Source of the DNA: a bacterium
GTDB taxonomy: Bacteria; Bacteroidota; Ignavibacteria; Kapaibacteriales; UBA7675
NCBI GenBank assembly: GCA_030430495.1
Contig: JAUIKM010000021.1
Span: 1-64,000 of the forward strand
Direction of reading: 5' to 3'
DNA length: 64,000 bases
A program made the position numbers and the translations under genes. Under the pieces are notes generated by a model. It was not told the DNA's origin. It worked only from the letters and a program-made list of their open reading frames with translations, and made no database searches. Positions 1 through 64,000 of this stretch are shown one piece after another. Every line of letters begins with the position of its first letter. Positions within the stretch are counted from its first letter, which is position 1.

Positions 1-703
1 CACCGACGTGACCTTTCTTGTTTCCAGCGCCACCTCATTGAACCGCGAAGAAAACAGTCTGTTCTCTCAGGTGCATGAAGTCGCAACAGAAATTCCCAAT
101 GCCGCACTCGCTGCGCGCCTGCGGTACTATGGCATCGCCGAGCAGCGCGCCATTGAGTACGCCCAGTCGAAAACCGAAGCCGAACTCAGCGCCGCGATCA
201 AAATGTTCGAGAAGCGCTACGATCGCGGCGGTGTGGAGAACCCGGCGGGCCTGCTTATTTACTTTCTGGATAATGTTGTGATAAGTAACGCAGACAGACA
301 GGCGCCGGCGCTGTCGCAGTTCAAAACCAGCGCCGCTGCCAGTGACAGCCGGCAGGAGGAAGTTCTGCGGGAACTCGAACGACTGTTCCGCCGTCACTGC
401 GACAAGCTGATCAGCGAGCGTTGCGTCGACTCCGCTGTAGAGGAGATTGAAGACTTTATCAGTCAGTACGAAGGCAACAGCATTGTGCTTGATCAGTTTC
501 GCAATGCTGACGGTGAGTTTGACCATGAACTGATCTCACATCATCGTTTATTTCTGGCATACCTCTACTCCAGATACATAGATGAAGAGGCCGAGTTTTT
601 GCGCTTTGCCAGGACGCGTGGATTTATTGTTGCCAGAAAAGAAGATGGTTTTGTGATCGTCGGCGAGCAGCCTTCAGGTGATGATCTCTTCACTGAAGAA
701 TGA
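1..703 (+). CDS. Plasmid-type replication initiator, C-terminal part (5' end outside window)
   Basis: The frame is open to the left edge, so the gene probably begins upstream; the GTG at 8 is only the first start codon inside the window. The visible 231 residues are hydrophilic, with no membrane segment. A stretch around residues 38-90 (RLRYYGIAEQRAIEYA, then FEKRYDRGG and NPAGLLIYFLDN) resembles the end of plasmid replication initiators, where a helical segment precedes an N-P-A-G-x-L/Y-I motif. The next genes downstream are an AT-rich repeat region, parA and a small parA partner, the usual layout of a low-copy replicon. I infer a DNA-binding initiator. The family is recognised by pattern and context only; another DNA-binding function is possible. 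Confidence 0.5.
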   Translation, partial: TDVTFLVSSATSLNREENSLFSQVHEVATEIPNAALAARLRYYGIAEQRAIEYAQSKTEAELSAAIKMFEKRYDRGGVENPAGLLIYFLDNVVISNADRQAPALSQFKTSAAASDSRQEEVLRELERLFRRHCDKLISERCVDSAVEEIEDFISQYEGNSIVLDQFRNADGEFDHELISHHRLFLAYLYSRYIDEEAEFLRFARTRGFIVARKEDGFVIVGEQPSGDDLFTEE

Positions 704-765
704 GTGTGGCCTTGGATTTCCGGTCGCTTCGTCATGCTGTTGTCCATTTAAAAGTAAAAAAGTAG

Positions 766-1211
766 AAATGTAAATATGCGGTTATCCCTGTCAAATTGGC
801 TCGGGATGAAACCCTGCTTCGGCTAGGCGTAGTATTAACCAATTACCCGTTTTTATAGCGCGACTGAAAAAAAAGAATAAATAAAAAAATATAAATGCAG
901 GCAGACACTCCTGTTCCCTGCATCGTTTGTCCGGCGATGTTGCAGTCGTGCGTGACCGGCTATAGTGATCCAGTCTCAGCCGCCCCTCTGATCTTACTCT
1001 GTCTACGTTTGTTCTTGCCATACCGGCATTGCTGCAAAAATTGCGGTAAATAAAAACGTATAAATGCCAACATGCATAAATGTGGAACTATTCAATGATA
1101 ATTACTTTCCCGTCCGGTCCGCGGCAGGCCTGCTGTCCATGTGCCTTTGTTCTTTGTGGTCCAACCGGCATCCGCACAACAATGAATAATAATGTAAAAA
1201 TATAAAAATGG
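766..1211 (+). repeat. Iteron-like direct repeats (five degenerate copies)
   Basis: Similar short elements on the + strand occur at 766-781, 883-900, 1052-1070, 1071-1085 and 1191-1211. They share a run of A followed by TATAAATG or a close variant; the clearest are AAAATATAAATGCAG and AAACGTATAAATGCC. Two of them (1052 and 1071) are adjacent with a spacing of about 19-21 bp, close to two helical turns. The others are irregularly spaced, so these are candidate initiator-binding iterons rather than a textbook array. Confidence 0.35.
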
Positions 1212-1548
1212 TTGACTGTGCAGTTGTGCTGTTCATGTTTCAATGCGACGGGACGCTCCCCCAAACAGTCAATTTTGTGACGCGCAGGCTTGGATTATTT
1301 CGATGCCGGCAACCCATCACTGTCGTTCGCGAACAAATAAATGGCGATGCAATAATATGTCCACACATATATACTGGCGCGCAGGCGAACATAAAGACAT
1401 TTGTATGTTGCTATGTAAATGAATTTGTATCTCTCAAAATTTATTGTTCAATACTGCGGTGCAATTTTATGTCCATATGCATATTCATCAAAACGTATCA
1501 CTGTAAATACCGCCAAACATTTCTATATTTGTAGTAGCTAATGCTAAA

Positions 1549-1560
1549 ACGAATATTCGT
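1549..1560. promoter_or_regulatory. Perfect 12-bp palindrome ahead of parA, possible operator
   Basis: ACGAATATTCGT is a perfect palindrome ending 55 bp before the parA start codon. A second palindrome, ATATGCATAT, lies at 1475-1484. Small partner proteins of plasmid ParA often repress their own operon through short palindromes or repeats at this place. Function is inferred from position only. Confidence 0.3.
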
Positions 1561-1615
1561 ATCTACATTTATAATTTTAAATATTAATCCAACATCAGAG
1601 CGGCAAGAGGAAGGC

Positions 1616-2188
1616 ATGAAAATTCTGGTGTACAATTTCAAAGGCGGGGTGGGGAAGACCGCCTTTTCTCTGGCCTATGCGCTCGAGAAGGATTTTGGTG
1701 TCGTAACCAACGATACATACAGTCCGCTCGAAAAAGTGCTGCCGGAGGATCGTGTACTGAAGCTGAACAAATCGGCGTCCGTTCCCGACTTTCCCGCCGA
1801 TTACGACATCGTCTTCGACTTCGGCGGGTATATCGATCAGCGGGTCATCGAAGCGGCCAAAATGTCCGACTGGGTTGTCATCCCAACGGCGCCCGACTTC
1901 ATCGAACTGCAGGTAACGCTCGAAACGATCAAGGAAGTCGAACGCTACAACAAACGCATCGTGATTGTGGCCAACAAACTCGGCAAGGACGATCTGGAAC
2001 ACATCCAGGAAGTCATCGGCGCATTCTTTGATTATCCCGTCTTTCCGGTCAAAAACTCGCGTCTCTTCGGCAAGATATTCGAGGAGCGCAAGTCCATTTC
2101 GGCTATCGCCGGTGAAAACGGTCTGGCCCGTTATACCTACCGCGTCATCATCAAACAGTTCAACAAAATTCTCGAACACATCGGCTGA
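1616..2188 (+). CDS. parA: ParA-family partition ATPase (short form)
   Basis: This 190-residue protein is a deviant Walker ATPase. The Walker A motif KGGVGKT lies at residues 9-15 with the signature Lys near its start, and a hydrophobic strand ending in DFGGY takes the place of Walker B. There is no N-terminal helix-turn-helix, so it matches the small ParA class of plasmid partition systems that work with a small DNA-binding partner. The ATG at 1616 is preferred over an in-frame codon at 1541 because AAGAGGAAGG ends just before it and the motif sits at the usual distance from the N-terminus. The partner gene follows 38 bp downstream on the same strand. The protein should bind non-specific DNA in its ATP form and move replicon copies apart. 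Confidence 0.85.
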   Translation: MKILVYNFKGGVGKTAFSLAYALEKDFGVVTNDTYSPLEKVLPEDRVLKLNKSASVPDFPADYDIVFDFGGYIDQRVIEAAKMSDWVVIPTAPDFIELQVTLETIKEVERYNKRIVIVANKLGKDDLEHIQEVIGAFFDYPVFPVKNSRLFGKIFEERKSISAIAGENGLARYTYRVIIKQFNKILEHIG

Positions 2189-2226
2189 CGCCCGCAGTCG
2201 CAGCAGCTCAACAGGGGGAGGCTCTC

Positions 2227-2484
2227 ATGGCCAAAAAAATGGATCTGTCCAATTTCTCGCTCGACAAAAACACCCAGGTGCTCAAATCCGATAAAAAGGA
2301 CGTCGGGCGGCCGACATTCAAGGACGCCAACGTCGAATACACGACCATAACCGCGCACATTCCTGTTGCCACCAAAAAGAAACTGATGCTCGCTCTGGCG
2401 ACCACGTTCTACGATCGCTACAAAACCCAGGCGGAGCTCATTAACGACGCTTTGCTGGCTTTCATCGAAAACGAACGGGCCTGA
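2227..2484 (+). CDS. Small partner of ParA, probable ribbon-helix-helix DNA-binding protein
   Basis: An 85-residue basic protein with a strong ribosome-binding site (GGGGGAGG, ending 5 bp before the ATG). The first 40 residues are charged and probably flexible. The C-terminal half (TTITAHIPVATKKKLMLAL, then a second helix containing QAELINDALLAFIE) has the strand-helix-helix pattern of ribbon-helix-helix proteins such as ParG-like centromere-binding factors. Position directly after parA supports a role in binding the partition site and repressing the operon. A type II antitoxin-like role is less likely because no toxin gene is present. Confidence 0.65.
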   Translation: MAKKMDLSNFSLDKNTQVLKSDKKDVGRPTFKDANVEYTTITAHIPVATKKKLMLALATTFYDRYKTQAELINDALLAFIENERA

Positions 2485-2708
2485 TCGATCAACGACCGAC
2501 GTTATTTTGACATTGCGCCGGTGCACATTCCGCCTGAGATTTTCCGTCCGGGCGTGGGGATCGCATTTGTTTTGCTGTCGACATATTGCCGCTGTCTCTC
2601 CCTGCCTGATTTTTTTGTTTGGCCCGGGCTGCGCCCTCGCAGGTTGCAGTCCGGAGCCGCCGCCGTTTGCTGCAAGTCGTCACATTCACCGCCGCCGCCA
2701 AAAATCAC

Positions 2709-2737
2709 TTGCACGGCAATGATGGATGGCATATATT
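2709..2737 (+). promoter_or_regulatory. Predicted sigma-70-type promoter for the imuB-dnaE2 cassette
   Basis: TTGCAC at 2709-2714 and TATATT at 2732-2737 are separated by exactly 17 bp and lie 40 bp before the imuB start. I could not recognise a clear LexA box around it, so damage control of this promoter is not shown by the sequence. Confidence 0.45.
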
Positions 2738-2776
2738 CGCTTTTGAGATATTTGTTGAACCGTCCTGCGCCTGGTT

Positions 2777-3979
2777 GTGTCGAAACGTCCTCCTGCATGG
2801 GAAAACTCCCGCGATGTAGTCTGCCTGTGGTTTCCCGATTATCCCGCCTGGGTCTGGGCCGATCTGCGCGGCCATGAGCGCGAGATAGCAGTAAGCGAAA
2901 GCGGGGAAGTGATAGCTGTCAGCGCTGCTCTGCGTCGCCGTGGCCTGCAGCGCGGTGAAAAAACTGCACGTGCACGAAACCAGTTTCCCCAGGCCGAATT
3001 TGTGCTCCGTGAAATCTCTTTAGAGAAATCTATGTGGCGACGTCTGCTGCCGACGCTGAACGCCCTCAGCCCCAAACTGAGCGCCGAGCGGCCAGGGCTG
3101 GCGTTTATCGCCGCCGAATTGCCTGCGCAACTGGAGACATTTGTGCGCGAAGCGCACATCCACGCCGGCCGCGCGCCCTGGCGTACGACCGCCCTGTTTG
3201 CGGCGCTCACCGCCGTCCCCGGTGAAGTCCGGACTGTTGCGGCCGGTGGACTGGACGCCTTTCTTGACGCTTGTCCGCTGGACATTCTGCACGAGCTCGG
3301 CCCGGCATGCGCGGCCGCACCGGACGTCGACGCCGACATACTGGCAAAGCTGCCCTTGTTCGGATTCACGACGCTCGGCAGCGTGCGCCGCCTGAGTCGC
3401 CGCCACCTGCAGGCGCAGTTCGGCGCGGCCGGCGCGGCGCTGTTTGATCTGCTGGACTCCGCGCGCGCGGACAGTCTGCTGCCGGACTACCGGCCGCCGA
3501 CGGAAATCCGCCGTCGTCTGCGCCTGGAATTCGATGCCTGCGAGCCCTGCGAGCTGCTGCCGCAGGTGCGCCGCCTGCTGCTGCAGGCCGTTGCCGACCT
3601 GGGCGATCTGCGCTGCGGCCTGGTCACCCTGGAGCTGGAGCGCAGCGACGGCCGCGCGGCGACGGCCGCCAAACTGCTCAAGGAGCCGACGGGCGACGCG
3701 GATATTCTTCTGGGCGTGCTGCGCGCCCTGCTGCCCGGCCTGCTCGACGGGCAGGCCGTCGACGTTGTCGTGTTGCGCCTCGGCAGCCTCGCGAACGCCC
3801 GCTTTGTGCAGGAGCGCCTGCTGGACCGCCGCGTCCTGGTGGACGCCGTCGCCGCGCCGGTACTGCGGCGCTTTCCACACGGTCTTAAACAGGCCGAAAT
3901 TGAAAATCCCGACGCCTACCTGCCCGAGGACGGAGTGCGCCTGCGCCCGTGGCCGCTGGCCGTGCCGCCGCGGCGCTGA
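2777..3979 (+). CDS. imuB: ImuB-like Y-family DNA polymerase homologue
   Basis: A 400-residue member of the DinP/ImuB branch of Y-family polymerases. The N-terminus reads VVCLWFPDYPAWVWA, the variant found in ImuB proteins, where the acidic catalytic residues of true Y-family polymerases are missing. An Arg-rich little-finger-like region follows (IRRRLRLEFDACEPCELLPQ near residue 240). ImuB is known as the non-catalytic scaffold that links the beta clamp to DnaE2 in mutagenic translesion synthesis. It is followed by a DUF6504 gene and dnaE2, confirming the cassette. The usual first gene, imuA, is absent; parA-region genes lie upstream instead. The GTG start at 2777 is uncertain because no good ribosome-binding site precedes it. 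Confidence 0.85.
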   Translation: MSKRPPAWENSRDVVCLWFPDYPAWVWADLRGHEREIAVSESGEVIAVSAALRRRGLQRGEKTARARNQFPQAEFVLREISLEKSMWRRLLPTLNALSPKLSAERPGLAFIAAELPAQLETFVREAHIHAGRAPWRTTALFAALTAVPGEVRTVAAGGLDAFLDACPLDILHELGPACAAAPDVDADILAKLPLFGFTTLGSVRRLSRRHLQAQFGAAGAALFDLLDSARADSLLPDYRPPTEIRRRLRLEFDACEPCELLPQVRRLLLQAVADLGDLRCGLVTLELERSDGRAATAAKLLKEPTGDADILLGVLRALLPGLLDGQAVDVVVLRLGSLANARFVQERLLDRRVLVDAVAAPVLRRFPHGLKQAEIENPDAYLPEDGVRLRPWPLAVPPRR

Positions 3980-4017
3980 TCACATCAATCCGGTTCACCA
4001 ATAATCAGGAGTTCATT

Positions 4018-4251
4018 ATGCGAATGTATCTGGAACCGATCAGGGCGGAGGGCGACCCGCGCCGCCCGCGCCGTTTTGTCTGGCGCAAACACATCCTCGA
4101 CGTCCGCGAAATTCTTGAGCGCTGGATCTCCCAGACGCAGTGGTGGAATCAGGAAGAACGCCGCGTGTACATGCGCGTGCTGACGGGGGAGGGGATCGTG
4201 GAAGTTTACCGCAGCGGCGAGCGCTGGACGCTCTCGCGCATCATGGATTGA
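4018..4251 (+). CDS. DUF6504-like small protein of the imuB-dnaE2 cassette
   Basis: A 77-residue protein with many Trp and Arg residues (ILERWISQTQWWNQEERRVY) ending in a strand-rich segment (VEVYRSGERWTLSRIMD). This matches the small DUF6504 domain found next to, or fused to, ImuB in many bacteria; its molecular role is not established. The start is well supported by CAGGAG at 4006-4011. It begins 38 bp after imuB and stops 13 bp before the dnaE2 start, so all three genes are probably one transcript. Confidence 0.7.
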   Translation: MRMYLEPIRAEGDPRRPRRFVWRKHILDVREILERWISQTQWWNQEERRVYMRVLTGEGIVEVYRSGERWTLSRIMD

Positions 4252-4264
4252 GGGAGGGTGGACC

Positions 4265-7200
4265 GTGTTTGCCTGTCTTCACGCCCGCAGCTGGTTTTCC
4301 TTTCTGAACGGCGGTTCCTCGCCGGAGGCCCTGGCCGACCGCGCATCGCGCCTGGGCGTCAAGGCTCTGGCGCTGACCGACCGCAACGGCGTCTACGGCG
4401 CTGCTCGGCTGCACAAGGTCTGCACGCTGCTCGGCATCAAGCCCATCTACGGCGCCGAACTGACGCTGGACGACGGCACGCCGCTCGTGCTGCTGGCGCG
4501 CAGCAACGACGGCTATGCCAATCTCTGCCGCCTGCTGACCGAGGCGCACCAGCGCGACCGCCTTGATCCGCGCCTGTCGCTCGACGACCTGGGCGAGTAC
4601 ACCGCCGATCTCTTCTGTCTGACCGGCGCGCGTGGCAGCCGCCTGCGCAACCTGGTCGAAGAGCGCAAACTCAATGAAGCGCGCCGCCTGCTGCGCCGTC
4701 TGCGCACTATCTTCGGCGACAGCTTTTTTGTGGAGCTCTGTCACCACGCCCGCCGCGGCGACAGTATGGACAACGCCATTCTGTTCCGCCTGGCCGCCGA
4801 CGAAGACATCGCTCCCGTCGCCTCCGGCGATGTGCACTACGCCGCAGGCGAGGATTACATGCGCTATGACCTGCTGACCTGCATTCGCCTGGGGCTGACG
4901 GTTTTTGACGCACACCGCGAGCGCCCGGTCAATGCCGAGGCCTGCCTGCGCAGTCGCGAGGCCATGCGCTGCCTGATTCCCTATCCCGCCGCCTTTGACA
5001 ACGCCGCCCGCATCGCGGAGGCCTGTCAGGTCGAACTCTTTCCCGGTCATGTCGTGCCGCCGCATACGCGTCTGCCGGCCGGCGTCGATGATGGCGCGGC
5101 CTACCTGCGTTCGCTCTGCCGGGCGGCGCTGTCGCGTCTCTACCCGCACGAGAAGGCCCGCGCCCGCGCCGCCGCGCTGATGGAAAGGGAGCTGGCGGTG
5201 ATCATTGATCTGGAACTGGAGGAGTTTTTTCTGGTGGTGCGCGAGGTTATCGACGAGGCGCGCCGCCGTAACATCCGCTGCGCCGGGCGCGGCTCGGCCG
5301 CCAATTCCATTGTGGCCTACCTGCTGGGCATCACCGCCGTCGACCCCGTGCGCCACAGACTGCTCTTTGAGCGATTTCTGCACCGCGGCCGCAAAGGCAC
5401 GCCCGATATCGACGTCGATTTTGATTCCGACCGCCGCGATGAGGTCATTGCCTGGATGGAAGAGCGCTTCGGCATTGAACAGACCGCTATGACCGCCACG
5501 CTGATTACCTATCGCCTGCGCTCGGCGCTGCGCGACAGCGCCAAGACCCTGGGATATCCGCTGCCGTTGGTCGACCGCATGTGCAAGGCCGTGCCGCATG
5601 CCGGCGCCGGCCAGGTGCGCGTCTACCGCGACAACCTGGCGGAGGTCGCCGGCGAATCGCCCCTGCTCGAGACGTTGCTGGACATGGTCGAGCGCCTGGA
5701 AGGTTGTCCGCGCCACCTGGGGCTGCACTCCGGCGGCATGGTGCTCTCGCGCATCCCGCTCTATAAACTCACGCCCGTGCAGGTCTCGGCCAACGGCGTC
5801 AAGGTCGTGCAGTTCGACAAGGACGACGTCGAGGCCTTCGGCCTCGTCAAGTTCGACGTGCTCGGTCTGCGCATGCTGGCGACGATCGGCGAGGCGCTTG
5901 AAGTCATCGAGCGCAGTGAAGGCCGCGCCGCGCCGCTGGACGAGGCACCGCTGGACGAACCCAAAGTCTTCAACCTGATCCGCGCCGGCAAAACCATCGG
6001 CGTCTTCCAGATCGAGTCGCAGGGGCAGATGCACCTGCTCGCCCAGCACCAGCCCGAAGTGTTCGACGACCTGATCAGCGAGGTGGCGCTCTTCCGGCCC
6101 GGCCCGCTGCAGGGCGGCATGGTCAATCCCTTCGTGCGCCGTCGTCGCGGTATGGAACCGGTGCACTACGAACATCCCGATCTCGAACCCGTTCTGCGCG
6201 ATACCTACGGTGTGATCCTGTTCCAGGAACAGATTCTCGAGATCGCCCATCGTTTTGCCGGTATGAGCCTGGAGGAGGCCGACGACTTCCGCGCACTCAT
6301 GTCCAAATTTCGCGATCCGGGGGAGATGGAGCGCATGCGCGGTGCATTCGTCGGCGGCGCCGTGGCGCGCGGCGTGCCGCCCGCCACGGCCGACAGCGTG
6401 TTCGACAAGGTGTCGAAATTTGTCGGCTACGGCTTCTGCCGCAGCCACGCCGCCGCTTTTGCCAAAACGGTCTACCAGTCGGCCTGGCTGAAGGTATTTT
6501 ACCCGGCGGCTTACATGGCGGCTTTTATGCAGCACCGTCCCGGTTTTTATCCCTTGCTGACGCTGGAGGAGGAAGCGCGCCGTATGGGAGTGGCCATTCT
6601 TTTACCCTGTATCAACCGCAGCGGCGTGCGCTACGACATCGAGCGCGGCGCGTCCGACGAACCCTGGCGCATCCGCAAGCCGCTCAGCTCAATCAAACAC
6701 GTTTCCGACGAAGATGCGCGCGCCGTGGTGATGGAACGCCTGGCCGCGCCGTTCAGCTCGGTGGAAGACTTCATGCTGCGCGTGCGCCCGGCGCGCGATG
6801 TGGCCGAAGCGCTGGCGCGCGGCGGCGCCTTCGATGGTCTGGCCGGCGATGCGCGGCGGGCCCTCTGGCTGGTCGGCGTGCTGCTGCGGCGTCTGGCGCC
6901 CGAACAGGACGACACGCCGCGCCTGGCGCTGGAGACGCCGCTGGTTGCGCCGAGCGACGTCCCCGCGCTCGAACAGCTCAACAGCGGCGAACAGGTCGCC
7001 TGGGATTTTGCCACGCACGGCGCGGCGCGCGTCCACCCGATGACCCTGATCCGCCGCAGTCTGAACGACCTGGAGGTGCGGCCAATCGGCACGGCCTATC
7101 GCATGCGCTCGCGCAAACGCTTCCGCAGCGACCCCGATCCGCAGTTGCTCACCGCGGGTATCGTCATACTGCGCCAGCGGCCGCCCACCGCGCGCGGCGT

Positions 7201-7576
7201 CATGTTCGTTACGATCGAGGATGAAACCGGATTCATGCAGTGCGTCGTTCTGCCGGAGGTGCAGGAAATCCTGATGCGCACGATCACCGGTCCCGCGCTG
7301 ATCGTTCAGGGGCCGCTGCACATCATGGGCAACTGGCGCGGGCTGGTGGTCGAACAGGCCTGGCCGCTGCGTTCCGTTGCCGGCGGTTTCAGCGGGCATC
7401 CGTCCGCGTCCGGCGGGCAGGATCAGCACGTGCGCCAGGCCGAGTATTCCGAGCAGGAACTGCGCGCCCTCTCCAAAGCCATGCGCCGCGAGTACATGGT
7501 CGATTCCGATGGCCGCCTGGTGGTGCGCACAAGCGGGCCGCTGCAGCAGGACGCCGTCACACGCCGCACCAGCTGA
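4265..7576 (+). CDS. dnaE2: Error-prone DNA polymerase III alpha subunit DnaE2
   Basis: A 1103-residue C-family polymerase. The N-terminal PHP domain (about residues 1-200) begins with a variant of the usual HxHSxxS motif (LHARSWFSFLNG), and ALTDRNGVYGA follows. The catalytic palm has PDIDVDFD at about 380-387 and KFDVLGL near 530, the three acidic residues expected for an active polymerase. A helix-hairpin-helix region (YGFCRSHAAAFAKTVYQSAW) and an OB-fold (about 960-1040) complete the protein. It is shorter than replicative DnaE, as expected for DnaE2. With ImuB it carries out error-prone bypass of damaged DNA. GTG start at 4265, behind GAGGGAGG. A long antisense frame covers this gene but is a high-GC shadow. 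Confidence 0.93.
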   Translation: MFACLHARSWFSFLNGGSSPEALADRASRLGVKALALTDRNGVYGAARLHKVCTLLGIKPIYGAELTLDDGTPLVLLARSNDGYANLCRLLTEAHQRDRLDPRLSLDDLGEYTADLFCLTGARGSRLRNLVEERKLNEARRLLRRLRTIFGDSFFVELCHHARRGDSMDNAILFRLAADEDIAPVASGDVHYAAGEDYMRYDLLTCIRLGLTVFDAHRERPVNAEACLRSREAMRCLIPYPAAFDNAARIAEACQVELFPGHVVPPHTRLPAGVDDGAAYLRSLCRAALSRLYPHEKARARAAALMERELAVIIDLELEEFFLVVREVIDEARRRNIRCAGRGSAANSIVAYLLGITAVDPVRHRLLFERFLHRGRKGTPDIDVDFDSDRRDEVIAWMEERFGIEQTAMTATLITYRLRSALRDSAKTLGYPLPLVDRMCKAVPHAGAGQVRVYRDNLAEVAGESPLLETLLDMVERLEGCPRHLGLHSGGMVLSRIPLYKLTPVQVSANGVKVVQFDKDDVEAFGLVKFDVLGLRMLATIGEALEVIERSEGRAAPLDEAPLDEPKVFNLIRAGKTIGVFQIESQGQMHLLAQHQPEVFDDLISEVALFRPGPLQGGMVNPFVRRRRGMEPVHYEHPDLEPVLRDTYGVILFQEQILEIAHRFAGMSLEEADDFRALMSKFRDPGEMERMRGAFVGGAVARGVPPATADSVFDKVSKFVGYGFCRSHAAAFAKTVYQSAWLKVFYPAAYMAAFMQHRPGFYPLLTLEEEARRMGVAILLPCINRSGVRYDIERGASDEPWRIRKPLSSIKHVSDEDARAVVMERLAAPFSSVEDFMLRVRPARDVAEALARGGAFDGLAGDARRALWLVGVLLRRLAPEQDDTPRLALETPLVAPSDVPALEQLNSGEQVAWDFATHGAARVHPMTLIRRSLNDLEVRPIGTAYRMRSRKRFRSDPDPQLLTAGIVILRQRPPTARGVMFVTIEDETGFMQCVVLPEVQEILMRTITGPALIVQGPLHIMGNWRGLVVEQAWPLRSVAGGFSGHPSASGGQDQHVRQAEYSEQELRALSKAMRREYMVDSDGRLVVRTSGPLQQDAVTRRTS

Positions 7577-7769
7577 ACGCGGTGGATCGATCCATGACCG
7601 CTTTGAACCCCTTCACTTCGCTCGGGGCTCAGGCTCCATGATGCTTTTGTTTGTCGTGCAGTTTCAGGCCGCCGCGCCGGTGAATCAGCCGATGAATTAT
7701 TTGCGTAATTTGGGCGGCGCGTCAGGCGGATGTCCTCCGTGCGTCAAACCATTTCAGGCCCATCCATCG

Positions 7770-8225
7770 ATGAAAATACGCAAAGCCAGACAGGGGGACG
7801 TCGCAGCGATCGTCGCCATGCTGGCAGATGATCCGCTCGGTAAAACGCGTGAAAACTACCGCGATCCGCTGCCGGCCGTCTACAAACAGGCCTTTCGAGC
7901 TATCGACAGCAATCCCGATCACGAACTGATTGTCGTGGAAGCCGATAACGCTGAAGTCGTCGGTACTCTACAGCTCAGTTTTATTCAGTACCTGACCTAT
8001 CGCGGCGGGGTGCGCGCCCAGATAGAAGCCGTGCGCATTCGCAGCGACCGCCGCGGCGAGGGAGTCGGCGAACTGATGGTGCGGTATGCCGTTGCGCGCG
8101 CCCGTTCGCGCGGCGCGCACGTAGTGCAACTGACCACCGATAAACAGCGTCCGGACGCTCTGCGCTTCTATGAAAAACTCGGCTTTACCGCCACGCACGA
8201 GGGCATGAAACTGCATCTGGACTAA
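7770..8225 (+). CDS. GNAT-family N-acetyltransferase
   Basis: A 151-residue single-domain acetyltransferase. Beta strands surround the acetyl-CoA pyrophosphate loop RSDRRGEGVGEL (a variant of R-x-x-G-x-G/A), and the C-terminal part RFYEKLGF is the typical motif B end. The substrate cannot be told from sequence. The frame stays open upstream of ATG 7770, but the fold begins exactly there (MKIRKARQGDVAAIV), so upstream residues are not needed. The gene overlaps by 4 bp, tail to tail, with the DUF817 gene on the other strand. Confidence 0.85.
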   Translation: MKIRKARQGDVAAIVAMLADDPLGKTRENYRDPLPAVYKQAFRAIDSNPDHELIVVEADNAEVVGTLQLSFIQYLTYRGGVRAQIEAVRIRSDRRGEGVGELMVRYAVARARSRGAHVVQLTTDKQRPDALRFYEKLGFTATHEGMKLHLD

Positions 8226-9055
8226 GGACGGCAGCACTGGCCGTTCAACTTCCGCGGCTTTCTAACCTGCGCGACCAGCACAAAACTGACGATCATCAGC
8301 AGGAACCAGGCGGGCAGCTTGGCCGGTGCAACCGGACACCAGCCCGCTTCCTGGCCGGGATAGACCCAGACATTCGCCAGCGTGGCGAGGTTTTCCGCCA
8401 GCCAGATAAAAAACGCCACCAGAAACCAGCCCGGCAGCAGCGGCATGCTGTGGCGGCGCGATCCGATGCGATAAAAGATCCGCGTGCGCCGGAAGAGCAC
8501 GACGACCCAGACCAGCAGGGCGATACGCAGATCGACCATGTAGTGATGGGTAAAGAAGTTCGCGTAGATCGCCGCCGCAGCGGCTAAAGTCTGCGCGGCG
8601 GCGGGCCAGGCGTGGAAACGAAAGTCAAAACGACTCCAGATGTGCACCATGTAACTGCCGACCGCGCCGTACATGAATCCGGCGAACAGCGGCACGTTGC
8701 CGATGCCCAGCGCAAATTCCTCCGGGTAACGCCACGCGCCGACGGCGGCGGAAGTTTTGAACACTTCCATTGCCGTGGCCAGCAGATGAAAGAGTCCAAT
8801 GACCAGTGTTTCGCGGCCGGATTCGCGTTTGCTCAGCACCAGAAAAAGTTGAAATAACAGCGCCGCGGCAAACAAGAGATCATAGCGGTGCAGCCGGCCG
8901 GAGGGAAACCACAGATGTGTGAGCAGCATCAGAGTAAGCAGATACGCAGCGAAGGCACAGGCGCGCGCCTGTCCGCGCGCGAATTCCAGCAGGAACTCCG
9001 TCCAGCGGCCGGCGTCGTGTACGGCACGGCCGTCGCGGAGCAACAGTTTTGGCAT
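8222..9055 (-). CDS. DUF817 (YoaT-like) integral membrane protein
   Basis: A 277-residue protein with about eight hydrophobic segments and short Arg-rich loops. Segments such as FARGQARACAFAAYLL, a mid-protein WRYPE, and VPLFAGFMYGAVGSYMVH match the DUF817 family, whose members are uncharacterised inner-membrane proteins (YoaT in Bacillus). There is no enzymatic motif that would predict a reaction. Single gene, convergent with the acetyltransferase gene. Its upstream region (9056-9120) contains an imperfect inverted repeat at 9101-9120, which may be regulatory. Confidence 0.75.
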   Translation of the reverse strand: MPKLLLRDGRAVHDAGRWTEFLLEFARGQARACAFAAYLLTLMLLTHLWFPSGRLHRYDLLFAAALLFQLFLVLSKRESGRETLVIGLFHLLATAMEVFKTSAAVGAWRYPEEFALGIGNVPLFAGFMYGAVGSYMVHIWSRFDFRFHAWPAAAQTLAAAAAIYANFFTHHYMVDLRIALLVWVVVLFRRTRIFYRIGSRRHSMPLLPGWFLVAFFIWLAENLATLANVWVYPGQEAGWCPVAPAKLPAWFLLMIVSFVLVAQVRKPRKLNGQCCRP

Positions 9056-9241
9056 GCAAATCTCCGGCCGCGGCCCGGGGGGACGGCGGCAAGATGTTAA
9101 CTGAATACACGAGTGTTCAGCGGTACATGCGGCGGCGTTAAACGTTCACATCCCAGGCGCCGTCAGGCGGCGGGACAAACAAAAAAGTCAGGGGGCGCCA
9201 CGGAACGTGAGAGCCCGATATGGCAGGGGATTAAACACAAG

Positions 9242-9697
9242 TTAAACACGGGATTCAATCTGGAGCGTGTCGCCGCAGTTAACCAGCAGGAAACGTCCCG
9301 GTCCGTCTTCGGTCAGGCGCAGTCCCAGCTCAACATGGCAGGCCTGGCTGAATCTGGCGGCCAGTCCGTTGCGCACCGGCACGTGCAGAATGCCGCGCGC
9401 GTCGATCCAGGGGAGGTGAGTGCGGTTCAGTGGAATCTGTGTGTCGTCGTTGAGGCAGAGCGTCAAACAGTGCGGCGTTTCCTCAACCATGTTAACAACC
9501 AACAAGGCCGCATCCTCAACTTCGACGCGTACGCGCTCGGCCGGAGTGACAATGAAATAGCCGTCTTCCTGCTTAAACAAAAAGCGATAAAAAAGGCGGA
9601 TCAGACCGCTGCGCACAATCTGTTGTTCGCCGTACCACCAGTCGCCGTTGCGGTCGATCCGTATGGTTTCGGCGCCATATGCGCTCAGGTCTACCAT
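9242..9697 (-). CDS. DUF1285 family protein
   Basis: A 151-residue soluble protein starting at an ATG that overlaps the end of the upstream pyrE-like gene by 7 bp, so the two are translationally linked. The N-terminal half contains IRIDRNGDWWYGEQQIVR, LVRLFYRFL-like and YFIVTPAERVRVEVEDA segments, the hallmark order of the DUF1285 family (small beta-rich proteins of unknown function). The rest is a beta-rich domain without catalytic motifs. Linkage with a phosphoribosyltransferase is suggestive but not informative about function. Confidence 0.7.
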   Translation of the reverse strand: MVDLSAYGAETIRIDRNGDWWYGEQQIVRSGLIRLFYRFLFKQEDGYFIVTPAERVRVEVEDAALLVVNMVEETPHCLTLCLNDDTQIPLNRTHLPWIDARGILHVPVRNGLAARFSQACHVELGLRLTEDGPGRFLLVNCGDTLQIESRV

Positions 9698-10374
9698 TGC
9701 AGGGGCTGTTCGCCGTATTGTTCGTAATAGGCTTCGAGCGCGGGGATTCGCTCGGCGGGAATCAGGTCGCGCCGGCGCATGATGGGCAGCAGATCCAGGG
9801 CATTGCTCATGGCGTAATATTGAATTCCCTGTGCGGCGGCGGCTTCGGCGACTGTCAGGCCGTCGTCGCGTTTTTCGTTGCGATTGGTCAGGCCGACGGC
9901 TGCGACGATGTCGACGCCCAGATCCTGCAGGAAGGCCGCGGCCTGCAGCATGCTGCCGCCCGTCGTGGTCGTGTCTTCCAGCAGCACGATCCGTCCTTCC
10001 GGCGCGCCGACAAAATAGCGGTCGGCCGCATCGCCGTGCTCTTTGGCTTTGGCGCGTCCCATCGGCAGGCGATATGCGCCCGCTCCGTAGTCGGCACGCC
10101 GCCGCGCCCACTTGAACTGGGTAACAACACCCAGTTTGGTTGCGCCTTCCGGTACGCCGTAAAAGCAGTCGCATTCCAGTGGTAGTTGGGCGATAAACTG
10201 CAGAACGTAGTCGGTCAGATTGTCGAGCAGGTAGACGTCGTTGGCCAGTGTGCGCCAGTTCACGTAGTGCGGTGAGCGGCGGCCGGATTTGAGCGTCAGG
10301 TCCGTGGTGCGAATGCCGATGATATGCTCGTCGATGACAAATTCGCTGAATTCGGTCGTGCTGAAGTCGGTCAT
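9691..10374 (-). CDS. pyrE: Orotate phosphoribosyltransferase-like protein (PyrE)
   Basis: A 227-residue type I phosphoribosyltransferase. LKSGRRSPHYVNWR near residue 28 matches the orotate-site loop of PyrE (LKSGRxSPxY), and VLLEDTTTTGGSMLQA around residues 130-145 is the PRPP-binding motif. PyrE converts orotate and PRPP to orotidine 5'-phosphate in pyrimidine synthesis. The C-terminal extension ending in EAYYEQYG is typical of this branch. It is preceded, 91 bp away on the same strand, by a nucleoside transporter gene, which fits a nucleotide-supply theme. The first residue of the PRPP motif region differs from the classic D-D pair (E-D here), as in many PyrE proteins. Confidence 0.8.
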   Translation of the reverse strand: MTDFSTTEFSEFVIDEHIIGIRTTDLTLKSGRRSPHYVNWRTLANDVYLLDNLTDYVLQFIAQLPLECDCFYGVPEGATKLGVVTQFKWARRRADYGAGAYRLPMGRAKAKEHGDAADRYFVGAPEGRIVLLEDTTTTGGSMLQAAAFLQDLGVDIVAAVGLTNRNEKRDDGLTVAEAAAAQGIQYYAMSNALDLLPIMRRRDLIPAERIPALEAYYEQYGEQPLQW

Positions 10375-10465
10375 GTTACCTCCCGATGGTATATGCAGGC
10401 TGTTAGTGCGCGGCGGAAGCAGTGGTTCCGCCGGAAGTACGTTTCGTATGAATCGCGATTCTGCG

Positions 10466-11773
10466 TCAGCTGCCGAGCAGGATTGAATTGCTGTCGGCCA
10501 GCAGGCCCGCGACGCTGCCGGTCATCAGGCAGGCCAGGTTGGCGGCTATCAGCGCGCGAAAGCCGACGGCGGCCAGATCACCGCGCCGATCGGGCGCCAG
10601 CGCCGCCGCGCCGCCGATGAATATTGCCAGCGATGCAATGTGCGCAAATCCGCACAGAGCGTAGGACACGATCACCGCCGAACGACCGCTGATACTGCCG
10701 GCGGCCATGGCCTGCGAAAGATCCTGATATGCCACCAGCTCCGTCACAACCACGCGTTCGCCGATCAGATTGGCCGCCGCGCCGGCTTCCGACGGATCGA
10801 CGCCCAGCAGCAGGGTGAAGGGATAGGCCACCCAGGCCAGCAGTCCTTCCATCGACCAGGACAGTTCGGTGCCGAACATCGAGCCGAACAAATTGCCGAG
10901 ACCGCCGAGAATGAGGTCGATCAGGGCGACGATTCCGAGCACCGCGATGAGAAGCGCGGCAATGCCGACGATCAGGCGCACCCCGGATTGGGAGCTGCTG
11001 ATGATTGACTCAAACAGGCTGCCTTCGCGTTCGTAGTGCGGCGGTGTGTCGATGCCGAGCGTAACGGGTTTGCCGTCTTCGGGCACGATCAGCTTGGCCA
11101 TCATGATAGCCGCCGGGGCGGACATGATGGACGCCGAGACCAGGTGACCGGCAATCGCCGGAAACTGATCGTGCAGTGAAAAAGTGTAGACGGCGAGGAC
11201 GTTGCTGGCCACTGTCGCCATGCCCGCCGTCAGAACCACGCACAGTTCGGAACGCGTCATGGCGTTCAGGTAGGGCTTGACGGTGATGGTTGATTCAACA
11301 CCGACGAAGATGTTGCTGGCGGCGCAGAGCGACTCCGCGCCGGAGAGGCGCATGAGGCGTGAAAAGAGGCGCGCAAATCCGGCGATAATGGTCGGCATGA
11401 TGCGCAGGTGATAGAGGATTCCGATCAGCGCCGCAAAAAAGATAATAGTCGGAAACGCCTGAAACGCCAGCACAAAACCGAGCGAGGGTTCGCCCGAGGC
11501 TGTCGTGGAGCCGGGCGGCGCGGCCAGCCGACCAAACAGAAACTGCGCTCCGGCGGCGGCGGAATTCATCAGCTCCACCACAAAATTGTTGACGACGAGG
11601 AAGACCTCGCGTCCGGCGGGAACCACAAAGACAAAAACGGCGAAGGCCAGCTGCAGGCCGAGCCCCCAGGCGACGACGCGCAGGTTGACGATTTTTCGGT
11701 TTGTCGAAAGGAGCCAGGCGATTGCCGGAAATACCAGCAGGCCGAGCAGACCCAGGTAATTGCCGTCCGCCAT
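10466..11773 (-). CDS. nupC: Concentrative nucleoside transporter, NupC/CNT family
   Basis: A 435-residue inner-membrane protein with about nine or ten hydrophobic segments. The conserved CNT core is clear: AFPTIIFFAALIGILYHL, then GAESLCAASNIFVGVESTITVKPYL (the G-x-S-x-x-x-A-x-N-x-F-x-G-x-x-E signature), and a later ALCGFAHIASLAIFIGG. CNT proteins import nucleosides with H+ or Na+. The ATG at 11773 shares its A with the TGA of the upstream phosphatase gene (TGATG), so translation is probably coupled. An in-frame TTG one codon upstream is a less likely start. Confidence 0.88.
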   Translation of the reverse strand: MADGNYLGLLGLLVFPAIAWLLSTNRKIVNLRVVAWGLGLQLAFAVFVFVVPAGREVFLVVNNFVVELMNSAAAGAQFLFGRLAAPPGSTTASGEPSLGFVLAFQAFPTIIFFAALIGILYHLRIMPTIIAGFARLFSRLMRLSGAESLCAASNIFVGVESTITVKPYLNAMTRSELCVVLTAGMATVASNVLAVYTFSLHDQFPAIAGHLVSASIMSAPAAIMMAKLIVPEDGKPVTLGIDTPPHYEREGSLFESIISSSQSGVRLIVGIAALLIAVLGIVALIDLILGGLGNLFGSMFGTELSWSMEGLLAWVAYPFTLLLGVDPSEAGAAANLIGERVVVTELVAYQDLSQAMAAGSISGRSAVIVSYALCGFAHIASLAIFIGGAAALAPDRRGDLAAVGFRALIAANLACLMTGSVAGLLADSNSILLGS

Positions 11774-14244
11774 CAATTTAACTCCGGAGTCACAGATGCA
11801 TTTGACGAGAGGCCCTTACCGCGTGCTGCTACCTGAATAGCAAGGATTGTGATGTCATCGTGCTGCCTCGCCTTGCCGACGAAGCGATTGACGCTGTCGA
11901 GAATTGACGCGACCACCTCAGTGGCGCTGCCGGCGGCGCGGCTGATGCTGTCGATCAGGCGTTTCTCGCTGAATTCCTCGCGGCTGAGCTGCATTGCTTC
12001 CGTGACGCCGTCGGTGTAGAACACCACGACGTCGTCGTTTTCCAGTTTGATACTTTCGGCTTTGACAGCTTTGTCGAAGTTCTTACCGCTGTCCAGGCCG
12101 ATTGCCATGCCGCGCGAGGCGATGGTTTCGACCTCGCCGTTGTCGCCGCGCCGCCGCAGCATCGGATTGTGGCCGGCATTAGCGAATTCCAGCACACGCG
12201 TGCGCGTGTCGTACACAGCGTAGATCATCGAAATAAAACGGCCGCGCTCCATTACTTCGTAGAGCAGGGAGTTGACGCGTTGCAGCACGTCGGCCGGATC
12301 GTCGACCTGGCGAATCTGCGACACAATGACGCCCTTGGCCAGCGTGATATAGAACGCGGCGGACATGCCTTTGCCGGACACATCGCCGATCAGCAGACCG
12401 AGGCGATTATCGTCCAGGGTGAAAAAATCGTAGTAGTCGCCGCCGACTTCAAACGCGGGTACACAACTGGCGGCCACATTGACCGAAGGGAAATCCGGCA
12501 GTTTGTCCGGCAGCAGGCGCTGCTGTACTGTTTTGGCCGCTTCAATTTCCCGTTGAATACGTTTCTCCTCTTCCATGCGGTAGAGAAATGCCGGTTTGTA
12601 ATCGTCCTCGGTGACGTCTTCCGGCTGCCGCAGGTAGGCAATGACCGCCAGGACAAACACACCGGCGATGACCACAACCAGCACCGGTGCCAAAATCGGC
12701 TGTGCGTCAAACGAAAAGAGCAGATAGGAAAGATTGGTAATCAGGTTAAAAGCTATGACGCACAGGACGTCGTAGCGCAGCAACAGCAGCAATGCTGCAA
12801 TTCCGGAGAGACTGCCGAAGAGCAGGCCAAAGGCGAAATCTCCGCTGAACACGGCCTGAACCAGCACTGAAACGACAAGCGTTCCCACGGCGGCAAGCAG
12901 AACGCGCAGGCTGGGCGGCGCAAAGCGCCAAACGACGGCGGGGAAGAATAAAATCGCAGACGTGTTGATAAGCGGAACATAGACGATGAATCCCAGCAGG
13001 ATTGCCGGTATCGGGAACATCGCCAGTGAAAGCAACTGTTCGCTGAAAGTCGAGCCGACGAGGAAACTGTCCTGCCCGAGGTGAGCCAGCAGGCGTGTTA
13101 ATAGTGGGACGATCGCGGAATACACAAACCCCGCGCTGATGCCCACGACAATGCTTCGACCGAGAAAATGTGAATTCAGAGGGCTGCGCACAAGACGCAG
13201 AGCCGTGTAAAACCGCTCGGAAAAGACCTCGCGCGCCAGCGAAAAAATCCCGCTGATCGGTATGCTGAAGGTGAGCAGCCCCAGAAAGATCAGCTGGAAC
13301 AGAAACACGAAGATGACCAGTGCGATATGCAGATCCACCACGCTGATCGAAGCCAGAAAATAATACAGCGTCGCCAGAAAGGCGATCGTGAGAAAGAACA
13401 CCAGATTGACGGCGCGCTGCACCAGGCGGACGATACCCAGGACAATCAGTCCGATGACGATCAGCGAAAAAATGATGGAGTAAACGATGCCGGTCAGGCC
13501 CTTTTTGTTGCTCGGCGGCGCCGGGCGTAGCGGATCGGCTTCCAGACGCCATTCAACCAGCGGCGGACTCTCACCCTGCATCCGGGCGCGCAGCAGCAGA
13601 ACGCGTTCCACCAGCCCATCGCTCTCAAGCACGGCGCGGAAGGTGCGGACGCTCTCGCTGGTTTGTTCCTGCTGCCATTCCAGTGACTCCGCATGAAATT
13701 GGTCGGGCACAAATTGCTGCAGCCTGCCCAGAACGGTGGCGGAGTCCAGCGAAAAGTCGTCGTCGCTGACGGCTTCTTTGACGCCGACAATATTGCCGTC
13801 GGCATCGCACCAGATGTTTGTGATCAGATTGGACTCGGATACGGCAATTTCATCGGAGCGGGCGGAGGTGTTGTTGCTGCCGAAATTGAAGTTAAAACCA
13901 TCGCTGTGTGTTATCTGCATCGAAATCGAGAACTGGTATTCCTGCGCATTGCTCGAATCCAGATATTCTACGGCGGCCAGTACGCCGATTGAGTCGCTGA
14001 CGGCGGAGATCAGTTCGTGGTCCGTACTGATTCCCTTAAGCACCGAGACGGAATCCCTGCTCATATCGCGAGCCGTCAGAACGCTGTCAACGATGAGGTC
14101 AAAACGGTCCATGAATCCGCGCGGCGTGCATTCATGGGGTCTTATGGCAGGGTATCGCGCCAGCAGAAACAGCGAGAGAACCGCCGCCGCGACCAGAATC
14201 CACTCGGCAGGATAACGTTTGCGCTCAAATGGTGTGCGTGTCAT
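11773..14244 (-). CDS. Membrane-bound PP2C-type (SpoIIE/RsbU) serine phosphatase
   Basis: An 823-residue protein. One membrane segment lies near residues 12-28, then an extracytoplasmic domain of about 220 residues, then a multi-helix membrane region (about 250-550). A short coiled linker (MEEEKRIQREIEAAKTVQQRLLP) leads to a PP2C domain from about 590 to the end. Metal-binding motifs are visible: GGDYYDF at 601-607, GDVSGKGMSA, ANAGHNPMLRR, a GVTEA motif and DDITILAI. Such proteins dephosphorylate anti-anti-sigma factors or other Ser-phosphorylated partners in response to a signal sensed outside or in the membrane. No partner (STAS or RsbW-like) gene is nearby. Coupled to nupC by a 1-bp overlap. 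Confidence 0.88.
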   Translation of the reverse strand: MTRTPFERKRYPAEWILVAAAVLSLFLLARYPAIRPHECTPRGFMDRFDLIVDSVLTARDMSRDSVSVLKGISTDHELISAVSDSIGVLAAVEYLDSSNAQEYQFSISMQITHSDGFNFNFGSNNTSARSDEIAVSESNLITNIWCDADGNIVGVKEAVSDDDFSLDSATVLGRLQQFVPDQFHAESLEWQQEQTSESVRTFRAVLESDGLVERVLLLRARMQGESPPLVEWRLEADPLRPAPPSNKKGLTGIVYSIIFSLIVIGLIVLGIVRLVQRAVNLVFFLTIAFLATLYYFLASISVVDLHIALVIFVFLFQLIFLGLLTFSIPISGIFSLAREVFSERFYTALRLVRSPLNSHFLGRSIVVGISAGFVYSAIVPLLTRLLAHLGQDSFLVGSTFSEQLLSLAMFPIPAILLGFIVYVPLINTSAILFFPAVVWRFAPPSLRVLLAAVGTLVVSVLVQAVFSGDFAFGLLFGSLSGIAALLLLLRYDVLCVIAFNLITNLSYLLFSFDAQPILAPVLVVVIAGVFVLAVIAYLRQPEDVTEDDYKPAFLYRMEEEKRIQREIEAAKTVQQRLLPDKLPDFPSVNVAASCVPAFEVGGDYYDFFTLDDNRLGLLIGDVSGKGMSAAFYITLAKGVIVSQIRQVDDPADVLQRVNSLLYEVMERGRFISMIYAVYDTRTRVLEFANAGHNPMLRRRGDNGEVETIASRGMAIGLDSGKNFDKAVKAESIKLENDDVVVFYTDGVTEAMQLSREEFSEKRLIDSISRAAGSATEVVASILDSVNRFVGKARQHDDITILAIQVAARGKGLSSNASVTPELN

Positions 14245-14398
14245 CAGCTTTTTTCTACCCGACTTGTAGCCAACCGGAAGTGCGCCCTTTTCGCTGACGC
14301 CGCCCGGAAAGGCGGCAATCTACGTAAAAGGCGACAGACTCCGAATCGCGACCGATCAAGCCAGGTCCGGAACTATCCGGGCGATGGTGTCGCGCCGG

Positions 14399-16468
14399 TC
14401 AAAATACAAGTTCAGTGCCGCCGCGCAGACTTCGGCCGGCACCGGGAATTCCGAGTTGCGAGTAACTGACGGCGTCGGCGATATTGTTGACGCGCAGGAA
14501 CAGGCTCCCGGCCATTTGACGACTTAACAGGAATTTCCAGGACACGCGTGTATTCATCAGTGTGAAAGCGTCGAGTTGCTCAAACTCCCCGGTAGCGGCA
14601 TTGTCGCCGTACTGAGCGCCGACGGATTCGAGTTCAAATGCGAATGCGACGCCGGCGGGCAGGTGAATCTGCGCCAGAAATCCGGCCAGGTACTCGGGAC
14701 GGTACTCGAGCTCCTGATCAAATCCGTCGTCGGTTTTACCGCGCGAATGCATATAGGTCATGTTGCCGCTCAGGTCCAGCCAGCTCACCGGAAAATACCA
14801 CAGCGCAACTTCGCCGCCCGTTACCAGGGTCTCGGTCAGGTTGATACGGCGTTCGCGGCCGTCGCTGAGTTTCTCCTTGGCGATGCCGTCGGCGTAGAAG
14901 TTGTAAAACAGCGCGCCTTCGACCCTGAAGTCGCTCAGTTTGACGTCGCCGCCAAGTTCCGTCAACAGGCCGCTTTCCGCCTGAAGGTCCGGATTCGGAA
15001 CAAATTTGCCGAGTGCGCCGGAGAATTGTTCGCGCGGCGTGGGGAAGCGCGTCCGGCGCGCCACGGCGGCGTAGACGCCCGCGGCAGAAGTCAGTTCATA
15101 ACGTCCGCCAAGCGAGAGGCCGATATCGGTCTGGCCGTCCTGCACCGGAAACACGCCGGCTTTGGGGTTGGAGGCGGCGTCGAACGACACGCCGGCATTC
15201 ATACTCCAGGAGTCCTGAGCCAGCAGGTACTCCACGCCGGCGCTGCCGAGCCGCTGCCCGTATCCGGCCCTGGCGCTTTCATCCACGATACTGACAATCT
15301 CGCCGCCGGGAGCAGTTGAATCTCGCAACGTCTGGATGTCTTCATCATGGCGCGAATCGTAGCCATAGAGCGCAAAGTTGAGTTGCTGGTGTTCGTCAAT
15401 GCTCCAGCCGAAGGTCACCCGGCCGCCCATCGTCACATCTTCGCCCAGTTCGCGTTCTTCGACCGAAGCAAAGGTTTCGTCGCGATAGGAATCAATTGTC
15501 TGGTCGAGCAGGTCCAGCCACAGCGTGGCGCGGATTTGCTGCTTGCCGCGTGCATCCAGGACGTGGCGCGCATTCAGCGTCATCATGGTGCGGTTCCACT
15601 CGGGATAACGCCAGAATCGCGCCCGATCGCCGCGATGTGTTTCGGCCGCCACGCCTTTTTCGGCGTTGATGTCGTTCACGGAAAAACCGAGTGTTGTGGC
15701 TTCGCTGACATCGTATTCAATACGAGCATAGGAAAGGACGCGATCGAAGCCGGTGTTGGTGCGGCGGCGACTATCGGGATTCTGGTTTTCCAGACCGACT
15801 TCGGCCAGCTCGGCCGGAAGCAGGTAACCGTCGCTGTTGGTGCGGCCGTTGAACACTATGAAGTTGAAGTCGTTGAATCCGCCGTCGACCAGGATGGAGT
15901 ACGAGCGCTCGGTTTCGCCGCCGGCCAGGCGGGCCACGCCGCCATAGCCGTCGTCACGCCGTTCGAGGGTAGACATGTTGACTACGCCGCCGAGGATGTT
16001 GGGGCCGTAGAGCAGGGAGCCGGCGCCTTTTGCGACGGTCATCTGACCGACCAGATCGCCTGGTATCAGCGAGAGGTCGACGCGATTGTCCCAGGGAATG
16101 TTCAGCATGGCGCCGTCCATAAAGAGGGCGATCTGCCGCTCGCCGGCACCGCGCAGGAACAGGAGCGATTCACCGCGCGAGTTGGTCTGAACGCGCGCGG
16201 CGGATATCACAGGTGCAAGCTCGCTCACCGAGAGGGCGTCGCGCTGTTTGATTTCGCGATGCGGAATGCGTTGGAAGTCGGCGCTTTCCACTCTGGCGGC
16301 ATTGGAACCGCGGCTGCCGGAAGCGATAACTTCACCTAGTTCATAGACCTTGACCGTGTCGACGGCGGTAGAATCGGAGGCAAGCGCACTTTCAGAGCAG
16401 ATGGTGCAGCAAACGAGTACACAGAGCGACGCCAGGCCGCGAAGAAGAGACTGGTAACGAGTATTCAT
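14399..16468 (-). CDS. TonB-dependent outer-membrane receptor
   Basis: A 689-residue protein that starts with a signal peptide (MNTRYQSLLRGLASLCVLVC, cleavage near ALA-SD). The plug domain occupies about residues 45-170 (ELGEVIASGSR, SVSELAPVISAARVQT, LFLRGAGERQIALFMDGAML, AKGAGSLLYGPNILGGVVNM), followed by a 22-strand-type beta barrel ending in a terminal Phe (GTELVF). These receptors import siderophores, cobalamin, metals or sugars with TonB-ExbBD energy. The substrate cannot be assigned; the gene stands alone, 70 bp downstream of a glycosyltransferase on the same strand, and I saw no cobalamin riboswitch or Fur box. An in-frame extension to 16885 overlaps the glycosyltransferase and is not used. 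Confidence 0.88.
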   Translation of the reverse strand: MNTRYQSLLRGLASLCVLVCCTICSESALASDSTAVDTVKVYELGEVIASGSRGSNAARVESADFQRIPHREIKQRDALSVSELAPVISAARVQTNSRGESLLFLRGAGERQIALFMDGAMLNIPWDNRVDLSLIPGDLVGQMTVAKGAGSLLYGPNILGGVVNMSTLERRDDGYGGVARLAGGETERSYSILVDGGFNDFNFIVFNGRTNSDGYLLPAELAEVGLENQNPDSRRRTNTGFDRVLSYARIEYDVSEATTLGFSVNDINAEKGVAAETHRGDRARFWRYPEWNRTMMTLNARHVLDARGKQQIRATLWLDLLDQTIDSYRDETFASVEERELGEDVTMGGRVTFGWSIDEHQQLNFALYGYDSRHDEDIQTLRDSTAPGGEIVSIVDESARAGYGQRLGSAGVEYLLAQDSWSMNAGVSFDAASNPKAGVFPVQDGQTDIGLSLGGRYELTSAAGVYAAVARRTRFPTPREQFSGALGKFVPNPDLQAESGLLTELGGDVKLSDFRVEGALFYNFYADGIAKEKLSDGRERRINLTETLVTGGEVALWYFPVSWLDLSGNMTYMHSRGKTDDGFDQELEYRPEYLAGFLAQIHLPAGVAFAFELESVGAQYGDNAATGEFEQLDAFTLMNTRVSWKFLLSRQMAGSLFLRVNNIADAVSYSQLGIPGAGRSLRGGTELVF

Positions 16469-16538
16469 GTGCTGAACGTTGGAATTTGGTATTGCATTGT
16501 CCGTCGTCGCGCCGCCGGGAAAAAACGGCAGCGGTCCG

Positions 16539-17282
16539 TCACGAACGTGGCAGGCCGCTGAAAACGTGCAATGCAATGGTCCATAAAATTTTGACGCCGG
16601 CCTTGACGGCGCCCTGGATCGTTCCGGTGACCTTGGAAACGCCGATGCGTTTGCGGTAGGAGACGGGAACCTCGCGGCACTGCAGGCCGTGTTTTGCAGC
16701 TTTGATCTGCATTTCAACCGTCCAGCCGTAATTGCGGTCGGCCATGCCGAGCGCCTGCAGCGCCGGCCAGCGGATCGATCGAAATGGTCCCAGGTCGGTG
16801 AATTCAATGCGCCAGAACAATTTGATGAGGCGCGTCGATAACCAGTTGCCGAAGCGCGCCTGCGGGAGCAAGGCGCCCTGTTCATGCCTTCCGCGCACCC
16901 GCGATCCGATCACCATGTCGGCGTCGTCGTGCAGGATCGGCTCTATCAGCAGCGGCATTTCGCCCGGGAAGTCGCTGTAGTCGCCATCCAGAAACACAAT
17001 TATGTCCGGATCGTGGCGCGCCGCCTCCAACATGCCGCGCAGACAGGCCGCTCCGTAACCGCGCTCTTCTTCGCGCACGACAATTGCTCCGGCGCGCCGC
17101 GCCGCCTCCATTGAGCCGTCGACCGAGCCGTTGTCCGCGACAATTACGGTGGCGTTGAGCTCCGCCGGTATGTCGTTGATCACGCGGCCGATTGAGTCTT
17201 CTTCATTGAGGACTGGGATGATGACCGCGATGCGCGCGGCGTCCGTCTGCAAGTGCTCCCGGTCGCCGTAGTCCTGTGCCAT
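16539..17282 (-). CDS. Family 2 glycosyltransferase (dolichol-phosphate-mannose-synthase-like)
   Basis: A 247-residue GT-A fold enzyme. VIIPVLNEEDSIGRVI begins the nucleotide-binding domain, VADNGSVDGS follows, and FLDGDYSDFPGEM carries the D-x-D metal-binding residues. The later part (RSIRWPALQALGM, then MQIKAAKHGLQCREVPVSYRKRIGVSKVTGT) matches polyprenyl-phosphate glycosyltransferases of the DPM1/GtrB type. It lacks the two C-terminal membrane helices of GtrB; one hydrophobic stretch is present near the end. The start ATG at 17282 is 57 bp from the divergent mpl start. The likely role is sugar transfer to a lipid carrier for cell-surface glycans. Confidence 0.85.
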   Translation of the reverse strand: MAQDYGDREHLQTDAARIAVIIPVLNEEDSIGRVINDIPAELNATVIVADNGSVDGSMEAARRAGAIVVREEERGYGAACLRGMLEAARHDPDIIVFLDGDYSDFPGEMPLLIEPILHDDADMVIGSRVRGRHEQGALLPQARFGNWLSTRLIKLFWRIEFTDLGPFRSIRWPALQALGMADRNYGWTVEMQIKAAKHGLQCREVPVSYRKRIGVSKVTGTIQGAVKAGVKILWTIALHVFSGLPRS

Positions 17283-17339
17283 GCCGGAGAATTGTAAATT
17301 GCGCCAAATGCGCGTTTGCAAAACAAAGTGATACGACCA

Positions 17340-18758
17340 ATGCCTCGTTTCTATTTTATCGGTATCGGCGGAACCGCCATGGGCGCCGTGGCAATTGCGC
17401 TGGCGCGTACCGGCGCGACGGTGCACGGCTCCGATCACCGCGTTTATCCGCCGATGAGCGACGCTCTGCGCGCCGCCGGCATCTCCTGGTTTGATGGCTT
17501 TGATGAAAACAACCTTAACACCGGCGAGTACGACGTCATCGTGGCGGGCAATGCCGTCAGTCGCGGCAATCCCGAGATCGAATGGGCGCTGGACCGCCGC
17601 CGACGGATGACGTCCCTGCCGGAACTGGTGCGCAACGAACTGATCGGGTCGGGTGCTTCCGTCGTAGTTTCCGGAACACATGGAAAAACCACAACGACAT
17701 CGCTGGCGGCCTGGCTGCTCGATCACGCCGGCCTGCAACCCGGTTTCATGATCGGTGCGGTTCCCGCCAATTTCGACGGCGGCTGTCGCCTGCCGCAAAC
17801 GCCCGGTGCGCCGTTTGTCGTGGAAGGCGATGAATACGACAGCGCATTCTTTGACAAACGCTCCAAGTTTGTGCATTACCGCCCGGACATTGCAATTGTT
17901 AACGCCATAGAATTTGACCACGCCGATATTTTTGGCTCGCTCGACGAAATTAAACGCAGTTTCCGCCATATGCTGCGCCTGGTGCCGCGCGGCGGGCTGG
18001 TGCTGGCACGCGCCGAAGACGTCAATATTGACGCCGTTCTGGACGAAACCTGCTGCGCGGTTGAGCGCTTTGGATTCAGTGAAGCAGCCGACTGGCGGAT
18101 TGAATTGTTAAACAACTGGCCCGCGAGGTGTGAGTTCCGCCTGTTTCATCACGGTTCGTTTTATGGAGAGTTCAATCTTCCCATGGCGGGCGAGCACAAC
18201 GTGGCCAATGCAACGGCGGCGATCGCCGCGGCAAACCAACTCGGCGTGTCGGCGGAGCAGGCTGCCGCCGCACTTAAACAGTTTAAACCGCCCAGGCGGC
18301 GCCTCGAATTGCTCGGCACCTGGCGCGGAATGCGCGTAGTTGACGACTTTGCGCATCACCCGACGGCGATACGGGCCACCTTGAACGCGCTGAGGGATTC
18401 CACTGCCGGTCGTCTGCTGGCGGTGTTTGAACCGCGTTCCAATACCACGACGCGCAACATCTTTCAACGCGAACTGTCGACGGCCTTCGACCTGGCCGAT
18501 CTGGTTGTCATTGCACCCTTAAACAGGCCCGAGCGTTACCCCGCATCGGAACGGCTCGACCTGGAACAACTTAAACAGGATATTGAGTCGCGTGGTCCGC
18601 GCGTGTCTGTCATTCCGCAGGATGCTTCGCCGGACTGGGGCGCCGCCGCGCGCGATGTACTGACCGGGTACGGCAAATCCGGCGATCTGGTGGCGATACT
18701 GAGTAACGGCGCTGTCGGCGGCCTGCGGCAGCTGTTGATTCCGGCGGAATCGGCTTAA
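17340..18758 (+). CDS. mpl: UDP-N-acetylmuramate:L-alanyl-gamma-D-glutamyl-meso-DAP ligase (Mpl)
   Basis: A 472-residue Mur ligase. The N-terminal Rossmann motif FIGIGGTAMGAVA is followed by YPPMSDALRAAGI and GNAVSRGNPEIEWAL, then the ATP loop GTHGKTTTTSL and the stretch EGDEYDSAFFDKRSKF, a combination that separates Mpl from MurC. EFDHADIF and DDFAHHPTAI complete the central and C-terminal domains. Mpl re-attaches the recycled murein tripeptide to UDP-MurNAc, so the organism recycles DAP-type peptidoglycan. The ATG at 17340 is chosen because the fold starts three residues later; an alternative start at 17316 would add eight residues. Confidence 0.92.
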   Translation: MPRFYFIGIGGTAMGAVAIALARTGATVHGSDHRVYPPMSDALRAAGISWFDGFDENNLNTGEYDVIVAGNAVSRGNPEIEWALDRRRRMTSLPELVRNELIGSGASVVVSGTHGKTTTTSLAAWLLDHAGLQPGFMIGAVPANFDGGCRLPQTPGAPFVVEGDEYDSAFFDKRSKFVHYRPDIAIVNAIEFDHADIFGSLDEIKRSFRHMLRLVPRGGLVLARAEDVNIDAVLDETCCAVERFGFSEAADWRIELLNNWPARCEFRLFHHGSFYGEFNLPMAGEHNVANATAAIAAANQLGVSAEQAAAALKQFKPPRRRLELLGTWRGMRVVDDFAHHPTAIRATLNALRDSTAGRLLAVFEPRSNTTTRNIFQRELSTAFDLADLVVIAPLNRPERYPASERLDLEQLKQDIESRGPRVSVIPQDASPDWGAAARDVLTGYGKSGDLVAILSNGAVGGLRQLLIPAESA

Positions 18759-18964
18759 CATTTTTCGCGATCCCGATACGCGTGGAATTCGGTCTCGCCG
18801 ACGACCAATATTGCCAGGAAGCGAGCCGGAACGGAGTGAGGGCGCTGCAATCAGCAGTTTATCCGGAGTTGAACCAGAGGTTTTTGCAGTTGTTTAAGAG
18901 TGTTGACGCATTGTTCCGTTGCAGCGCCGCCGCTGAAGCGCGGCTTGCTTTCTGAGCATTTTGT

Positions 18965-19849
18965 TTATCCCCGTGCCGCGAGTTGTTGGTCGGTGAGCGA
19001 CTTTGAAGCGATGTGAAGTCGCCGGCGATACAGGCCAAATGCGGCGCAGAATACCAGTCCCATGCAGAGAGCCATTGCGCCCGCGATGGATGCATCCAGC
19101 CACGCAGCCAGATAGTAGCCGCCCACAACGGCCAGGCTGCCAAGCAGAACGGTCAACAACAGCATGTGTTTAAAATTATCAGTTAACAGATAGGCCGCCG
19201 CCGGCGGTGCGATGAGAAATGCCACGACCAGAATGGCGCCGACCGACTCAAATGCCGCCACCGTGGTGAGTGAAACCGCGCCCATGAGAAGGTAGTGCCA
19301 GAGCGAGACGGATACACCGATAATAGCCGCATAGGCCGGATCAAATGTGGTGATGTACAATTCTTTGTAGCCCAGGAAAATAAATGAGAGGACCAGAATC
19401 AGCGCGCCGCCGACAATCCACACGGCGCGCGGTCCCATGTCCACGCCGCCTATGTCCAGCGTGTAGAGCGGAGCCAGGGCGATCTCGCCGTACAGGATGC
19501 AGTCCAGATCCAGGTCGACGTCGCCGGCAAACGCACTTGCAAGGATTACTCCGAGGGCAAACAGGCTGGTGTAGGTAAGACCGATTGATGCGTCAATCTG
19601 CAGCATTCCGCGCCGATGCAGGGTCTCGATCAAGAAAGTCGTCAGCAGACCGACGGCCGCCGCGCCGAGCAACATGGGAATGGAATCGCGCGATTCACTG
19701 ATCATAAATGCGATCACAATACCGGGCAGCACGGCGTGGGCGATGGCGTCGCCGACCATGGCCATGCGCCGCAGAATGAGGTAGGATCCCAGCAGGCCGC
19801 ATGTGGCGGCCACGAGTACGCCGATCAGGATAATCCAGAAGTCGTTCAT
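18965..19849 (-). CDS. Metal ABC transporter permease (ZnuB/MntB/TroD family)
   Basis: A 294-residue inner-membrane permease with about eight hydrophobic segments. The start MNDFWIILIGVLVAATCGLLGSYL, the motif GDAIAHAVLPGIVIAF and the later GAILVVAFLIAPPAAAYLL are standard for the ABC-3 family that imports Mn2+, Zn2+ or Fe2+. The ATG at 19849 comes 2 bp after the stop of the upstream permease gene. It is the last gene of the four-gene operon. The paired permease with a fused DtxR-type domain makes a heterodimeric channel likely, as in TroCD. Confidence 0.9.
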   Translation of the reverse strand: MNDFWIILIGVLVAATCGLLGSYLILRRMAMVGDAIAHAVLPGIVIAFMISESRDSIPMLLGAAAVGLLTTFLIETLHRRGMLQIDASIGLTYTSLFALGVILASAFAGDVDLDLDCILYGEIALAPLYTLDIGGVDMGPRAVWIVGGALILVLSFIFLGYKELYITTFDPAYAAIIGVSVSLWHYLLMGAVSLTTVAAFESVGAILVVAFLIAPPAAAYLLTDNFKHMLLLTVLLGSLAVVGGYYLAAWLDASIAGAMALCMGLVFCAAFGLYRRRLHIASKSLTDQQLAARG

Positions 19850-19851
19850 GC

Positions 19852-21180
19852 TCAACCGTGTTTTTGCGGGATGACGCGCGCATGCGGATCGATCTGCGGA
19901 TGATCGAGCAGCGCTTCAAGTTCGTGTTCCAGTTCCGGCGTCAGAATGTGCTCTATCGTTTCGGCGTCGTCGTGGACGTGGTCCGGCGCGATGCCGACAT
20001 ACTGCGTCAGATATACTTCCCAGAGACGGTGCAGGCGCGTGATGCGGGCGCCGCGCATCCGGCCTTCGGCGGTCAGCGCCCAGGCGGCGCCTTCGCGCCG
20101 CACGTAGCCGTGTCGTCGCAGTTGCTCCAGGCCGCGGCGCAGGACGGTCCCATCCATCGGCCGCCGCGCGAGGATGTCGTCGCTGCTGCGCGCCGCGTAA
20201 AAGTCGTCGTCCTGCTCGCCCAGATGAAAGAGCGCTTTCAGGATATTTTCATGGCGTATACGGCCGGCATTGCGGCGTTGCCGCAGCTGGCGCGCCAGCG
20301 CGCCGCGTCGCGGTGCAAAGAGCACCGAGAGGATGGCGAAGCCGGTCAGAACGATCACAATCCAGGGACCCGTCGGTGCGCGCGGCGCGGCAAACGAGGC
20401 GTAAGCGCCCGTCAGGCCCGCCAGTGCGCCGAAAAGCGCCGCCAACAAAATCATGACGGGCAGGCGCTCAGTCCAGTAGCGCGCCGCTGCGGGCGGCGTG
20501 ATCAGAATGGCGGCGGTCATTACCACGCCGACCGCCTGAATGGCAACAATTACGGCCAGCACGGTCAGCGTTGTGAGCGTCAGTTCCAGCCGACGCACCG
20601 GCAGACCGGTGACTGCGGCGAATTCCTCGTCAAATGACATCAACTGGAATTCTTTGTAGAGCATCAAAGTGATGAAGACCAGAACGGTGGCCACAGCGCC
20701 GAACAGGAGCACGTCGCCCGCCGTCAGCGCGGCTATGCGTCCGAACAGAATGCTGTTGAGGCCCGCTTTTTCCGCGCTGCTGCCGTGCTGGATGAGCGTC
20801 AGCAGCAGGATGCCGATGCCGAAGAAGACCGACAACACCAGACCAATCGCCGTGTCTTCTTTGATGCGCGACTTGAAACTGATATAATCGATCAGGCGCA
20901 GCGAGATCCATGAGGAGACAAACGCACCAACTATCAGCGCAAGCGGGTGTTTGGGCGATATGTCCGTCCAGCCCAGCGAACCCATGAAGTCGACCAGGAT
21001 AAAAGCCAGACAGACGCCGGGCAGCACGGCATGCGCCACGGCGTCGCCCACCAGAGCACGCTTGCGCAGGAAGGTAAAGCAGCCCACCACGGCGGCGCCG
21101 ATGCCGAGCAGCATTGCTCCGAGACTGACGGCGCGGACACCGGGATCGTCGAATGTCAGGAATTCGATCAGGCTGTTCAT
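19852..21180 (-). CDS. Metal ABC transporter permease fused to a DtxR-type regulator domain
   Basis: A 442-residue protein in two parts. Residues 1 to about 290 form an ABC-3 permease with eight or nine hydrophobic segments (GDAVAHAVLPGVCLAF; AILITPPAAARYW). Residues of about 305-442 are a cytoplasmic DtxR-like module: a winged helix (HENILKALFHLGEQ ... LRRGLEQLRRHGYVRREG ... LTAEGRMRG) and the metal-binding/dimer region (HRLWEVYLTQYVG, HVHDDAETIEH) ending in DPHARVIP. Candidate metal ligands (H-x3-E and H-x3-E-x2-E-H) are kept. This may let the transporter sense cytoplasmic metal, or act as a membrane-tethered regulator of its own operon. Fusions of this type are seen in some Bacteroidota and related groups. 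Confidence 0.85.
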   Translation of the reverse strand: MNSLIEFLTFDDPGVRAVSLGAMLLGIGAAVVGCFTFLRKRALVGDAVAHAVLPGVCLAFILVDFMGSLGWTDISPKHPLALIVGAFVSSWISLRLIDYISFKSRIKEDTAIGLVLSVFFGIGILLLTLIQHGSSAEKAGLNSILFGRIAALTAGDVLLFGAVATVLVFITLMLYKEFQLMSFDEEFAAVTGLPVRRLELTLTTLTVLAVIVAIQAVGVVMTAAILITPPAAARYWTERLPVMILLAALFGALAGLTGAYASFAAPRAPTGPWIVIVLTGFAILSVLFAPRRGALARQLRQRRNAGRIRHENILKALFHLGEQDDDFYAARSSDDILARRPMDGTVLRRGLEQLRRHGYVRREGAAWALTAEGRMRGARITRLHRLWEVYLTQYVGIAPDHVHDDAETIEHILTPELEHELEALLDHPQIDPHARVIPQKHG

Positions 21181-21271
21181 GCGCGTGAGTTTTCAGAGTT
21201 GTTGAAGCCGGAATATTGTTAAACAGGAGAGCAAAGGGAATGCAATGCAAACTGAGGTCGTTCCGCGACGG

Positions 21272-22060
21272 CTACGTTTCGCGCGTGGGAAACTCTTCTT
21301 TCTGAAGCAGGTTGCCGACTTTGCTGAGCAGCGTGAGTTTGCCGCCGTAGGTTTTCTGCAGGAGTTCCGCCGTGAACACCTTGTCGGCCGGGCCGCTGGC
21401 TACGAGGCGCATGTTGAGCAGAACGACCCAGTCAAAATAGTCGAGCGCCGACTGCAGATCGTGATGCACGGCCAGGATCGTGCGACCTCGCGCGCGCATA
21501 CCGCGAAGAATCTCGACGATCGCCGCTTCAGTTGCGGCGTCGACGCCGGTAAACGGTTCGTCCATGATGTAGAAATCGGCGTCCTGCGCCAGCGCACGCG
21601 CCAGGAAGACGCGTTGCTGCTGTCCGCCGGAGAGCTGCGATATCTGCCGGTCGCCCAGGTGTTCAATGCCGACGCGGTGCAGGCACTCGTCGGCTTTGTC
21701 GCGATCGGCGCGCCGCGGCCGCCGGAAAAGTCCGAGCTTGCCGTAGCGTCCCATCAGGACGACGTCGCGCGCCGAGGCGGGGAAGTCCCAGTCGACGGAC
21801 TCGCGCTGCGGCACATAACTGATGCGTTCTCGGACTTCGTCAAGCGGGCGGCCGTAAATCTGCACGTAGCCGCTGCCGGCGGGCACCAATCCCATCACAG
21901 CTTTGATCAGCGTGGTTTTGCCGGCGCCGTTGGGACCGATCACGCCGACGATGGCGCCTTCGGGGATTGTCAGATCGACGTCCCAGAGCACGGGTCGACG
22001 ATTGTAGCTGATCGTCAGGTCGTGAATCTCAAGGGCGGGATTGTCAACTGCTACATTCAT
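21272..22060 (-). CDS. Metal ABC transporter ATP-binding protein (ZnuC/MntA/TroB type)
   Basis: A 262-residue ABC ATPase with Walker A GPNGAGKTT, Q-loop YVPQRESVDWDFP, signature LSGGQQQR, Walker B DFYIMDEPF and the switch His in AVHHDL. The Q-loop sequence with VDWDFP is characteristic of Mn/Zn/Fe chelate importers of this group. GAGG precedes the ATG at 22060, which lies 7 bp after the end of the substrate-binding protein gene. It powers import through the two permeases encoded downstream. Confidence 0.92.
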   Translation of the reverse strand: MNVAVDNPALEIHDLTISYNRRPVLWDVDLTIPEGAIVGVIGPNGAGKTTLIKAVMGLVPAGSGYVQIYGRPLDEVRERISYVPQRESVDWDFPASARDVVLMGRYGKLGLFRRPRRADRDKADECLHRVGIEHLGDRQISQLSGGQQQRVFLARALAQDADFYIMDEPFTGVDAATEAAIVEILRGMRARGRTILAVHHDLQSALDYFDWVVLLNMRLVASGPADKVFTAELLQKTYGGKLTLLSKVGNLLQKEEFPTRET

Positions 22061-22067
22061 GCATACC

Positions 22068-23009
22068 TCATTGCAGGCCGGCGGCGATTGTTCGGACGTT
22101 GGCGCGGATCATGCCGATATAAGTTCCTTCTTCCGTACCTGGTTCGCCCATGGCGTCGGAGAACAGCCGCCCGCCGACCATCAGTTCGTGGCCGCGTTCG
22201 CGTGAGCTTTCAATGACGGCGTCGATAGCCTGGCGCGAAACTGAAGTCTCAACAAAAATCGCCTTGATGTTGCGCCGCACGATCATGTCGACCAGATCGA
22301 CGCGGTCGCGCAAGCCGAATTCGGACAATGTTGAGAGGCCCTGCAGTCCGCGAACTTCGAAGTCATAGGCCTGACCAAAGTACCCGAAGGCGTCGTGCGC
22401 CGTGATCAGGACGCGGGATTCAAGCGGGATCGGCGCGAGAGTTTCCTTCACTTCCTTATCCAGTGCTTCGAGTTTGCCGACGTAAGTTCTTGTGTTGTTC
22501 ATCAAAGAATCACTGTCGAGAAAGTCAAAACCCGAAAGAGTGTCGCGCAGATGTTTAATGGCACGCGTCCAGAGCGACACGTCGAACCAGATGTGCGGGT
22601 CGTAGGCGCTCTCGAAATTATCGGCGCTGATCAGCGTGCGCGTGCGCAGCATTTCGGCCATGGCGATGACCGGTTTTTCTTTGGCGAGCCGTTCGAGCAC
22701 TTCCACCATTTTGCCTTCCAGGTGCAGGCCGTTGTACACGATTATGTCGGCAGATTCAAGCCGTTCCAGATCGCCGTGCGTGGCTTTGTAGAGGTGCGGG
22801 TCCACTCCGGGGCCCATCAGGGTTTCCACCTGCGCCTGACTGCCGACCAGATTGGCGACGGCGTCGCCCAGCATTCCGGTGGTGGCGACGATGCGCGGCG
22901 GGCCGTCGGCCTGAGCGGCACTCCTGTCGTTTTCACTGCCGCAGGACGCCAGCAGCAGGGTGAAGATTACGGCTGCCAGCGCCGTGATTGAATGTGGTTT
23001 GATGTGCAT
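22068..23009 (-). CDS. Metal-binding lipoprotein of the ABC importer (ZnuA/TroA/MntC family)
   Basis: A 313-residue protein with a lipoprotein signal peptide (lipobox LLASC at about residues 19-23), followed by the cluster-9 binding-protein core: IVATTGMLGDAVANLVG, LMGPGVDPHLYKAT (first His ligand), YNGLHLEGKM (second His), a conserved His in LITAHDAFGYFG, and the Asp-containing C-terminal end. The wording GPGVDPHLYK and the lack of a His-rich loop favour Mn2+ or Fe2+ over Zn2+, but this is not proof. First gene of the operon; its promoter region carries the DtxR-type palindromes at 23075-23102. Confidence 0.9.
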   Translation of the reverse strand: MHIKPHSITALAAVIFTLLLASCGSENDRSAAQADGPPRIVATTGMLGDAVANLVGSQAQVETLMGPGVDPHLYKATHGDLERLESADIIVYNGLHLEGKMVEVLERLAKEKPVIAMAEMLRTRTLISADNFESAYDPHIWFDVSLWTRAIKHLRDTLSGFDFLDSDSLMNNTRTYVGKLEALDKEVKETLAPIPLESRVLITAHDAFGYFGQAYDFEVRGLQGLSTLSEFGLRDRVDLVDMIVRRNIKAIFVETSVSRQAIDAVIESSRERGHELMVGGRLFSDAMGEPGTEEGTYIGMIRANVRTIAAGLQ

Positions 23010-23074
23010 TGCAAGTGTGCCCTTGTTGTTATCAGGCTGCTAGGAACGCATGAAGAGCGCAATAATTATCACAA

Positions 23075-23102
23075 GTCTAAAAAAATATTTAGACATGTCT
23101 AA
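23075..23102. promoter_or_regulatory. DtxR/MntR-type operator upstream of the metal importer operon
   Basis: Two overlapping inverted repeats are visible. TTAGACATGTCTAA at 23089-23102 is a perfect palindrome, and GTCTAAA (23075-23081) pairs with TTTAGAC (23088-23094) across 6 bp. The core TTTAGACATGTCTAA closely resembles known MntR/DtxR-family boxes. It lies 66 bp upstream of the binding-protein gene and 47 bp from the divergent helicase gene, so repression by Mn2+ or Fe2+ is likely for the operon. The regulator may be encoded elsewhere or be the DtxR part of the fused permease. Confidence 0.75.
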
Positions 23103-23148
23103 TTTTTGCCGCTCAAAGCCTGTCGCAATTTTTAGCTAATTTCGAATC

Positions 23149-25977
23149 ATGGAACAACTGGCGGCTCTGGGTGAGTTTATCGCGCTCGACTTTGAAACGA
23201 CCGGATTATCGGCCGACGAGCACAAGATCATTGAAATTGGTGCTATTCACGTGTGCGACGGACGCGAACGCGGCCGTTACGCACACCTTGTACATCCGGG
23301 GACTCCGATTCCGCGCGAAATAACGCAGCTGACGGGCATCGCCGATGCCGACGTGGCTTCCGCGCCGTCGATGGAAGAACTGCGCGATGAGTTTGCCGCC
23401 TTTCTTGGCGATCTGCCGATTATGGCGCACAATGCGACTTTTGAGTTGAGTTTTCTGCGGCAGGTCTTCGGCTCCGATTTCACGCGTCCGCTGCTCGATT
23501 CCTATGAATTACTTGTTCTGATGTACCCGCAGGCTTCCAGCCACAGCCTTGAACACTTTTCTCGTCACTTCGGGCTGTCGGTTGAGGCGCGTCACCGCGG
23601 TCTCAATGACGCGCTTGATATGGTAAACGTCGTCGCATCCGCCGCAGCCGAACTTGCGCAGCCCGGATACGCAGGGCTGTGCGCCGTGGTTAACAGTCGG
23701 CTCAGCGATGCGCCTGCCTGGTCCTGGCAGCCGCTGTTTGCCGATAAACATCCTGACGCCCGCCTCCCCAAACTGCGCAATTTCAAATACACCTATGGCG
23801 AGCGCGAACGGCAGCCGCTTAAGCAGGATTTGTCTTCGGCGCCCGAGCAGTTAAACAAAGCCGAATTTTTTGGGCGAGTGTTTGCGCAATACGAAGTGCG
23901 CCCGGAGCAGGGCGTTCTGGCGCGCCGCGCCGCCGAGACGCTCCGCGACGGCGGGGTCTATGCGGCGGAAGCCGGCACGGGCATCGGCAAGACGATGGCG
24001 TACACGACCGCGGCGCTGGCCGCACTTGCGCGCGACGCCGAGTCTCCGGTCGTGATAACCACGCATACCAAATCGTTGCAGAACCAATTTTTTGATCGCG
24101 AGCTGCCGCGTCTGCGCGAGCTCTTTGGGCTCGACGATTTGCGCGCCGTGCTGATCAAGGGTATGAACAATTACGCCTGCCTGCGCAAAATCAACGATAT
24201 CGTCGCGGCGGCGCGCATTCTCGACACGCCGGAGTCGCGCTTTGGCGCGGCGTTTCTGGAACACTGGACGTCCGTCAGCAGCGAAGGCGAAATGGATGAG
24301 CTGCCGCGTTCGCTCTACGGCAACAGCGTGGTGGCCGACGTTCTCTACGGCGGGCGGGCGCTCAACCGCGACTGCACGCGCCAGCAATGTGAGTTCTACG
24401 AGCAGTGTTTTTACTTCCGCAAGCGTTGGGAAGCTGAAAGCGCGCATTTGCTGATGGTCAATCACTCGCTGCTGATGATCTGGCCGGCGGCCTATCCGCG
24501 ATTTACACGCCTGATAGCCGACGAGGCCGACGAGTTGTACCGCGAAGCTATCGAAGCTTACAGCCGTTCGGTGGCGCATCAGGCGCTGCGCGAACAGAGC
24601 ACGCGTCTGTTCGACAGTCGCGGCCTGCTGCCGCTGTTGCTGGCGCGTCTGCAGGAAAAAAGCTGCAATGACGCGCAGTTTGCGGCGCTGGCCGACATCA
24701 ACGAAGCGATGCCGGATGTTAAACGCCGCCTGGGCGAAGCGCTGCTGGAAGTTGACAATCTGTTCAGTTCACTTAAACGCGACGACATCTACACCTTGCA
24801 GTTCGCGCTGAGCGATCAGTGGCTCAACGACACGCAACGCGGCGCCGTGTCCGAATGCATCGAGAACTTGCGTGGCGCCGTCGCCGCCGTACAGAAAATT
24901 GTGAAGTCGGCTATTGAATTGCTCGGCGAGACCGAGGAATCGCAGGCCGCCACTGCTGCGCATGCCGAGTTGATCTACCGTCACGATGAAATATCAGAAG
25001 CCGTGACGACGCTGACGGATTATCTGGAAGTCGACGAAAAGCGGCACGCGGCATTCGTGCGCGTGGAAGACCAGGATTGGAGCGTCGTCGTGGCGCCGTT
25101 TAACATCGGCGAGCTCTTTCACGAGCGCGTCGTTGCAAACATGCATGGTCTGGTGATGACAAGTGCGACGCTCTCGACGCGCCAGGACATGAGCGACGTC
25201 GATGAGCTGTGTGGTTTGAATCTGGGCGAAAAAACTGTTAAACACGATCGTTTTGAATCGCCTTTTGACTATCGCAACAACGCGCGTCTCGTGTTCCTCA
25301 AAGGATTTCCGTCCAACAATACGCCGCGTTTCCCGCAGAAGGCGGCCGAATTTATCGCACAGGCGGGCCTGATGCTGGACGGCGGCACGCTGGTGCTGTT
25401 TACGTCCAAGGACCGCCTGCGCCGCACGCACGATTATTTAATGCCGATGTTAATGCCGCACGGCATCACACTAATTTCTCATGGCATCACCAACATGTCG
25501 ATCCAGCGCTGCATCGAGCAATTCATGAACACGCCGCGGTCGGTTCTGATGGGCGCGCGCGGCATGTGGAAAGGCGTCGACATTCCCGGCAGCAAACTGC
25601 AGTGCGTCATGATCGACAAAATGCCCTATGCCGTGCCGACGCCCTACACGCGAGGGCTGCAGGCCAATCTGATCCGCTCCTACCGCGAGCGCGCATTTGA
25701 AAGGGGAGAGGAGCCCGACGAACGCCGCATGAAATCGCGCGCCTGGAATGAAGTGGACAAACCGCAGATGTTTCAGTCGTTTCGTCAGATGTTCGGCCGA
25801 CTTATTCGCAGCGAAACCGACCGCGGCATAATGGTGGTGCTCGATCCGCAGTTGCAGGGCCCGCAGCTCTCCAATCGCCATCTGGAACTGGTGCGTCTGC
25901 TGCCGGAGATGCCCTACAAACTGGCCTATTCGGACGAAGCGCTGCGCGAGCTGGAGTTTCTGCTGCCCGAATTCTGA
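23149..25977 (+). CDS. DinG-like helicase with N-terminal DnaQ-type exonuclease domain
   Basis: A 942-residue two-domain protein. Residues 1 to about 175 are a DEDDh exonuclease: ALDFETTGL (Exo I), AHNATFELSFL (Exo II) and HRGLNDALD (Exo III). The rest is an XPD/DinG-type superfamily 2 helicase: Walker A AGTGIGKTMAY, TTHTKSLQNQFF, four Cys for an iron-sulfur cluster (C in NYACLRK and the group C-x4-C-x5-C around residues 410-422), the box ADEADELY in place of DEAH, and TSATL. It matches the Firmicutes DinG / epsilon-helicase architecture and should act in repair or removal of DNA/RNA structures. Its promoter overlaps the metal operator region. No strong ribosome-binding site is seen. Confidence 0.88.
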   Translation: MEQLAALGEFIALDFETTGLSADEHKIIEIGAIHVCDGRERGRYAHLVHPGTPIPREITQLTGIADADVASAPSMEELRDEFAAFLGDLPIMAHNATFELSFLRQVFGSDFTRPLLDSYELLVLMYPQASSHSLEHFSRHFGLSVEARHRGLNDALDMVNVVASAAAELAQPGYAGLCAVVNSRLSDAPAWSWQPLFADKHPDARLPKLRNFKYTYGERERQPLKQDLSSAPEQLNKAEFFGRVFAQYEVRPEQGVLARRAAETLRDGGVYAAEAGTGIGKTMAYTTAALAALARDAESPVVITTHTKSLQNQFFDRELPRLRELFGLDDLRAVLIKGMNNYACLRKINDIVAAARILDTPESRFGAAFLEHWTSVSSEGEMDELPRSLYGNSVVADVLYGGRALNRDCTRQQCEFYEQCFYFRKRWEAESAHLLMVNHSLLMIWPAAYPRFTRLIADEADELYREAIEAYSRSVAHQALREQSTRLFDSRGLLPLLLARLQEKSCNDAQFAALADINEAMPDVKRRLGEALLEVDNLFSSLKRDDIYTLQFALSDQWLNDTQRGAVSECIENLRGAVAAVQKIVKSAIELLGETEESQAATAAHAELIYRHDEISEAVTTLTDYLEVDEKRHAAFVRVEDQDWSVVVAPFNIGELFHERVVANMHGLVMTSATLSTRQDMSDVDELCGLNLGEKTVKHDRFESPFDYRNNARLVFLKGFPSNNTPRFPQKAAEFIAQAGLMLDGGTLVLFTSKDRLRRTHDYLMPMLMPHGITLISHGITNMSIQRCIEQFMNTPRSVLMGARGMWKGVDIPGSKLQCVMIDKMPYAVPTPYTRGLQANLIRSYRERAFERGEEPDERRMKSRAWNEVDKPQMFQSFRQMFGRLIRSETDRGIMVVLDPQLQGPQLSNRHLELVRLLPEMPYKLAYSDEALRELEFLLPEF

Positions 25978-26097
25978 CCTGATCCGGAGCGCTTCGCCTC
26001 CTTGTTGACACTGCGGCGGCTTGCTTTTTTCTCTTGTTAATCTGTGTGTTTAATGCGGCGGTTCGCCGTGCCTGTGCAATACTGGTATGTTAAACAG

Positions 26098-26123
26098 TTA
26101 ACATTCTGCGTGGAGAATGTTAA
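26098..26123. terminator. Hairpin at the end of the YjbQ gene
   Basis: TTAACATTCT (26098-26107) and AGAATGTTAA (26114-26123) form a perfect 10-bp stem around a 6-base loop that overlaps the yjbQ stop codon. It could terminate yjbQ on the minus strand and perhaps the helicase gene on the plus strand. A long U-tract is absent, so confidence is moderate. Confidence 0.45.
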
Positions 26124-26563
26124 TCGCCGATTTCACCGTGGGCGGTTAATACCAGCGTGCGGCGGCGCATTTGTTCGCGGTGTTCGCAGAGATAGATGCC
26201 CTGCCATGTGCCCAGCGCCAGGCGGCCGCGGCTGATCGGCACGCTGACCGAACTGCCGAGTATCGAAGCTTTGATATGCGACGTCATGTCGTCCGGTCCT
26301 TCAAACACGTGGCGGTAGAGCGATGGATCCTCGGGCATCAGCCGCGAAAAGTGATCTTCAAAATCGAGCCGAACGGTCGGGTCGGCGTTTTCGTTGATCG
26401 TCAGTGAGGCGCTGGTGTGCTGGACAAAAGCGTGCAGCATTCCGGCGCGGATCTCGCCAATCTGCGGCATAGCGTCCTGGATGGCGCGCGTTATCACGTG
26501 GAAGCCGCGCCGGAAGGGCGGCAGAGTCAGATGGTTCTGAAAGTAGCGGATCGAAACTGTCAT
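26120..26563 (-). CDS. yjbQ: YjbQ/UPF0047 family protein (secondary thiamine-phosphate synthase type)
   Basis: A 147-residue protein, the usual length of the family. Conserved features include GFHVITRAI near the N-terminus, HTSASLTINENADPTVRLDFE (the strongly conserved HTSA-x-L-x-I-x-E-x-x-D), MTSHIKASILGSSVSVPI, and GTWQGIYLCEHRE. Some members have weak thiamine-phosphate synthase activity; the physiological role is not settled. The ATG at 26563 fits the family start (MTVSIRYFQ); a longer frame to 26605 only adds an unrelated Ser-rich segment. Confidence 0.88.
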   Translation of the reverse strand: MTVSIRYFQNHLTLPPFRRGFHVITRAIQDAMPQIGEIRAGMLHAFVQHTSASLTINENADPTVRLDFEDHFSRLMPEDPSLYRHVFEGPDDMTSHIKASILGSSVSVPISRGRLALGTWQGIYLCEHREQMRRRTLVLTAHGEIGD

Positions 26564-26867
26564 AGCTGAACTGCTCCGGGATGAGAGTTTGAGGCTGCGT
26601 GACAAACAAAATAGTCAAAAGGCAAGCCGGAACGGCGAAGCCAAAGAAACCGCGAATATATACATTTAAATGTTTATGCAGGCTGTGTCGGGCGAGGTCT
26701 GTATTGTGCTGCGGCGTTACGAAAAAGGCGCAATTGTCACGGTAACAGGAAATCAGGGCGGGGCGGGCTGAAACCAAATGCACGGTCAAGAGTCTATCAC
26801 TCACGTCTTCCGCCATCATACAGCCGCTAAGTCACTATCCATCTCAATGTAATGAGGAGGCAGTATC

Positions 26868-27287
26868 ATGAAAAACATGATGCTCATCTGTGCGGTAATG
26901 TTGTTTGCCGCGTTTACGGGGCTCAAGTCCCAGGATTTGACGGTAATCAATAACGCAACATGTGATGTAAAACTGGATATGTTTTACTCGGACGACATGT
27001 GCTCGCCGATTCCTGTGCTTACGCAGATTCTTGCCGCCAGTGATACGACGATTGTAACAAGTCCCAGTGGGGAGAACTGGGTCGGCGCACGCGTGGCGAT
27101 TAACACGAGCATTCGCGTGGGCGACCCGAACAACTGCAACAGCTGTTCGGCGCAGTGCGGCACTCCGCCGACGATCCTGACGGATCAGGACTTTGTGCCG
27201 AACACCTGTGCGGACATCTTCAAGCTGGACTGGACGGGCGACGGCTGCGCTTCGGGCAGTGCGACGCTTGTGATCACGCCGCTATAG
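26868..27287 (+). CDS. Small secreted Cys-rich protein of unknown function
   Basis: A 139-residue protein behind a strong ribosome-binding site (TGAGGAGG). A signal peptide (MKNMMLICAVMLFAAFTGLKSQ) ends in Ser-Gln, a cleavage style frequent in Bacteroidota. The mature part has eight Cys, including CNSCSAQC, and otherwise polar beta-type sequence (DLTVINNATCDVKLDMFY). The Cys content suggests disulfide bonds in a secreted or surface protein. I do not recognise a family with certainty; similar small secreted proteins with an N-x-T-x-C-D start are common in Bacteroidota. A perfect hairpin follows at 27313, so it is probably a single-gene transcript. Confidence 0.7.
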   Translation: MKNMMLICAVMLFAAFTGLKSQDLTVINNATCDVKLDMFYSDDMCSPIPVLTQILAASDTTIVTSPSGENWVGARVAINTSIRVGDPNNCNSCSAQCGTPPTILTDQDFVPNTCADIFKLDWTGDGCASGSATLVITPL

Positions 27288-27312
27288 ACACTTGAATTAA
27301 TGTACGTTAGAT

Positions 27313-27340
27313 CGCCCCGCCGATTCGAATCGGCGGGGCG
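27313..27340. terminator. Perfect 28-bp GC-rich palindrome, probable terminator
   Basis: The left arm CGCCCCGCCGATTC (27313-27326) is the exact reverse complement of the right arm (27327-27340). It begins 25 bp after the stop of the small secreted protein gene and is followed by AGGTGATTTT, a short T-rich tail. The stem is very stable and contains CGATTCGAATCG at its centre. Confidence 0.65.
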
Positions 27341-27695
27341 AGGTGATTTTACATCGGCAGTGGAGAAAACCTCTCCCACGGTCATCGAAAACATGTGCCC
27401 GGACTTTTCTCCAAGCGCTGTAACCGGGACGTTGAGTGTCCAGAAATACCCTTTGCAGTTTGAATCCCCGGCGTTGCGATAAACTCAGGCTGAGTGTCCG
27501 AATCAGATGTCGACAGAACAACGGCGTCTTACCAGGCCAAAAGTGTAATGAGTGAGAACGAACAGCATCCAGAAAACAGAAAATAATTAGATACAACTTC
27601 TAACATTAAGTGTTTAATGCCACGGGCGATTCAGTTTGCACATTCTGTTGATGCCCCAAATTACTTATTCAGTAGAATCAACATTCAAGAGGATA
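27341..27695. other. Non-coding stretch
   Basis: No gene or clear repeat was found. A ribosome-binding site (AAGAGGA) for the next gene lies at its right end. Confidence 0.4.
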
Positions 27696-28160
27696 ATGAT
27701 GAACTATCGCAAGTGTCTGTTAGTGCTCGTTTGTTTTAGTTTGCTGTTTGTATATAGAGATGTAAGAGCCGGTGAAGAAGTTCGCGCCGTGACCGTCAGT
27801 TTGTCAAATACGGATGCCTACTACGGTGAAGACTTTACGTACAATGTTAAGGTTGAGAACACGGGGAACGTTGTGTACACGGGCGAGCTTACAATCGAAT
27901 TCCACAGAGCGCTCAGGTATGTGTCCAGCGGCCCGACGTCAGCTGAGATAATCGGCAATATCGCTACGTGGCAGGTTAAGGATTTAGCTGTCGGCGCCGA
28001 CGAGATTTTTTCAATCAAGCTGAGTATACCCGGCAACGGCCAGAATATGCTTGGCGCCAGCGTATGCGCAACAGCCGAAGCCGATGTGGACAAGAAACTT
28101 CCCGCAGAAATAGTTGACGCTGCCGGCACCGAGCTCTGCCATTCTGTTTACAAGCCCTAG
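27696..28160 (+). CDS. Secreted DUF11/CARDB-like beta-sandwich protein
   Basis: A 154-residue protein with a signal peptide (MMNYRKCLLVLVCFSLLFVY, cleavage near VRAGEE). The mature part is one Ig-like domain (VTVSLSNTDAYYGEDFTYNVKVENTGNVVYTGELTIEF ... AVGADEIFSIKLSIPG), the pattern of DUF11/CARDB domains often repeated in large surface proteins. Here only one copy is present. Two Cys near the C-terminus could form a disulfide. The start may be the ATG at 27696 or the one directly after it at 27699; both sit behind AAGAGGA. Role unknown; probably an extracellular or periplasmic binding module. Confidence 0.7.
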   Translation: MMNYRKCLLVLVCFSLLFVYRDVRAGEEVRAVTVSLSNTDAYYGEDFTYNVKVENTGNVVYTGELTIEFHRALRYVSSGPTSAEIIGNIATWQVKDLAVGADEIFSIKLSIPGNGQNMLGASVCATAEADVDKKLPAEIVDAAGTELCHSVYKP

Positions 28161-28580
28161 TAAAGTCTGGGGAAGGAGTGGTATCACGGGGAGCTGTCCA
28201 CTTCTGAAATAAGACACACATTCGACACAACCCCACGCGCTGTTTTCTACACGGGAGGCAGCGTTGTTGTTTTACTGGTTGTTTGAACTGTTAGACTTCC
28301 CGAGTCTGGACTCCCTGACTGACGGCGTTTCATTTGAACTGCGGACTGATGAATGGCACTATCCGCCGACTGTGCACTGTTCGATGAAAACACCCGGCAT
28401 CGAGTACAGAATGTCAGGTCGGATTCGCGGGCAAGACGGCTTCGCTCGAAGCTGCAATCACAGCTGTACTGGAGGCGGAGGCATCTCGGGCGCCTTAGTT
28501 TACATAAGGTGTATTAGGTGGCTTGGCTCTGTACACGACAAAACCTTTAACCCGTCGAAAACAAGCTAAAAACGGCACTT
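28161..28580. other. Non-coding junction region before the IS4 fragment
   Basis: No supported gene. Composition changes here from the GC-rich left half to the AT-rich island. The short frames present carry no recognisable domain. I could not identify a terminal inverted repeat of the adjacent IS. Confidence 0.35.
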
Positions 28581-29057
28581 TTAGGCGGTTTTAAGAGCTT
28601 GACACATTCTCTGAATTGATTTCTGCACGTTTTGCTGTCGAAGTGTAGAATTAACTTTTGCATACGATCGAGTCCCGTACGGAACAGACTCTTTGCCGGA
28701 CGCTCGTGATTTTTTGATTATGATCGACTCAACTTCCGCAATCCATTGTCCTGCCTTGTGTGCCCAACTGAATGCCAGCGTCAGTAATCCAACGAGTTTG
28801 ACAACTCGGTCCGGATCACGCAATTGCGTTGACTCCAGATTGAATTCGCGTGTTTTGAGATGGCCGAAGAGCGTTTCGATTCCCCAGCGTTGCCGGTAAA
28901 ACGAAATGGCCTCAATAAGTATTGCGGCGTAGCGACGGGGACAAATTTCTGGTAGACTACAGCAGCGATAAACTGCCCCATTTTCGACGACCGCACCGGC
29001 GAGCAGCGGTGTTCGGAACTTTATGTATGCTTCGGTTACGTTCACGAAATAGGGCAA
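28581..29057 (-). pseudogene. IS4-family transposase, C-terminal fragment
   Basis: The frame encodes 158 residues. Its middle has the IS4 signature Y-x2-R-x3-E-x6-K in FYRQRWGIETLFGHLKTREF, followed by the typical continuation LRDPDRVVKLVGLLTLAFSWAHK. Full IS4-type transposases are about 350-450 residues and carry two further catalytic Asp upstream; those are missing because the homologous part stops near 29057, directly at the 3' end of the cusB gene. The fragment is therefore inactive. It marks one side of the metal island and was probably truncated when the island segment joined here. Confidence 0.8.
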
Positions 29058-29062
29058 TCCAC

Positions 29063-30265
29063 TTAGTGACTATGCTCAGCTTCACCTTTCTTCATTTCTG
29101 CCAACAAGTAGTAAGCATTGTTCCAGGCAACAGCAGTGCTTTTTTCCAATGGTTTGAATAGTTTAATCTCTATCCAATTATTGTCTCGCTTACCAACCAT
29201 CACTTCTATGGGGTGAAATGCCCATCCGGAGTTTCCATTATCAATCTCTTTTTCAGCGGTAAAGATGAAATATTTGCCACCTTCTCTCACCACACCTGCT
29301 TCCGGCAGAGCATAACTTTGTCCACTATCGGTTAAGATTCGGCCCCTTATATACATTCCCGGTATCAAAAAGCCTTTTTTACTATCAATTTCAGCGTGAA
29401 GATGGATGGCTTTCGGAGACTGCTCAAACGTTTTCCCAACCGCAAAAACAGTTGCTTTCAGTTGTTTATCGGGTAGTGATTCGACTGAAAAATCGATTTT
29501 TTGCCCTTCTTTCACCTTGTGCATATCCTTTTCAAAGACCATAAAATCGGCATGGATGTGGTCAGAATTAACTATCTCAAATATCTCAGATTGAGGCTCA
29601 ACGAACTGCCCTGTTTTCACTTTTACTGACCGAATGTGCCCCTCGATTGGACTTAGTACGGGTACTTGCTCATAGATGTCACCTTGACGCACTTTTTCAA
29701 TGTTTAACTCCATAATATCTAATTGAGCCTCATAGCCTTTTACCATGCCTTTCATCGATTGGTAGTCTGCCCATATTTTTTGAAACTCTTTCCCTGATCC
29801 AACTTTTTCTTCATACAACGTCTCTTGTCGCTGGTACTCTTGCTCAAGGTACTGAAGCTGGAACCAGCTCTTTACATAGCCGGTCTGTAATGTAATCAGA
29901 TCAGGGTGGCTAAGATAGGCCAGCACCTGTCCTTTGTTTACTTTGTCTCCTTCAATGACTTTAATAGTCGTAACGTTGGCTCCTATAATTGCGGTAACAA
30001 CCGCTTCATATTGTGGTAGCACCTCCAGTTGCCCATTTGCCTCTATATATGAACTGAGGTTTCGAAGAGGCAGTGTATCTGTTTTCATGTCCAATGACTG
30101 AAATTGTTGCTCGGAAAAATGGACTTCATCTCCGTGTCCCTCTTCGTGTTTGTGGTGACCGGATTCTTCATTTCCTTCATGGCTATGACCATCTTCATTA
30201 TGTCCCGAATCATTGCAGGCTATTAAAAACAAGGCTGTTACAATCGACATGATCAGTGCTTTCAT
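29063..30265 (-). CDS. cusB: RND efflux periplasmic adaptor lipoprotein (CusB/CzcB type)
   Basis: A 400-residue protein with a lipoprotein signal (MKALIMSIVTALFLIAC) and a His-rich metal-binding-like stretch right after it (HNEDGHSHEGNEESGHHKHEEGHG). Next come the barrel-sandwich and helical hairpin of membrane-fusion proteins (VIGANVTTIKVIEGDKVNKGQVLAYL ... VLSPIEGHIRSVKVKTGQFVEP). The C-terminus is again His-containing (EAEHSH). It links the inner-membrane pump to the outer-membrane channel and may hand metal to the pump. The ATG at 30265 is chosen because GGAG lies 8 bp before it. Last gene of the operon with the CusA-TolC fusion, 41 bp downstream of it. Confidence 0.9.
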   Translation of the reverse strand: MKALIMSIVTALFLIACNDSGHNEDGHSHEGNEESGHHKHEEGHGDEVHFSEQQFQSLDMKTDTLPLRNLSSYIEANGQLEVLPQYEAVVTAIIGANVTTIKVIEGDKVNKGQVLAYLSHPDLITLQTGYVKSWFQLQYLEQEYQRQETLYEEKVGSGKEFQKIWADYQSMKGMVKGYEAQLDIMELNIEKVRQGDIYEQVPVLSPIEGHIRSVKVKTGQFVEPQSEIFEIVNSDHIHADFMVFEKDMHKVKEGQKIDFSVESLPDKQLKATVFAVGKTFEQSPKAIHLHAEIDSKKGFLIPGMYIRGRILTDSGQSYALPEAGVVREGGKYFIFTAEKEIDNGNSGWAFHPIEVMVGKRDNNWIEIKLFKPLEKSTAVAWNNAYYLLAEMKKGEAEHSH

Positions 30266-30306
30266 ATTATTCTCCATAGTACATTTATGATGTTTTGTTT
30301 ATTGTG

Positions 30307-33300
30307 TCATTGACCAATTAGGAATTCCAGGCTGACAACAGCATGGTTGAATCCATTTAACGTATTGATGTAGTCATGCTTAATCTCCAGCGCCTGATTC
30401 AGGTTCTGAAAGTACTCAACATAATCAATGGCTCCGCTGTCATAACTTTTCTGGGAGTTATAAATAGTTAAATCGGCCTGTGGAACCGCCTTTTCCCTAA
30501 AATACTTCAAACTGCCCTGGAGTTTCTGTACCTCTTGTAGTTGCTGTGCATACTGCCCCTGAAGAACAGTGTTGTAGTAGTCAGCATTAATTTGAGCCAT
30601 TTGTTTTTTGAGTTCTGCTGATTCTATATTCGCATTGTAAGAACCAAAAAACACAGGAATGGATATTCCTGCCTGAAAGCTTGAAAAGCGGTCGGATCCA
30701 CTTGCAATATCACCATTGGCGGTTGGAATTCCGATAAGAGATTGGTTTAAATATCCTATCGAAAAAGTGGGCAGCATTTTAGCTGATTGCACGTCCTTTT
30801 CAGCACCGGCAATATCAACCAGAACTTTTGCATAGGCTAACAGTGGGGTGTTGGCAAGATATTTTGAATCGTTAACAGTAGCCGTTGACCGTTCATCCAA
30901 GGGTGCAGGTGCAAAGCTGAGAATGGACGTATCATTTATGAGAACCCGAAGCTGTTGCTCCTGGATGGCAATATCCGATTCAATCAACTGAAGCGCGTTT
31001 TTTATTTCCATCTCCCTGGTCTCTGCCGCCACTTTTTCCAGATACCCGCTAGCCCCAGTTGCATACCGCAGAGTAGCGGCACGCAAGAACTTGCTAAAAA
31101 GGCTATCCTGATACCGAAGTAGCTTTTCCTTTTCTCTGAAAAAAGCCAGTTGATACCAGGCCTTTCTAATATCTCGTTGCAACGTATTTTCTGTCACGGC
31201 CAACTTCAATTCGCTTTCCCTTATTCTTTCCGCCGCCAATTTCCCCCGATTTGTGTAAACCGTAGGAAATTCAAAATTTTGGCTAAGGTTAATGGCAAAG
31301 TCGGTTTCAAAACTGTTGTACTGCCCAAGTTCTATGCCTATATCGGTTTTATCAGGATTAAAAGCCGCTTGCTTTCTGTGCCCCTGTAGCTCAATATTGG
31401 CTTTTGCCGCCTGCACACTTCCATTGTTGTTAAACCCAAGTTTAATTGCCTCCTCGACCGTTGTAATTATTTTATTCTCTTGGCTCTGCGCTTTGAGTTC
31501 GCCGCCAGAATAACATGCCATACCGCCTGTCAAAAGCAGCGAGACAATAGCTTTGGGAATGACCGCCTTCGCGGTTTTGCCTTCCATCCACCTGTATAAA
31601 ATTGGCAACACAAACAGCGTTAAAAAGGTAGCGGTTATCATGCCGCCAATCACAACCGTTGCCAACGGTCGCTGTACTTCGGCGCCGGCAGATGTGGAAA
31701 TTGCCATAGGTAAAAATCCCAACACATCGGTTAAAGCGGTAAGTAGGATAGGCCGTATTCTTCCTCTGGCTCCCAATCGAATCCTTTTATTCAAGTCGGT
31801 TATACCTTGTGATTTTAACTCGTTCCACTCACTTATCAACACCAGGCCATTTAATACGGCAACACCAAATAACACAATAAAACCTACGCCTGCCGAGATA
31901 CTGAATGGCATATCCCGTAGCCATAAAGCGAAAACTCCCCCAATGGCTGCCAGCGGAATAGCCACGTAAATCATCGTCGTTTGCTTGATGGATTTTAGAG
32001 CAAAAAATATAAGCAAGAAAATCAATCCTAACGCAATGGGCACAACGATTTGCAGTCGTTTGCTGGCACGCTCCAGATTCTCAAAGGCACCGCCATAACG
32101 AATGTAATACCCGGGAGGAAGCTCTAACTGTGCATCGAGTTTGTGCCGAATTTCTTCTACCAACGATTTAATATCACGGCCTCTTACGTTAATGCCTACG
32201 TAAGTTCTCCGGTTCGTATTCTCCCGACTTATCTGCATCGGACCGGTCTGGTAGCTAATCTCGGCCACCTCTCTAAGTGGAATTTGCGATCCGTTGGGCA
32301 CGTTGATATACAGGTTTTTGATGTCTTCAATGCTTTTTCTGTATTGTTCGTGTAATCGGACCACAAGGTCAAAGCGTTTTTCCCCTTCAAAAATCACACC
32401 GGCTTTACCTCCCGCAAAAGCAGATTGCACAAGAGTATTCAACTCCTTCACGTGCAAGCCATATTGAGCCAACTTATATCTGTTATATGTTACAGTCATT
32501 TGTGGAAGTCCGCTGGTGGCTTCAACCTTCATATCTGCCACGCCCTGAACAGTAGAAATAATCTCACCCATTTCCTCTGCTTTTGCTGCCAACACCTCCA
32601 AATCTTCACCGAATAATTTGACGGCAATGTCTTCCCGAACACCGGTAAGCAGTTCGTTGAAACGCATTTCGATAGGTTGCGTAAATTCGTAGTTTACTCC
32701 AGGAACGGTACTAACCGCCTCTTTCATTTTGTTAATGAGTTCTTCCTTGCTACTTGCGCTCACCCATTCGTCTTGAGGTTTAAGCAATACAAAACAGTCG
32801 CCAATATCCATCGGCATTGGATCGGTCGGCACTTCCGCCACTCCAAACCGCGTCATGGCGTGATTAACTTCAGGAAAATTTGCAAGCAGGATCTGTTCGA
32901 TTTTTGTTGACGTTTCTATGGATTCAGTTAGTGAGCTTCCTGGTTTAAGTATGATGTGAAAAGCTATATCTCCTTCATCTAGCTGGGGTATGAACTCTCC
33001 GCCCATCCTGCTGAAGATAAATATTGCCAAAACGAGTAAAGCAACAGCTGCCCCTATTACCCATTTTGCGCCTTTCAAGGCTTCTCCCAATGTGGGTTCG
33101 TATATGTTTTCCAACCAGATGACAAAACGATCTCCCCACGAGGTGTTATTTTTTGTGTTTATGCGGATAAACCAGGCCGACATCATAGGTACGTATGTCA
33201 GACAAAGGATCATCACACCAGTCATGGCGAACATGAATGTAAGCGCCATCGGCTGAAACATTTTGCCTTCAATGCCCTCTAAGGCTAGAATCGGGATAAA

Positions 33301-34677
33301 GACAATCAGGATTATTAACTGACCGAAAAAGGCCGCATTCATCATTTTGCTGGAAGCGTTATACGCAACCTCATTGCGGACACCTGCGGTGATGTTTTGT
33401 TTTTTTAACACCTTGTTGTGAAGCAGAAATACGGTTCCTTCCACAATAATCACCGCTCCGTCAACAATTATCCCGAAGTCAATGGCTCCCAGGCTCATCA
33501 GGTTTGCCCAAACCCCAAACAAGTTCATCATTACAAACGCAAATAACAGCGACAGAGGAATGGTGGATGCAACAATTAAACCGCCTCTCCAATTACCGAG
33601 TAAAAAGACCAGCACAAATATAACTATCAGCGCTCCTTCCATCAGGTTTTGACTAACGGTGCTTGTTGTCTTTGAAATCAGAGTGCTTCGGTCGAGAAAT
33701 GGCTCGATGTGCACACCTTCAGGCAACGACTTTTGAATGTCTGCGATGCGCCCTTTAACGGCTTCAATAACATCGTTGGAGTTAGCACCTTTAAGCATGA
33801 GTATCATGCCGCCAACTGCCTCACCTTTTCCGTCTTTGGTAAAAGCGCCATATTTAACAGCTTTTCCAAACTTCACTGAAGCCATGTCTTTAATGGTGAT
33901 CGGCAAGCCATTCACAGTAGTAATTACTATGTTTTCGATATCCTCAATACTCCGCGCTAATCCTTCGCCCCTGATAAAATTGGCATAGTGATCTTTTTCA
34001 ATGTACGCCCCCCCGGTATTTTGGTTGTTCATTTCCAGGGCATGGAAAATATCAGCAATAGTCAAGCTCATGGCTTTTAGCTGGTCCGGGTCAAGAGCTA
34101 CTTCGTATTGTTTAATATCACCGCCAAATGCGTTGACTTCCACTACGCCCGGCACCATTGCCATTTGTCTGCGCACAATCCAGTCTTGAATAGTGCGCAG
34201 ATCTGCCGCACTATATTGCCCGGAAAAAGCCGAATCAACTTCCAAAGTATACTGGTATATTTCGCCCAGCCCGGTGGATATGGGGCCCATAGAAGGTTCG
34301 CCAAAACCTTGTGGGATTACTTCTTTAACTTCTGTCAGTTTTTCCGCCACCAGTTGCCTGGGGAGATATGTCTCCATATCATCTTGAAATACAATGGTTA
34401 CCACCGATAATCCGAAACGGGAAACCGAGCGTATTTCTGTAACTCCCGGAAGGTTGGCCATTGCCACTTCTACGGGGTAGGTAACAAACTGCTCGATATC
34501 CTCTGTACTGAGGTTAGGAGCTTGCGTGATTACTTGTACCTGGTTATTCGTAATATCAGGCACGGCGTCCAGCGGAACCTTGGTCATGCTCCATATTCCT
34601 CCTAGGATGAGGGCAATAGTGAGCAAGCCAATCAACAGCTTGTTATTTATTGAGAATAAAATTATTCGATTAATCAT
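30307..34677 (-). CDS. cusA: Heavy-metal RND pump fused to a TolC-like outer-membrane channel (CusA-OMF fusion)
   Basis: A 1456-residue fusion. Residues 1 to about 1030 are an HME-type RND pump: MINRIILFSINNKLLIGLL, KVPLDAVPDITNNQVQV, the membrane motif AIDFGIIVDGAVIIVEG, and the second half GGEFIPQLDEGDIAF ... GFIVLFGVAVLNGLVLISEW. A short hydrophobic, signal-like stretch (about 1035-1055) leads to an outer-membrane-efflux domain (about 1060-1456) with long coiled helices (ATRAAKANIELQGHRK-type, SAELKKQMAQINADYYNTVLQGQ). Such fusions are a known feature of Bacteroidota; processing into two proteins is likely because the parts belong to different membranes. Predicted substrates are Cu+/Ag+ or Zn/Co/Cd. 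The ATG at 34677 is used; the 8-bp repeat array begins 39 bp upstream. Confidence 0.92.
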   Translation of the reverse strand: MINRIILFSINNKLLIGLLTIALILGGIWSMTKVPLDAVPDITNNQVQVITQAPNLSTEDIEQFVTYPVEVAMANLPGVTEIRSVSRFGLSVVTIVFQDDMETYLPRQLVAEKLTEVKEVIPQGFGEPSMGPISTGLGEIYQYTLEVDSAFSGQYSAADLRTIQDWIVRRQMAMVPGVVEVNAFGGDIKQYEVALDPDQLKAMSLTIADIFHALEMNNQNTGGAYIEKDHYANFIRGEGLARSIEDIENIVITTVNGLPITIKDMASVKFGKAVKYGAFTKDGKGEAVGGMILMLKGANSNDVIEAVKGRIADIQKSLPEGVHIEPFLDRSTLISKTTSTVSQNLMEGALIVIFVLVFLLGNWRGGLIVASTIPLSLLFAFVMMNLFGVWANLMSLGAIDFGIIVDGAVIIVEGTVFLLHNKVLKKQNITAGVRNEVAYNASSKMMNAAFFGQLIILIVFIPILALEGIEGKMFQPMALTFMFAMTGVMILCLTYVPMMSAWFIRINTKNNTSWGDRFVIWLENIYEPTLGEALKGAKWVIGAAVALLVLAIFIFSRMGGEFIPQLDEGDIAFHIILKPGSSLTESIETSTKIEQILLANFPEVNHAMTRFGVAEVPTDPMPMDIGDCFVLLKPQDEWVSASSKEELINKMKEAVSTVPGVNYEFTQPIEMRFNELLTGVREDIAVKLFGEDLEVLAAKAEEMGEIISTVQGVADMKVEATSGLPQMTVTYNRYKLAQYGLHVKELNTLVQSAFAGGKAGVIFEGEKRFDLVVRLHEQYRKSIEDIKNLYINVPNGSQIPLREVAEISYQTGPMQISRENTNRRTYVGINVRGRDIKSLVEEIRHKLDAQLELPPGYYIRYGGAFENLERASKRLQIVVPIALGLIFLLIFFALKSIKQTTMIYVAIPLAAIGGVFALWLRDMPFSISAGVGFIVLFGVAVLNGLVLISEWNELKSQGITDLNKRIRLGARGRIRPILLTALTDVLGFLPMAISTSAGAEVQRPLATVVIGGMITATFLTLFVLPILYRWMEGKTAKAVIPKAIVSLLLTGGMACYSGGELKAQSQENKIITTVEEAIKLGFNNNGSVQAAKANIELQGHRKQAAFNPDKTDIGIELGQYNSFETDFAINLSQNFEFPTVYTNRGKLAAERIRESELKLAVTENTLQRDIRKAWYQLAFFREKEKLLRYQDSLFSKFLRAATLRYATGASGYLEKVAAETREMEIKNALQLIESDIAIQEQQLRVLINDTSILSFAPAPLDERSTATVNDSKYLANTPLLAYAKVLVDIAGAEKDVQSAKMLPTFSIGYLNQSLIGIPTANGDIASGSDRFSSFQAGISIPVFFGSYNANIESAELKKQMAQINADYYNTVLQGQYAQQLQEVQKLQGSLKYFREKAVPQADLTIYNSQKSYDSGAIDYVEYFQNLNQALEIKHDYINTLNGFNHAVVSLEFLIGQ

Positions 34678-34715
34678 GGCTATATGCGTTTGGTAGAAAT
34701 GTGACAATAATGGCC

Positions 34716-34803
34716 AGCAGTACAGCAGTACAGCAGTACAGCAGTACAGCAGTACAGCAGTACAGCAGTACAGCAGTACAGCAGTACAGCAGTACAGCAG
34801 TAC
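34716..34803. repeat. Eleven exact tandem copies of an 8-bp unit (AGCAGTAC)
   Basis: The unit AGCAGTAC repeats without a single mismatch from 34716 to 34803. The array lies between the DUF6660 gene and the CusA-TolC fusion gene, 39 bp upstream of the fusion start codon, in its probable leader or promoter. Perfect short repeats of this kind change copy number by slipped-strand mispairing. Since 8 is not a multiple of 3, any reading frame across it would also shift. No spacers, so not CRISPR. Confidence 0.97.
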
Positions 34804-34963
34804 ACGTAATGAAATTATGGCGACTCTTACTAACAGACCTCGGCTACCAGGCTGTCAGTTTGGGCAAGGCTCAGTACAGGAGTGTTAATGATCTGAAACA
34901 GGTACCATAAAATCACGCTGACCGGCTGGCCACATGCTCATGGTAGAATAGATCAACAATTAA

Positions 34964-35281
34964 TTAGGCATGTTTTGGTGGATGCCAGACGGCTTGGCCT
35001 ATTCCGTTGGAATGAGGTTCTTGATAATAGCTGGGTCTATTTTTTTCCTCTTGCGGTGGTGTGGAAGCCCACCAAGGATTAGCGATAAATACTACAGAAG
35101 TACAGCCACAGGTGCAAAACGGCGAACACCTGTCGGAATCAGAATGATTAGTCTGATTCTGGTCACCTTGTGTATCAACACAGATTTCAATACTAACAAT
35201 ATCTACAGCATGGGGATCACCACACGGCAGAACTGTAAGATACAAGACAATACAGGTTAATATGGCCGAGAATACTTGCAT
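34964..35281 (-). CDS. DUF6660-like small Cys-rich exported protein
   Basis: A 105-residue protein starting MQVFSAILTCIVLYLTVLPC, a hydrophobic N-terminal segment, followed by a polar spacer with Asp and Gln, then the Cys cluster CSPFCTCGCTSVVF and an end in VWHPPKHA. This order (hydrophobic start, acidic spacer, C-x-PFCTC-x-C, terminal PPK) matches a small family found upstream of CusA-type pumps in Bacteroidota. The Cys and His suggest metal handling in the periplasm. The start at 35281 is preferred over the longer frame from 35314. It precedes the CusA-TolC gene by 286 bp with the 8-bp repeats in between. Confidence 0.7.
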   Translation of the reverse strand: MQVFSAILTCIVLYLTVLPCGDPHAVDIVSIEICVDTQGDQNQTNHSDSDRCSPFCTCGCTSVVFIANPWWASTPPQEEKNRPSYYQEPHSNGIGQAVWHPPKHA

Positions 35282-35380
35282 ACAGTACGAATATAGAAGT
35301 ATAAAATCACACAAACAAACTATTTGTCACACCGAGATGTAAAAACTCCTGTTAGCATGATATTGAGAATCGCGAGTAAA

Positions 35381-35420
35381 TTTTATCATACACTTTGTGA
35401 TTACATTGATTGAAACACCA
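35381..35420 (+). repeat. 40-bp direct repeat, left copy
   Basis: Matches 39670-39709 in the same orientation at 35 of 40 positions; both share CACTTTGTGATT and TTGATTGAAAC. The two copies bracket the porin/Rieske/di-heme/DtxR segment, with a broken recombinase just inside this copy, so they may be old attachment sites or ends of a mobile segment. Confidence 0.75.
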
Positions 35421-35689
35421 AGCACGCTGCCCGACAGAAAATTGATCTTTAGAAAGAGCCGCTTTACACGGCTTTGATAGTTACACCCCCCAATTACTTC
35501 TTGAAAAGCAACTCAAGCATTGAGTCTATCGCCAAATCATATTGGGACACGTAGAACGAGATTCGGTTGATCTATCTCCAGACGGATCGGAATGAAGAGC
35601 TACTCCACCTGGCACGCGTTCACAAAAGAACAAACTTCGATCAGAACCGTAGTTTCCATCCAGTACTGGCACCTCGAACGCTTTACCAT

Positions 35690-35968
35690 TTCTAAAATTG
35701 ACAGCAATGGCTTTTTTATGGCCGCTGAGATCGAGCGTGATTAAATCTCTCAGCGTACTAAAGAAACTCTCAGGACAATACAGGCTTCCGGCAGCCGCCC
35801 GGACGACCTAAAGGCCTTGGTAAAAGTAAGCTTGATCAATATCGGCGTGAGATCGATGCCCTCTTAGCCAAGGGAGCCACCAAGAGGTTTATTGCACGAC
35901 GTTTCAACGCCAGTGAATCCAATCTCCATCACTGGTTATCTCAAAGAGGTGTGTCCCACCATACCTAA
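35690..35968 (+). pseudogene. Degraded serine recombinase (resolvase/invertase) C-terminal part
   Basis: Reading from about 35693, the frame gives GFFMAAEIERD, a stop, then ISQRTKETL; this is the conserved end of the serine recombinase catalytic domain (AEIERDLISQRTKEAL) with a nonsense codon at 35741-35743 where Leu is expected. After a frameshift, from 35790, comes GRPKGLGKSKLDQYRREIDALL and an HTH (AKGATKRFIARRFNASESNLHHWL), the DNA-binding domain of the same family, stopping near 35968. With a stop codon, a frameshift and a missing N-terminus it cannot be functional. It suggests past site-specific integration here. Confidence 0.65.
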
Positions 35969-36024
35969 CCGTTCCTTTCTGTTCAAAATTACCCGCTGAA
36001 CCAAAGAGTGCAACTTGTCCAGCC

Positions 36025-37275
36025 CTAAAAATAAGTGCTGAACCCAAATAACCATGCTGCAGTTCTGGCAGGTGGGTTGTTTAGGATGTCTGTTTGCCAC
36101 TGGTAGCGATAATTCAACCTGAATACAGTTTGTGCTGAAGGCCTAAAGCTAATAGCCGGAGTAATCGCCCATAAATGCTCACCAATATCTGTACCTGTTT
36201 CGTCGAATGCACCTACATTCCAGTCTACATAATCCAACCGGAGAGAAAGGTTAAGAACAGCCTTTTCCCAATTAAATATTTCTCTTTTTAATACAGGCTG
36301 AACGATGTCAATAAAAGCCCCTTGTTGTTTGTTTCCATATTGTTGAGTGTAAGTTGACGGAACATCCACCATTACCCAAACCACTCCACCTACAACATAA
36401 GTCCCTGTTTTTTGAATGGTGGTATTCAGATCAACGGCAAAAACATCTAACCTTCTTTTCTCGTCAAGGTTTACCCCATCGTCCTCAAACTTGTTGTAAA
36501 CCCCACCCATGTAAGAAAGCCCAATTTCACCAATGTTCCGGTTTTTTATGGCTATTTTACCGTTCATTAAGGCCATGCCACTGTTATTTTCTTCAAAGCG
36601 TTCTTCATTCTCTTTGGTGGCTGGTAAAAAAGTTTTGTTTTCTTCATTGTCAATAATGCTATTATCGAACCCATTGGTTAAATAGGCTTCATAACCCAAC
36701 ACCCAATTCTCTCTGAATGTTTTTCCATACAGACCAAACCCGGCATTCGACCAGGTAGCAGGCAACATATTCACCGCTACATCAGGGCGTTCTACGAATT
36801 CCCATTTCGGGCCATCATGGTTTTGGTTAAATGCACCAATAGGGTTCATTATAATTCCACCCCTGAAATTCAGTGCCGGATGAAAAGCAACATCCATTGC
36901 TGCAAATTCTATCCCTATTTCCTTTGTGCCGTCCTCAAACTCCAGCTCCGCAAGAAACTTGATCCGCTTGGTGATAGAAGCCGACATAAACATAGTTAAC
37001 CTCCGTGCCTGGAACGACAAACCTTCCGACACTCCATCTTCCGAACTATAAAATGAATTAGCTTCCAGATATCCACCCAATGCCACCGGCATTTTATTCA
37101 CCGTTAAAAACGGACGGTTATAGGCAGCATCCATATTCATTAAAGAGCTTGTCGTATCAGTGGGAACACGGGTAATGAGCGAATCCAGTGTTTGTGCCTT
37201 CAAAGTGCATGATACGATTACAAACAGGCATCCAAGCACCCATTGTCTAGGATAAATAGATGTAAATATTATCAT
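36025..37275 (-). CDS. Outer-membrane porin-like beta-barrel (OprP/phosphate-selective porin type)
   Basis: A 416-residue protein with a signal peptide ending in KAQ, then a beta-rich sequence of alternating strands (LGGYLEANSFYSSEDG, LSFQARRLTMFMSASITKRIKFLAELEFEDG) and a C-terminal Phe (FGFSTYF) typical of outer-membrane barrels. The start of the barrel (G-Y-x-E plus RRxxL ... AELEFED) resembles phosphate-selective porin O/P relatives. It overlaps the end of the Rieske gene by 29 bp and is the last gene of that operon. Likely role: outer-membrane passage for the ion or ligand handled by the redox lipoproteins encoded upstream. Substrate not known. Confidence 0.7.
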   Translation of the reverse strand: MIIFTSIYPRQWVLGCLFVIVSCTLKAQTLDSLITRVPTDTTSSLMNMDAAYNRPFLTVNKMPVALGGYLEANSFYSSEDGVSEGLSFQARRLTMFMSASITKRIKFLAELEFEDGTKEIGIEFAAMDVAFHPALNFRGGIIMNPIGAFNQNHDGPKWEFVERPDVAVNMLPATWSNAGFGLYGKTFRENWVLGYEAYLTNGFDNSIIDNEENKTFLPATKENEERFEENNSGMALMNGKIAIKNRNIGEIGLSYMGGVYNKFEDDGVNLDEKRRLDVFAVDLNTTIQKTGTYVVGGVVWVMVDVPSTYTQQYGNKQQGAFIDIVQPVLKREIFNWEKAVLNLSLRLDYVDWNVGAFDETGTDIGEHLWAITPAISFRPSAQTVFRLNYRYQWQTDILNNPPARTAAWLFGFSTYF

Positions 37276-37687
37276 GATCAGTTTCAGTTTTAAATGTTTT
37301 TAAATTTTGATCTGCAGGGCCTTCCAAAACCTTCCCGGTTGTAGAAAATTCGCTGCCATGACAAGGACAGCTATAAATACCGCCTCCCACATTCAGCTCA
37401 CAACCATTGTGGGTGCATTTAAGCAGGGAAGCGATGTATGTGTCTTTATTTGTCTTATACAAACAAACAGGAAAACCCATTCCGTCTGTTTTCAGCAGGA
37501 CAAAATCACGGCTCACCTGTTTGTCTTCCTTCACCTTCATAAACTCAGATTGGGCAACAATGAGCCTGCCTGGTTCACGGATAAAAGCTGCATAATGGAT
37601 AGCTCCGCAAGACTGTAACAACGAAGCTCCTAAAGGAAAACCGATAGCAGAGTAACAACAGGTTTTTATGAATTTTCTGCGTTCCAT
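37247..37687 (-). CDS. Rieske [2Fe-2S] lipoprotein
   Basis: A 146-residue protein beginning MERRKFIKTCCYSAIGFPLGA with a possible lipobox LLQSC near residue 27. The Rieske cluster motifs are complete: CTHNGC (with C-x-H) and CPCHGSEF. It is not followed by a cytochrome b gene, so this is not a bc1 complex. The gene starts 1 bp after the stop of the di-heme protein gene and overlaps the porin gene, so the three are co-translated. Electron transfer between the di-heme protein and another partner in the periplasm is the likely job. Confidence 0.85.
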   Translation of the reverse strand: MERRKFIKTCCYSAIGFPLGASLLQSCGAIHYAAFIREPGRLIVAQSEFMKVKEDKQVSRDFVLLKTDGMGFPVCLYKTNKDTYIASLLKCTHNGCELNVGGGIYSCPCHGSEFSTTGKVLEGPADQNLKTFKTETDHDNIYIYLS

Positions 37688-37688
37688 T

Positions 37689-38885
37689 TTATAGCGATTC
37701 CAGGAATTTGATAAGTTGCTCCTTTTCAGTGCTGGTAAGCAGTGTATAATTGGTTTTGGACTGCTCGGCTTCACCACCGTGCAATAATATGGCTTCGTCA
37801 ATACTCATGGCACGGCCATCGTGTAATAAGAAATATGCGCCTCCCTGTGCATCTTTAGATAAGCCTATTCCCCAAAGCGGTGGTGTTCTCCATTCAGAAG
37901 TCAGGGCGTACCCTTCTGTATAACCATCGTCCAGGCCAGGCCCCATATCGTGCAATAGCAAGTCGGTGTAAGGATGGAACTCTTTGTTTGAAAGTGCGCT
38001 GATTGGCGAAGATCCCGTAGTTAATGTGGGAGTATGGCAAGACGCGCACTGAATGTCAGAGAAAATCTGCTTACCGTCCAGTACATCAGGGTTGTCTTGA
38101 TCTCGTTGAATGGGAGCTTTTAAAGTTTTCAGATAAAACACCACATCATGTACTGTTTGGGTGCTTACCTCCGGATCCACTTCCAATTCACTGTACGGGT
38201 CTATGGGTTCAAACAATGAGGTAACACCCATATCCTGGTTATAGGCTCCTGACGTTTGATGCAATAGATCATAGGCTGCTGCTTTTTTTCCAAATCTTGA
38301 AATATACCTTCCGTTTCGAGAAAGGCTGTTTGGGCGGAGCGTAACATAGTTGGGTATCGTATTCCAGTGGAGCCGTCCGCTAATACCATCACCGTCTGAA
38401 TCATCGGGGTCAGCTAATGCAATTAGGTCGGCATCACTTACTGCATCTAAAAAGCCTAAGCCTGAAACAGCAGGAGCTATCAAGTCCGTTGAAGTAGCAC
38501 CGGCTGGAAGCTGTTCGGGTTGAAAGCCAGGTATGGCCTTGTGCTGTAACTGCGGACCACCCAGGGCGAGAAACTGATTCCCCAATGTATCGGGCTGCCC
38601 AAAACGAGTGAATTTTACAAACGGTGTTCCCTTCCCATCACCCGCATGACAACTGGCACATTGATTGGCAACGAAAATGGGTCCCAAGCCTTTTTCAACG
38701 GTAAACACTTCGCCAAAAGCCTCATCTCCTTTAAGAAATTGGGCCTGTTCTTCTGCATTCAACCCTTCCATAGGGCCATCTAACAACGAGTTTTCGTCTG
38801 GTGCAGGGGGCATTGTTTTATCGCAAGAAACTGCGATAACCGCCAGAAGAAACACGATAGATGTAAAAGAAAATGTATTTTTCAT
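37689..38885 (-). CDS. Di-heme oxidoreductase-like lipoprotein (DUF1111/CxxCH family)
   Basis: A 398-residue protein with a lipoprotein signal (MKNTFSFTSIVFLLAVIAVSC) and two heme-c motifs CASCH (about residues 82 and 291). The rest matches the di-heme thiol-oxidoreductase-like family (GPIFVANQCASCHAGDGKG; DPDDSDGDGISGRLHW; IFSDIQCASCHTPTL; WRTPPLWGIGLS; LLHDGRA; ALLHGGEAEQS). Known relatives are often found with imelysin-type iron-uptake proteins in iron-regulated operons. Here imelysin is absent and a Rieske lipoprotein and porin follow instead. A DtxR-like operator lies 30 bp upstream, so metal control is expected. Confidence 0.87.
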   Translation of the reverse strand: MKNTFSFTSIVFLLAVIAVSCDKTMPPAPDENSLLDGPMEGLNAEEQAQFLKGDEAFGEVFTVEKGLGPIFVANQCASCHAGDGKGTPFVKFTRFGQPDTLGNQFLALGGPQLQHKAIPGFQPEQLPAGATSTDLIAPAVSGLGFLDAVSDADLIALADPDDSDGDGISGRLHWNTIPNYVTLRPNSLSRNGRYISRFGKKAAAYDLLHQTSGAYNQDMGVTSLFEPIDPYSELEVDPEVSTQTVHDVVFYLKTLKAPIQRDQDNPDVLDGKQIFSDIQCASCHTPTLTTGSSPISALSNKEFHPYTDLLLHDMGPGLDDGYTEGYALTSEWRTPPLWGIGLSKDAQGGAYFLLHDGRAMSIDEAILLHGGEAEQSKTNYTLLTSTEKEQLIKFLESL

Positions 38886-38914
38886 GGCAGTTATACTCCA
38901 TATCCTAATGAAAA

Positions 38915-38932
38915 GATTAGGCAAATCTAATC
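38915..38932. promoter_or_regulatory. DtxR-type operator between the di-heme operon and the DtxR gene
   Basis: GATTAG (38915-38920) and CTAATC (38927-38932) form a perfect inverted repeat around GCAAAT, giving GATTAGGCAAATCTAATC. The shape (TTAG-type half-sites) fits DtxR/IdeR/MntR boxes. It lies 30 bp from the di-heme start codon and just upstream of the regulator's promoter, so it can control both directions. Confidence 0.65.
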
Positions 38933-38938
38933 ATTATG

Positions 38939-38971
38939 TTTGAAGTATCTAATTATTTTTCTGTATTTTTG
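38939..38971 (+). promoter_or_regulatory. Bacteroidota-type promoter of the DtxR gene
   Basis: TTTG at 38939-38942 and TATTTTTG at 38964-38971 match the Bacteroidota -33/-7 elements (TTTG and TAnnTTTG) at a spacing of 21 bp, and end 17 bp before the ATG. This supports a Bacteroidota source for the island. Confidence 0.5.
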
Positions 38972-38988
38972 TGAAAAAGTATGGCTAA

Positions 38989-39654
38989 ATGGGACCAAGC
39001 AAAACCGAAGAAGATTACTTAAAGGCAATTTATAAGCTCTCCAAGGTTCAACCCAAAGGAGTTGCTACAAAATCCATAGGTGATTTACTAAATCTAAAAC
39101 CACCTACGGTTTCTGACATGTTAAGAAAACTTGGAGATAAAAAATTCATCAAATATGCCAAGTATAAAGGGGTTACCCTGACCAACGAGGGAGAAAGGAT
39201 TGCGCTCAAAATTATCCGTAAACACCGACTGTGGGAAACCTTTCTGGTGGATCACTTTAAATTCAAATGGGATGAAGTACATGACATTGCCGAACAATTA
39301 GAACACATTGATTCTGCAAGACTCGTTGAACGGTTAGATGAGTTTCTGGGATTTCCGAAATTTGACCCACATGGAGATCCAATTCCTGATAAGGACGGCG
39401 TTATAGTACCTCGGCATGATATAACTTTAGACCAAATTAAAAAGGGTCAAAAGGCAGTATTGGTTGGTGTAAAAGACCATTCGACTGAATTTTTAAAATA
39501 TTTGGAAAGCATTTCGCTCACATTGGACACAGAAGTAAAAGTAATTAACGTGATCAATTATGATAAGTCAATCGTTGTTAAGGCAGGAAATCATTCAGAA
39601 AGAAATCTATCATTCCAGGTTTCTAAAAACATTATCGTTCAACGAAACCAGTAA
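38989..39654 (+). CDS. DtxR/MntR-family metal-dependent regulator
   Basis: A 221-residue protein with an N-terminal winged helix (TEEDYLKAIYKLSK; TKSIGDLLNLKPPTVSDMLRKLGDKKFIKYAKYKGVTLTNEGE), the metal and dimer region (IIRKHRLWETFLVDHFKFKWDEVHDIAEQLEHI, with conserved H-x3-E and H-x3-E-x2-E-H) and a C-terminal SH3/FeoA-like domain (IKKGQKAVLVGVKDHS ... ). The choice between Mn2+ and Fe2+ cannot be made from sequence. It is divergent from the di-heme/Rieske/porin operon with the operator in the shared promoter region, so autoregulation plus control of that operon is likely. Confidence 0.9.
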   Translation: MGPSKTEEDYLKAIYKLSKVQPKGVATKSIGDLLNLKPPTVSDMLRKLGDKKFIKYAKYKGVTLTNEGERIALKIIRKHRLWETFLVDHFKFKWDEVHDIAEQLEHIDSARLVERLDEFLGFPKFDPHGDPIPDKDGVIVPRHDITLDQIKKGQKAVLVGVKDHSTEFLKYLESISLTLDTEVKVINVINYDKSIVVKAGNHSERNLSFQVSKNIIVQRNQ

Positions 39655-39669
39655 TTCCTTCTATTAGAG

Positions 39670-39709
39670 TTTTATCACGCACTTTGTGATTGCTTTGATT
39701 GAAACTCCA
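39670..39709 (+). repeat. 40-bp direct repeat, right copy
   Basis: Matches 35381-35420 (35 of 40 positions, same orientation). It begins 16 bp after the DtxR stop codon and contains the imperfect inverted repeat ATCAC / GTGAT. Candidate right end of a 4.3-kb segment. Confidence 0.75.
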
Positions 39710-39792
39710 ACGGTCAATGTCGGTAAATTGCCCTATTTTCAACACTAAATTTGAGCTGTGCTCAAATTATCAGTGCATTCACTCTTTTCACA

Positions 39793-39814
39793 CTGTACTC
39801 CCATTGGAGTACAG
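39793..39814. terminator. Bidirectional terminator-like hairpin between convergent genes
   Basis: CTGTACTCC (39793-39801) and GGAGTACAG (39806-39814) form a perfect 9-bp stem with a 4-base loop, between the converging DtxR and CDF genes. No long T-run flanks it. Confidence 0.5.
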
Positions 39815-39848
39815 CTTCTCCTGGCTACTTATCCAAGAACTCCGGAAC

Positions 39849-40640
39849 TCATAATTTTAATATTCGGTAGGCCCCTTGTGCTACTATCACGAACACAACT
39901 CCGCCGATAATCAGATCAGGTATACTTGAACTTAACCAGTTTACAAGTAGTCCAGCTACAATGACGCCTGAATTAATGATGATGTCATTTGAAGTAAAAA
40001 TCATGCTTGCCCGCATATGGGCTTCTCTACTTTTTCCTTGTTGCAGTAAGTAAAGGCAAATACTATTTGCAACCAATGCTGTGATTGAAACAAGTATCAT
40101 CGTGCTAAAGTCAGGCATGCTCTCAAGACCAACCGAACGCCGCACAACTTCCAGAAATCCAATTGTAGCCAAAATAATTTGAAAGTACCCGGCAAACTTC
40201 GCAACACGACGCTTTCTTTCGGCGGCACCTCTAACAGCAAATAGAGCAAGCCCATAAACAATACTGTCGGCAAGCATATCCAAACTGTCGGCAACCAAGC
40301 CCATTGAACTGGCTACGAGTCCGGCTATGATCTCAATGGCGAAAAATGAAGCATTAATGATCAGAACCGTCCACAAAAGCTTCCTTTCTTTGCCTTGCTG
40401 ATTGTAAGTTGCAAGAACTACATCACTTGACTTGGTTGAAATCAATGTGGTATTGAGTCTTAAACTCTCTAAGGCTGCAAGTATAGGCTCCGCTTGTCCG
40501 GTATGGTGCACCTTTAGCTCGCGTTGCGGAATATCAAACTCCAATGCTTGTATTTGATGAAACTCTTCCAGCTTCATCCGGATCATTTGTTCTTCAGATG
40601 GGCAATCCATTTTGGTTATTTTGAAGGTTGACGCTTTCAT
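39849..40640 (-). CDS. Cation diffusion facilitator with N-terminal HMA-like domain
   Basis: A 263-residue protein. Residues 1 to about 65 form an HMA-like fold in which the usual M-x-C-x-x-C is replaced by MDCPSEEQMIRMKL. Residues of about 85-263 are a CDF transporter with six hydrophobic segments; the metal-site residues appear in VADSLDMLADSIVYG (the D-x3-A-D type site) and later in IFTSNDIIINSG. CDF proteins export divalent metals in exchange for protons. Similar MDCPSEE-CDF proteins occur in Bacteroidota metal-resistance loci. Last gene of a minus-strand run with two exported proteins, facing the ArsR-MerTP operon. Confidence 0.82.
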   Translation of the reverse strand: MKASTFKITKMDCPSEEQMIRMKLEEFHQIQALEFDIPQRELKVHHTGQAEPILAALESLRLNTTLISTKSSDVVLATYNQQGKERKLLWTVLIINASFFAIEIIAGLVASSMGLVADSLDMLADSIVYGLALFAVRGAAERKRRVAKFAGYFQIILATIGFLEVVRRSVGLESMPDFSTMILVSITALVANSICLYLLQQGKSREAHMRASMIFTSNDIIINSGVIVAGLLVNWLSSSIPDLIIGGVVFVIVAQGAYRILKL

Positions 40641-40703
40641 GTATTCCTATGCTTCGTGTAGCGGATTAACTTGGTACGATATTGGAGCACCCCTAAAATG
40701 GCT

Positions 40704-41708
40704 CTACAGCAAGTTGCGCAGTTCATTTACAAAGACTCGCTCATTTAATCTACGTTGTGGCTCTGCACCTGTCTCTCCACTCAGTTGGTGCATCCAAAAC
40801 GTCGGCTTTGGCGGTGGCGCACCTTCTGACCAGTGAATCCCCGGTGCATAGATGAGATAGACATCCCATGCCGTGGGATAATCAGAGTTGAGTTTAAGCG
40901 GCGCTTTAAACAGTTTACCAGCGAGCATCTCCGCATCCCAGAAGTGTGTCCAACGCGTGTGGTCCGCTTCACGTGCCAGTGACTGCGCCTCAGGCAACGC
41001 TCCCCAAGCGTTGATACTGATCCAAACGATAATTCCAGCCAGTTCATTTGTCTCAGGAAACTCATCGGCGAAAATTCGGTTCATCATTCGTTGCCCATTG
41101 ACGCATGCTTTACAGGCTGGATTGGGAATGGATAACACACGCACCTTACCGGAGGCACTGTTAAACGTGTGACGTAGTTCATGCACAGAATCATTAAGCT
41201 CAACGAGATTTTGCTTAGGTGCGGCAAGTGCCTGGTCCGTCGGCTCAATATCACAGGTCACCCCCGGTCCGCTCATTGTAAACGTCGATTCCATTTCCAA
41301 ACCGGCATCGCGCATCGCTTGGAAAATCTCTCGATACCTGTCCATACTATCGAGCCTCAATCGGCAAATGCCGCTGGCAACGTCGATGCTAAAACTATAC
41401 ACCCCAGGCTCGCTGCTTAGCACGGAATGAATACGTGCCGAATCTACTCCGGAGTGCATATTTAACAGAGTAAATTCCAAACTAAACGGCGCAGAGTCCG
41501 GAACATGCGCGGCGTCCTGTGGTGTATTTAAGCTTGGATTGCTCAATATTTTCGCAGCTTCGGTTTCTGCCGGAGGGCTATCGCAAGCCTTTAAAGTTAA
41601 CACAAGAAGCGCTGTAATGCACCAAATCCATGCCCAAAGCCGATTTGATCTTGCTTTAAACCTACCTGCAAACATTGCAAGAAAGTGAAATTGGTCTGGT
41701 TGTTTCAT
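40704..41708 (-). CDS. Exported HMA-like plus thioredoxin-like protein of the mercury-type module
   Basis: A 334-residue protein with a membrane anchor or lipoprotein signal near residues 25-48 (WAWIWCITALLVLTLKAC). A region of about residues 75-145 (FTLLNMHSGVDSARIHSVLSSEPGVYSF ...) has HMA-like spacing without Cys ligands. The C-terminal half is thioredoxin-like with a C-x-x-C motif (NPACKACVNGQRMMNRIF) and a later WTHFWDAEMLAGKLF and WDVYLIYAPG. It may reduce or shuttle thiol-bound metal in the periplasm. Start at ATG 41708 (MKQPDQFHF); the longer frame to 41789 is less likely. I know related proteins only as uncharacterised; the function is inferred. Confidence 0.6.
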   Translation of the reverse strand: MKQPDQFHFLAMFAGRFKARSNRLWAWIWCITALLVLTLKACDSPPAETEAAKILSNPSLNTPQDAAHVPDSAPFSLEFTLLNMHSGVDSARIHSVLSSEPGVYSFSIDVASGICRLRLDSMDRYREIFQAMRDAGLEMESTFTMSGPGVTCDIEPTDQALAAPKQNLVELNDSVHELRHTFNSASGKVRVLSIPNPACKACVNGQRMMNRIFADEFPETNELAGIIVWISINAWGALPEAQSLAREADHTRWTHFWDAEMLAGKLFKAPLKLNSDYPTAWDVYLIYAPGIHWSEGAPPPKPTFWMHQLSGETGAEPQRRLNERVFVNELRNLL

Positions 41709-41827
41709 GACAATTGTTTTCCAAGACTTTGCCTTGGCGAGTTGTAAACTGTTGCGATCGCGTTTCCACTCCAGATACAAACCCAGCAATTCACAATTAA
41801 AATTCGGCTGTTCGAATTCAATTTTTT

Positions 41828-42514
41828 TTAGCGCCCCATCTGGCCCATAATTTCTGTCACAACATCCTCGCCTAACAATTCACCGCAGGCAACAACCAAC
41901 TCCTGTTGCATTTCCAGATTGGCCTGCTCACTGTCTTCACCGTGCATGCGCTCGGCAAGATGGTCGTCGGTGTACCACTTTTCAAATACCGTTTTAACAC
42001 TTGCAACGACCTTGGCTCTTAACCCCGATTCAAGTGGGTGATAATTCTCAATCATTCCCGCAACTCTTTCAGCGACGATCCCCGCTTCCTCCCTGCTCAG
42101 CTGATCGACTTGACGTCCACGATACCAGACACCTTCCTCTCCAAAATGTTCCAGTAACTGCGAGCGGCGTTCCGCATCATTAACTTTTGTAGCGTCCAAT
42201 TCGTGGCGTTGAAACGTTGAATCGATGAACGCTATTTTGTCATCGTCCTTGGCGGTTTCGTTCCAAATAACGGCAATAACAGTGCCACTGCGATTCAGCC
42301 AAGCTTCGACGACCAGCTTATCCCTTTCCAGATCGAGCAAAACCGGTTTGGAGCGGCTACCGCATCCAATGCTGGGGGCAGCGTTACACACAAGAGGAGC
42401 CTCGTAAAAGTCCAGCAGTGTCGTGTCTTGCTTGGACATGTTGGCATTCAGGGAAAAAATCAGAGATACGACCAAAACAGTAACAAATCCATAAAGAGCA
42501 GTATTTTTCTTCAT
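41828..42514 (-). CDS. Exported protein of unknown function with paired Cys, mercury-type module
   Basis: A 228-residue protein with a signal peptide or anchor (MKKNTALYGFVTVLVVSLIFSL). A conserved-looking block follows: YEAPLVCNAAPSIGCGSRSKPVLLDLE, with two Cys in C-x6-C spacing, then beta-alpha sequence and a charged helical C-terminal half (YHPLESGLRAKVVASVKTVFEKWYTDDHLAERMHGEDS). I recall similar C-x-A-P-x-I-G-C-G-S-R proteins beside metal-resistance genes, but no function is known. First gene of the minus-strand operon; the ArsR-type palindrome lies 198 bp upstream of its start. Confidence 0.6.
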   Translation of the reverse strand: MKKNTALYGFVTVLVVSLIFSLNANMSKQDTTLLDFYEAPLVCNAAPSIGCGSRSKPVLLDLERDKLVVEAWLNRSGTVIAVIWNETAKDDDKIAFIDSTFQRHELDATKVNDAERRSQLLEHFGEEGVWYRGRQVDQLSREEAGIVAERVAGMIENYHPLESGLRAKVVASVKTVFEKWYTDDHLAERMHGEDSEQANLEMQQELVVACGELLGEDVVTEIMGQMGR

Positions 42515-42711
42515 TTTATCGTCTACAACTGGATTTGAAGTTCAGACTTTGTACCAACACGTGGACCGTGAACGAGAGTGATTCGTGTTGACTCTTTCGT
42601 CCGAACGTTCAGATGTGGATGCTCACCAGTTAACGGTACCGACAAATTGTCCGAATTGCGACCGACGCTTGCTGTGAGCAAAAATTAGAGTTGGATAAGC
42701 TCCGTTATTTA

Positions 42712-42729
42712 AGTACTTTCTAAAGTACT
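42712..42729. promoter_or_regulatory. ArsR/SmtB-type operator between the divergent operons
   Basis: AGTACTTTCTAAAGTACT has perfect 8-bp arms around CT. It lies 38 bp upstream of the ArsR-family gene and in the shared upstream region of the minus-strand operon. Flanking TTA and AAT extend the dyad loosely. ArsR/SmtB proteins bind such AT-rich imperfect palindromes and release them on metal binding. Confidence 0.65.
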
Positions 42730-42767
42730 AAATTAATTGCAGTCTTCTTAATTCCTGGATAATAAAA

Positions 42768-43142
42768 ATGGCTGAAACTTGCGTTCGTGAAAAGGCCGAT
42801 GTGAATAAAATCAAGCGCTGCCGTTCGGAAATTGAGAACAAGGCTGCCGAAATATGCTCAACAGCAGCGATCATGCGCTTGGCCGGTAATGAAACACGCC
42901 TACAAATTTTGTATCTACTCGCGTTGGAGCGAGAACTTTGCCCCTGTGACCTCAGTGATATCCTGGGTCTGAGTATGTCGGCGATATCGCAACATTTACG
43001 GAAGCTCAAAGATGGGAATTTGGTCATTCATCGCAAGCAAGCCCAAACAGTGTTTTACGGAATCGCTCCGCAGTACCGCGTCACATTGTCGGTGTACTTT
43101 CAGACGTTTAGTAATATATCTGCCGGAGTTGAGGCGGTATGA
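42768..43142 (+). CDS. arsR: ArsR/SmtB-family metal-sensing repressor
   Basis: A 124-residue winged-helix repressor. Two N-terminal Cys (C5 in ETCVREK and C17 in IKRC) and the pair ELCPCDL in the recognition region are possible metal ligands, as in CadC/SmtB relatives. The HTH is LCPCDLSDILGLSMSAISQHLRKLKDG. Proteins with this ELCPCDL-type segment are found ahead of MerT-type transporters in Bacteroidota. It overlaps merTP by 4 bp (ATGA), so the two are co-translated. The sensed metal is most probably Hg2+ or another soft metal; Cd/Zn is possible. Confidence 0.85.
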   Translation: MAETCVREKADVNKIKRCRSEIENKAAEICSTAAIMRLAGNETRLQILYLLALERELCPCDLSDILGLSMSAISQHLRKLKDGNLVIHRKQAQTVFYGIAPQYRVTLSVYFQTFSNISAGVEAV

Positions 43143-43747
43143 AAATTGCCGGAGTCTCATCCTTGGCCGGCATAGTTTCGGCCTTCGCCGCTTCTCTTTG
43201 CTGTTTGCCGCCAGTTTTAGCTCTCGTTGGAGGGTTAAGTGGTGCGGCGACCGGATTTACATGGATGGAGCCGCTGCGTCCCTACCTCATCACTCTCACC
43301 GTCATTTCCTTGGGATATTCATTCTATCGCGTTTATAGAACATCTCCGCAATCTGGATGTTGTAAAAACGAGTGTGCGACGCCAGGTCCATCATTCTTAC
43401 ATTCGAAAACGTTCGTTTGGCTAATCTCTGGTCTCGCAGCGATCTTCATCGCTCTGCCTCACTATGTGGAGGTGCTTGGACCTCGTCACGAAAATTTGGA
43501 TAATCTAAATGGTTCAGAAGTTTCAGTCGCTCGATTCGAAGTAACTGGAATGAGTTGCCAGTCGTGTGCCGTACACATAGACTTGCAGCTGGAAGAAGTA
43601 ATGGGCGTACTACAAAGCGCTTCTTCCTTCGAAATGCGACAAAGTGTTGTGCACTATGATTCAACGCAGGTGTCACTCGAAAAATTGGAAATGGTGATTA
43701 GCTCGACAGGGTACAAGGTTAAAAGTCATGAACGTCTAAAGAACTAA
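43139..43747 (+). CDS. merT: Mercuric transport fusion protein MerTP
   Basis: A 202-residue protein. The N-terminal part has three membrane segments and the MerT Cys pair SLCCLPPVLALVGG; a cytoplasmic loop has another Cys pair (SGCCKNEC). The C-terminal 70 residues are an HMA domain with GMSCQSCAVHIDLQLEEVMGV, equivalent to MerP. Fused MerTP imports Hg2+ for reduction by MerA in known systems. No merA or merB gene is present in the window, which leaves the destination of the imported metal open. Start overlaps the ArsR stop. Confidence 0.88.
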   Translation: MKIAGVSSLAGIVSAFAASLCCLPPVLALVGGLSGAATGFTWMEPLRPYLITLTVISLGYSFYRVYRTSPQSGCCKNECATPGPSFLHSKTFVWLISGLAAIFIALPHYVEVLGPRHENLDNLNGSEVSVARFEVTGMSCQSCAVHIDLQLEEVMGVLQSASSFEMRQSVVHYDSTQVSLEKLEMVISSTGYKVKSHERLKN

Positions 43748-43802
43748 CATACATCAATTCCTACCGGGATTTCTCATTTTGAATATACAGGATAAGCAAG
43801 CT

Positions 43803-44018
43803 ATGAAAACAGAACTGATATTTCTGTCAACAATCACATGCCCTGACTGCGATTTTAAACAAACGGAAACCATGTCCACCGGCGCATGCCAGTATTTTTA
43901 TGAATGCAAACAATGTAACGTGCTCATGAAGCCAATGGCTGGTGATTGCTGTGTTTTCTGTTCCTATGGAACTGTACCTTGCCCTCCGATCCAGCAAGAA
44001 AAAGCATGCTGCAACTAA
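43803..44018 (+). CDS. GDCCVxC-domain small protein
   Basis: A 71-residue Cys-rich protein. It has C-x2-C in TCPDCDF and in ECKQC, then the signature GDCCVFCSYGTVPCPPIQ, and ends with CC. This matches the GDCCVxC-domain (seleno)protein family, small proteins usually located in mer operons downstream of merT. Here the residue that is selenocysteine in some relatives is Cys. Predicted to bind soft metal ions in the cytoplasm. It follows merTP by 55 bp. ATG at 43803 is used; an upstream in-frame start would add eight residues. Confidence 0.82.
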   Translation: MKTELIFLSTITCPDCDFKQTETMSTGACQYFYECKQCNVLMKPMAGDCCVFCSYGTVPCPPIQQEKACCN

Positions 44019-44634
44019 ATATCTGTATTGCTCAATCCCGATATGCAGTTCGGGGAAATTTGTTCGCCAATCGTGAATCTTTAAACAAAGGCATTTCAAA
44101 ACACTACACTCCACAATTTATAGAGTAATTGCCTACTTTACATAACCAACATTAGACGTCTTTTCGCGGTGCCCGACAAAAAGAGTGCAAGTATTGAAAA
44201 ATCAGTATCCATGCGCGTTTTGGCTTCCATCAGAAATGGGATAACATACGTTGTATCGCCCGAACCACTGCCGTGGCTGTAAGAAACCGACAATACCCGC
44301 AGAGATCAGGCAGACTGCCGTCGGCACCAGATCACACGTATGACGTTGGTCCCTTTGAGGCGGGACCTGAGCAGAATCAATCCGTTTTTCCAGCGACAAC
44401 GGTCAATTTGAATCATTCCGTTATCGGCATCGGACTGGGTATGCGATTTTAATCCGGATGAGGTTCAATTCAGACTCAAGCTAGTCGGCCAGGTGAAACT
44501 GGAACCGTATTTAGTGTAGTGCGAGGCTCAATTCCCGGGAATGTTTCACTGTGATAATAGTGGTCCAGCTGGTCCGCTAGTGAATTAAATGCAGAATTGC
44601 CGGCGCATGCATCCCCTGCATGACATTAGCCATG
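44019..44634. other. Non-coding stretch at the right edge of the island
   Basis: No gene, terminator or repeat could be supported. Short frames on both strands lack recognisable domains. It may contain decayed mobile DNA. Confidence 0.35.
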
Positions 44635-45792
44635 TCAAGATCTTCTTAGAGCCACTAATCCCAAAATCGGACCCAATGCCAGCAAAGTAAAAATGCCGCT
44701 CGAATCTGTTAATTGTTGCAGCATATTCAGCGCCTGGATGCTGACGATGGTTATAGAGAAGCCAATGCAGTTGACGACTGTGAGGGCCGTACCCTTGAGC
44801 TCTCCCGGCGCGTTCATAGCCACCATTGTCGAGAACAAAGGCGAGTCGGCGATCACTACCATACCCCAGAATATCAGAAAGGTAATAAACAGCCACGCAC
44901 TCGCAATGCTGAACATCAATGGTGCGAGCAGGCAACACAAACCTGAAAACAGCAATGCAAGAAATGCGGTGCGTTTTGTCCCGAAAGATTGTGAAACATA
45001 AGCTCCCAGAACACAGGCAACTCCCCCGGCGCCAATAATCAGAAACGTCAGAAGTGAAATGTTAAATGATGCATCAGGATGCAAGTTGGCAAACAATTGC
45101 AACATGAGCGGAACAAATGCCCAAAAGGCATACAGTTCCCACATATGCCCAAAATATCCAAATGCCGCTGAACGAAACTCACGCTTCCCAAAGAGCCGAT
45201 AAAATGCCGACAGGTCAACACCTTTGCCTGGTCTACGAAACGGACCATCGGCAACCAGGATGACCATGAGCAGACCTCCGAAAACCGCCAGCGATGATGT
45301 TGCTATCAGTACGTAGGTCCACGGAAATTCCTCGGTTAATTCCTTTAACAAATGCGGTAAGGCCGTTCCCAGAACCAATGCACCGACGAGAAATCCCAGG
45401 GACTTCCCGAGGCCCTTGTCAAAATAGTCAGCAGCAACCTTCATGCCAACGGGATAAATGCCTGCAAGACTGAATCCGGTCAGAAATCTCAGCAGGAGCA
45501 GACTTCCGGCCGTATTTCCGTCCCAGATCACACAAAAATTGAACAATGCTCCACAGACAGCGCTAACCAGAAACACCCTTGAAGGTGAGAATCTGTCCGC
45601 TATCGTCAGAACAGCAAATGCCAATGTACCGCTGATAAAACCAAACTGGACTGCAGATGTCAAATGACCGAGCGCAGTGTCGGACAATCCAAAATTTGCA
45701 ATCAGATCGGGCATTACACCATTTCCGGCAAACCACAGAGATGTACAACAGAATTGCGCAATGATTATGACTGGCAGTACATACTTGTTCAC
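44635..45792 (-). CDS. MFS transporter
   Basis: A 385-residue protein with twelve hydrophobic segments. After a short N-terminus (NKYVLPVIIIAQFCCTSLWFAGNGV) comes the MFS loop 2-3 region (VLTIADRFSPSRVFLVSAV, a D-R/K type motif) and helix 4-5 motif (LLLRFLTGFSLAGIYPVGMKVAADYF). These place it in the major facilitator superfamily; the substrate is not visible. GTG at 45792 preceded by CAGGGA is the best start; the longer frame to 45993 adds a segment without membrane character that overlaps an IS21-like remnant on the other strand. Confidence 0.85.
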   Translation of the reverse strand: MNKYVLPVIIIAQFCCTSLWFAGNGVMPDLIANFGLSDTALGHLTSAVQFGFISGTLAFAVLTIADRFSPSRVFLVSAVCGALFNFCVIWDGNTAGSLLLLRFLTGFSLAGIYPVGMKVAADYFDKGLGKSLGFLVGALVLGTALPHLLKELTEEFPWTYVLIATSSLAVFGGLLMVILVADGPFRRPGKGVDLSAFYRLFGKREFRSAAFGYFGHMWELYAFWAFVPLMLQLFANLHPDASFNISLLTFLIIGAGGVACVLGAYVSQSFGTKRTAFLALLFSGLCCLLAPLMFSIASAWLFITFLIFWGMVVIADSPLFSTMVAMNAPGELKGTALTVVNCIGFSITIVSIQALNMLQQLTDSSGIFTLLALGPILGLVALRRS

Positions 45793-45878
45793 ACGCTTTC
45801 CCTGAATATCCTGTAAACCCTGTCGCGCAGACAAAAAGATACAAAGATACAATCTGACAGCCGACGATGCCGACCAGG

Positions 45879-45989
45879 ATGCTTGCCATGCGCCGTTTAC
45901 GCGAGTTGTTACGGCTCCACTTTGATTGTTCTCGCAATATTCAGAGCATTGTTTCTGCCCTGAAGATATCGAAGGGCAGCGTGCACGAC
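45879..45989 (+). pseudogene. IS21-family transposase (IstA) N-terminal fragment
   Basis: The translation MLAMRRLRELLRLHFDCSRN, followed by IQSIVSALKISKGSVHD, matches the N-terminal HTH of IS21-type IstA transposases (M-x-x-I/L-x-x-L/I-L-R-L-x-x-E/D ... I-A-x-x-L-x-I-S-x-x-T/S-V). After about 37 residues homology stops and no catalytic domain follows, so only a fragment remains. Confidence 0.5.
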
Positions 45990-46795
45990 CCAATGTCCGC
46001 CGGATTCATGGCACAAACGCACGTCCGACCCGACGATCGCCGACTCGATTTGAGATCGTGTCATACATCGGCCGTCATACTGCAACCGCGTGGTGAATCG
46101 ATGCGCAAACCACACCAGCCGTCTCACGAAAATGACCGGCAACGATCCGTAAAATCGTTTTTTCTGTTTTTGTCGAATCAATGCTCACTGACAAAATGCA
46201 ATCGGTCACGAACGTGAGATCAGGCGGTCATTTTCGTGGGATGTGGCAATAAATCATCCATGATCGTCTGCTTATGAATGAAAATTGAAAAATTGCACCG
46301 AAAAATCGAGGCTGTCCCCACAACTTCCGGCTTCCACACGATGTTACGCAACAAAATATCAATGCTGAAAATAATTAGCTTCACTATTGCAGTTGTGTTA
46401 TATTTTGAATCAACAAAAAGCCAAGGCATTTACACTGCATCGCAGTGAGCGATTTGTCGCGTTCCTTGTTGAAAAGCTATCAACAGACTGACAGGTAGAT
46501 TGGTAAAACCTGCATTGATTCTCAGCCCACCGTGCAGGTATCACTCGAATTGTCAGAGCTCGTAGCGTTTTTGTGACTGAATTTCCGCTCAATTGCCGAG
46601 TGATCGGAGCAATTCTCCAGATTTTCATCGGAGTCGGGGTAATTCCGGTCAATTGGATCGATTGAACCAGGTAGCTGTCGGAACCGCGTTGGATCAGTGT
46701 GCCGACGGCAGGTACTCTGAATTACAGTACTTTGTGCTGAGGTAGAACTTTATCAGTGTAACATCAGATAAGAAATTCAATGCTGGACAATTGAA
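45990..46795. other. Non-coding stretch, probably decayed mobile DNA
   Basis: About 0.8 kb with no supported gene. It begins directly after the IS21-like fragment and short frames here carry no known domain. AT-rich, likely contains the promoter of the next gene near its right end. Confidence 0.35.
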
Positions 46796-47506
46796 ATGAG
46801 ACTTCTGAAATATGCTTTTGTAGCAGTAATTATCAACACCGCAATAGTCTTTATGGGAGCATCCTGTCAAACTGCGGTTTCGTATTGCATCACATTTGAT
46901 TTTTCGAATTGCAACCCGGAACTAAATATCTGGAATGGCGCAGAAGTTCGCATTAACACAGAAGAGATTCATTATAATTCCTCAACTCCCGATGACCGGA
47001 CTGTTTTCACAAGCTCCCAGCAGGCTCCACTGGGAGCGATAAGACGTCGGTACATTCGTGCGCACATTCCCGTGCCTCGCGTTTGCTCGGTACCATGGTC
47101 CGACGGCATTTATGTTGGTCCCGTTGAATATTCTTTTGAAGAGTTGTTTGAATGGAAACATAGCCGGAAGCCAACGGCGGCGGAATTGTCATCAATGACT
47201 GAAGCAGACGCTATTCAATGGCTTAATGAGTATAAGGGGTATTATCTTGTGTGTCCCGATGGGAGCGAATTCTCTGCGGACCCGATAAACATATCATTCA
47301 GGGAGCAACATTACCAGCCAATTCTACCCTGCCTGGGATCCCTGACTTCGGCGAAAATGTTCCAGATTGGAGGAAAGGTATTATTCCCCGATGGAACCGT
47401 ATGCGAGTTGGAGAAGAGATATGAAACTCCTTCAATTTATCGCCAGAATACACTGGTCAACAACGTTGTCATGAAATTGAGAGACGACTGCCCAATTTGC
47501 AATTGA
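46796..47506 (+). CDS. Exported protein of unknown function, possible lipoprotein
   Basis: A 236-residue protein with a signal peptide (MRLLKYAFVAVIINTAIVFMGASC) that may be a lipoprotein signal (C24 after GAS). The mature part is polar with about nine Cys, including a terminal CPIC, suggesting disulfides. I do not recognise a family. It lies 48 bp upstream of a second lipoprotein gene that itself overlaps an Lgt-like gene, so the three probably form one transcript. It may be a substrate of that enzyme. Confidence 0.55.
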   Translation: MRLLKYAFVAVIINTAIVFMGASCQTAVSYCITFDFSNCNPELNIWNGAEVRINTEEIHYNSSTPDDRTVFTSSQQAPLGAIRRRYIRAHIPVPRVCSVPWSDGIYVGPVEYSFEELFEWKHSRKPTAAELSSMTEADAIQWLNEYKGYYLVCPDGSEFSADPINISFREQHYQPILPCLGSLTSAKMFQIGGKVLFPDGTVCELEKRYETPSIYRQNTLVNNVVMKLRDDCPICN

Positions 47507-47554
47507 AAAACTTTAGATACCAATTGAAACTTCCATCGTTAAGAGGAGTTCATT

Positions 47555-48412
47555 GTGAGACATACAATCCAACCTGGAATATTTAGACGCGTGTTTGTTG
47601 CAATGATAACATGCCTGATTGCGACAAGCTGCACTGAAGACACCCCATCTGTCTCCACGGAAGATGCCGATAAGGTCAATCCAATTCTAACCGCCGGCCG
47701 ACATACTCTGGAAGAGTTAGTTGATCAGTACAGCGGGAGCAACGTTGCAGGCGTGATAAATTTGTACGAATGGAATTACGATATTCTACGTCAATCGGTT
47801 CCCGGTAGTAGCCCCTGGGAGTCGCGCACATTTGTAACTTCAAGCGGGGACGCCACTTTTTTTAATCTCGCGCAACAAACGCTCACATCGGCAGGCATTA
47901 TTACGGTTAACGATATTTTTTTTAAAGAACTTCAGACCGGTTCGTATCAGGACTGGAGCCTATCCGATGAACCGGGCCTCGATGTAAACTTTGGTATAGG
48001 TGCAAATAAGGTTTTTCTTGCCGGAACCACAGATATTCCGCGAACCGAAGAAACGGTCTCTTTTGCAAGTGCACCAGTGATCACAAACATTTCGCGAGGC
48101 CAACAGGTTTCCAGATCAGCGGATCTGCACGTATTGTGGACCGGTTCAAATTCTGGATATGTGGAAGTTGGCATTAACGCAGATAATGCTATTGCGGAAC
48201 CACAAACAGGACAAACAAGTGGTATTGTCCAATTTATCGACAATGATGGATCAGCCACATTGTCCACAAGTGGATTGCAAAGTCTTCCAAATGGCATTGT
48301 GGAAGTTTATGTATGGCAGTTCGAACCAGTGCCTGTGGCATTGTCAAATGGTCAACAGATTTTCATTGTTGGGATGTCAATTCACGAGGTTTCGATTGAG
48401 CTTATCGATTGA
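47555..48412 (+). CDS. Exported lipoprotein of unknown function
   Basis: A 285-residue protein with a GTG start behind AGAGGAG. The signal peptide RRVFVAMITCLIATSC ends in a likely lipid-modified Cys, and the following CTEDTPSVSTEDAD is a typical flexible lipoprotein linker. The mature protein is beta-rich with Ser, Gly and Asp repeats and a possible Ig-like domain in the second half (SADLHVLWTGSNSGYVEVGI). No family recognised. Its stop overlaps or abuts the Lgt-like gene, which suggests a functional link between a lipoprotein and a dedicated modifying enzyme. Confidence 0.6.
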   Translation: MRHTIQPGIFRRVFVAMITCLIATSCTEDTPSVSTEDADKVNPILTAGRHTLEELVDQYSGSNVAGVINLYEWNYDILRQSVPGSSPWESRTFVTSSGDATFFNLAQQTLTSAGIITVNDIFFKELQTGSYQDWSLSDEPGLDVNFGIGANKVFLAGTTDIPRTEETVSFASAPVITNISRGQQVSRSADLHVLWTGSNSGYVEVGINADNAIAEPQTGQTSGIVQFIDNDGSATLSTSGLQSLPNGIVEVYVWQFEPVPVALSNGQQIFIVGMSIHEVSIELID

Positions 48413-48429
48413 GTGCAGTACTGATTGAC

Positions 48430-49176
48430 ATGTTCCCAACGATTGAAATCTCGGGCTACTACATTCAAACATTTCTGGTCTGTATTTGTGCAGGTTTTAC
48501 TTTAAGCAGTGGCCTCGTTTTTAGACAAGGCGGTTATGAGCAGTTAAAAAGTTGGTGGGTAACTCTTTGGTTCTTTTGGGTATTCGGTCGCCTGGGAAAC
48601 GAGCTACTCTACAACTTCCCACAAAGTGTATCAGTCAATCTCGGTATAAACGGCGGCTCTTCAATCCTTGGTTCCATCTTGGGCAGTATGCTTGTGATTC
48701 CTGTAATTGCCATGCTGAGGAATATCTCGTGGAGTACCCTGGCTGACAGTTTTATACTGCCCTTATTAGTTGTCCAGATGTTTGGAAAGTTTGGTTGTTT
48801 CTTAAACGGCTGTTGTTGTGGAGTACCGACCTCCGTGTTCTGGTGCGTTGACTTCCCTGCTCATCCCGATGTTTGTATACATCCGTCACAGTTATATGAA
48901 TTGACTGCCTTGTTACTGATGTTTGGTATGTTTCTCATGGCATCGGACAAGCTGAAAGCCGGCTCCGGTGTTTTAACTGCATTGTATCTTGTGTTGTACG
49001 GTTTGGAAAGATTCATTGCCGAGTTTTTCAGAGGTGATGTCGTGAAGACAGGGTTTCTCGGAATCACTGTTGGACAACTGGCGTCATTGTTGATTGTCCT
49101 ATGTGGATTTCTGATATTTACCTGTTTGCGCCGAAGACACGTGGAAATAACGTGCTACACGATCACCATTCTTTAG
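48430..49176 (+). CDS. Lgt-like prolipoprotein diacylglyceryl transferase paralogue
   Basis: A 248-residue protein with about seven hydrophobic segments. It starts like Lgt (MFPTIEISGYYIQTFLVC), contains GRLGNELLYN, GGSSILGSILG (the H-G region is replaced), FGKFGCFLNGCCCGVPT (Lgt signature with Lys for the usual Arg and extra Cys) and HPSQLYELTALL, then YGLERFIAEFFRGD. Lgt attaches diacylglycerol to the lipobox Cys. Several catalytic positions differ from canonical Lgt, so activity or donor may differ. The ATG at 48430 is the best start; an earlier TTG at 48409 overlaps the lipoprotein stop. Downstream of two exported proteins with candidate lipoboxes. Confidence 0.7.
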   Translation: MFPTIEISGYYIQTFLVCICAGFTLSSGLVFRQGGYEQLKSWWVTLWFFWVFGRLGNELLYNFPQSVSVNLGINGGSSILGSILGSMLVIPVIAMLRNISWSTLADSFILPLLVVQMFGKFGCFLNGCCCGVPTSVFWCVDFPAHPDVCIHPSQLYELTALLLMFGMFLMASDKLKAGSGVLTALYLVLYGLERFIAEFFRGDVVKTGFLGITVGQLASLLIVLCGFLIFTCLRRRHVEITCYTITIL

Positions 49177-49589
49177 GTTGGATAGGGCACAAACCCAGTG
49201 TGGAAAAGCTGCCCTTAATATACTCGCCGTTTACTGTTCCGACAGTTCAATACAATCATAGCATTGGGGGAATAACTTGCCGTCCAGAGATTTGCGGTTT
49301 AGCTTCTCAAGCACAATGATCATGGTCTTATCTCCTCTTCGACCACAATGTGACATCGGGAGCGGGGCAGAAATGATCCTATCTATCATTCAGAACCGGT
49401 TCCAAAATCGCAACGCGATTGAATATTCAGGACTATGAGAGCACATCAACAACAGTGCATTCAATTCCATCGATTTCGATGGATCAATAATTCGGGCAAG
49501 ATTGAATAGCTCTATACTTGCTCCAGAATGCAGGACAGAACAGATCAGGGCGGTCGGGTTTATTTGCTATTGGTGAGACCTCGCCGGCA
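49177..49589. other. Non-coding stretch
   Basis: No gene, repeat or clear hairpin found between the Lgt-like gene and the convergent exported protein gene. Confidence 0.35.
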
Positions 49590-50177
49590 CTATCCGGGGT
49601 TGACGCGTGGAATTTCGAACTGCGCCAGTTTGCCGATCAATTCACGTCGGGCCTTTTTGACTTCGGTAAAAAATTCCTTGAGCTCCTCGTTTGTGTTGAG
49701 GCTATCACGCATGCTATAACCAAAGAGGACCAGGTGGTTTTGGCCATTAACGTTTTGGCTTTGAAAGCGGTAGGCGTTCCACTCGTAGATATAGTTTTGG
49801 TCCGAAATGATAAAATCAAGCAGAGATTCGCCAAGCTCCTCATTCGAGATTAAATCATAATTAATAACAGGGTTGTTTTTCTTTTGTTGCTCCAGCTCGT
49901 TAATCTTGATTTTTACGGCGTCTTTAACGCCAACGTCTCCTCGAATTGATTCTACAAGAAGCATTTTGTGGAATTCATTCAAGTCTTCGTGGGAACGCAA
50001 GTACTCTTGTTTGTAATAATTCTCGGTGGGATGCGAACTCCACACCAATTCGTACTCTTCCTCGTTGAATTCGATATTTTTACCAATTGAAAGCAAGTCG
50101 GCGAACTCTTCCAGGCTATAAAAGGTCGCAACCGACATGGGTAAAAGGAAGCCGCAGCACAGTAAAAATTTCCTCAC
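49590..50177 (-). CDS. Exported protein of unknown function
   Basis: A 195-residue protein. The GTG at 50177 is chosen because GGAGG lies 5 bp before it and the protein then starts with a good signal peptide (RKFLLCCGFLLPMSVATFYS). The mature part is acidic and mostly helical (EDLNEFHKMLLVES, DAVKIKINELEQQKK, NTNEELKEFFTEVKKARREL). No catalytic motif or family is recognised. It stands alone, convergent with the Lgt-like gene. Confidence 0.6.
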   Translation of the reverse strand: MRKFLLCCGFLLPMSVATFYSLEEFADLLSIGKNIEFNEEEYELVWSSHPTENYYKQEYLRSHEDLNEFHKMLLVESIRGDVGVKDAVKIKINELEQQKKNNPVINYDLISNEELGESLLDFIISDQNYIYEWNAYRFQSQNVNGQNHLVLFGYSMRDSLNTNEELKEFFTEVKKARRELIGKLAQFEIPRVNPG

Positions 50178-50382
50178 AACACCTCCGCTGTATTTGTAGG
50201 AATAACCTTGCGCAAAGATAGTAGATTGCTGGTCTATCTGCAATATTTACTGCTTGGTGCGGGTACTCACACCCGGCTGCAGCAATTCTTCACAGTGTGA
50301 ACAGTCGTGCAGCAGCTGTAGTAAAGCCGGCAGGTAGAATTAGGCGTCTTGAATTACAAAAACTACACATGATGTCGATCTT

Positions 50383-51507
50383 CTAAGTCCCGGCTACTGA
50401 TGCAATCGCCGTAAAATCCGGATCATCGTGGTAGTGCCCGAAGTCAGAATCGTTTCCGGCTAGTGTTCTGTATGATAAATTCAATTCAATGGCTCGTCCG
50501 AGAGCTTTCAGTGCATTGAGTTTCTGATCAATCAAACTGTAACAACAAGCCAGTTCATACCAAGCATTGGCATCCTGTGGATCGATGTCTATAGCTTTGT
50601 CGTAGGACGCAATGGCCTCGTCGTGACGCCCGAGATTGTCCAGCACCATGCCGCGGTTGCTCCATGCGCAGGCATGGTGTGAATCGATGTTGAAAGCCTT
50701 GTCGTAGGACGCAATCGCCTCGTCTTGGCGCTCAAGGTCGTCCAGCGTAACGCCGCGGTTGGACCACGCAACGGCATCAAGTGGGTCGATAGAAATAGCT
50801 TTGTCGTAGGACTCAATGGCCTCTTCGTAGCGGCCGAGTTCGTCCAGCGCGTTGCCGCGGTTGGACCATATTGCAGCTTTGTCCTGATTGATGTTGATGG
50901 CTTTGTCGTAGGACGCAATCGCCTCGTTGTGGCGTCCGAGATCGTAAAGTGCATTGCCACGGTTGTACCGCGCTTTGGCGTCCATGGGATCGATCTCGAT
51001 GGCTTTGTCGTAGGACTCGATCGCCTCGTTGTAGCGGCCGAGATTGTCCAAAGCAATTCCTCGGCAGTTCCAGGTGTCGGCATCCTTTGGGTCAATGACG
51101 ATAGCTTTGCTGAAGGATTCAAGCGCCTCGTCGAAGCGTGCAAGTTGGACCAGTGTATTGCCGTGATATACCCACGCATCGGTATCCTGTGGATCAATAT
51201 CGATAGTCCTGTTGAAGGATTCAATGGCTTCGTCGAAGCGTCCAAGTTTAACCAGTGTGGTGCCGCGGTTATACCACGCCGTGGCATCCTGTGGATCGAT
51301 ATCAATGGCCTTGTCGTAGGACTCTCTTGCCTCGTTGTCAGGCCCGAGCTCGTCCAGAGCATCGCCACGCTTAAACCAGGCGTCGGCGCGCTGTGGATCG
51401 ATGTTTATGACGTTGTCGCAGGACGTGACGGCCTCGCTGTAGCGCCCGAGTTCGAACAGTTCCAGGCCCTTCTGGAACCAGTAAGCAGGATCGTGATCCA
51501 TGTCCAT
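50383..51507 (-). CDS. Tetratricopeptide repeat protein
   Basis: A 374-residue protein made of ten consecutive 34-residue TPR units (typical unit: AWSNRGxxLDDLGRxDEAI then ASYDKAIDIDPQDA), the first and last ones degenerate, with a short acidic C-terminal tail. No signal peptide, so it is probably cytoplasmic. TPRs mediate protein-protein contacts; no partner is visible nearby. At the DNA level the gene is a tandem array of 102-bp repeats, which can gain or lose units by recombination. Confidence 0.9.
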   Translation of the reverse strand: MDMDHDPAYWFQKGLELFELGRYSEAVTSCDNVINIDPQRADAWFKRGDALDELGPDNEARESYDKAIDIDPQDATAWYNRGTTLVKLGRFDEAIESFNRTIDIDPQDTDAWVYHGNTLVQLARFDEALESFSKAIVIDPKDADTWNCRGIALDNLGRYNEAIESYDKAIEIDPMDAKARYNRGNALYDLGRHNEAIASYDKAININQDKAAIWSNRGNALDELGRYEEAIESYDKAISIDPLDAVAWSNRGVTLDDLERQDEAIASYDKAFNIDSHHACAWSNRGMVLDNLGRHDEAIASYDKAIDIDPQDANAWYELACCYSLIDQKLNALKALGRAIELNLSYRTLAGNDSDFGHYHDDPDFTAIASVAGT

Positions 51508-51855
51508 TCTGCCTCAGTCTGAGAGTGCAATTGAGTGGAAACAAGAGATAATCTGAGAATTAACAAGTTAAAAAAGTCGGGTGGATAGTCGAATTTTTGA
51601 GTTGAAAGTTTGAATTCGGCGAAAGAGGAACAAAGGCCGGCAAACCGGGGATCGGGATCACCACCGCCAGCAGGCACGTCTCAGCGCACGAGAAAACTGG
51701 AAGTCCTTAAAATCAATAGCGCCGCCAGGAAGTGATGAATTGTGACCGATCAACCACAAAATTCACGTCAAAACGGCGCTTGGGGTACTACTGGAACATT
51801 TGGTCCGCAGTGTTCTCGCTCGTCCCTACCCATCGCGTACCCACGCGTAGAGCGT
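51508..51855. other. Non-coding stretch
   Basis: No supported gene. AT-rich near the TPR start, GC-richer near 51650-51850; no hairpin of note. Confidence 0.35.
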
Positions 51856-52563
51856 TTACTCTGCGGCCTCGTAGCCGTAACCGCCGATTGAAAGCCTGGC
51901 ATAAAAACCGCTTAACCCAAAATCGGGACCGCCGTTGATTTCTCCGCCGGTATAGGACCAGTCGTTCGATTGTGGACTTAACAAATACCCGGCGGTCAGC
52001 CCGAGCATCATTCCTCCCCAACTTCCGTCGCGCTGTTGTTCCTTAAACAGCATGAGTTCGACCGAGGCGGAAAAGTCGAGCATCAGCCCGCCCTGGCTGA
52101 TTTGTGTTTCGTTGCCCGGCTTTGCGACGATGGTCTCCGGCGTCAGTACCCCGTTCTCCGCCAGATGCATTGTCACGCCGCCGAAGCCAATTCCAACCAT
52201 TGGAAACAGGCGGAAATCCTCATTGTGAACGACCATGTAGCCGAGGTTCAGAAAACCCATCCCGGCGTTTACGCTGGCGGACAGACTGTCGGTCGATTCT
52301 TCCTTGCCGATCAACCCCTGTCCAGAGCCGCCCAGCAGGAAATTGTTGTAGTTGCCGTAACCGCCCCCGCCAAATAGCAGGAAGTTGTTGCTCAAAGTCG
52401 GAAAATCGGTCGGCACAAAGACCTGCAAATCTTCAATGTCGAACGTGCCGTACCCTACCCAAAATCCTCCGGCGCCCCCACGCGACAGCGAGTCGTCCTG
52501 TGCCGACATTGCGGTGGACATGGACAAAAAACAAAGCGCTACAAGAAGTAATACTCGTTGCAT
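51856..52563 (-). CDS. Outer-membrane beta-barrel-like protein, Gly-rich
   Basis: A 235-residue protein with a signal peptide (MQRVLLLVALCFLSMSTAMSAQ). The mature sequence alternates hydrophobic and polar residues and is rich in Gly and aromatic residues (GGGGYGNYNNFLLGGSGQG; LFPMVGIGFGGVTMHL; GGMMLGLTAGYLL), typical of small outer-membrane barrels. The signal end in SAQ is common in Bacteroidota. No specific family or ligand assigned. Monocistronic, with about 0.5 kb non-coding DNA upstream. Confidence 0.65.
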   Translation of the reverse strand: MQRVLLLVALCFLSMSTAMSAQDDSLSRGGAGGFWVGYGTFDIEDLQVFVPTDFPTLSNNFLLFGGGGYGNYNNFLLGGSGQGLIGKEESTDSLSASVNAGMGFLNLGYMVVHNEDFRLFPMVGIGFGGVTMHLAENGVLTPETIVAKPGNETQISQGGLMLDFSASVELMLFKEQQRDGSWGGMMLGLTAGYLLSPQSNDWSYTGGEINGGPDFGLSGFYARLSIGGYGYEAAE

Positions 52564-53037
52564 ATTGAAACATGTGGAATGTGATGTTTAATTCAGCCGG
52601 GTCTTTGCAATATCGCAAGAGTTTTCAGATTTTCCAACGACAGTCTGACTGGTCGTTTGCCAGCGTAAACATTCGTTTCAGGCAATTGTTTTATACTTTC
52701 GGCGGTCGACGGCAAACTGGCAGTTCACCGATGGTGGACCTGAATGTATTAATGGTCAATCTGGTTCTATCTCCGGTTCCACCGGTTTGGATGAGCTGTT
52801 ATCGATTGTCGAAAATGCCGTAAACTAATTTGCCTTTTACCGTCCAGATTGTTTTTCAGACACCGACTACGCACCGCGTGTCCCACCACTCGGCAAAACT
52901 GGATGCTTTAATATCAAAATACACATTGTCGGGATTGTGCAGGCCGGTTTGTCTTGTGCTCGCCCTTCAAATTTAACGTCACCCTGAACGCTGCACGACA
53001 TGGTTGTGCCGGCCGACCCTCTTTGATGATAGCCGCA
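52564..53037. other. Non-coding stretch
   Basis: No supported gene; short frames have no domain. Contains the upstream region of the barrel gene. Confidence 0.35.
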
Positions 53038-53560
53038 TTATTTGTCCAATGGAATATATCTTTCTTTGATGATGTTAAAATGATGAATTTGATGACCCGC
53101 AACAGTCAATCCAATTGTGTAGAGCGGCATGACGTAGTCAGTGAATACACAGTCCATTCCGAGAATTTCCCTGTTAAAGGACTCAAACATCAGGATTGTT
53201 GATTGGCGCGTTATTCGCAATTCACGTAACAACTGCTCAATTGACAATTCATCTGCATTCGAATTTGCACCCATTACTTCCTGGTTGAGCGCAGCCGGAA
53301 TAGATCCTTCGTTGCGGGCAAATATCAATGCATCATAACACCAGATTCTTTCCCAATCTATCAGATGTTGAAAGATTTTATTGATACTCCATTTACCGCT
53401 GTCATATGTTCTTAAACCGATTCGTTTTAACTGGTCAATATCTAAAGCATCTATGTTTTCTATGCTTGAAGCAAAAGCCTCCTTCAGCGTAACATTGCCG
53501 GTCAGTTCAAAAACATATTCTAAAAGAATTGGGGTATTTTTTTACTTCTTCTTGTTCCAC
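53038..53560 (-). pseudogene. DinB-family protein gene with a single frameshift
   Basis: On the minus strand a GTG at 53560 behind AAGGAG opens with EQEEVKKYP. After a run of C the frame must shift by one base to continue as ILLEYVFELTGNVTLKEAFA, through RTYDSGKWSINKIFQHLIDW and DALIFARNEGS, to the normal end AGHQIHHFNIIKERYIP at 53038. Total length 523 bp equals 174 codons plus one base, exactly one insertion (TACCCC where TACCC is expected). The complete product is a DinB_2/DUF664 four-helix protein with His ligands in HLIDW and AGHQIHH. Either a recent pseudogene or a base-call error. Confidence 0.7.
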
Positions 53561-54086
53561 AACTGCTTACTCCTTAGCATCACATGAAAATTGTGAATCA
53601 GCGCAGAGTTGCGCTCGATATCGGAAATTCCTCTCATTTTCCGTTGAATTGCTCCCGGCAGTCATGTCGGCAAATGTAAACATATCCAAAGCACTCTTAC
53701 TTGCCAATTCATTTGCCTATGCTGCACTGTAACCTGCATCGGTGTTCATTCTTGCTCCTGAGGTTCAAACCAACCATTGTTGTTGAAATATTTTTTCCAT
53801 CCGGGGATTTCGAAACTCTGTACTCTGCAACACCCGCCGCAATATGGTCTGCATTCATGTGGCTCACAACGCTTCGTATCGCCGATCCCGCCGCATTGGA
53901 ATGGAGCATCGGTCCGATGTGTTGTCGCTTTGAGCCGCCTCTTACAGAGCTCGGCTCAGGCTTGCATGATTTTTTTGTTCGTCATGGAGGGCACGGTATT
54001 TTGGCATCAGTACCAACTTTTGTAAAATTGTTTGGTATGTCCGGGTAGTTGCCTAATTGTTCCATTAATCAGCTGTGAAAAACATC
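53561..54086. other. Non-coding stretch
   Basis: A 115-codon + strand frame covers part of it but shows no domain, no ribosome-binding site and an unlikely amino-acid composition, so it is not called. Nothing else found. Confidence 0.35.
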
Positions 54087-54824
54087 ATGCGGTATAAAAT
54101 CATTGGCGTCTTATTGTCACTCACGATTTTAATCAGTTGTTCGGATGACGACACGACCGGGCCGGGCACTTCAACCAATGTGGCGATCCGGGTCGTGATG
54201 CCGTCGCCGGTCGTGCGTGCTGCTGCCATGCAAGGTAAAGGGCCGGGAGATGTCATTCTCAATGGTGGCGGGATCGACTCGATCAGTGTTGACCGAGTGC
54301 GCCTTCTGATTTCGCGCATCAAACTCACCGGCGTCTTTCTTGGCGACTCGACGAATTTCAATGAACCCGATATCAAGACCGAACCGGTCGTTCTGACGGT
54401 CGACACAACGACGGGCGGCCAGCCCCTGCTCGAAGCCACGATTCCCCCCGGCGACTACGAAAAAATCAAGTTTGAATTCCATCGCTTCAGCACAAGCGAA
54501 CTCAGCGACTATGCCAGCGATCCGACGTTCAGCGACTTTGCCACGTCGGATCGCAAGTCGTCGATCATGGAAGGCCGCATTTACTGCGACGGAGTCGCTG
54601 AACCCTTCGTATTTTCAGGTGATGCCACGGCCAATCTCTCGGTATTTTTTGACTCGGACGTTCAGGTTGACGAGGTCGACATCAGCGAGCTCATTCTGGA
54701 GTTTGATCCTTCAACCTTGTTTGTGGATAGCAAGTCCGGCGATCTTATCGATCCGCGCGAAAGCAAAAACGAGAATGACATAGAGAAAAATCTCAAGGAC
54801 GCAATTCACGCTTACAAGCGCTGA
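54087..54824 (+). CDS. DUF4382-like lipoprotein
   Basis: A 245-residue protein from ATG 54087 with a lipoprotein signal (MRYKIIGVLLSLTILISC, Cys near residue 18) and a Ser/Asp/Gly linker. The mature part is beta-rich with DSISVDRVRLLISRIKLTG and LLEATIPPGDYEKIKFEFHRF, a pattern like DUF4382/carbohydrate-binding-like exported domains of Bacteroidota. The GTG at 54075, four codons upstream, is another possible start. A stable hairpin after the stop suggests a single-gene transcript. Function unknown. Confidence 0.65.
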   Translation: MRYKIIGVLLSLTILISCSDDDTTGPGTSTNVAIRVVMPSPVVRAAAMQGKGPGDVILNGGGIDSISVDRVRLLISRIKLTGVFLGDSTNFNEPDIKTEPVVLTVDTTTGGQPLLEATIPPGDYEKIKFEFHRFSTSELSDYASDPTFSDFATSDRKSSIMEGRIYCDGVAEPFVFSGDATANLSVFFDSDVQVDEVDISELILEFDPSTLFVDSKSGDLIDPRESKNENDIEKNLKDAIHAYKR

Positions 54825-54846
54825 GTGCGATTCAGAATAATCATGC

Positions 54847-54880
54847 AACGCACCTTTCACACCATGGTGGAAGGTGCGTT
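54847..54880 (+). terminator. Rho-independent-type terminator of the lipoprotein gene
   Basis: AACGCACCTT (54847-54856) pairs with AAGGTGCGTT (54871-54880), and the loop contains the inner palindrome CACCATGGTG. TTGTTGTTTAA follows, a T-rich tail, 22 bp after the stop codon. Confidence 0.75.
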
Positions 54881-55312
54881 TGTTGTTTAAAGGACAAAAT
54901 TTGTGTCAGGGTTTTCTGGCCCAAAGGTAGGCTTCGGCGTGGCGCCGGCAGCCGTCGCGGTTTTCAACCCGGGGGCAAAGGGAATTGCCGTGAGTCAGAT
55001 ATTCGCGATCATTAAGTGCCGACTGATCATATCTTATTGAATCAAATCGTAGGCTCGGCCTTCGATTGAGCAATGAGAAGCACCTGTGTTTTTATTGAAG
55101 TCCCGGATTCTCCCTCGCCGTCATTGTTGTTGCGCGTCGATCTCTCCGCTTCAGACAGCCGTACGTAGTGCATTCACCCGTGTCGCCAGGATCAGAGAGC
55201 CAGATTTGTGAGTACACGCAACAAGCCCTTCAGTCTACCCGTACAGCGCCATTTCTCTGATTTCGCGGCCCCTGGGCGCATTCTGACCTCCGGCAAACCA
55301 CATGATTGCAAC
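54881..55312. other. Non-coding stretch upstream of the serine hydrolase
   Basis: No supported gene or repeat. The frame of the next gene is open from 55208, but the part before 55313 does not look like coding sequence. Confidence 0.35.
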
Positions 55313-56803
55313 GTGAAAATTACTCTTTGCCTCCTGACGATTCTGTTCGCCGGTGCTGCCGCATCTGCTCAGATCGATCATTCAAGCATTCTGTTCCAGA
55401 CGCTGAAAACCAATGACAGCCTCCTGTTCAACCTCGGCTTCAATACATGCGATCTGACGCAATTCGAAACGTTGTTGGCCGACGATTTTGAGTTTTACCA
55501 CGATGAGGCCGGAATCACTGCTTCAAAGATGGACTTTATACGGCAGGTCGAAGAGAATATTTGCAGGGCCGAATTTAGTCCGGAGAGAAGACTGGTGGAA
55601 GGTACCCTGGAAGTGTACGCCTTGCGCAACAAGGGCGAGCTCTACGGAGCGCTGCAGACCGGCAGGCATGAGTTCTATACACTTGAGCAAGGTGAATCGA
55701 AGCGTCTTACAAGTGTTGCCCGGTTCACCCACATCTGGCTCGTTGAGGATGGCGTCTGGAAGTTGAGTCGTGTCTACAGCTATGACCACCAGAAAATTCA
55801 GGCTGTCGCGGAAACAGATAAAGAGTCGTTGTTTAAAAACAGAACAGAAACGGAACAGTGGCTTCGGAGCCTGAATGTGCCGGCTCTGGGCATAGGATAC
55901 ATCCAGGATGGAAAAATTCGGGAAGTCGCGATGTACGGTGAACTTGAGGCCGGGAAACCGGCTCCCACGGATGCCATTTTTAACGTTGCTTCACTGACCA
56001 AGCCGGTAACAGCATTGGTTGCGCTCAAACTTGTAAATGCCGGCAGGTGGGATCTCGACGCCCCGCTGTCGCAGTTCTGGACGGATCCGGACGTAGCCGC
56101 AGACGACAGATGCAACTTGTTGACAACCCGGCATGTGCTCAGTCATCAGTCGGGTTTTCCCAATTGGCGTTATCAAAACCCCGACGGCAAACTTGCGTTT
56201 GAGTTCGATCCCGGTGCAGGATATCAGTATTCCGGCGAAGGCTTTGAGTACCTGAGACGGGCGCTGGAACAAAAGTTTAATACAACGTTGGATCAGCTCG
56301 CTTCCGAACTGATATTGAAGCCTCTGCAGATGCATGACACGCATTTTTTCTGGAGCAATGACATTGACGATTCGCGGTTTGCCAGGTGGCATGACAAGGC
56401 GGGTGAAGTCTATGAAACGTACAAAAACAGCTCGGCAAATGCGGCCGACGATCTGCTGACGACCGTGGAAGACTACTGCCGGTTTCTGATTCACGTGTTG
56501 GATGGCGCCGGTCTGTCGAATGAATTATACGGCGAAATGGTGTCGGATCAGACGCGTGTTAAACACAGTCAGTACTTCGGACTGGGTTGGCTGGTTGACG
56601 AGAATATCGGTCCGGATGCGTATGCCATTACACATGGCGGCGATGACCGGGGCGTGCATACGATTGTGTTTATCCTGCCGAAATCGCATCAGGGACTTGT
56701 GATTTTTACCAATGGCGACAATGGAACCGAGACATACATCGATGTTATTCAGCATTACTTAGGCGAACTTGGACAGGGAATCATAGATGTAGAAACCAGG
56801 TGA
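55313..56803 (+). CDS. Exported NTF2-like plus beta-lactamase-type serine hydrolase
   Basis: A 496-residue protein from GTG 55313, which gives a signal peptide (KITLCLLTILFAGAAASAQ). Residues of about 25-165 are an NTF2/SnoaL-like (DUF4440) domain (FETLLADDFEFYHDEAG ... HIWLVEDGVWKLSRVYSYDH). Residues of about 180-490 are a class C beta-lactamase/DD-peptidase-like domain with S-x-x-K in NVASLTKPVTAL, Tyr in QYSGEGFEYL and HGG in ITHGGDDRG. Such enzymes hydrolyse peptides, esters or lactams; the true substrate is unknown. In-frame codons from 55208 would add 35 residues before the signal peptide and are not preferred. Confidence 0.82.
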   Translation: MKITLCLLTILFAGAAASAQIDHSSILFQTLKTNDSLLFNLGFNTCDLTQFETLLADDFEFYHDEAGITASKMDFIRQVEENICRAEFSPERRLVEGTLEVYALRNKGELYGALQTGRHEFYTLEQGESKRLTSVARFTHIWLVEDGVWKLSRVYSYDHQKIQAVAETDKESLFKNRTETEQWLRSLNVPALGIGYIQDGKIREVAMYGELEAGKPAPTDAIFNVASLTKPVTALVALKLVNAGRWDLDAPLSQFWTDPDVAADDRCNLLTTRHVLSHQSGFPNWRYQNPDGKLAFEFDPGAGYQYSGEGFEYLRRALEQKFNTTLDQLASELILKPLQMHDTHFFWSNDIDDSRFARWHDKAGEVYETYKNSSANAADDLLTTVEDYCRFLIHVLDGAGLSNELYGEMVSDQTRVKHSQYFGLGWLVDENIGPDAYAITHGGDDRGVHTIVFILPKSHQGLVIFTNGDNGTETYIDVIQHYLGELGQGIIDVETR

Positions 56804-56901
56804 ACCTGCTTGTCATCGTGTGCAGTGCCAAGTTTAAAGCATGGCTCCGGCCGGAAGTATCTCCCCCGGCCGAAGCAGCTTAAACAGCCGATGTCGGACG
56901 T

Positions 56902-57483
56902 TTATTGCGGTACGCCGGTGGCGCTGCTGGATTGCAGTGTGAACGTCTCGCCTCCTTTGGAGAACGTTACCGGGTCGTCCAGTTCCGTATCCCAGTTGCT
57001 CGTAACCGGGAATTCAGTGGCGTCGTGCTGAAGCACCCATGCCGTCGGTTCATCCGCCGTCCACACATTACCTTCGGAATCAGTAAACTTGAGGTGAAGG
57101 TAAACAGTTGCATCCGCGGGGAAAAACGGGTCGCCGTCCGCACTCTGCGAGGTCAGCTCGACGTAGGAACTGTAGTCTTCGTCCAGCGAAAACGTTCCAT
57201 TGTCCAGTTCTTCAATGTAAAAACCGTCGATTTCGCCATGGTAGACATCAGCACTGATTTCAGTGGTACCCCCGCTGTAGTTCAGGCCGCCATTGCACGA
57301 AAATTCAACTCCGTCGAGGAGCAAAGACGAGCACGTCATTTCTACCTCATAGGGGTCGGATTGCGACGGCGGCGGTTCGGGGTTGTCTGCGATACCTTGG
57401 GTATAATTACCGATTAGCAAGGCCAGAACCAACACGGCCGGCAGGGCTATTACGATAAGTGTATTGCGTTTTTTCCGTGACAT
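56902..57483 (-). CDS. Membrane-anchored exported protein of unknown function
   Basis: A 193-residue protein from ATG 57483, behind AGGATTATT. One N-terminal hydrophobic segment (RNTLIVIALPAVLVLALLIGNY) acts as anchor or signal, followed by a Pro-rich linker and a beta-rich domain with two Cys in C-x11-C spacing (MTCSSLLLDGVEFSCNGG). Many Asp, Glu and Thr. No family recognised. The longer frame to 57795 carries no plausible N-terminal domain. Convergent with the serine hydrolase. Confidence 0.6.
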   Translation of the reverse strand: MSRKKRNTLIVIALPAVLVLALLIGNYTQGIADNPEPPPSQSDPYEVEMTCSSLLLDGVEFSCNGGLNYSGGTTEISADVYHGEIDGFYIEELDNGTFSLDEDYSSYVELTSQSADGDPFFPADATVYLHLKFTDSEGNVWTADEPTAWVLQHDATEFPVTSNWDTELDDPVTFSKGGETFTLQSSSATGVPQ

Positions 57484-58222
57484 AATAATCCTGTAAAAGT
57501 GTGTTAAACATATGTGACAGTGTATTCCGCCGCAGCGGAATCCCGGAGCGGCAGTGATTCCGGGTCGAAAGTCCCGCAGTCGCTTAATGCACGTCTGCAT
57601 GTTCAGTGAGCTGTGGAACAAGGCAGTGGTCAACTTCTTCAAACATGGCAGGTCGATGCAGGCCGATTTCGATCGTCGTGAGTTGTGGGCCGGCACACGA
57701 CGAACCGATGAATCTCTATCTTTCTGATCGACTATACCTGTAAATTCCTTTTGTGTTTGAACAAAGCTGGAATTCCAACGCTTACCGTATCCCAATATTC
57801 ATGCCAGTTATTCTGTTGTCGCCGCTTTGTTGCGACGACATCAAGTATGATTGAGCCGGATGTCTCTGTAACTTTTTGTTTTGCAACGTATTGCAGGGGA
57901 AGTGCCTCTAAGTGTGAACTCGTTCCCCGGTTCGCAATTTGCGCCCTGCGCCCGGCGTAGGTTCATTTTTGCTTCAGCATGTGACAATTTTTCGACTTGA
58001 TTGATTCATGCGGAAGCATTATTCTGGGCCGTTTCTATCACGGAACGCTCGCGTCACCCTCTAAAATTTCTCAATTATTGCCCTTTTGGCGGCTCAACTG
58101 ACTATGGCTGCATTCTGAAACAACATAGATCTTGTGTCGGTGAAAATTCGTCACCACGACGAATTATCGTCTCGTGTTTCATTATGCATTGATAGCCTGG
58201 ACAACGTGGGATATCATCCGCC
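57484..58222. other. Non-coding stretch upstream of the sigma-54 activator
   Basis: No supported gene over about 0.74 kb. TGGCAGGTCGATGCA at 57646 looks like a sigma-54 promoter but has the wrong GG-GC spacing. Nothing else found. Confidence 0.35.
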
Positions 58223-59755
58223 ATGGACCGCACCAAACAAATTAATGGGATATTCCCGGTGAAAAACACACTCATACAGGGGCTGACCTGCCTGCTGTCA
58301 ACAAATGACCTGCAACCACTCATCGAGTACCTGTCGGAATTGACTGAGTCGGAGGTTGTTCAGATACGCATTCCCGGCAATAAGGTGGGCTGGTTTCCTC
58401 TCGCGGACATTCTCAAGGCTTCAGCGACCGAGACAGCTGAACTCCAATATGACTCCTTCAGCCGCGCCGTTGCCACCGGTGTTATGGCCTCCGGCAAACC
58501 GGTAGATGTACCTGACGTTTCAGTGCTGACAGATCGCTCGGAGAGTCTTGATCAAAACGCACTCAAGTCATTCGCATGTTACCCCCTGACAGCCCGGCAG
58601 GAAGTCGTTGGCGTGTTGTTTATTGCTTCACGCAACTATCGTTCAGCTTTGAGCGCTGAGCTTGTTCAAACTCTGGAGCAGGTGGCGCATGCACTGGCGG
58701 CGATAGTGCTGCGCGAACATTGGTACGAGGAGTTGTTAAATAAAGGCGTCGAAACCAACAAGAGTGTCCAGTACGGTGTAGTTACCGGAGACGAATACAT
58801 GCGGCACGTCTTGAGCATGTTGCCGCGATACGCCCAGACAAATGCCCCGGTATTGGTACTGGGAGAAACAGGGACCGGCAAAGAACGGATTGCCGCAGCG
58901 TTGCACTCGCTCAGCCGTCGCAACGACAAACCTTTTGTCAAGGTGCACTGCGGTGCGATCAGCGAGTCTCTGATCGAAAGTGAGTTGTTCGGCCACGAAA
59001 AAGGCGCTTTTACCGGCGCGGTGCGTACAACCGATGGATGCTTTGGGCTGGCCGACGGCGGCACAATTTTCCTCGATGAGATCAATACCGCATCACCGGA
59101 AGTACAGGTAAAGCTGTTGCGTGTACTTGAGTCGGGCGAGATAACGCGCGTCGGCAGTTCCCGGTCGCGGACAACAAATGTCCGCATTGTTGTGGCCGGC
59201 AACCAGGATCTGCAGGAAATGGTGAATCGCGGTACTTTCCGCAAGGATTTGTACTACAGGCTCAAAGTACTGGAAATCTATCTGCCGCCATTGCGCGAAC
59301 GTCCGGGCGACATACCTTTGCTGGCGCGATACTTTCTGGACCACTACACCATGCTGCACGAAAAGCATATCAGCGGCTATAGCCGCGAAGCACTGTGCTG
59401 TCTGCAGGAGCAGCACTGGGAAGGCAATATCCGCCAGCTTAAACACCTCGTTGAAGCACTCGTCATTCACGCGGATGCCAATACGATCATCGCCCGCGCA
59501 CACGTTCAACGCATTTTGTCAAGCGGAAGAAAAAACGGCAGCAATGGACGCGCAATTGCTCACGTGCAACCATATGCGCTTTCTTTCAAAGACTTTCGAA
59601 CGAATCACCTCAACTCAGTGGAACGCGAGTTTTTGACTCATCATCTGACGTCGCACGAGTGGTCGGTCGCCGACACGGCACGCGCTCTGGATATGGCGCG
59701 TTCAACCCTGATTCACAGACTCAAAGTGCTCGAAATCCATAAACCTGAAGTTTGA
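58223..59755 (+). CDS. Sigma-54-dependent transcriptional activator with GAF domain
   Basis: A 510-residue bacterial enhancer-binding protein. Residues of about 20-170 form a GAF-like sensor (ESEVVQIRIPGNKVGWFPL ... YPLTARQEVVGVLFIAS). The AAA+ domain has Walker A GETGTGKE at 214-221, the sigma-54 contact loop GAFTGA at 261-266, Walker B TIFLDEIN and the R-finger region DLYYRLKVLEIYLPPLRER. The C-terminal Fis-type HTH is WSVADTARALDMARSTLIHRLK. No receiver domain, so activation is by ligand binding or protein contact. It ends 30 bp before the kinase-ATPase gene on the same strand, suggesting it controls or is controlled by that protein. Confidence 0.9.
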   Translation: MDRTKQINGIFPVKNTLIQGLTCLLSTNDLQPLIEYLSELTESEVVQIRIPGNKVGWFPLADILKASATETAELQYDSFSRAVATGVMASGKPVDVPDVSVLTDRSESLDQNALKSFACYPLTARQEVVGVLFIASRNYRSALSAELVQTLEQVAHALAAIVLREHWYEELLNKGVETNKSVQYGVVTGDEYMRHVLSMLPRYAQTNAPVLVLGETGTGKERIAAALHSLSRRNDKPFVKVHCGAISESLIESELFGHEKGAFTGAVRTTDGCFGLADGGTIFLDEINTASPEVQVKLLRVLESGEITRVGSSRSRTTNVRIVVAGNQDLQEMVNRGTFRKDLYYRLKVLEIYLPPLRERPGDIPLLARYFLDHYTMLHEKHISGYSREALCCLQEQHWEGNIRQLKHLVEALVIHADANTIIARAHVQRILSSGRKNGSNGRAIAHVQPYALSFKDFRTNHLNSVEREFLTHHLTSHEWSVADTARALDMARSTLIHRLKVLEIHKPEV

Positions 59756-59785
59756 ACCACTTAACTGTCATGGTTGGAGCCGGCT

Positions 59786-62700
59786 ATGAAAACGATACAA
59801 GCCCGGACCGTCTGCGGTCGGTACAAGATTAAACAGCTGTTGGGCCAGGGAGGCATGGGGGTTGTCTACAAGGCGGAAGATACAGTTGAAAGGCGTTGCG
59901 TGGCACTTAAACAACTCAAGCCGAAAGTGACCCCGCATTCCATGCTGATGCAGTTGTTTGAATCACATAGAGCGGCAATAATGCAAGACGAGACATCGGG
60001 GCATCCTGCTGAGTCTTCCGACCTCGGCCGTGAGTTTTTGCACATGGCGGCGCTCTCACATCCCAACCTCATTGAAGTTTACAACTACGAAACTGCGGCA
60101 GATGGAGCCGCCTACCTGGTGATGGAATTTCTGGAAGGGCGTTCACTGCGGCAGATATTGGATGCCGGCCGCGTACGGTGCGCCGCACAGGACACAAACA
60201 GCCCTGCTGTCGACCAATTGCAATGGATAGACTTCGGAATCCAGATGTTGCGCGGTCTGGCATTTCTGCATAACAGGGGTTATGTCCACTGCGATCTTAA
60301 ACCTGCCAATATTTTTGTTCTTGATGGCGACAGCCGCATCAAGATTCTGGATTATGGTCTGATGCAGGAACAATCAAGCGCAGCGGAACACTCACTGGGT
60401 ACACCTGTCTTCGCCGCCCCGGAGCAGTTGTGCCGGGGTATCGCAGATGCGCGGTCAGATTTATATTCGGTCGGCGTCGTACTGTTGGAACTGTGCGGCG
60501 GCATAGATTCGCGGACAATTACAACTGAGCAAAGTATTGCCGGCATCGTGGAGCAGACAGCTGCCGACTACCAATCCACTCTGCCTGTTCGCTTACAACA
60601 CTGGCTGTTGGGTCTGTTGCGCCGCAATCCCGACCGGCGTTGGCAATCCGCCGAAACGGCATTGGCGGCCCTGGTTGAATTGACAGGTCGTCGCGAACAA
60701 TCGGAATCGCCCGCATCCACTCAGAGTTATATTCTGAGCGCCGGCTTGCTGGGGCGCGATGATGAGTTGCGCCGACTTAAACTCATGTTCGACGAACTGC
60801 ACAAATGCAATGGACGGGCGACACTGATTGCCGGAGCGAGCGGAATCGGTAAGTCGCGCCTGATTGACGAGTTTGGCAAATACGTGAAAATCAACGGTGG
60901 CAAATTCGTCGTTGGTCACTATCACGAAAATGCAAATGATCGGTTCACTGCGCCACGCGAGATTCTGCGTGCCCTCCTGCCGATATCACCGTCGGGACTG
61001 ATAGAACAACACAAAAACGAGTTGGCCTTTATCTATCCTGAGTTGGTAAGGGAATATAATCTCCAACCGCACGACATCTACGATGCCTCCGTCAATCCGG
61101 ACCAGGTCTATCACTTGTTTGCAGCCTTTCTTGTCGAATTGTCCGAGGTCGTCAAACAGGCGGTGGTCCTCGTCTTTGAGGATCTGCATTTTCAGCCGGA
61201 ATATCCCCTGTTTAACATACTCCGCGCGGTAAGCGGACGCATGCGAATTTTGGTAGTTGGTACTCTGCGTGACGATGAAGCAGATCCTCGGTTTCTTGAA
61301 TCCTGGAATCACGATGCAATTCTGCTTCAACCTTTTCCGCTCAGCTTCCTGAAGTCCATGGCAGCCGATATCTTTTTCGGCGCAGCTCCGAGTGAACGAC
61401 TGTTAAACGAACTTGAACAGATCACCAGCGGGAATCCTTTTTTCATCGAACAGTTTTTGCTGGAACTGGCGCGCAGGGGATTTATCCGCAAGCGCGACCT
61501 TAAGTGGGAATATCTTGAGCATGGTACGGCCGATATTCAAATGCCGGCAGTTGAAATGCTGCTGGAACGCAGGCTGAGGGGGTTGACCGCTGATGAGACC
61601 CGGTATATGGAGCTACTTTCAGCATGTACCGGAAATACACCTGCCAGATATCTGGCACGGCTTTTTGAAGAGCATGTATTTGCCGACTTACACAAGTCAC
61701 TGTTGCACAAACACCTGATAAGCGCGAGTCAACAAGATCCCAGGCCCTATCACCACTATGTTAAACAGTACTTCTACAGCCGCGTCCAGGATCCGAGAGA
61801 ATTGCATCGCACTTTGGCGGAGCTGTTTGAGCAATTTGCATCGGAAGACATTGCTCTGATCGCTTTTCACTACGCGCGTAGCGGCCGGCGTGATAAACAA
61901 TTACAGTATCTTGAGCCTGCCGCGGAATATGCCCGCACGAACAACAACTATCCGCTGGCTCTTGACTTCTATTCGCGCCTCATTGGACTGCTCCGACCAC
62001 ATTCCCGTATGACGCCGCAACTTGTCCGCGTACTGTTTAACAAAACAATGCTGTCGCAGGGTTTTGGGACCAGCGGCGAATCCGAAGCGGACATTCGCCA
62101 TCTCTTGTCACTTGCCGGGCCGGGCACCAACAGCATGTGTGTGGCAAGATTACATTTGGCGCTGGGGACAATACTGCGCCATCAATCAAGTCACAGAGCC
62201 GCTCTGGCGAGCCTTGAACAGGCGGAAGTTCACAGTCGGGCAGCTGGAGATCGGCTGCTCCTGGCGCAGTGTTATTATGCTGTTGGATCCGTTCTCGGCA
62301 ACCTGGGTCGTCTGCCCGAAGCGCTTGACAAATGTGAACAGGCCGTCGATCTGTACGAGCAAATGCAGATGACGCCGCCGGGAAACATTCTCAGCTTCAT
62401 GGGCGGTATCCACCAGTATACCGGCGATGCGGCTACATCACGAGAGTTTCAATTGAAGTGTCTGCGGATCAGTGAACGACAGGGCGACAAAAGCACCATG
62501 GCAGCGGCGCTGTACTATCTTGGTGAAATCTGCAGTATGAATCTGGAGTTCAGCAGATCACTGAAATACTATGAACGGGCGCTGGAGCTTTCAAGAATGC
62601 TTGGCAACCGCAAGGACAGCGCTCAAATTTTGCACGGTATCGGTCTGACACATTGTGCTGCCAACAGTTATCATCAGGCCCTGAAATACTTGTTGCAAAG

Positions 62701-63571
62701 CCTCGATGAGAGCAGAGCTATCCGCGACGATGATTTTGTTGCCATCACCCTCAGTCAACTGGCCAGGATTTACAGCACAATTGGCGAATATGACAAAGCC
62801 CGTCAAATGATCGAAGAACAGGGAATGCTGGCCGGTGAAAGCAACGGCGCCTATATCGCGGTCATGAATTGTTTTGCACTGTCATTCTGGTATGCCAAAC
62901 AGGGCGAATTCAGCAAGGCCGAAGCCTGTCTGCTGGAAAACAAAGCGCGCGCGGCCGAGCTGGGCGAGCATATGCTGGTGAATGTTCTGTTTGATCTCGC
63001 CAAATTGTACTTTTCAATCCCGCGGCCCGAGCTTTCACTGGACTACAGCCGGCAGGCTTTGGCGCTGTACAAAAAACTGGGGCAGGTGCACAACGTAGCG
63101 CAGCTTTCCCTGCTGATGGCGGAGACACTGTTGAAACTCGAGCGTTTTGACGAAGCACGCAGCTGTGTTAAACAGGGCCTTGACCAGGCTGAAACTCAGA
63201 ATCAGACAGTTTTTCAGACTCAAGGTTTGATGCTGGAGGCTTTGCTGGACTACTACGGGTGTACAGAGGCTGAGGCGGAATATACGCTGCGTCTTCGTAC
63301 GACGGAGACATTGGAAACCCTGGCTGACGAAACCACAGATGAGATAATTCGAACTGAACTGTACTACAAACTGTGGCAATTGCATGCCGCCGTTCAACCG
63401 CGCACAGCGGAACTGGAAGAGTCCACGGAGAAGTTTCGCGTTCTTGCGCTTAAGTGGGTACAGGCCCTCGCAAGCGGCGCTCCCAGTTTTGGACGGCACA
63501 GCAGAATCAAACTCCTGGTCGATTGTGCAGGCGGCGTCTCACACAGATCAACGGCGGCGGATGTGAATTGA
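59786..63571 (+). CDS. Ser/Thr protein kinase - ATPase - TPR protein
   Basis: A 1261-residue multi-domain protein. Residues of about 14-300 are a Hanks-type kinase: GQGGMGVVYK Gly loop, ALKQL Lys, HCDLKPANI catalytic loop (C for the usual R) and ILDYGL in place of DFG, with PEQL for the APE motif. From about 325 a STAND/AAA-type ATPase follows: LLGRDDELRRLKLMF, Walker A AGASGIGKSRL near 350, Walker B VVLVFEDLHF. The C-terminal half (about 650-1210) is TPR (repeats such as ALASLEQAEVHSRAAGDRLLLAQCYYAVG). This kinase/AAA/TPR order is known from large signalling proteins. GGAG precedes ATG 59786. The non-canonical kinase residues may lower activity. Likely sensor/switch partner of the sigma-54 activator. 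Confidence 0.85.
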   Translation: MKTIQARTVCGRYKIKQLLGQGGMGVVYKAEDTVERRCVALKQLKPKVTPHSMLMQLFESHRAAIMQDETSGHPAESSDLGREFLHMAALSHPNLIEVYNYETAADGAAYLVMEFLEGRSLRQILDAGRVRCAAQDTNSPAVDQLQWIDFGIQMLRGLAFLHNRGYVHCDLKPANIFVLDGDSRIKILDYGLMQEQSSAAEHSLGTPVFAAPEQLCRGIADARSDLYSVGVVLLELCGGIDSRTITTEQSIAGIVEQTAADYQSTLPVRLQHWLLGLLRRNPDRRWQSAETALAALVELTGRREQSESPASTQSYILSAGLLGRDDELRRLKLMFDELHKCNGRATLIAGASGIGKSRLIDEFGKYVKINGGKFVVGHYHENANDRFTAPREILRALLPISPSGLIEQHKNELAFIYPELVREYNLQPHDIYDASVNPDQVYHLFAAFLVELSEVVKQAVVLVFEDLHFQPEYPLFNILRAVSGRMRILVVGTLRDDEADPRFLESWNHDAILLQPFPLSFLKSMAADIFFGAAPSERLLNELEQITSGNPFFIEQFLLELARRGFIRKRDLKWEYLEHGTADIQMPAVEMLLERRLRGLTADETRYMELLSACTGNTPARYLARLFEEHVFADLHKSLLHKHLISASQQDPRPYHHYVKQYFYSRVQDPRELHRTLAELFEQFASEDIALIAFHYARSGRRDKQLQYLEPAAEYARTNNNYPLALDFYSRLIGLLRPHSRMTPQLVRVLFNKTMLSQGFGTSGESEADIRHLLSLAGPGTNSMCVARLHLALGTILRHQSSHRAALASLEQAEVHSRAAGDRLLLAQCYYAVGSVLGNLGRLPEALDKCEQAVDLYEQMQMTPPGNILSFMGGIHQYTGDAATSREFQLKCLRISERQGDKSTMAAALYYLGEICSMNLEFSRSLKYYERALELSRMLGNRKDSAQILHGIGLTHCAANSYHQALKYLLQSLDESRAIRDDDFVAITLSQLARIYSTIGEYDKARQMIEEQGMLAGESNGAYIAVMNCFALSFWYAKQGEFSKAEACLLENKARAAELGEHMLVNVLFDLAKLYFSIPRPELSLDYSRQALALYKKLGQVHNVAQLSLLMAETLLKLERFDEARSCVKQGLDQAETQNQTVFQTQGLMLEALLDYYGCTEAEAEYTLRLRTTETLETLADETTDEIIRTELYYKLWQLHAAVQPRTAELEESTEKFRVLALKWVQALASGAPSFGRHSRIKLLVDCAGGVSHRSTAADVN

Positions 63572-63621
63572 CGAATGCATGTGCCGCTGATCGGACAGGC
63601 TGTTAAACACCTGTGGAGGCA

Positions 63622-64000
63622 TCACTTTTGCGCTGTTCTCTCTTCAACCGCTTTTCTGATGTCATCCAAATCCTGGACCAGCGCTTTCTGCGTTGCGCCG
63701 CGGAACATCCAACCCATCAGGAGCGACATGATTTTTGCGACCATGGTCTGCGGTTTGCCGACAAATCGCATTTTGATGCTGGTGGTCCCGCCCTGTTCAG
63801 CCAGGCTTATGCGCGTTGTGTAGACGGCCCCGTGGCTCTCCGCCCGCGTATCGTAAAAGCTGTTTTCCTCTGCGGCGGTAATCCACATTACTTCAGTGGC
63901 CGTTTTGCCGAAGAGCGTGCGCGTTTCGCGCCATTTCAGACCAACGAGACCCGTAGCCGGTTTTTCCAGAATTTCGATCTTCTCAATCCCGCTGATTGTA
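63622..64000 (-). CDS. SRPBCC (START/polyketide cyclase-like) family protein, 5' end outside window
   Basis: The frame on the minus strand is open from the right window edge to the stop at 63622, 126 codons visible. The sequence (KIEILEKPATGLVGLKWRETRTLFG, KTATEVMWITAAEEN, YTTRISLAEQGGTTSIKMRFVG, then a C-terminal helix DLDDIRKAVEERT) has the strand order and long final helix of SRPBCC ligand-binding folds. These bind hydrophobic ligands; the role here is not known. The gene converges on the kinase-ATPase gene. The first start codon inside the window, at 63888, is unlikely to be the true start. Confidence 0.7.
   Translation of the reverse strand, partial: TISGIEKIEILEKPATGLVGLKWRETRTLFGKTATEVMWITAAEENSFYDTRAESHGAVYTTRISLAEQGGTTSIKMRFVGKPQTMVAKIMSLLMGWMFRGATQKALVQDLDDIRKAVEERTAQK

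Follow-up and report, generated by a model that had tools for sequence, protein, structure and literature searches.

The window, that is, the whole 64,000-nucleotide stretch of DNA analysed here, contains a metal-import operon on the minus strand, whose genes follow in the order substrate-binding protein (SBP), ATPase, permease fused to a DtxR/MntR-like domain, and a further permease (Table 1). The fused gene was read as a single intact frame of 442 residues, in which the DtxR/MntR-like region covers approximately residues 302-442. In the Pfam search, Fe_dep_repr_C (PF02742) was matched with an E-value of 9.8e-23 and 80.4 bits, well over its cut-off of 27, and PF01325, the DtxR DNA-binding model, was not matched in the window protein. 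The preliminary description of this DNA had presented the permease as continuing into a DtxR region; one frame with ABC-3 and PF02742 was indeed found, and the same architecture recurred in 79 of 79 aligned fused proteins. Since both domains occur together in every one of these 79 proteins (alignment A2), a frameshift or assembly error joining two genes is very unlikely. At one related locus (L070), the fused gene lies in two frames (permease, 206 residues; rest, 271 residues), either as a decayed copy or through a sequencing error.

Table 1. Features of the operon, the fused protein and the associated control elements in the window
Feature	Position	Strand	Basis
ABC-3 permease + DtxR/MntR-like domain, whole gene	19852..21180	-	ORF, Pfam, relatives' alignment
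ABC-3 permease domain, aa 17-288	20317..21132	-	Pfam E 3.1e-62; fold match PsaC 7kyp
Predicted continuous helix aa 294-324 (exit helix + DtxR helix 1), carries N312	20209..20301	-	AlphaFold, alignment
Degenerate winged-helix region aa 325-369	20074..20208	-	Insertion aa 341-343, scrambled base-contact positions, R340 invariant
Metal-binding/dimerisation domain PF02742, aa 370-438	19867..20073	-	Pfam, alignment
Second ABC-3 permease, unfused, 4-base overlap with fused gene	18965..19855	-	ORF, Pfam
ABC ATPase, 262 aa	21272..22060	-	Pfam; NCBIfam
Metal substrate-binding protein (PF01297, ZnuA family)	22068..23009	-	Pfam; NCBIfam
Stand-alone DtxR/MntR (PF01325 + PF02742 + FeoA)	38989..39654	+	Pfam; candidate operator binder
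Operator palindrome TTAGACATGTCTAA, ~80 bp upstream of SBP start	23089..23102	.	Perfect palindrome
Half-conserved second box TATCACAAGTCTAA, 4 mismatches, exactly 22 bp from first	23067..23080	.	Box search

With its ABC-3 permeases, ABC ATPase and ZnuA-type SBP, the operon has the make-up of an ABC-3 (cluster A-I) metal importer. The importer genes were compared with NCBIfam models, and the cut-off was reached by none of the models listed for them. The best model for the ATPase was the Mn/Fe ABC ATPase PRK15056 (239 bits, below the cut-off of 393), and Pfam found no further confident domain in its 262 residues; the best model for the SBP was the zinc protein AztC, which disagrees with the ATPase model. 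The importer is tentatively taken to be of the Mn/Fe type, with Mn as the favoured metal. The genome that contains the window (G000, 95.6% complete) encodes two stand-alone DtxRs, one at 38989-39654 of the window and one on contig C64. The former lies near two genes whose frames read as a cation-efflux-like protein and an ArsR-like regulator, and this stretch (38989-43142) is possibly a second metal-control island.

A scan of named genomes for the fused domain returned at least 80 loci. Among the 80 listed loci, the titles that name a group include Pontibacter, Fulvivirga, Reichenbachiella and Chryseobacterium, which, like the other titled genera, we take to be Bacteroidota; one title reads only 'bacterium'. 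The listed fused relatives were 47-60% identical to the window protein. The order stand-alone DtxR, SBP, ATPase, fused permease and second permease was observed at 60 of the 80 listed loci; a stand-alone DtxR of at least 200 residues was present at 67 of them, and one lay directly upstream of the SBP on the same strand at 62. The 13 listed loci without a stand-alone DtxR of this length comprised six cut by a contig end upstream, five with the fused gene only and two with an operon without DtxR; one of the six cut loci (L064) retains a 112-residue piece of a stand-alone DtxR. At L040, L052, L057, L076 and L087, the fused permease gene stood alone, and the SBP, ATPase and second permease were not found at the locus. 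Alignment A2 consisted of the window protein and 78 of the 80 listed relatives, omitting L050, which runs off its contig, and the split L070. Alignment A3 consisted of 68 stand-alone DtxRs (67 from the listed loci and one from the window) and omitted frames shorter than 200 residues (fragments at L064, L090, L091, L096 and L100).

In a set of 99 genomes, made up of that of the window and 98 relatives, we read the fusion as present in 16. Nine of the 16 additionally carried a stand-alone DtxR as judged by PF02742, G034 with only a partial match in a 126-residue frame. In the other seven (G031, G037, G043, G064, G069, G072 and G007), the fused protein was the sole PF02742 protein found; the first six of these belong to one genus, and G072 is only 85% complete. 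The winged-helix region was very divergent in these seven genomes. In a phylum-wide scan of 198 genomes, at least 139 gave a match. On plasmids, no match was found at an E-value of 1e-10.

Metal site and DNA-reading part of the fused domain

In the MntR form of the metal site, Asn or Asp replaces Met10 of DtxR and Glu replaces Cys102, as described in the accessible part of PMC10317159. The fused proteins carried this form: the primary-site ligand N312 was Asn in 79/79, 68 proteins had Glu at position 407 and the other 11 had Asp, and E410, H411, H384, E388, H403, D431 and H433 were invariant in all 79. These alignment results showed that the MntR-type ligands are kept almost invariant in the fused domain, and the candidate His and Glu ligands of the preliminary description were thus present. 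The comparison with stand-alone DtxRs further revealed residues particular to the fusion. H401 (window 19978-19980) was His in 79/79 fused proteins and Glu in 59/68 stand-alones; R340 (window 20161-20163) was Arg in 79/79 and Lys in 56/68, respectively. D405 (window 19966-19968; 74/79) was conserved in the fused proteins only, and E418 (79/79) and W367 (73/79) were not common to the stand-alones. D400 was not fused-specific, as 62/68 stand-alones carried it too. To judge by these patterns, H401 and D405, which lie near the site, could form an extra metal site. The fused protein has no SH3 domain; in IdeR, this domain supplies two ancillary-site ligands.

The DNA-reading part gave a different picture. 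All 68 stand-alone DtxRs matched both PF01325 and PF02742; the fused proteins matched PF02742 in 79/79 and PF01325 in only 1/79 (E 0.0027). A second fused set (the window protein and 15 from further genomes) gave 16/16 and 1/16 (E 0.0025), respectively. Weak matches to other HTH families were observed in a few fused proteins (MarR_2, 4/79; HTH_5, 2/79). In the joint alignment, three extra residues (341-343) before helix 3 were present in 79/79 fused and 0/68 stand-alone proteins. The columns of the IdeR base contacts S37, P39, T40 and Q43 (residues taken from the accessible parts of PMC8464063 and PMC10317159) had a mean entropy of 2.31 bits in the fused proteins versus 0.59 in the stand-alones, and the primary metal-site columns had 0.15 and 0.07 bits, respectively. 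The largest contrasts were at T40 (3.37 vs 0.38 bits) and Q43 (2.91 vs 0.32), and P39 gave 2.98 vs 0.70. The S37 column was the exception to this scrambling, being the invariant Arg340 in the fused proteins, and the column of the backbone contact R50 was more conserved in the fused proteins (1.90 vs 3.19 bits). The ratio of HTH to metal-domain divergence was higher for the fused copy in 86% of 2067 locus pairs, which are not independent of one another (median 1.99 fused, 1.49 stand-alone). These comparisons showed, at the level of sequence, that the DNA-reading helix of the fused domain has decayed and that most base-contact positions are scrambled. The loss of DNA-contact residues on alignment with DtxR/MntR, which the preliminary description had named as evidence against its reading, was therefore what we found. 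The winged helix of that description stood as a predicted fold that superposes on the DtxR family, but not as a PF01325 match in the window protein.

The mean net charge of the helix-3 block was +5.1 in the fused and +2.7 in the stand-alone proteins. Given the kept winged-helix fold and this positively charged helix, altered or non-specific DNA binding may occur, and this is the main source of doubt about a role without DNA binding. In the seven fused-only genomes, the winged-helix region was not visibly more DtxR-like, with a DtxR-type HTH match in at most one of the 16 rows; thus, the presence of a stand-in regulator is not a simple explanation of the HTH loss. In a tree of 29 of the 79 fused rows, 29 of the 68 stand-alones, 13 of the 15 further-genome fused rows and 8 more stand-alones, a single branch separated the fused from the stand-alone domains (support 100/98; recovered in 100% of 200 bootstrap trees), the tree being built from few columns and carrying long-branch warnings.

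The structure prediction of the full protein, suggested earlier, was obtained with AlphaFold from 79 sequences (mean pLDDT 86.3, pTM 0.75). In the model, a single helix (residues 294-324) leads out of the permease and on into DtxR helix 1, followed by the winged helix and the metal domain. Among solved structures, the permease fold was closest to PsaC (7kyp; Z 34.3, rmsd 2.5, 276 aligned residues, 35% identity), and the C-terminus superposed on the Mn repressor DR2539 in its DNA-bound structure (8pw0; Z 19.4, rmsd 2.0, 132 aligned residues). The spacing between P290 and N312 was 22 in 75/79 fused proteins and 21 in the other 4, and a loose linker open to cleavage would not be expected to vary so little. 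An in-frame ATG, GTG or TTG was present in the linker of 63/79 fused genes (ATG in 41), and none was present in that of the window gene; an internal start giving a free DtxR is possible, on the codons seen, in these 63 relatives. Because a basic stretch follows the last membrane helix and the domain descends from metal sensors, the sensor domain probably faces the cytosol.

Operator and transcriptional control

The preliminary description had placed an operator at 23075-23102. A perfect palindrome of the TTAGA-N4-TCTAA type was confirmed within it, at 23089-23102, but the second box proved only half-conserved and lies 22 bp away. Exact copies of the palindrome in the 5.6-Mb genome were the window site and one at C25:113142, which starts 171 bp before an 808-residue frame. 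From its features, we take this frame to be a TonB-dependent receptor, and the gene is likely an outer-membrane partner in the same metal regulon. Around that copy (L107:6099-6156; G000 contig 25, 113098-113155), three boxes of the same type follow one another in 22-bp steps, with 2, 3 and 0 mismatches.

Among 67 upstream regions of the listed loci, TTAGA-N4-TCTAA was found no more than 300 bp before the first typed gene of the operon in 22, this zone extending up to 90 bp past the frame start. Within 1600 bp it was found in 42, the extra 20 sites lying at 1.08-1.27 kb; in the other 25, no such site was found within 1600 bp. In total, 45 sites occurred in 1,016,063 bases. The 29 permuted half-sites used as a control gave a mean of 0.28 and a maximum of 3; none of them matched in the near zone or more than 3 times in the far zone. 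In one Pontibacter locus (L034:2383-3439), the operator lies before a gene read as fabH, which itself precedes the stand-alone DtxR; this arrangement may link a gene of fatty-acid synthesis with the metal operon there. Searching TTAGACNNGTCTAA genome-wide with at most one mismatch gave 3 sites per strand versus 14 for the reversed control, which was not significant; nor were the matches within the window, as 11 of 100 shuffles reached 3 matches at up to 3 mismatches. Since these counts are insignificant, the case for the operator rests on its position across loci and on the 22-bp box spacing. The mean profile around the 45 boxes peaked at -11 (0.48), followed by -22 and +10 (0.47), against a mean of 0.32 and a standard deviation of 0.06; this profile is suggestive only. 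In G011, the same operator type precedes the operon, and the only stand-alone DtxR of that genome groups in the tree with the C64 DtxR of the window genome (100/100). The simplest account of these observations is that stand-alone DtxRs bind the TTAGA-N4-TCTAA operators.

Role of the fused domain

The preliminary description had offered two roles for the fused domain, namely metal gating of transport and repression of its own operon from the membrane. Kept ligands, lost DNA reading and the predicted helical link lend the better support to gating; repression is disfavoured by the loss of DNA contacts and by the DtxR directly upstream at most listed loci. On balance, the fused domain is probably a metal gate acting at the protein level and not a repressor. 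The fused permease would be one subunit of a Mn/Fe-type ABC importer, and its C-terminus a retired transcription factor with no remaining DNA sequence reading. On the cytosolic face, the domain would bind metal at an MntR-type site formed by N312, E407, E410 and H411 with H384, E388 and H403, as the conserved ligands suggest. In DtxR, the first turn of helix 1 unfolds upon metal binding, according to the accessible part of PMC10317159. Cytosolic metal filling the site would thus change helix 1; since this helix directly continues the exit helix of the permease, the change would be passed to the membrane part, and import would be slowed or stopped. Both the gating and its direction are put forward on these grounds. 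Transcription of the operon would be controlled apart, by a stand-alone DtxR at TTAGA-N4-TCTAA. The fused protein is the sole PF02742 protein found in 7/16 fused genomes, and it may have a regulatory role there.

More broadly, we consider the chances about even that a large Bacteroidota group has permanently turned the metal sensor of a transcription factor into an allosteric gate, carried by the membrane subunit of an ABC metal importer, with importer transcription under a separate, usually co-encoded DtxR. If so, two sensors of one ancestry would control the same import at the gene and the protein level, and feedback inhibition of an ABC importer would here be achieved by a novel design. If the gating is right, a gene regulator would have been made into a fast protein-level shut-off for a toxic yet essential metal, and annotations calling such proteins repressors would mislead. 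The two copies offer a clean natural experiment, in which the same sensor fold evolves within a single operon under two different selective regimes.

Permease-DtxR fusions as such are already known, YtgCR of Chlamydia being the studied case. In the accessible parts of the Chlamydia trachomatis studies (PMC5599777, PMC7755916, PMC6504234), the ABC permease YtgC is described as ending in a DtxR domain, YtgR; this domain is set free during infection and, with iron, represses ytgABCD and trpBA. A review, as far as its accessible text goes, places permease-DtxR fusions in 11 phyla and suggests that they work as cleaved repressors. The statement that such fusions have little experimental work thus holds in part only, YtgCR having been studied at the bench. 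Like the window gene, YtgCR joins an ABC permease to a C-terminal DtxR domain within a metal-importer operon, and its metal-coordinating residues are reported as conserved (PMC5599777, PMC7755916, PMC6504234). Compared by description, YtgR differs in being cleaved, in binding DNA and in being the only identified iron regulator in Chlamydia; in the window protein the HTH has decayed, and its genome has two stand-alone DtxRs. Our literature search, in which subscription journals were thinly covered, found no report of a fused DtxR domain that does not bind DNA.

Other known systems share single features with the locus. The fused domain resembles DR2539, SloR and IdeR of the MntR/DtxR family in fold and in its MntR-type metal site, but differs from them in having lost the PF01325 match and most base-contact residues, in being fixed to a permease and in lacking SH3. 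The permease fold is that of PsaC from the Streptococcus pneumoniae Mn importer PsaBC, but the alignment with the solved PsaC chain, 278 residues long, ends at residue 302 of the model, having begun at residue 3, and no sensor domain follows in PsaC. To our knowledge, the Treponema Tro permease carries no DtxR domain. The Tro system (troABCDR) is otherwise alike in being an ABC importer of cations whose operon also encodes a DtxR-like regulator (T. denticola; accessible part of PMC2628430). The trans-inhibited importers MetNI and ModBC share with our proposal a cytosolic C-terminal domain that senses the imported substrate, and in ModC this regulatory domain is on the ATPase, as the accessible part of PMC10710835 describes. 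The window protein differs from both in that its domain is on the membrane subunit, not the ATPase, and descends from a transcription factor. In MetNI, the regulatory domain is also on the ATPase and is of an unrelated fold.

Among the alternatives to a metal gate, a YtgR-like repressor, cleaved or membrane-bound and acting at 23089-23102, seems unlikely. In its favour, the operon resembles ytgABCD and has a fused subunit like the one from which YtgR is cleaved to repress its own operon; the predicted winged-helix fold with its DR2539 superposition, the positive helix 3 and the operator upstream also speak for it. Against this stand the near absence of PF01325 matches from both fused sets, the mostly scrambled base-contact columns with an insertion before the recognition helix, the stand-alone DtxR directly upstream of the SBP at 62 of the 80 listed loci and two elsewhere in the window genome, the short, near-constant and predicted helical connection, and the window linker without a start codon. 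We regard as quite improbable that the domain is a cytosolic acceptor, which takes up metal as it comes out of the channel and passes it on or buffers it but does not gate transport. Its direct succession to the permease, the almost invariant ligands and the fused-only conservation of H401 and D405 near the site would suit such an acceptor, but sensor features such as helix 1 and its nearly fixed distance from the membrane helix are kept, and a simple acceptor would have no need of them.

A shade less probable again is a trap, in which pairing with the fused domain would keep the stand-alone DtxR at the membrane. Some transporters do hold regulators at the membrane, PF02742 is also a dimerisation domain, and at 62 of the 80 listed loci the two genes lie in the same row. 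However, F92 and W94, invariant in 68/68 stand-alones at positions that presumably lie in the DtxR dimer interface, are replaced in the fused proteins by Ile, Leu or Val at 397 and mostly by Pro or Ser at 399. The two groups are also fully separated in the tree, and fused proteins persist in seven genomes in which no stand-alone DtxR was found. That the domain is a leftover without function is scarcely credible: its DNA-reading part has decayed, but neither the metal ligands nor several of the fused-specific residues vary across proteins only 47-60% identical to that of the window.

Follow-up and report, generated by a model that had tools for sequence, protein, structure and literature searches.

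Positions 39849-44018 of the window, the 64-kb stretch of DNA analysed here, hold a module of six genes, all verified in place. ArsR, MerTP and a GDCCVxC protein are encoded on the + strand, divergent from P3, P2 and an HMA-CDF transporter on the − strand, the arrangement given by an earlier sequence-only reading of this DNA. The main features are as follows.

29063-38924, − strand: metal-resistance gene group adjoining the module, with the next four entries
29063-30277, − strand: CzcB
30307-34707, − strand: CzcA (TIGR00914, 1208 bits)
36025-37275, − strand: porin-like protein
37247-37801 and 37689-38924, − strand: Rieske protein and di-haem oxidoreductase (PF00355 and PF06537)
38989-39654, + strand: MntR/DtxR-type metalloregulator (PF02742, PF01325), separating the two gene groups
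39849-40640, − strand: HMA-CDF transporter, 263 aa, candidate metal exporter (PF01545, 52.8 bits, cut-off 26.6; TIGR01297, 65 bits, below the cut-off of 82)
40704-41708, − strand: P2, likely a lipoprotein, combining a weak match to HMA (20.7 bits, below the PF00403 gathering cut-off of 24.8) with a putative thioredoxin-like CKAC domain
41828-42514, − strand: P3, exported protein with C43-x7-C51-G, predicted HMA-like fold at the N-terminus and a C-terminal helical domain
42705-42736, no strand: inverted repeat TTATTTAAGTACTTT-ct-AAAGTACTAAATTAA, likely ArsR operator, 5′ of arsR in the divergent promoter region
42768-43142, + strand: arsR, ArsR/SmtB repressor, first gene of its operon (PF01022 and NF033788, above cut-off)
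43139-43747, + strand: merTP, MerT-MerP fusion transporter (NF033556, 188 bits, cut-off 180; PF02411, PF00403)
43803-44018, + strand: GDCCVxC protein gene (NF041374, 96 bits, cut-off 40)

The first two genes on the + strand overlap by 4 bases, and arsR, merTP and the GDCCVxC gene, adjacent and co-directional with no merA within 4 kb, constitute an operon as defined here. The GDCCVxC orf opens at 43779, with its start probably at ATG 43803, and P2 most likely starts at ATG 41708, the long-orf start at 41789 being disfavoured. In the HMA-CDF transporter the N-terminal HMA region is degenerate (MDCPSEE) and the C-terminal CDF domain is absent. The cysteine pair of P3, initially read as C-x6-C, is separated by seven residues. 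P2 has no thioredoxin-type Pfam match, its homolog carries CPYC at the CKAC motif, and its structure model (pLDDT 39.5) was unusable.

No merA was found in the host genome (G000; assembly 95.6% complete, 80 contigs) by MerA HMM search, the top match (C2:5069) being a lipoamide dehydrogenase (GGICLNWGCIPTK, without a C-terminal CC). Nor did this genome match a nucleotide pattern representing the MerA active site, which was recognised in all merA-positive control genomes; the earlier statement that the module has no MerA is borne out. The lack of a merB match is a weak negative, because the same search matched in no control genome. A MerT/MerP-type transporter is thus present with no MerA reductase found in the genome, and the locus is therefore not classed as a canonical mer operon. 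It shares regulator type, MerTP fusion, gene order and operator with the Bacteroidetes-type ArsR-MerTP-MerA operon, but has GDCCVxC for merA, plus P3, P2 and the CDF exporter; ArsR instead of MerR is known in Bacteroidetes mer operons (PMC3466566).

A survey of 396 genomes of the phylum yielded 77 MerTP loci in 70 genomes. GDCCVxC without merA was found at 39 of these and merA without GDCCVxC at 34, with no locus carrying both (Fisher p 9e-18) and four carrying neither, counts that include a MerA (G074) missed by the HMM search and read directly. Exclusivity is not absolute, since merA and GDCCVxC occur together in L028 and L036. MerTP with GDCCVxC and without MerA is therefore not peculiar to this locus and is the commoner arrangement among sampled MerTP loci, phylum-wide. 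The GDCCVxC gene occupies the position where merA otherwise sits, and it is GDCCVxC that is the constant partner in MerA's place, rather than the exported pair previously put forward as possible missing parts (P3 was found in 2/396 genomes, and P2 is rarer). A decayed mer operon minus merA, or a merA within the unassembled 4–5% of the genome, would be in keeping with the incomplete, fragmented assembly, the frequent carriage of MerA and MerTP by mobile elements and the escape of the true G074 MerA from the HMM search. However, every gene of the module is open, the merA-less order is retained in 39 loci, and 32 of 35 genomes with this arrangement yielded MerA neither by HMM nor by active-site pattern; already unlikely given the recurrence of the arrangement, this explanation is very improbable.

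In the MerTP tree, merA-linked copies are scattered among GDCCVxC-linked ones: nine rows require nine changes, at least six of them forced by well-supported forks, and a merA-linked copy (L097) is sister to a GDCCVxC-linked one (L089; support 100/100). Repeats of a related 12-2-12 form precede arsR in relatives, with half-sites more widely spaced in the window, and near-identical ArsR operators lie upstream of both merA-type and GDCCVxC-type operons. This suggests a single ArsR-MerTP chassis on which MerA and GDCCVxC have been repeatedly exchanged, which points to Hg(II) as the probable substrate. Repurposing of MerTP and ArsR for a soft metal other than mercury, be it Cu, Ag, Cd, As(III) or Zn, with GDCCVxC and the exported proteins as its chaperones, would be consistent with the neighbouring genes (CzcA/CzcB, HMA-CDF, ZntA-type ATPases, MntR-type regulator) and with ELCPCDL in the DNA-binding region of this ArsR, a motif of As(III)/Sb(III) sensors. 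This nevertheless seems rather unlikely when MerTP of the two operon types interleave and share an operator, and when P3 occurs both within a classical merR-merT-merP-merA operon and on the mercury plasmid pMR68 (PMC3737084).

Exporter genes (ZntA, CzcA or CDF) lie within ~6 kb of 15/23 GDCCVxC loci versus 5/20 merA loci (p 0.014), and ZntA-type ATPase genes near 9/23 versus 0/20 (p 0.002), in a comparison picked after the GDCCVxC loci were seen and with p values that ignore kinship. HMA-CDF homologs (59–66% identical) adjoin other MerTP loci, and CDF homologs are near MerTP in L019, L102, L105 and L111. The metal-resistance set neighbouring the module recurs next to MerTP-GDCCVxC in L109 and L117, with the MntR/DtxR-type regulator in the identical position in L117.

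The GDCCVxC protein belongs to NF041374, named by NCBI ‘GDCCVxC domain-containing (seleno)protein’; this curated name assigns no function, and no publications on GDCCVxC were found in the literature searched. Association with MerTP and exclusion of merA are newly added here for the family, which has nine invariant cysteines and a C-terminal CC. GDCCVxC could itself be catalytic, as a small enzyme of redox or organomercurial-handling type that takes a selenocysteine form in certain bacteria, substituting chemically for MerA instead of acting as a carrier. Its exact placement and mutual exclusivity with merA, the cysteines with a terminal CC reminiscent of that of MerA, and the ‘(seleno)protein’ of the family name would all fit. 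We consider this unlikely, as GDCCVxC has only ~70 residues, no recognised flavin or nucleotide-binding fold and no known activity, and exporters, for which a reductase would have no need, accumulate near it; a glutathione-reductase-like flavoprotein follows GDCCVxC in two loci (L119 and L120), but not generally.

P3 matches no Pfam or NCBIfam model, and no PDB sequence beyond a chance match. Searching genome contigs with P3 alone found no further loci, whereas a three-row alignment as query found 24, of which 19 contain MerT/MerTP. The 21-row alignment defines a core (C-x7-C, GCGSR[AS]KP and W[YLFH]xx-x-x-VDxLSxxEA) to which the window P3 conforms. P3 is an unnamed mer-linked protein family. 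P3 is co-directional with MerTP in many relatives and fused to it in four loci (L017, L024, L026 and L038), with HMA-P3 (L012), MerP-P3-MerT (L037) and P3-GDCCVxC (L031) fusions elsewhere. L024 belongs to Muricauda myxillae 2012CJ39-3, for which the searches gave no MerA. Plasmids of Pseudomonas K-62, Fibrella and Rhodanobacter carry homologs in a mer context, and none was found in phages. P3 is an accessory of MerTP loci. It tracks MerT/MerTP, yet it co-occurs with merA in 7/23 genomes and lies inside merA operons in L028, L034 and a Rhodanobacter plasmid, so merA close by in relatives, which the earlier reading had named as refuting it, does occur, in a minority. The proposed non-random linkage of the exported pair to the mer module holds strongly for P3 and weakly for P2, with one convincing P2 homolog among 396 genomes, ~6 kb from another MerTP in G140, and none on plasmids. 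A second P2 match (G257; E 6e-4) has in-frame stops and was dismissed as chance. Location on the opposite strand and rarity of P3 and P2 in the phylum might suggest that P3, P2 and CDF form a separate operon, a chance neighbour of arsR-merTP. For P3 this is already refuted by co-directionality and fusion; with the P2 homolog lying within a MerTP island and the CDF homologs near MerTP, it is barely credible for the group.

Structure prediction was informative for one of the pair, the AlphaFold2 model of P3 having pLDDT 89.8. An HMA-like fold is predicted for the N-terminal domain, which resembles Ccc2a, ATP7B, CopZ and MerP (fold search probability 0.87–0.99), with E-values (0.07 and up) that are not significant; a fold search against viral proteins gave nothing useful. 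Membership of the HMA family (PF00403) by sequence was rejected, with no Pfam match and an hhalign probability of 0.6% against MerP. P3 resembles MerP/HMA metallochaperone domains in predicted N-domain fold, in the cysteine with which helix 1 begins and in periplasmic site, but differs in having C-x7-C for CxxC, an extra helical domain and no sequence-profile similarity. In the merT2-merP2 cluster of pMR68 from Pseudomonas K-62, merT-merP without its own merA is likewise followed by a P3 homolog (WP_015061149), annotated only as a hypothetical protein; there, however, MerT and MerP are separate and the plasmid has a full mer operon elsewhere (PMC3737084). Another mer-linked accessory, MerG of pMR26, has been reported to decrease phenylmercury permeability (PMC3737084, PMC3466566).

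On balance, Hg(II) would appear to be handed along thiol acceptors (MerP/P3, MerT, GDCCVxC) and then sequestered or exported, not reduced; putative thiol exchange and export, already suggested by the sequence-only reading, best fits the gene neighbourhoods. ArsR would respond to a soft-metal ion, Hg(II) being the likeliest, and free the divergent promoter. The ion may be captured in the periplasm by the MerP domain of MerTP and, via the conserved C-x7-C, the HMA-like domain of P3, with P2 perhaps holding capture thiols reduced or accepting metal. MerT would then move it inward to GDCCVxC, which could accept it on its clustered cysteines and C-terminal CC, where MerA would bind and reduce. Thiol-bound metal might be retained or passed to an exporter, which here could be HMA-CDF or the neighbouring CzcA and in relatives a ZntA-type ATPase. 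CopZ-CopA and ZntA pairs similarly have a thiol carrier delivering soft metal to an exporter, but the window adds MerTP uptake before the carrier, and the GDCCVxC-exporter handover is a proposal only. At least the L031 copy of GDCCVxC, being fused to an exported P3, would be periplasmic, which would count against a cytosolic acceptor role. A reading held more tentatively, at somewhat less than even chances, is that GDCCVxC (with P3 where present) provides reductase-independent Hg(II) disposal, having replaced MerA many times on one ArsR-MerTP chassis, with mercury moving out of the periplasm via MerT from cysteine to cysteine and the thiolate expelled or stored without formation of Hg(0).

Mercury resistance surveys rely on merA as anchor (PMC3466566, PMC8261052), and merA-less modules therefore go uncounted. 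If GDCCVxC truly replaces MerA, about half of the sampled MerTP loci would keep mercury instead of volatilising it, with consequences for the role assigned to these bacteria in mercury cycling, and a widespread protein of unassigned role would gain a function. Hg(II) import without a reductase becomes a question that can be addressed with a single operon, and P3 is a newly recognised partner family of MerTP.

At the window locus all six genes named in the sequence-only reading were found, arranged as claimed, except that the cysteine pair of exported protein P3 is C43-x7-C51 rather than C-x6-C. The HMA-CDF, P2 and P3 genes are divergent from arsR-merTP-GDCCVxC:

39849–40640, minus strand: HMA-CDF, cation-efflux transporter with N-terminal HMA
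40704–41708, minus strand: P2, probable lipoprotein, thioredoxin-like (CKAC)
41828–42514, minus strand: P3, exported protein
42705–42736: inverted repeat (15-2-15), ~30 bases 5′ of arsR
42768–43142, plus strand: arsR
43139–43747, plus strand: merTP, MerT-MerP fusion transporter
43803–44018 (ORF opens at 43779), plus strand: GDCCVxC, small Cys-rich protein (NF041374)

G+C content of 29000–50300 is 43–46% (vs ~61% at 2.7–26.5 kb and 55–61% on other contigs), and the porin, Rieske, di-haem protein, MntR, CzcA/CzcB and HMA-CDF genes recur, partly or as a set, beside MerTP elsewhere in the phylum (loci L109 and L117), so the 29–50 kb region is probably a horizontally acquired metal island. The porin-like, Rieske and di-haem oxidoreductase genes (36025–39654) are repeated as a set beside MerTP-GDCCVxC in both loci, with an MntR gene also in L117. 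HMA-CDFs near MerTP in L019, L102, L105 and L111 share 59–66% identity with that of the window.

In agreement with the claim of MerTP without MerA, no true MerA was detected in the 5.6-Mb assembly by the MerA model (top score 308 bits; cut-off 454), and the DNA pattern GGTCVNxGCxPSK gave zero matches there while matching every merA-positive control included. With the assembly 95.6% complete, merA is likely, though not proven, to be missing from the organism. The top model match, a lipoamide dehydrogenase (GGICLNWGCIPTK) lacking a C-terminal CC, was rejected as MerA.

Among 396 Bacteroidota genomes, MerTP was present in 71, counting the window's own. In the remaining 70 genomes there are 77 MerTP loci (GDCCVxC partner scored within 4 kb): 39 have GDCCVxC only, 34 have merA only, none combines the two and four have neither (Fisher p 9e-18 for exclusion, kinship ignored); MerTP without merA is thus a recurrent architecture. 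The uncorrected tally was 39/33/0/5, before genome G074 was moved from neither to merA: its genuine MerA beside MerTP (L139:6640–8409) was overlooked by the genome-wide HMM search and caught by the pattern, so MerA negatives from HMM alone need a second method. merA occurs anywhere in the genome in 3/35 genomes with GDCCVxC-linked MerTP, and neither a repeat search nor the DNA pattern found one in the remaining 32. Both genes occur together in L028 and L036, outside the 396-genome sample.

The two operon types appear to share a chassis. On a phylogeny built from 58 MerTP proteins (bootstrap not fully settled; window protein on a long branch), the nine merA-only rows require nine separate changes, at least six forced by well-supported forks, and L097 (merA) is sister to L089 (GDCCVxC; support 100/100). 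A near-identical operator, TTTAAG[ACT]A-ww-T[AG]CTTAAA, is found once per locus at ~25 distinct loci of the GDCCVxC type and no fewer than two of the merA type, immediately 5′ of arsR or, in Fibrella, 5′ of a P3-arsR-merTP operon. The window repeat shares these half-sites but spaces them farther apart. Tree and operator together suggest that both types would sense and import one common ion, presumably Hg(II). The 12-2-12 form is kept 5′ of arsR in both (L020:6937, L033:7023, L097:1024 and others).

A ZntA-type ATPase, CzcA or HMA-CDF lies within ~6 kb at 15/23 GDCCVxC-type vs 5/20 merA-type loci (p 0.014), and ZntA-type alone at 9/23 vs 0/20 (p 0.002); this enrichment is only suggestive, because the comparison was set up after the GDCCVxC loci had been inspected and ignores kinship.

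P3 has no matches in Pfam, NCBIfam or PDB sequences. Its homologs comprise 24 loci, mostly from Bacteroidota, Kapabacteria and Ignavibacteria, with some from Verrucomicrobiota and Acidobacteria, and, in addition to these, plasmid copies immediately 3′ of merT2-merP2 on pMR68 of mercury-resistant Pseudomonas K-62, a cluster termed incomplete by its authors (PMC3737084), between merR and merTPCADE in Rhodanobacter, and preceding arsR-merTP in Fibrella. The Fibrella MerTP (L014:9040–9629) is annotated as two overlapping frames, probably through a frameshift. The proposed linkage of the exported pair with merTP is borne out for P3, by MerT/MerTP at 19/24 loci and by fusions (MerTP-P3 in L017, L024, L026 and L038; MerP-P3-MerT in L037; HMA-P3 in G030; P3-GDCCVxC in L031), and for P2 depends on one homolog, in G140. 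P3 is not confined to merA-less genomes: true MerA (CVNxGC, terminal SCC) occurs in 7/23 P3 genomes besides the window's. The known membrane topology of MerT orients P3 in the MerTP-P3 fusions and places it, probably, in the periplasm, in agreement with signal peptides in most copies. The structure prediction suggested for P3 yielded an AlphaFold2 model (pLDDT 89.8) in which the N-domain has a ferredoxin-like fold; the solved structures that match this domain with the highest probability are HMA domains (Ccc2a 0.99, ATP7B 0.99, CopP 0.91, CopZ 0.90, MerP 0.87). The E-values did not reach significance, and no similarity to MerP was detected when profiles were compared, so the modelled likeness is one of fold, not family membership.

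P2 combines a weak HMA-like stretch, below cut-off, with the CKAC domain. Its one convincing homolog in the 396 genomes (28–29% identity, 3e-18) lies ~6 kb from a MerTP without merA or GDCCVxC, in an island including a MerB-like gene; together with an unrelated exported HMA-thioredoxin fusion between GDCCVxC and MerTP in L116, it suggests that a periplasmic thiol partner recurs.

The curated family name of GDCCVxC states no function, and no mention was found in the open-licence papers searched. Nine Cys are invariant among 14 aligned members, nearly all with a C-terminal CC resembling that of MerA. From these gene-level observations we infer metal, direction and chemistry: metal would most likely be captured by MerP/P3 thiols, passed via MerT, accepted by GDCCVxC, and then stored or exported by CDF, ZntA-type or Czc systems, with P2 as thiol reductant or relay. 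In Kapaibacterium (L031:7995–8828) the P3-GDCCVxC fusion lies behind a signal peptide, so the GDCCVxC domain would be exported there, and capture by GDCCVxC may instead be periplasmic.

The window module resembles the canonical mer operon up to the import step but lacks its defining MerA. One mercury-resistance survey takes merA as its starting point (PMC3466566), and ways of detoxification that do not depend on MerA, through thiols and sulfide among others, have been discussed (PMC8261052); the portions consulted of both, and the open-licence literature searched, make no mention of an ArsR-MerTP-GDCCVxC module, of which an earlier description elsewhere is possible.

A second MerTP architecture without merA and GDCCVxC (L136:2861–12717, on G140:C48; also L138 and L126) carries ArsR, a MerP-like HMA, a Cys-rich protein, a YHS/TRASH-like protein and beta-propeller proteins; L136 additionally holds the MerB-like gene and the P2 homolog. 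In L119 (7162–8589) and L120 (7256–8596), MerTP-GDCCVxC is directly followed by a glutathione-reductase-like flavoprotein without the C-terminal CC of MerA, a possible alternative reductase.
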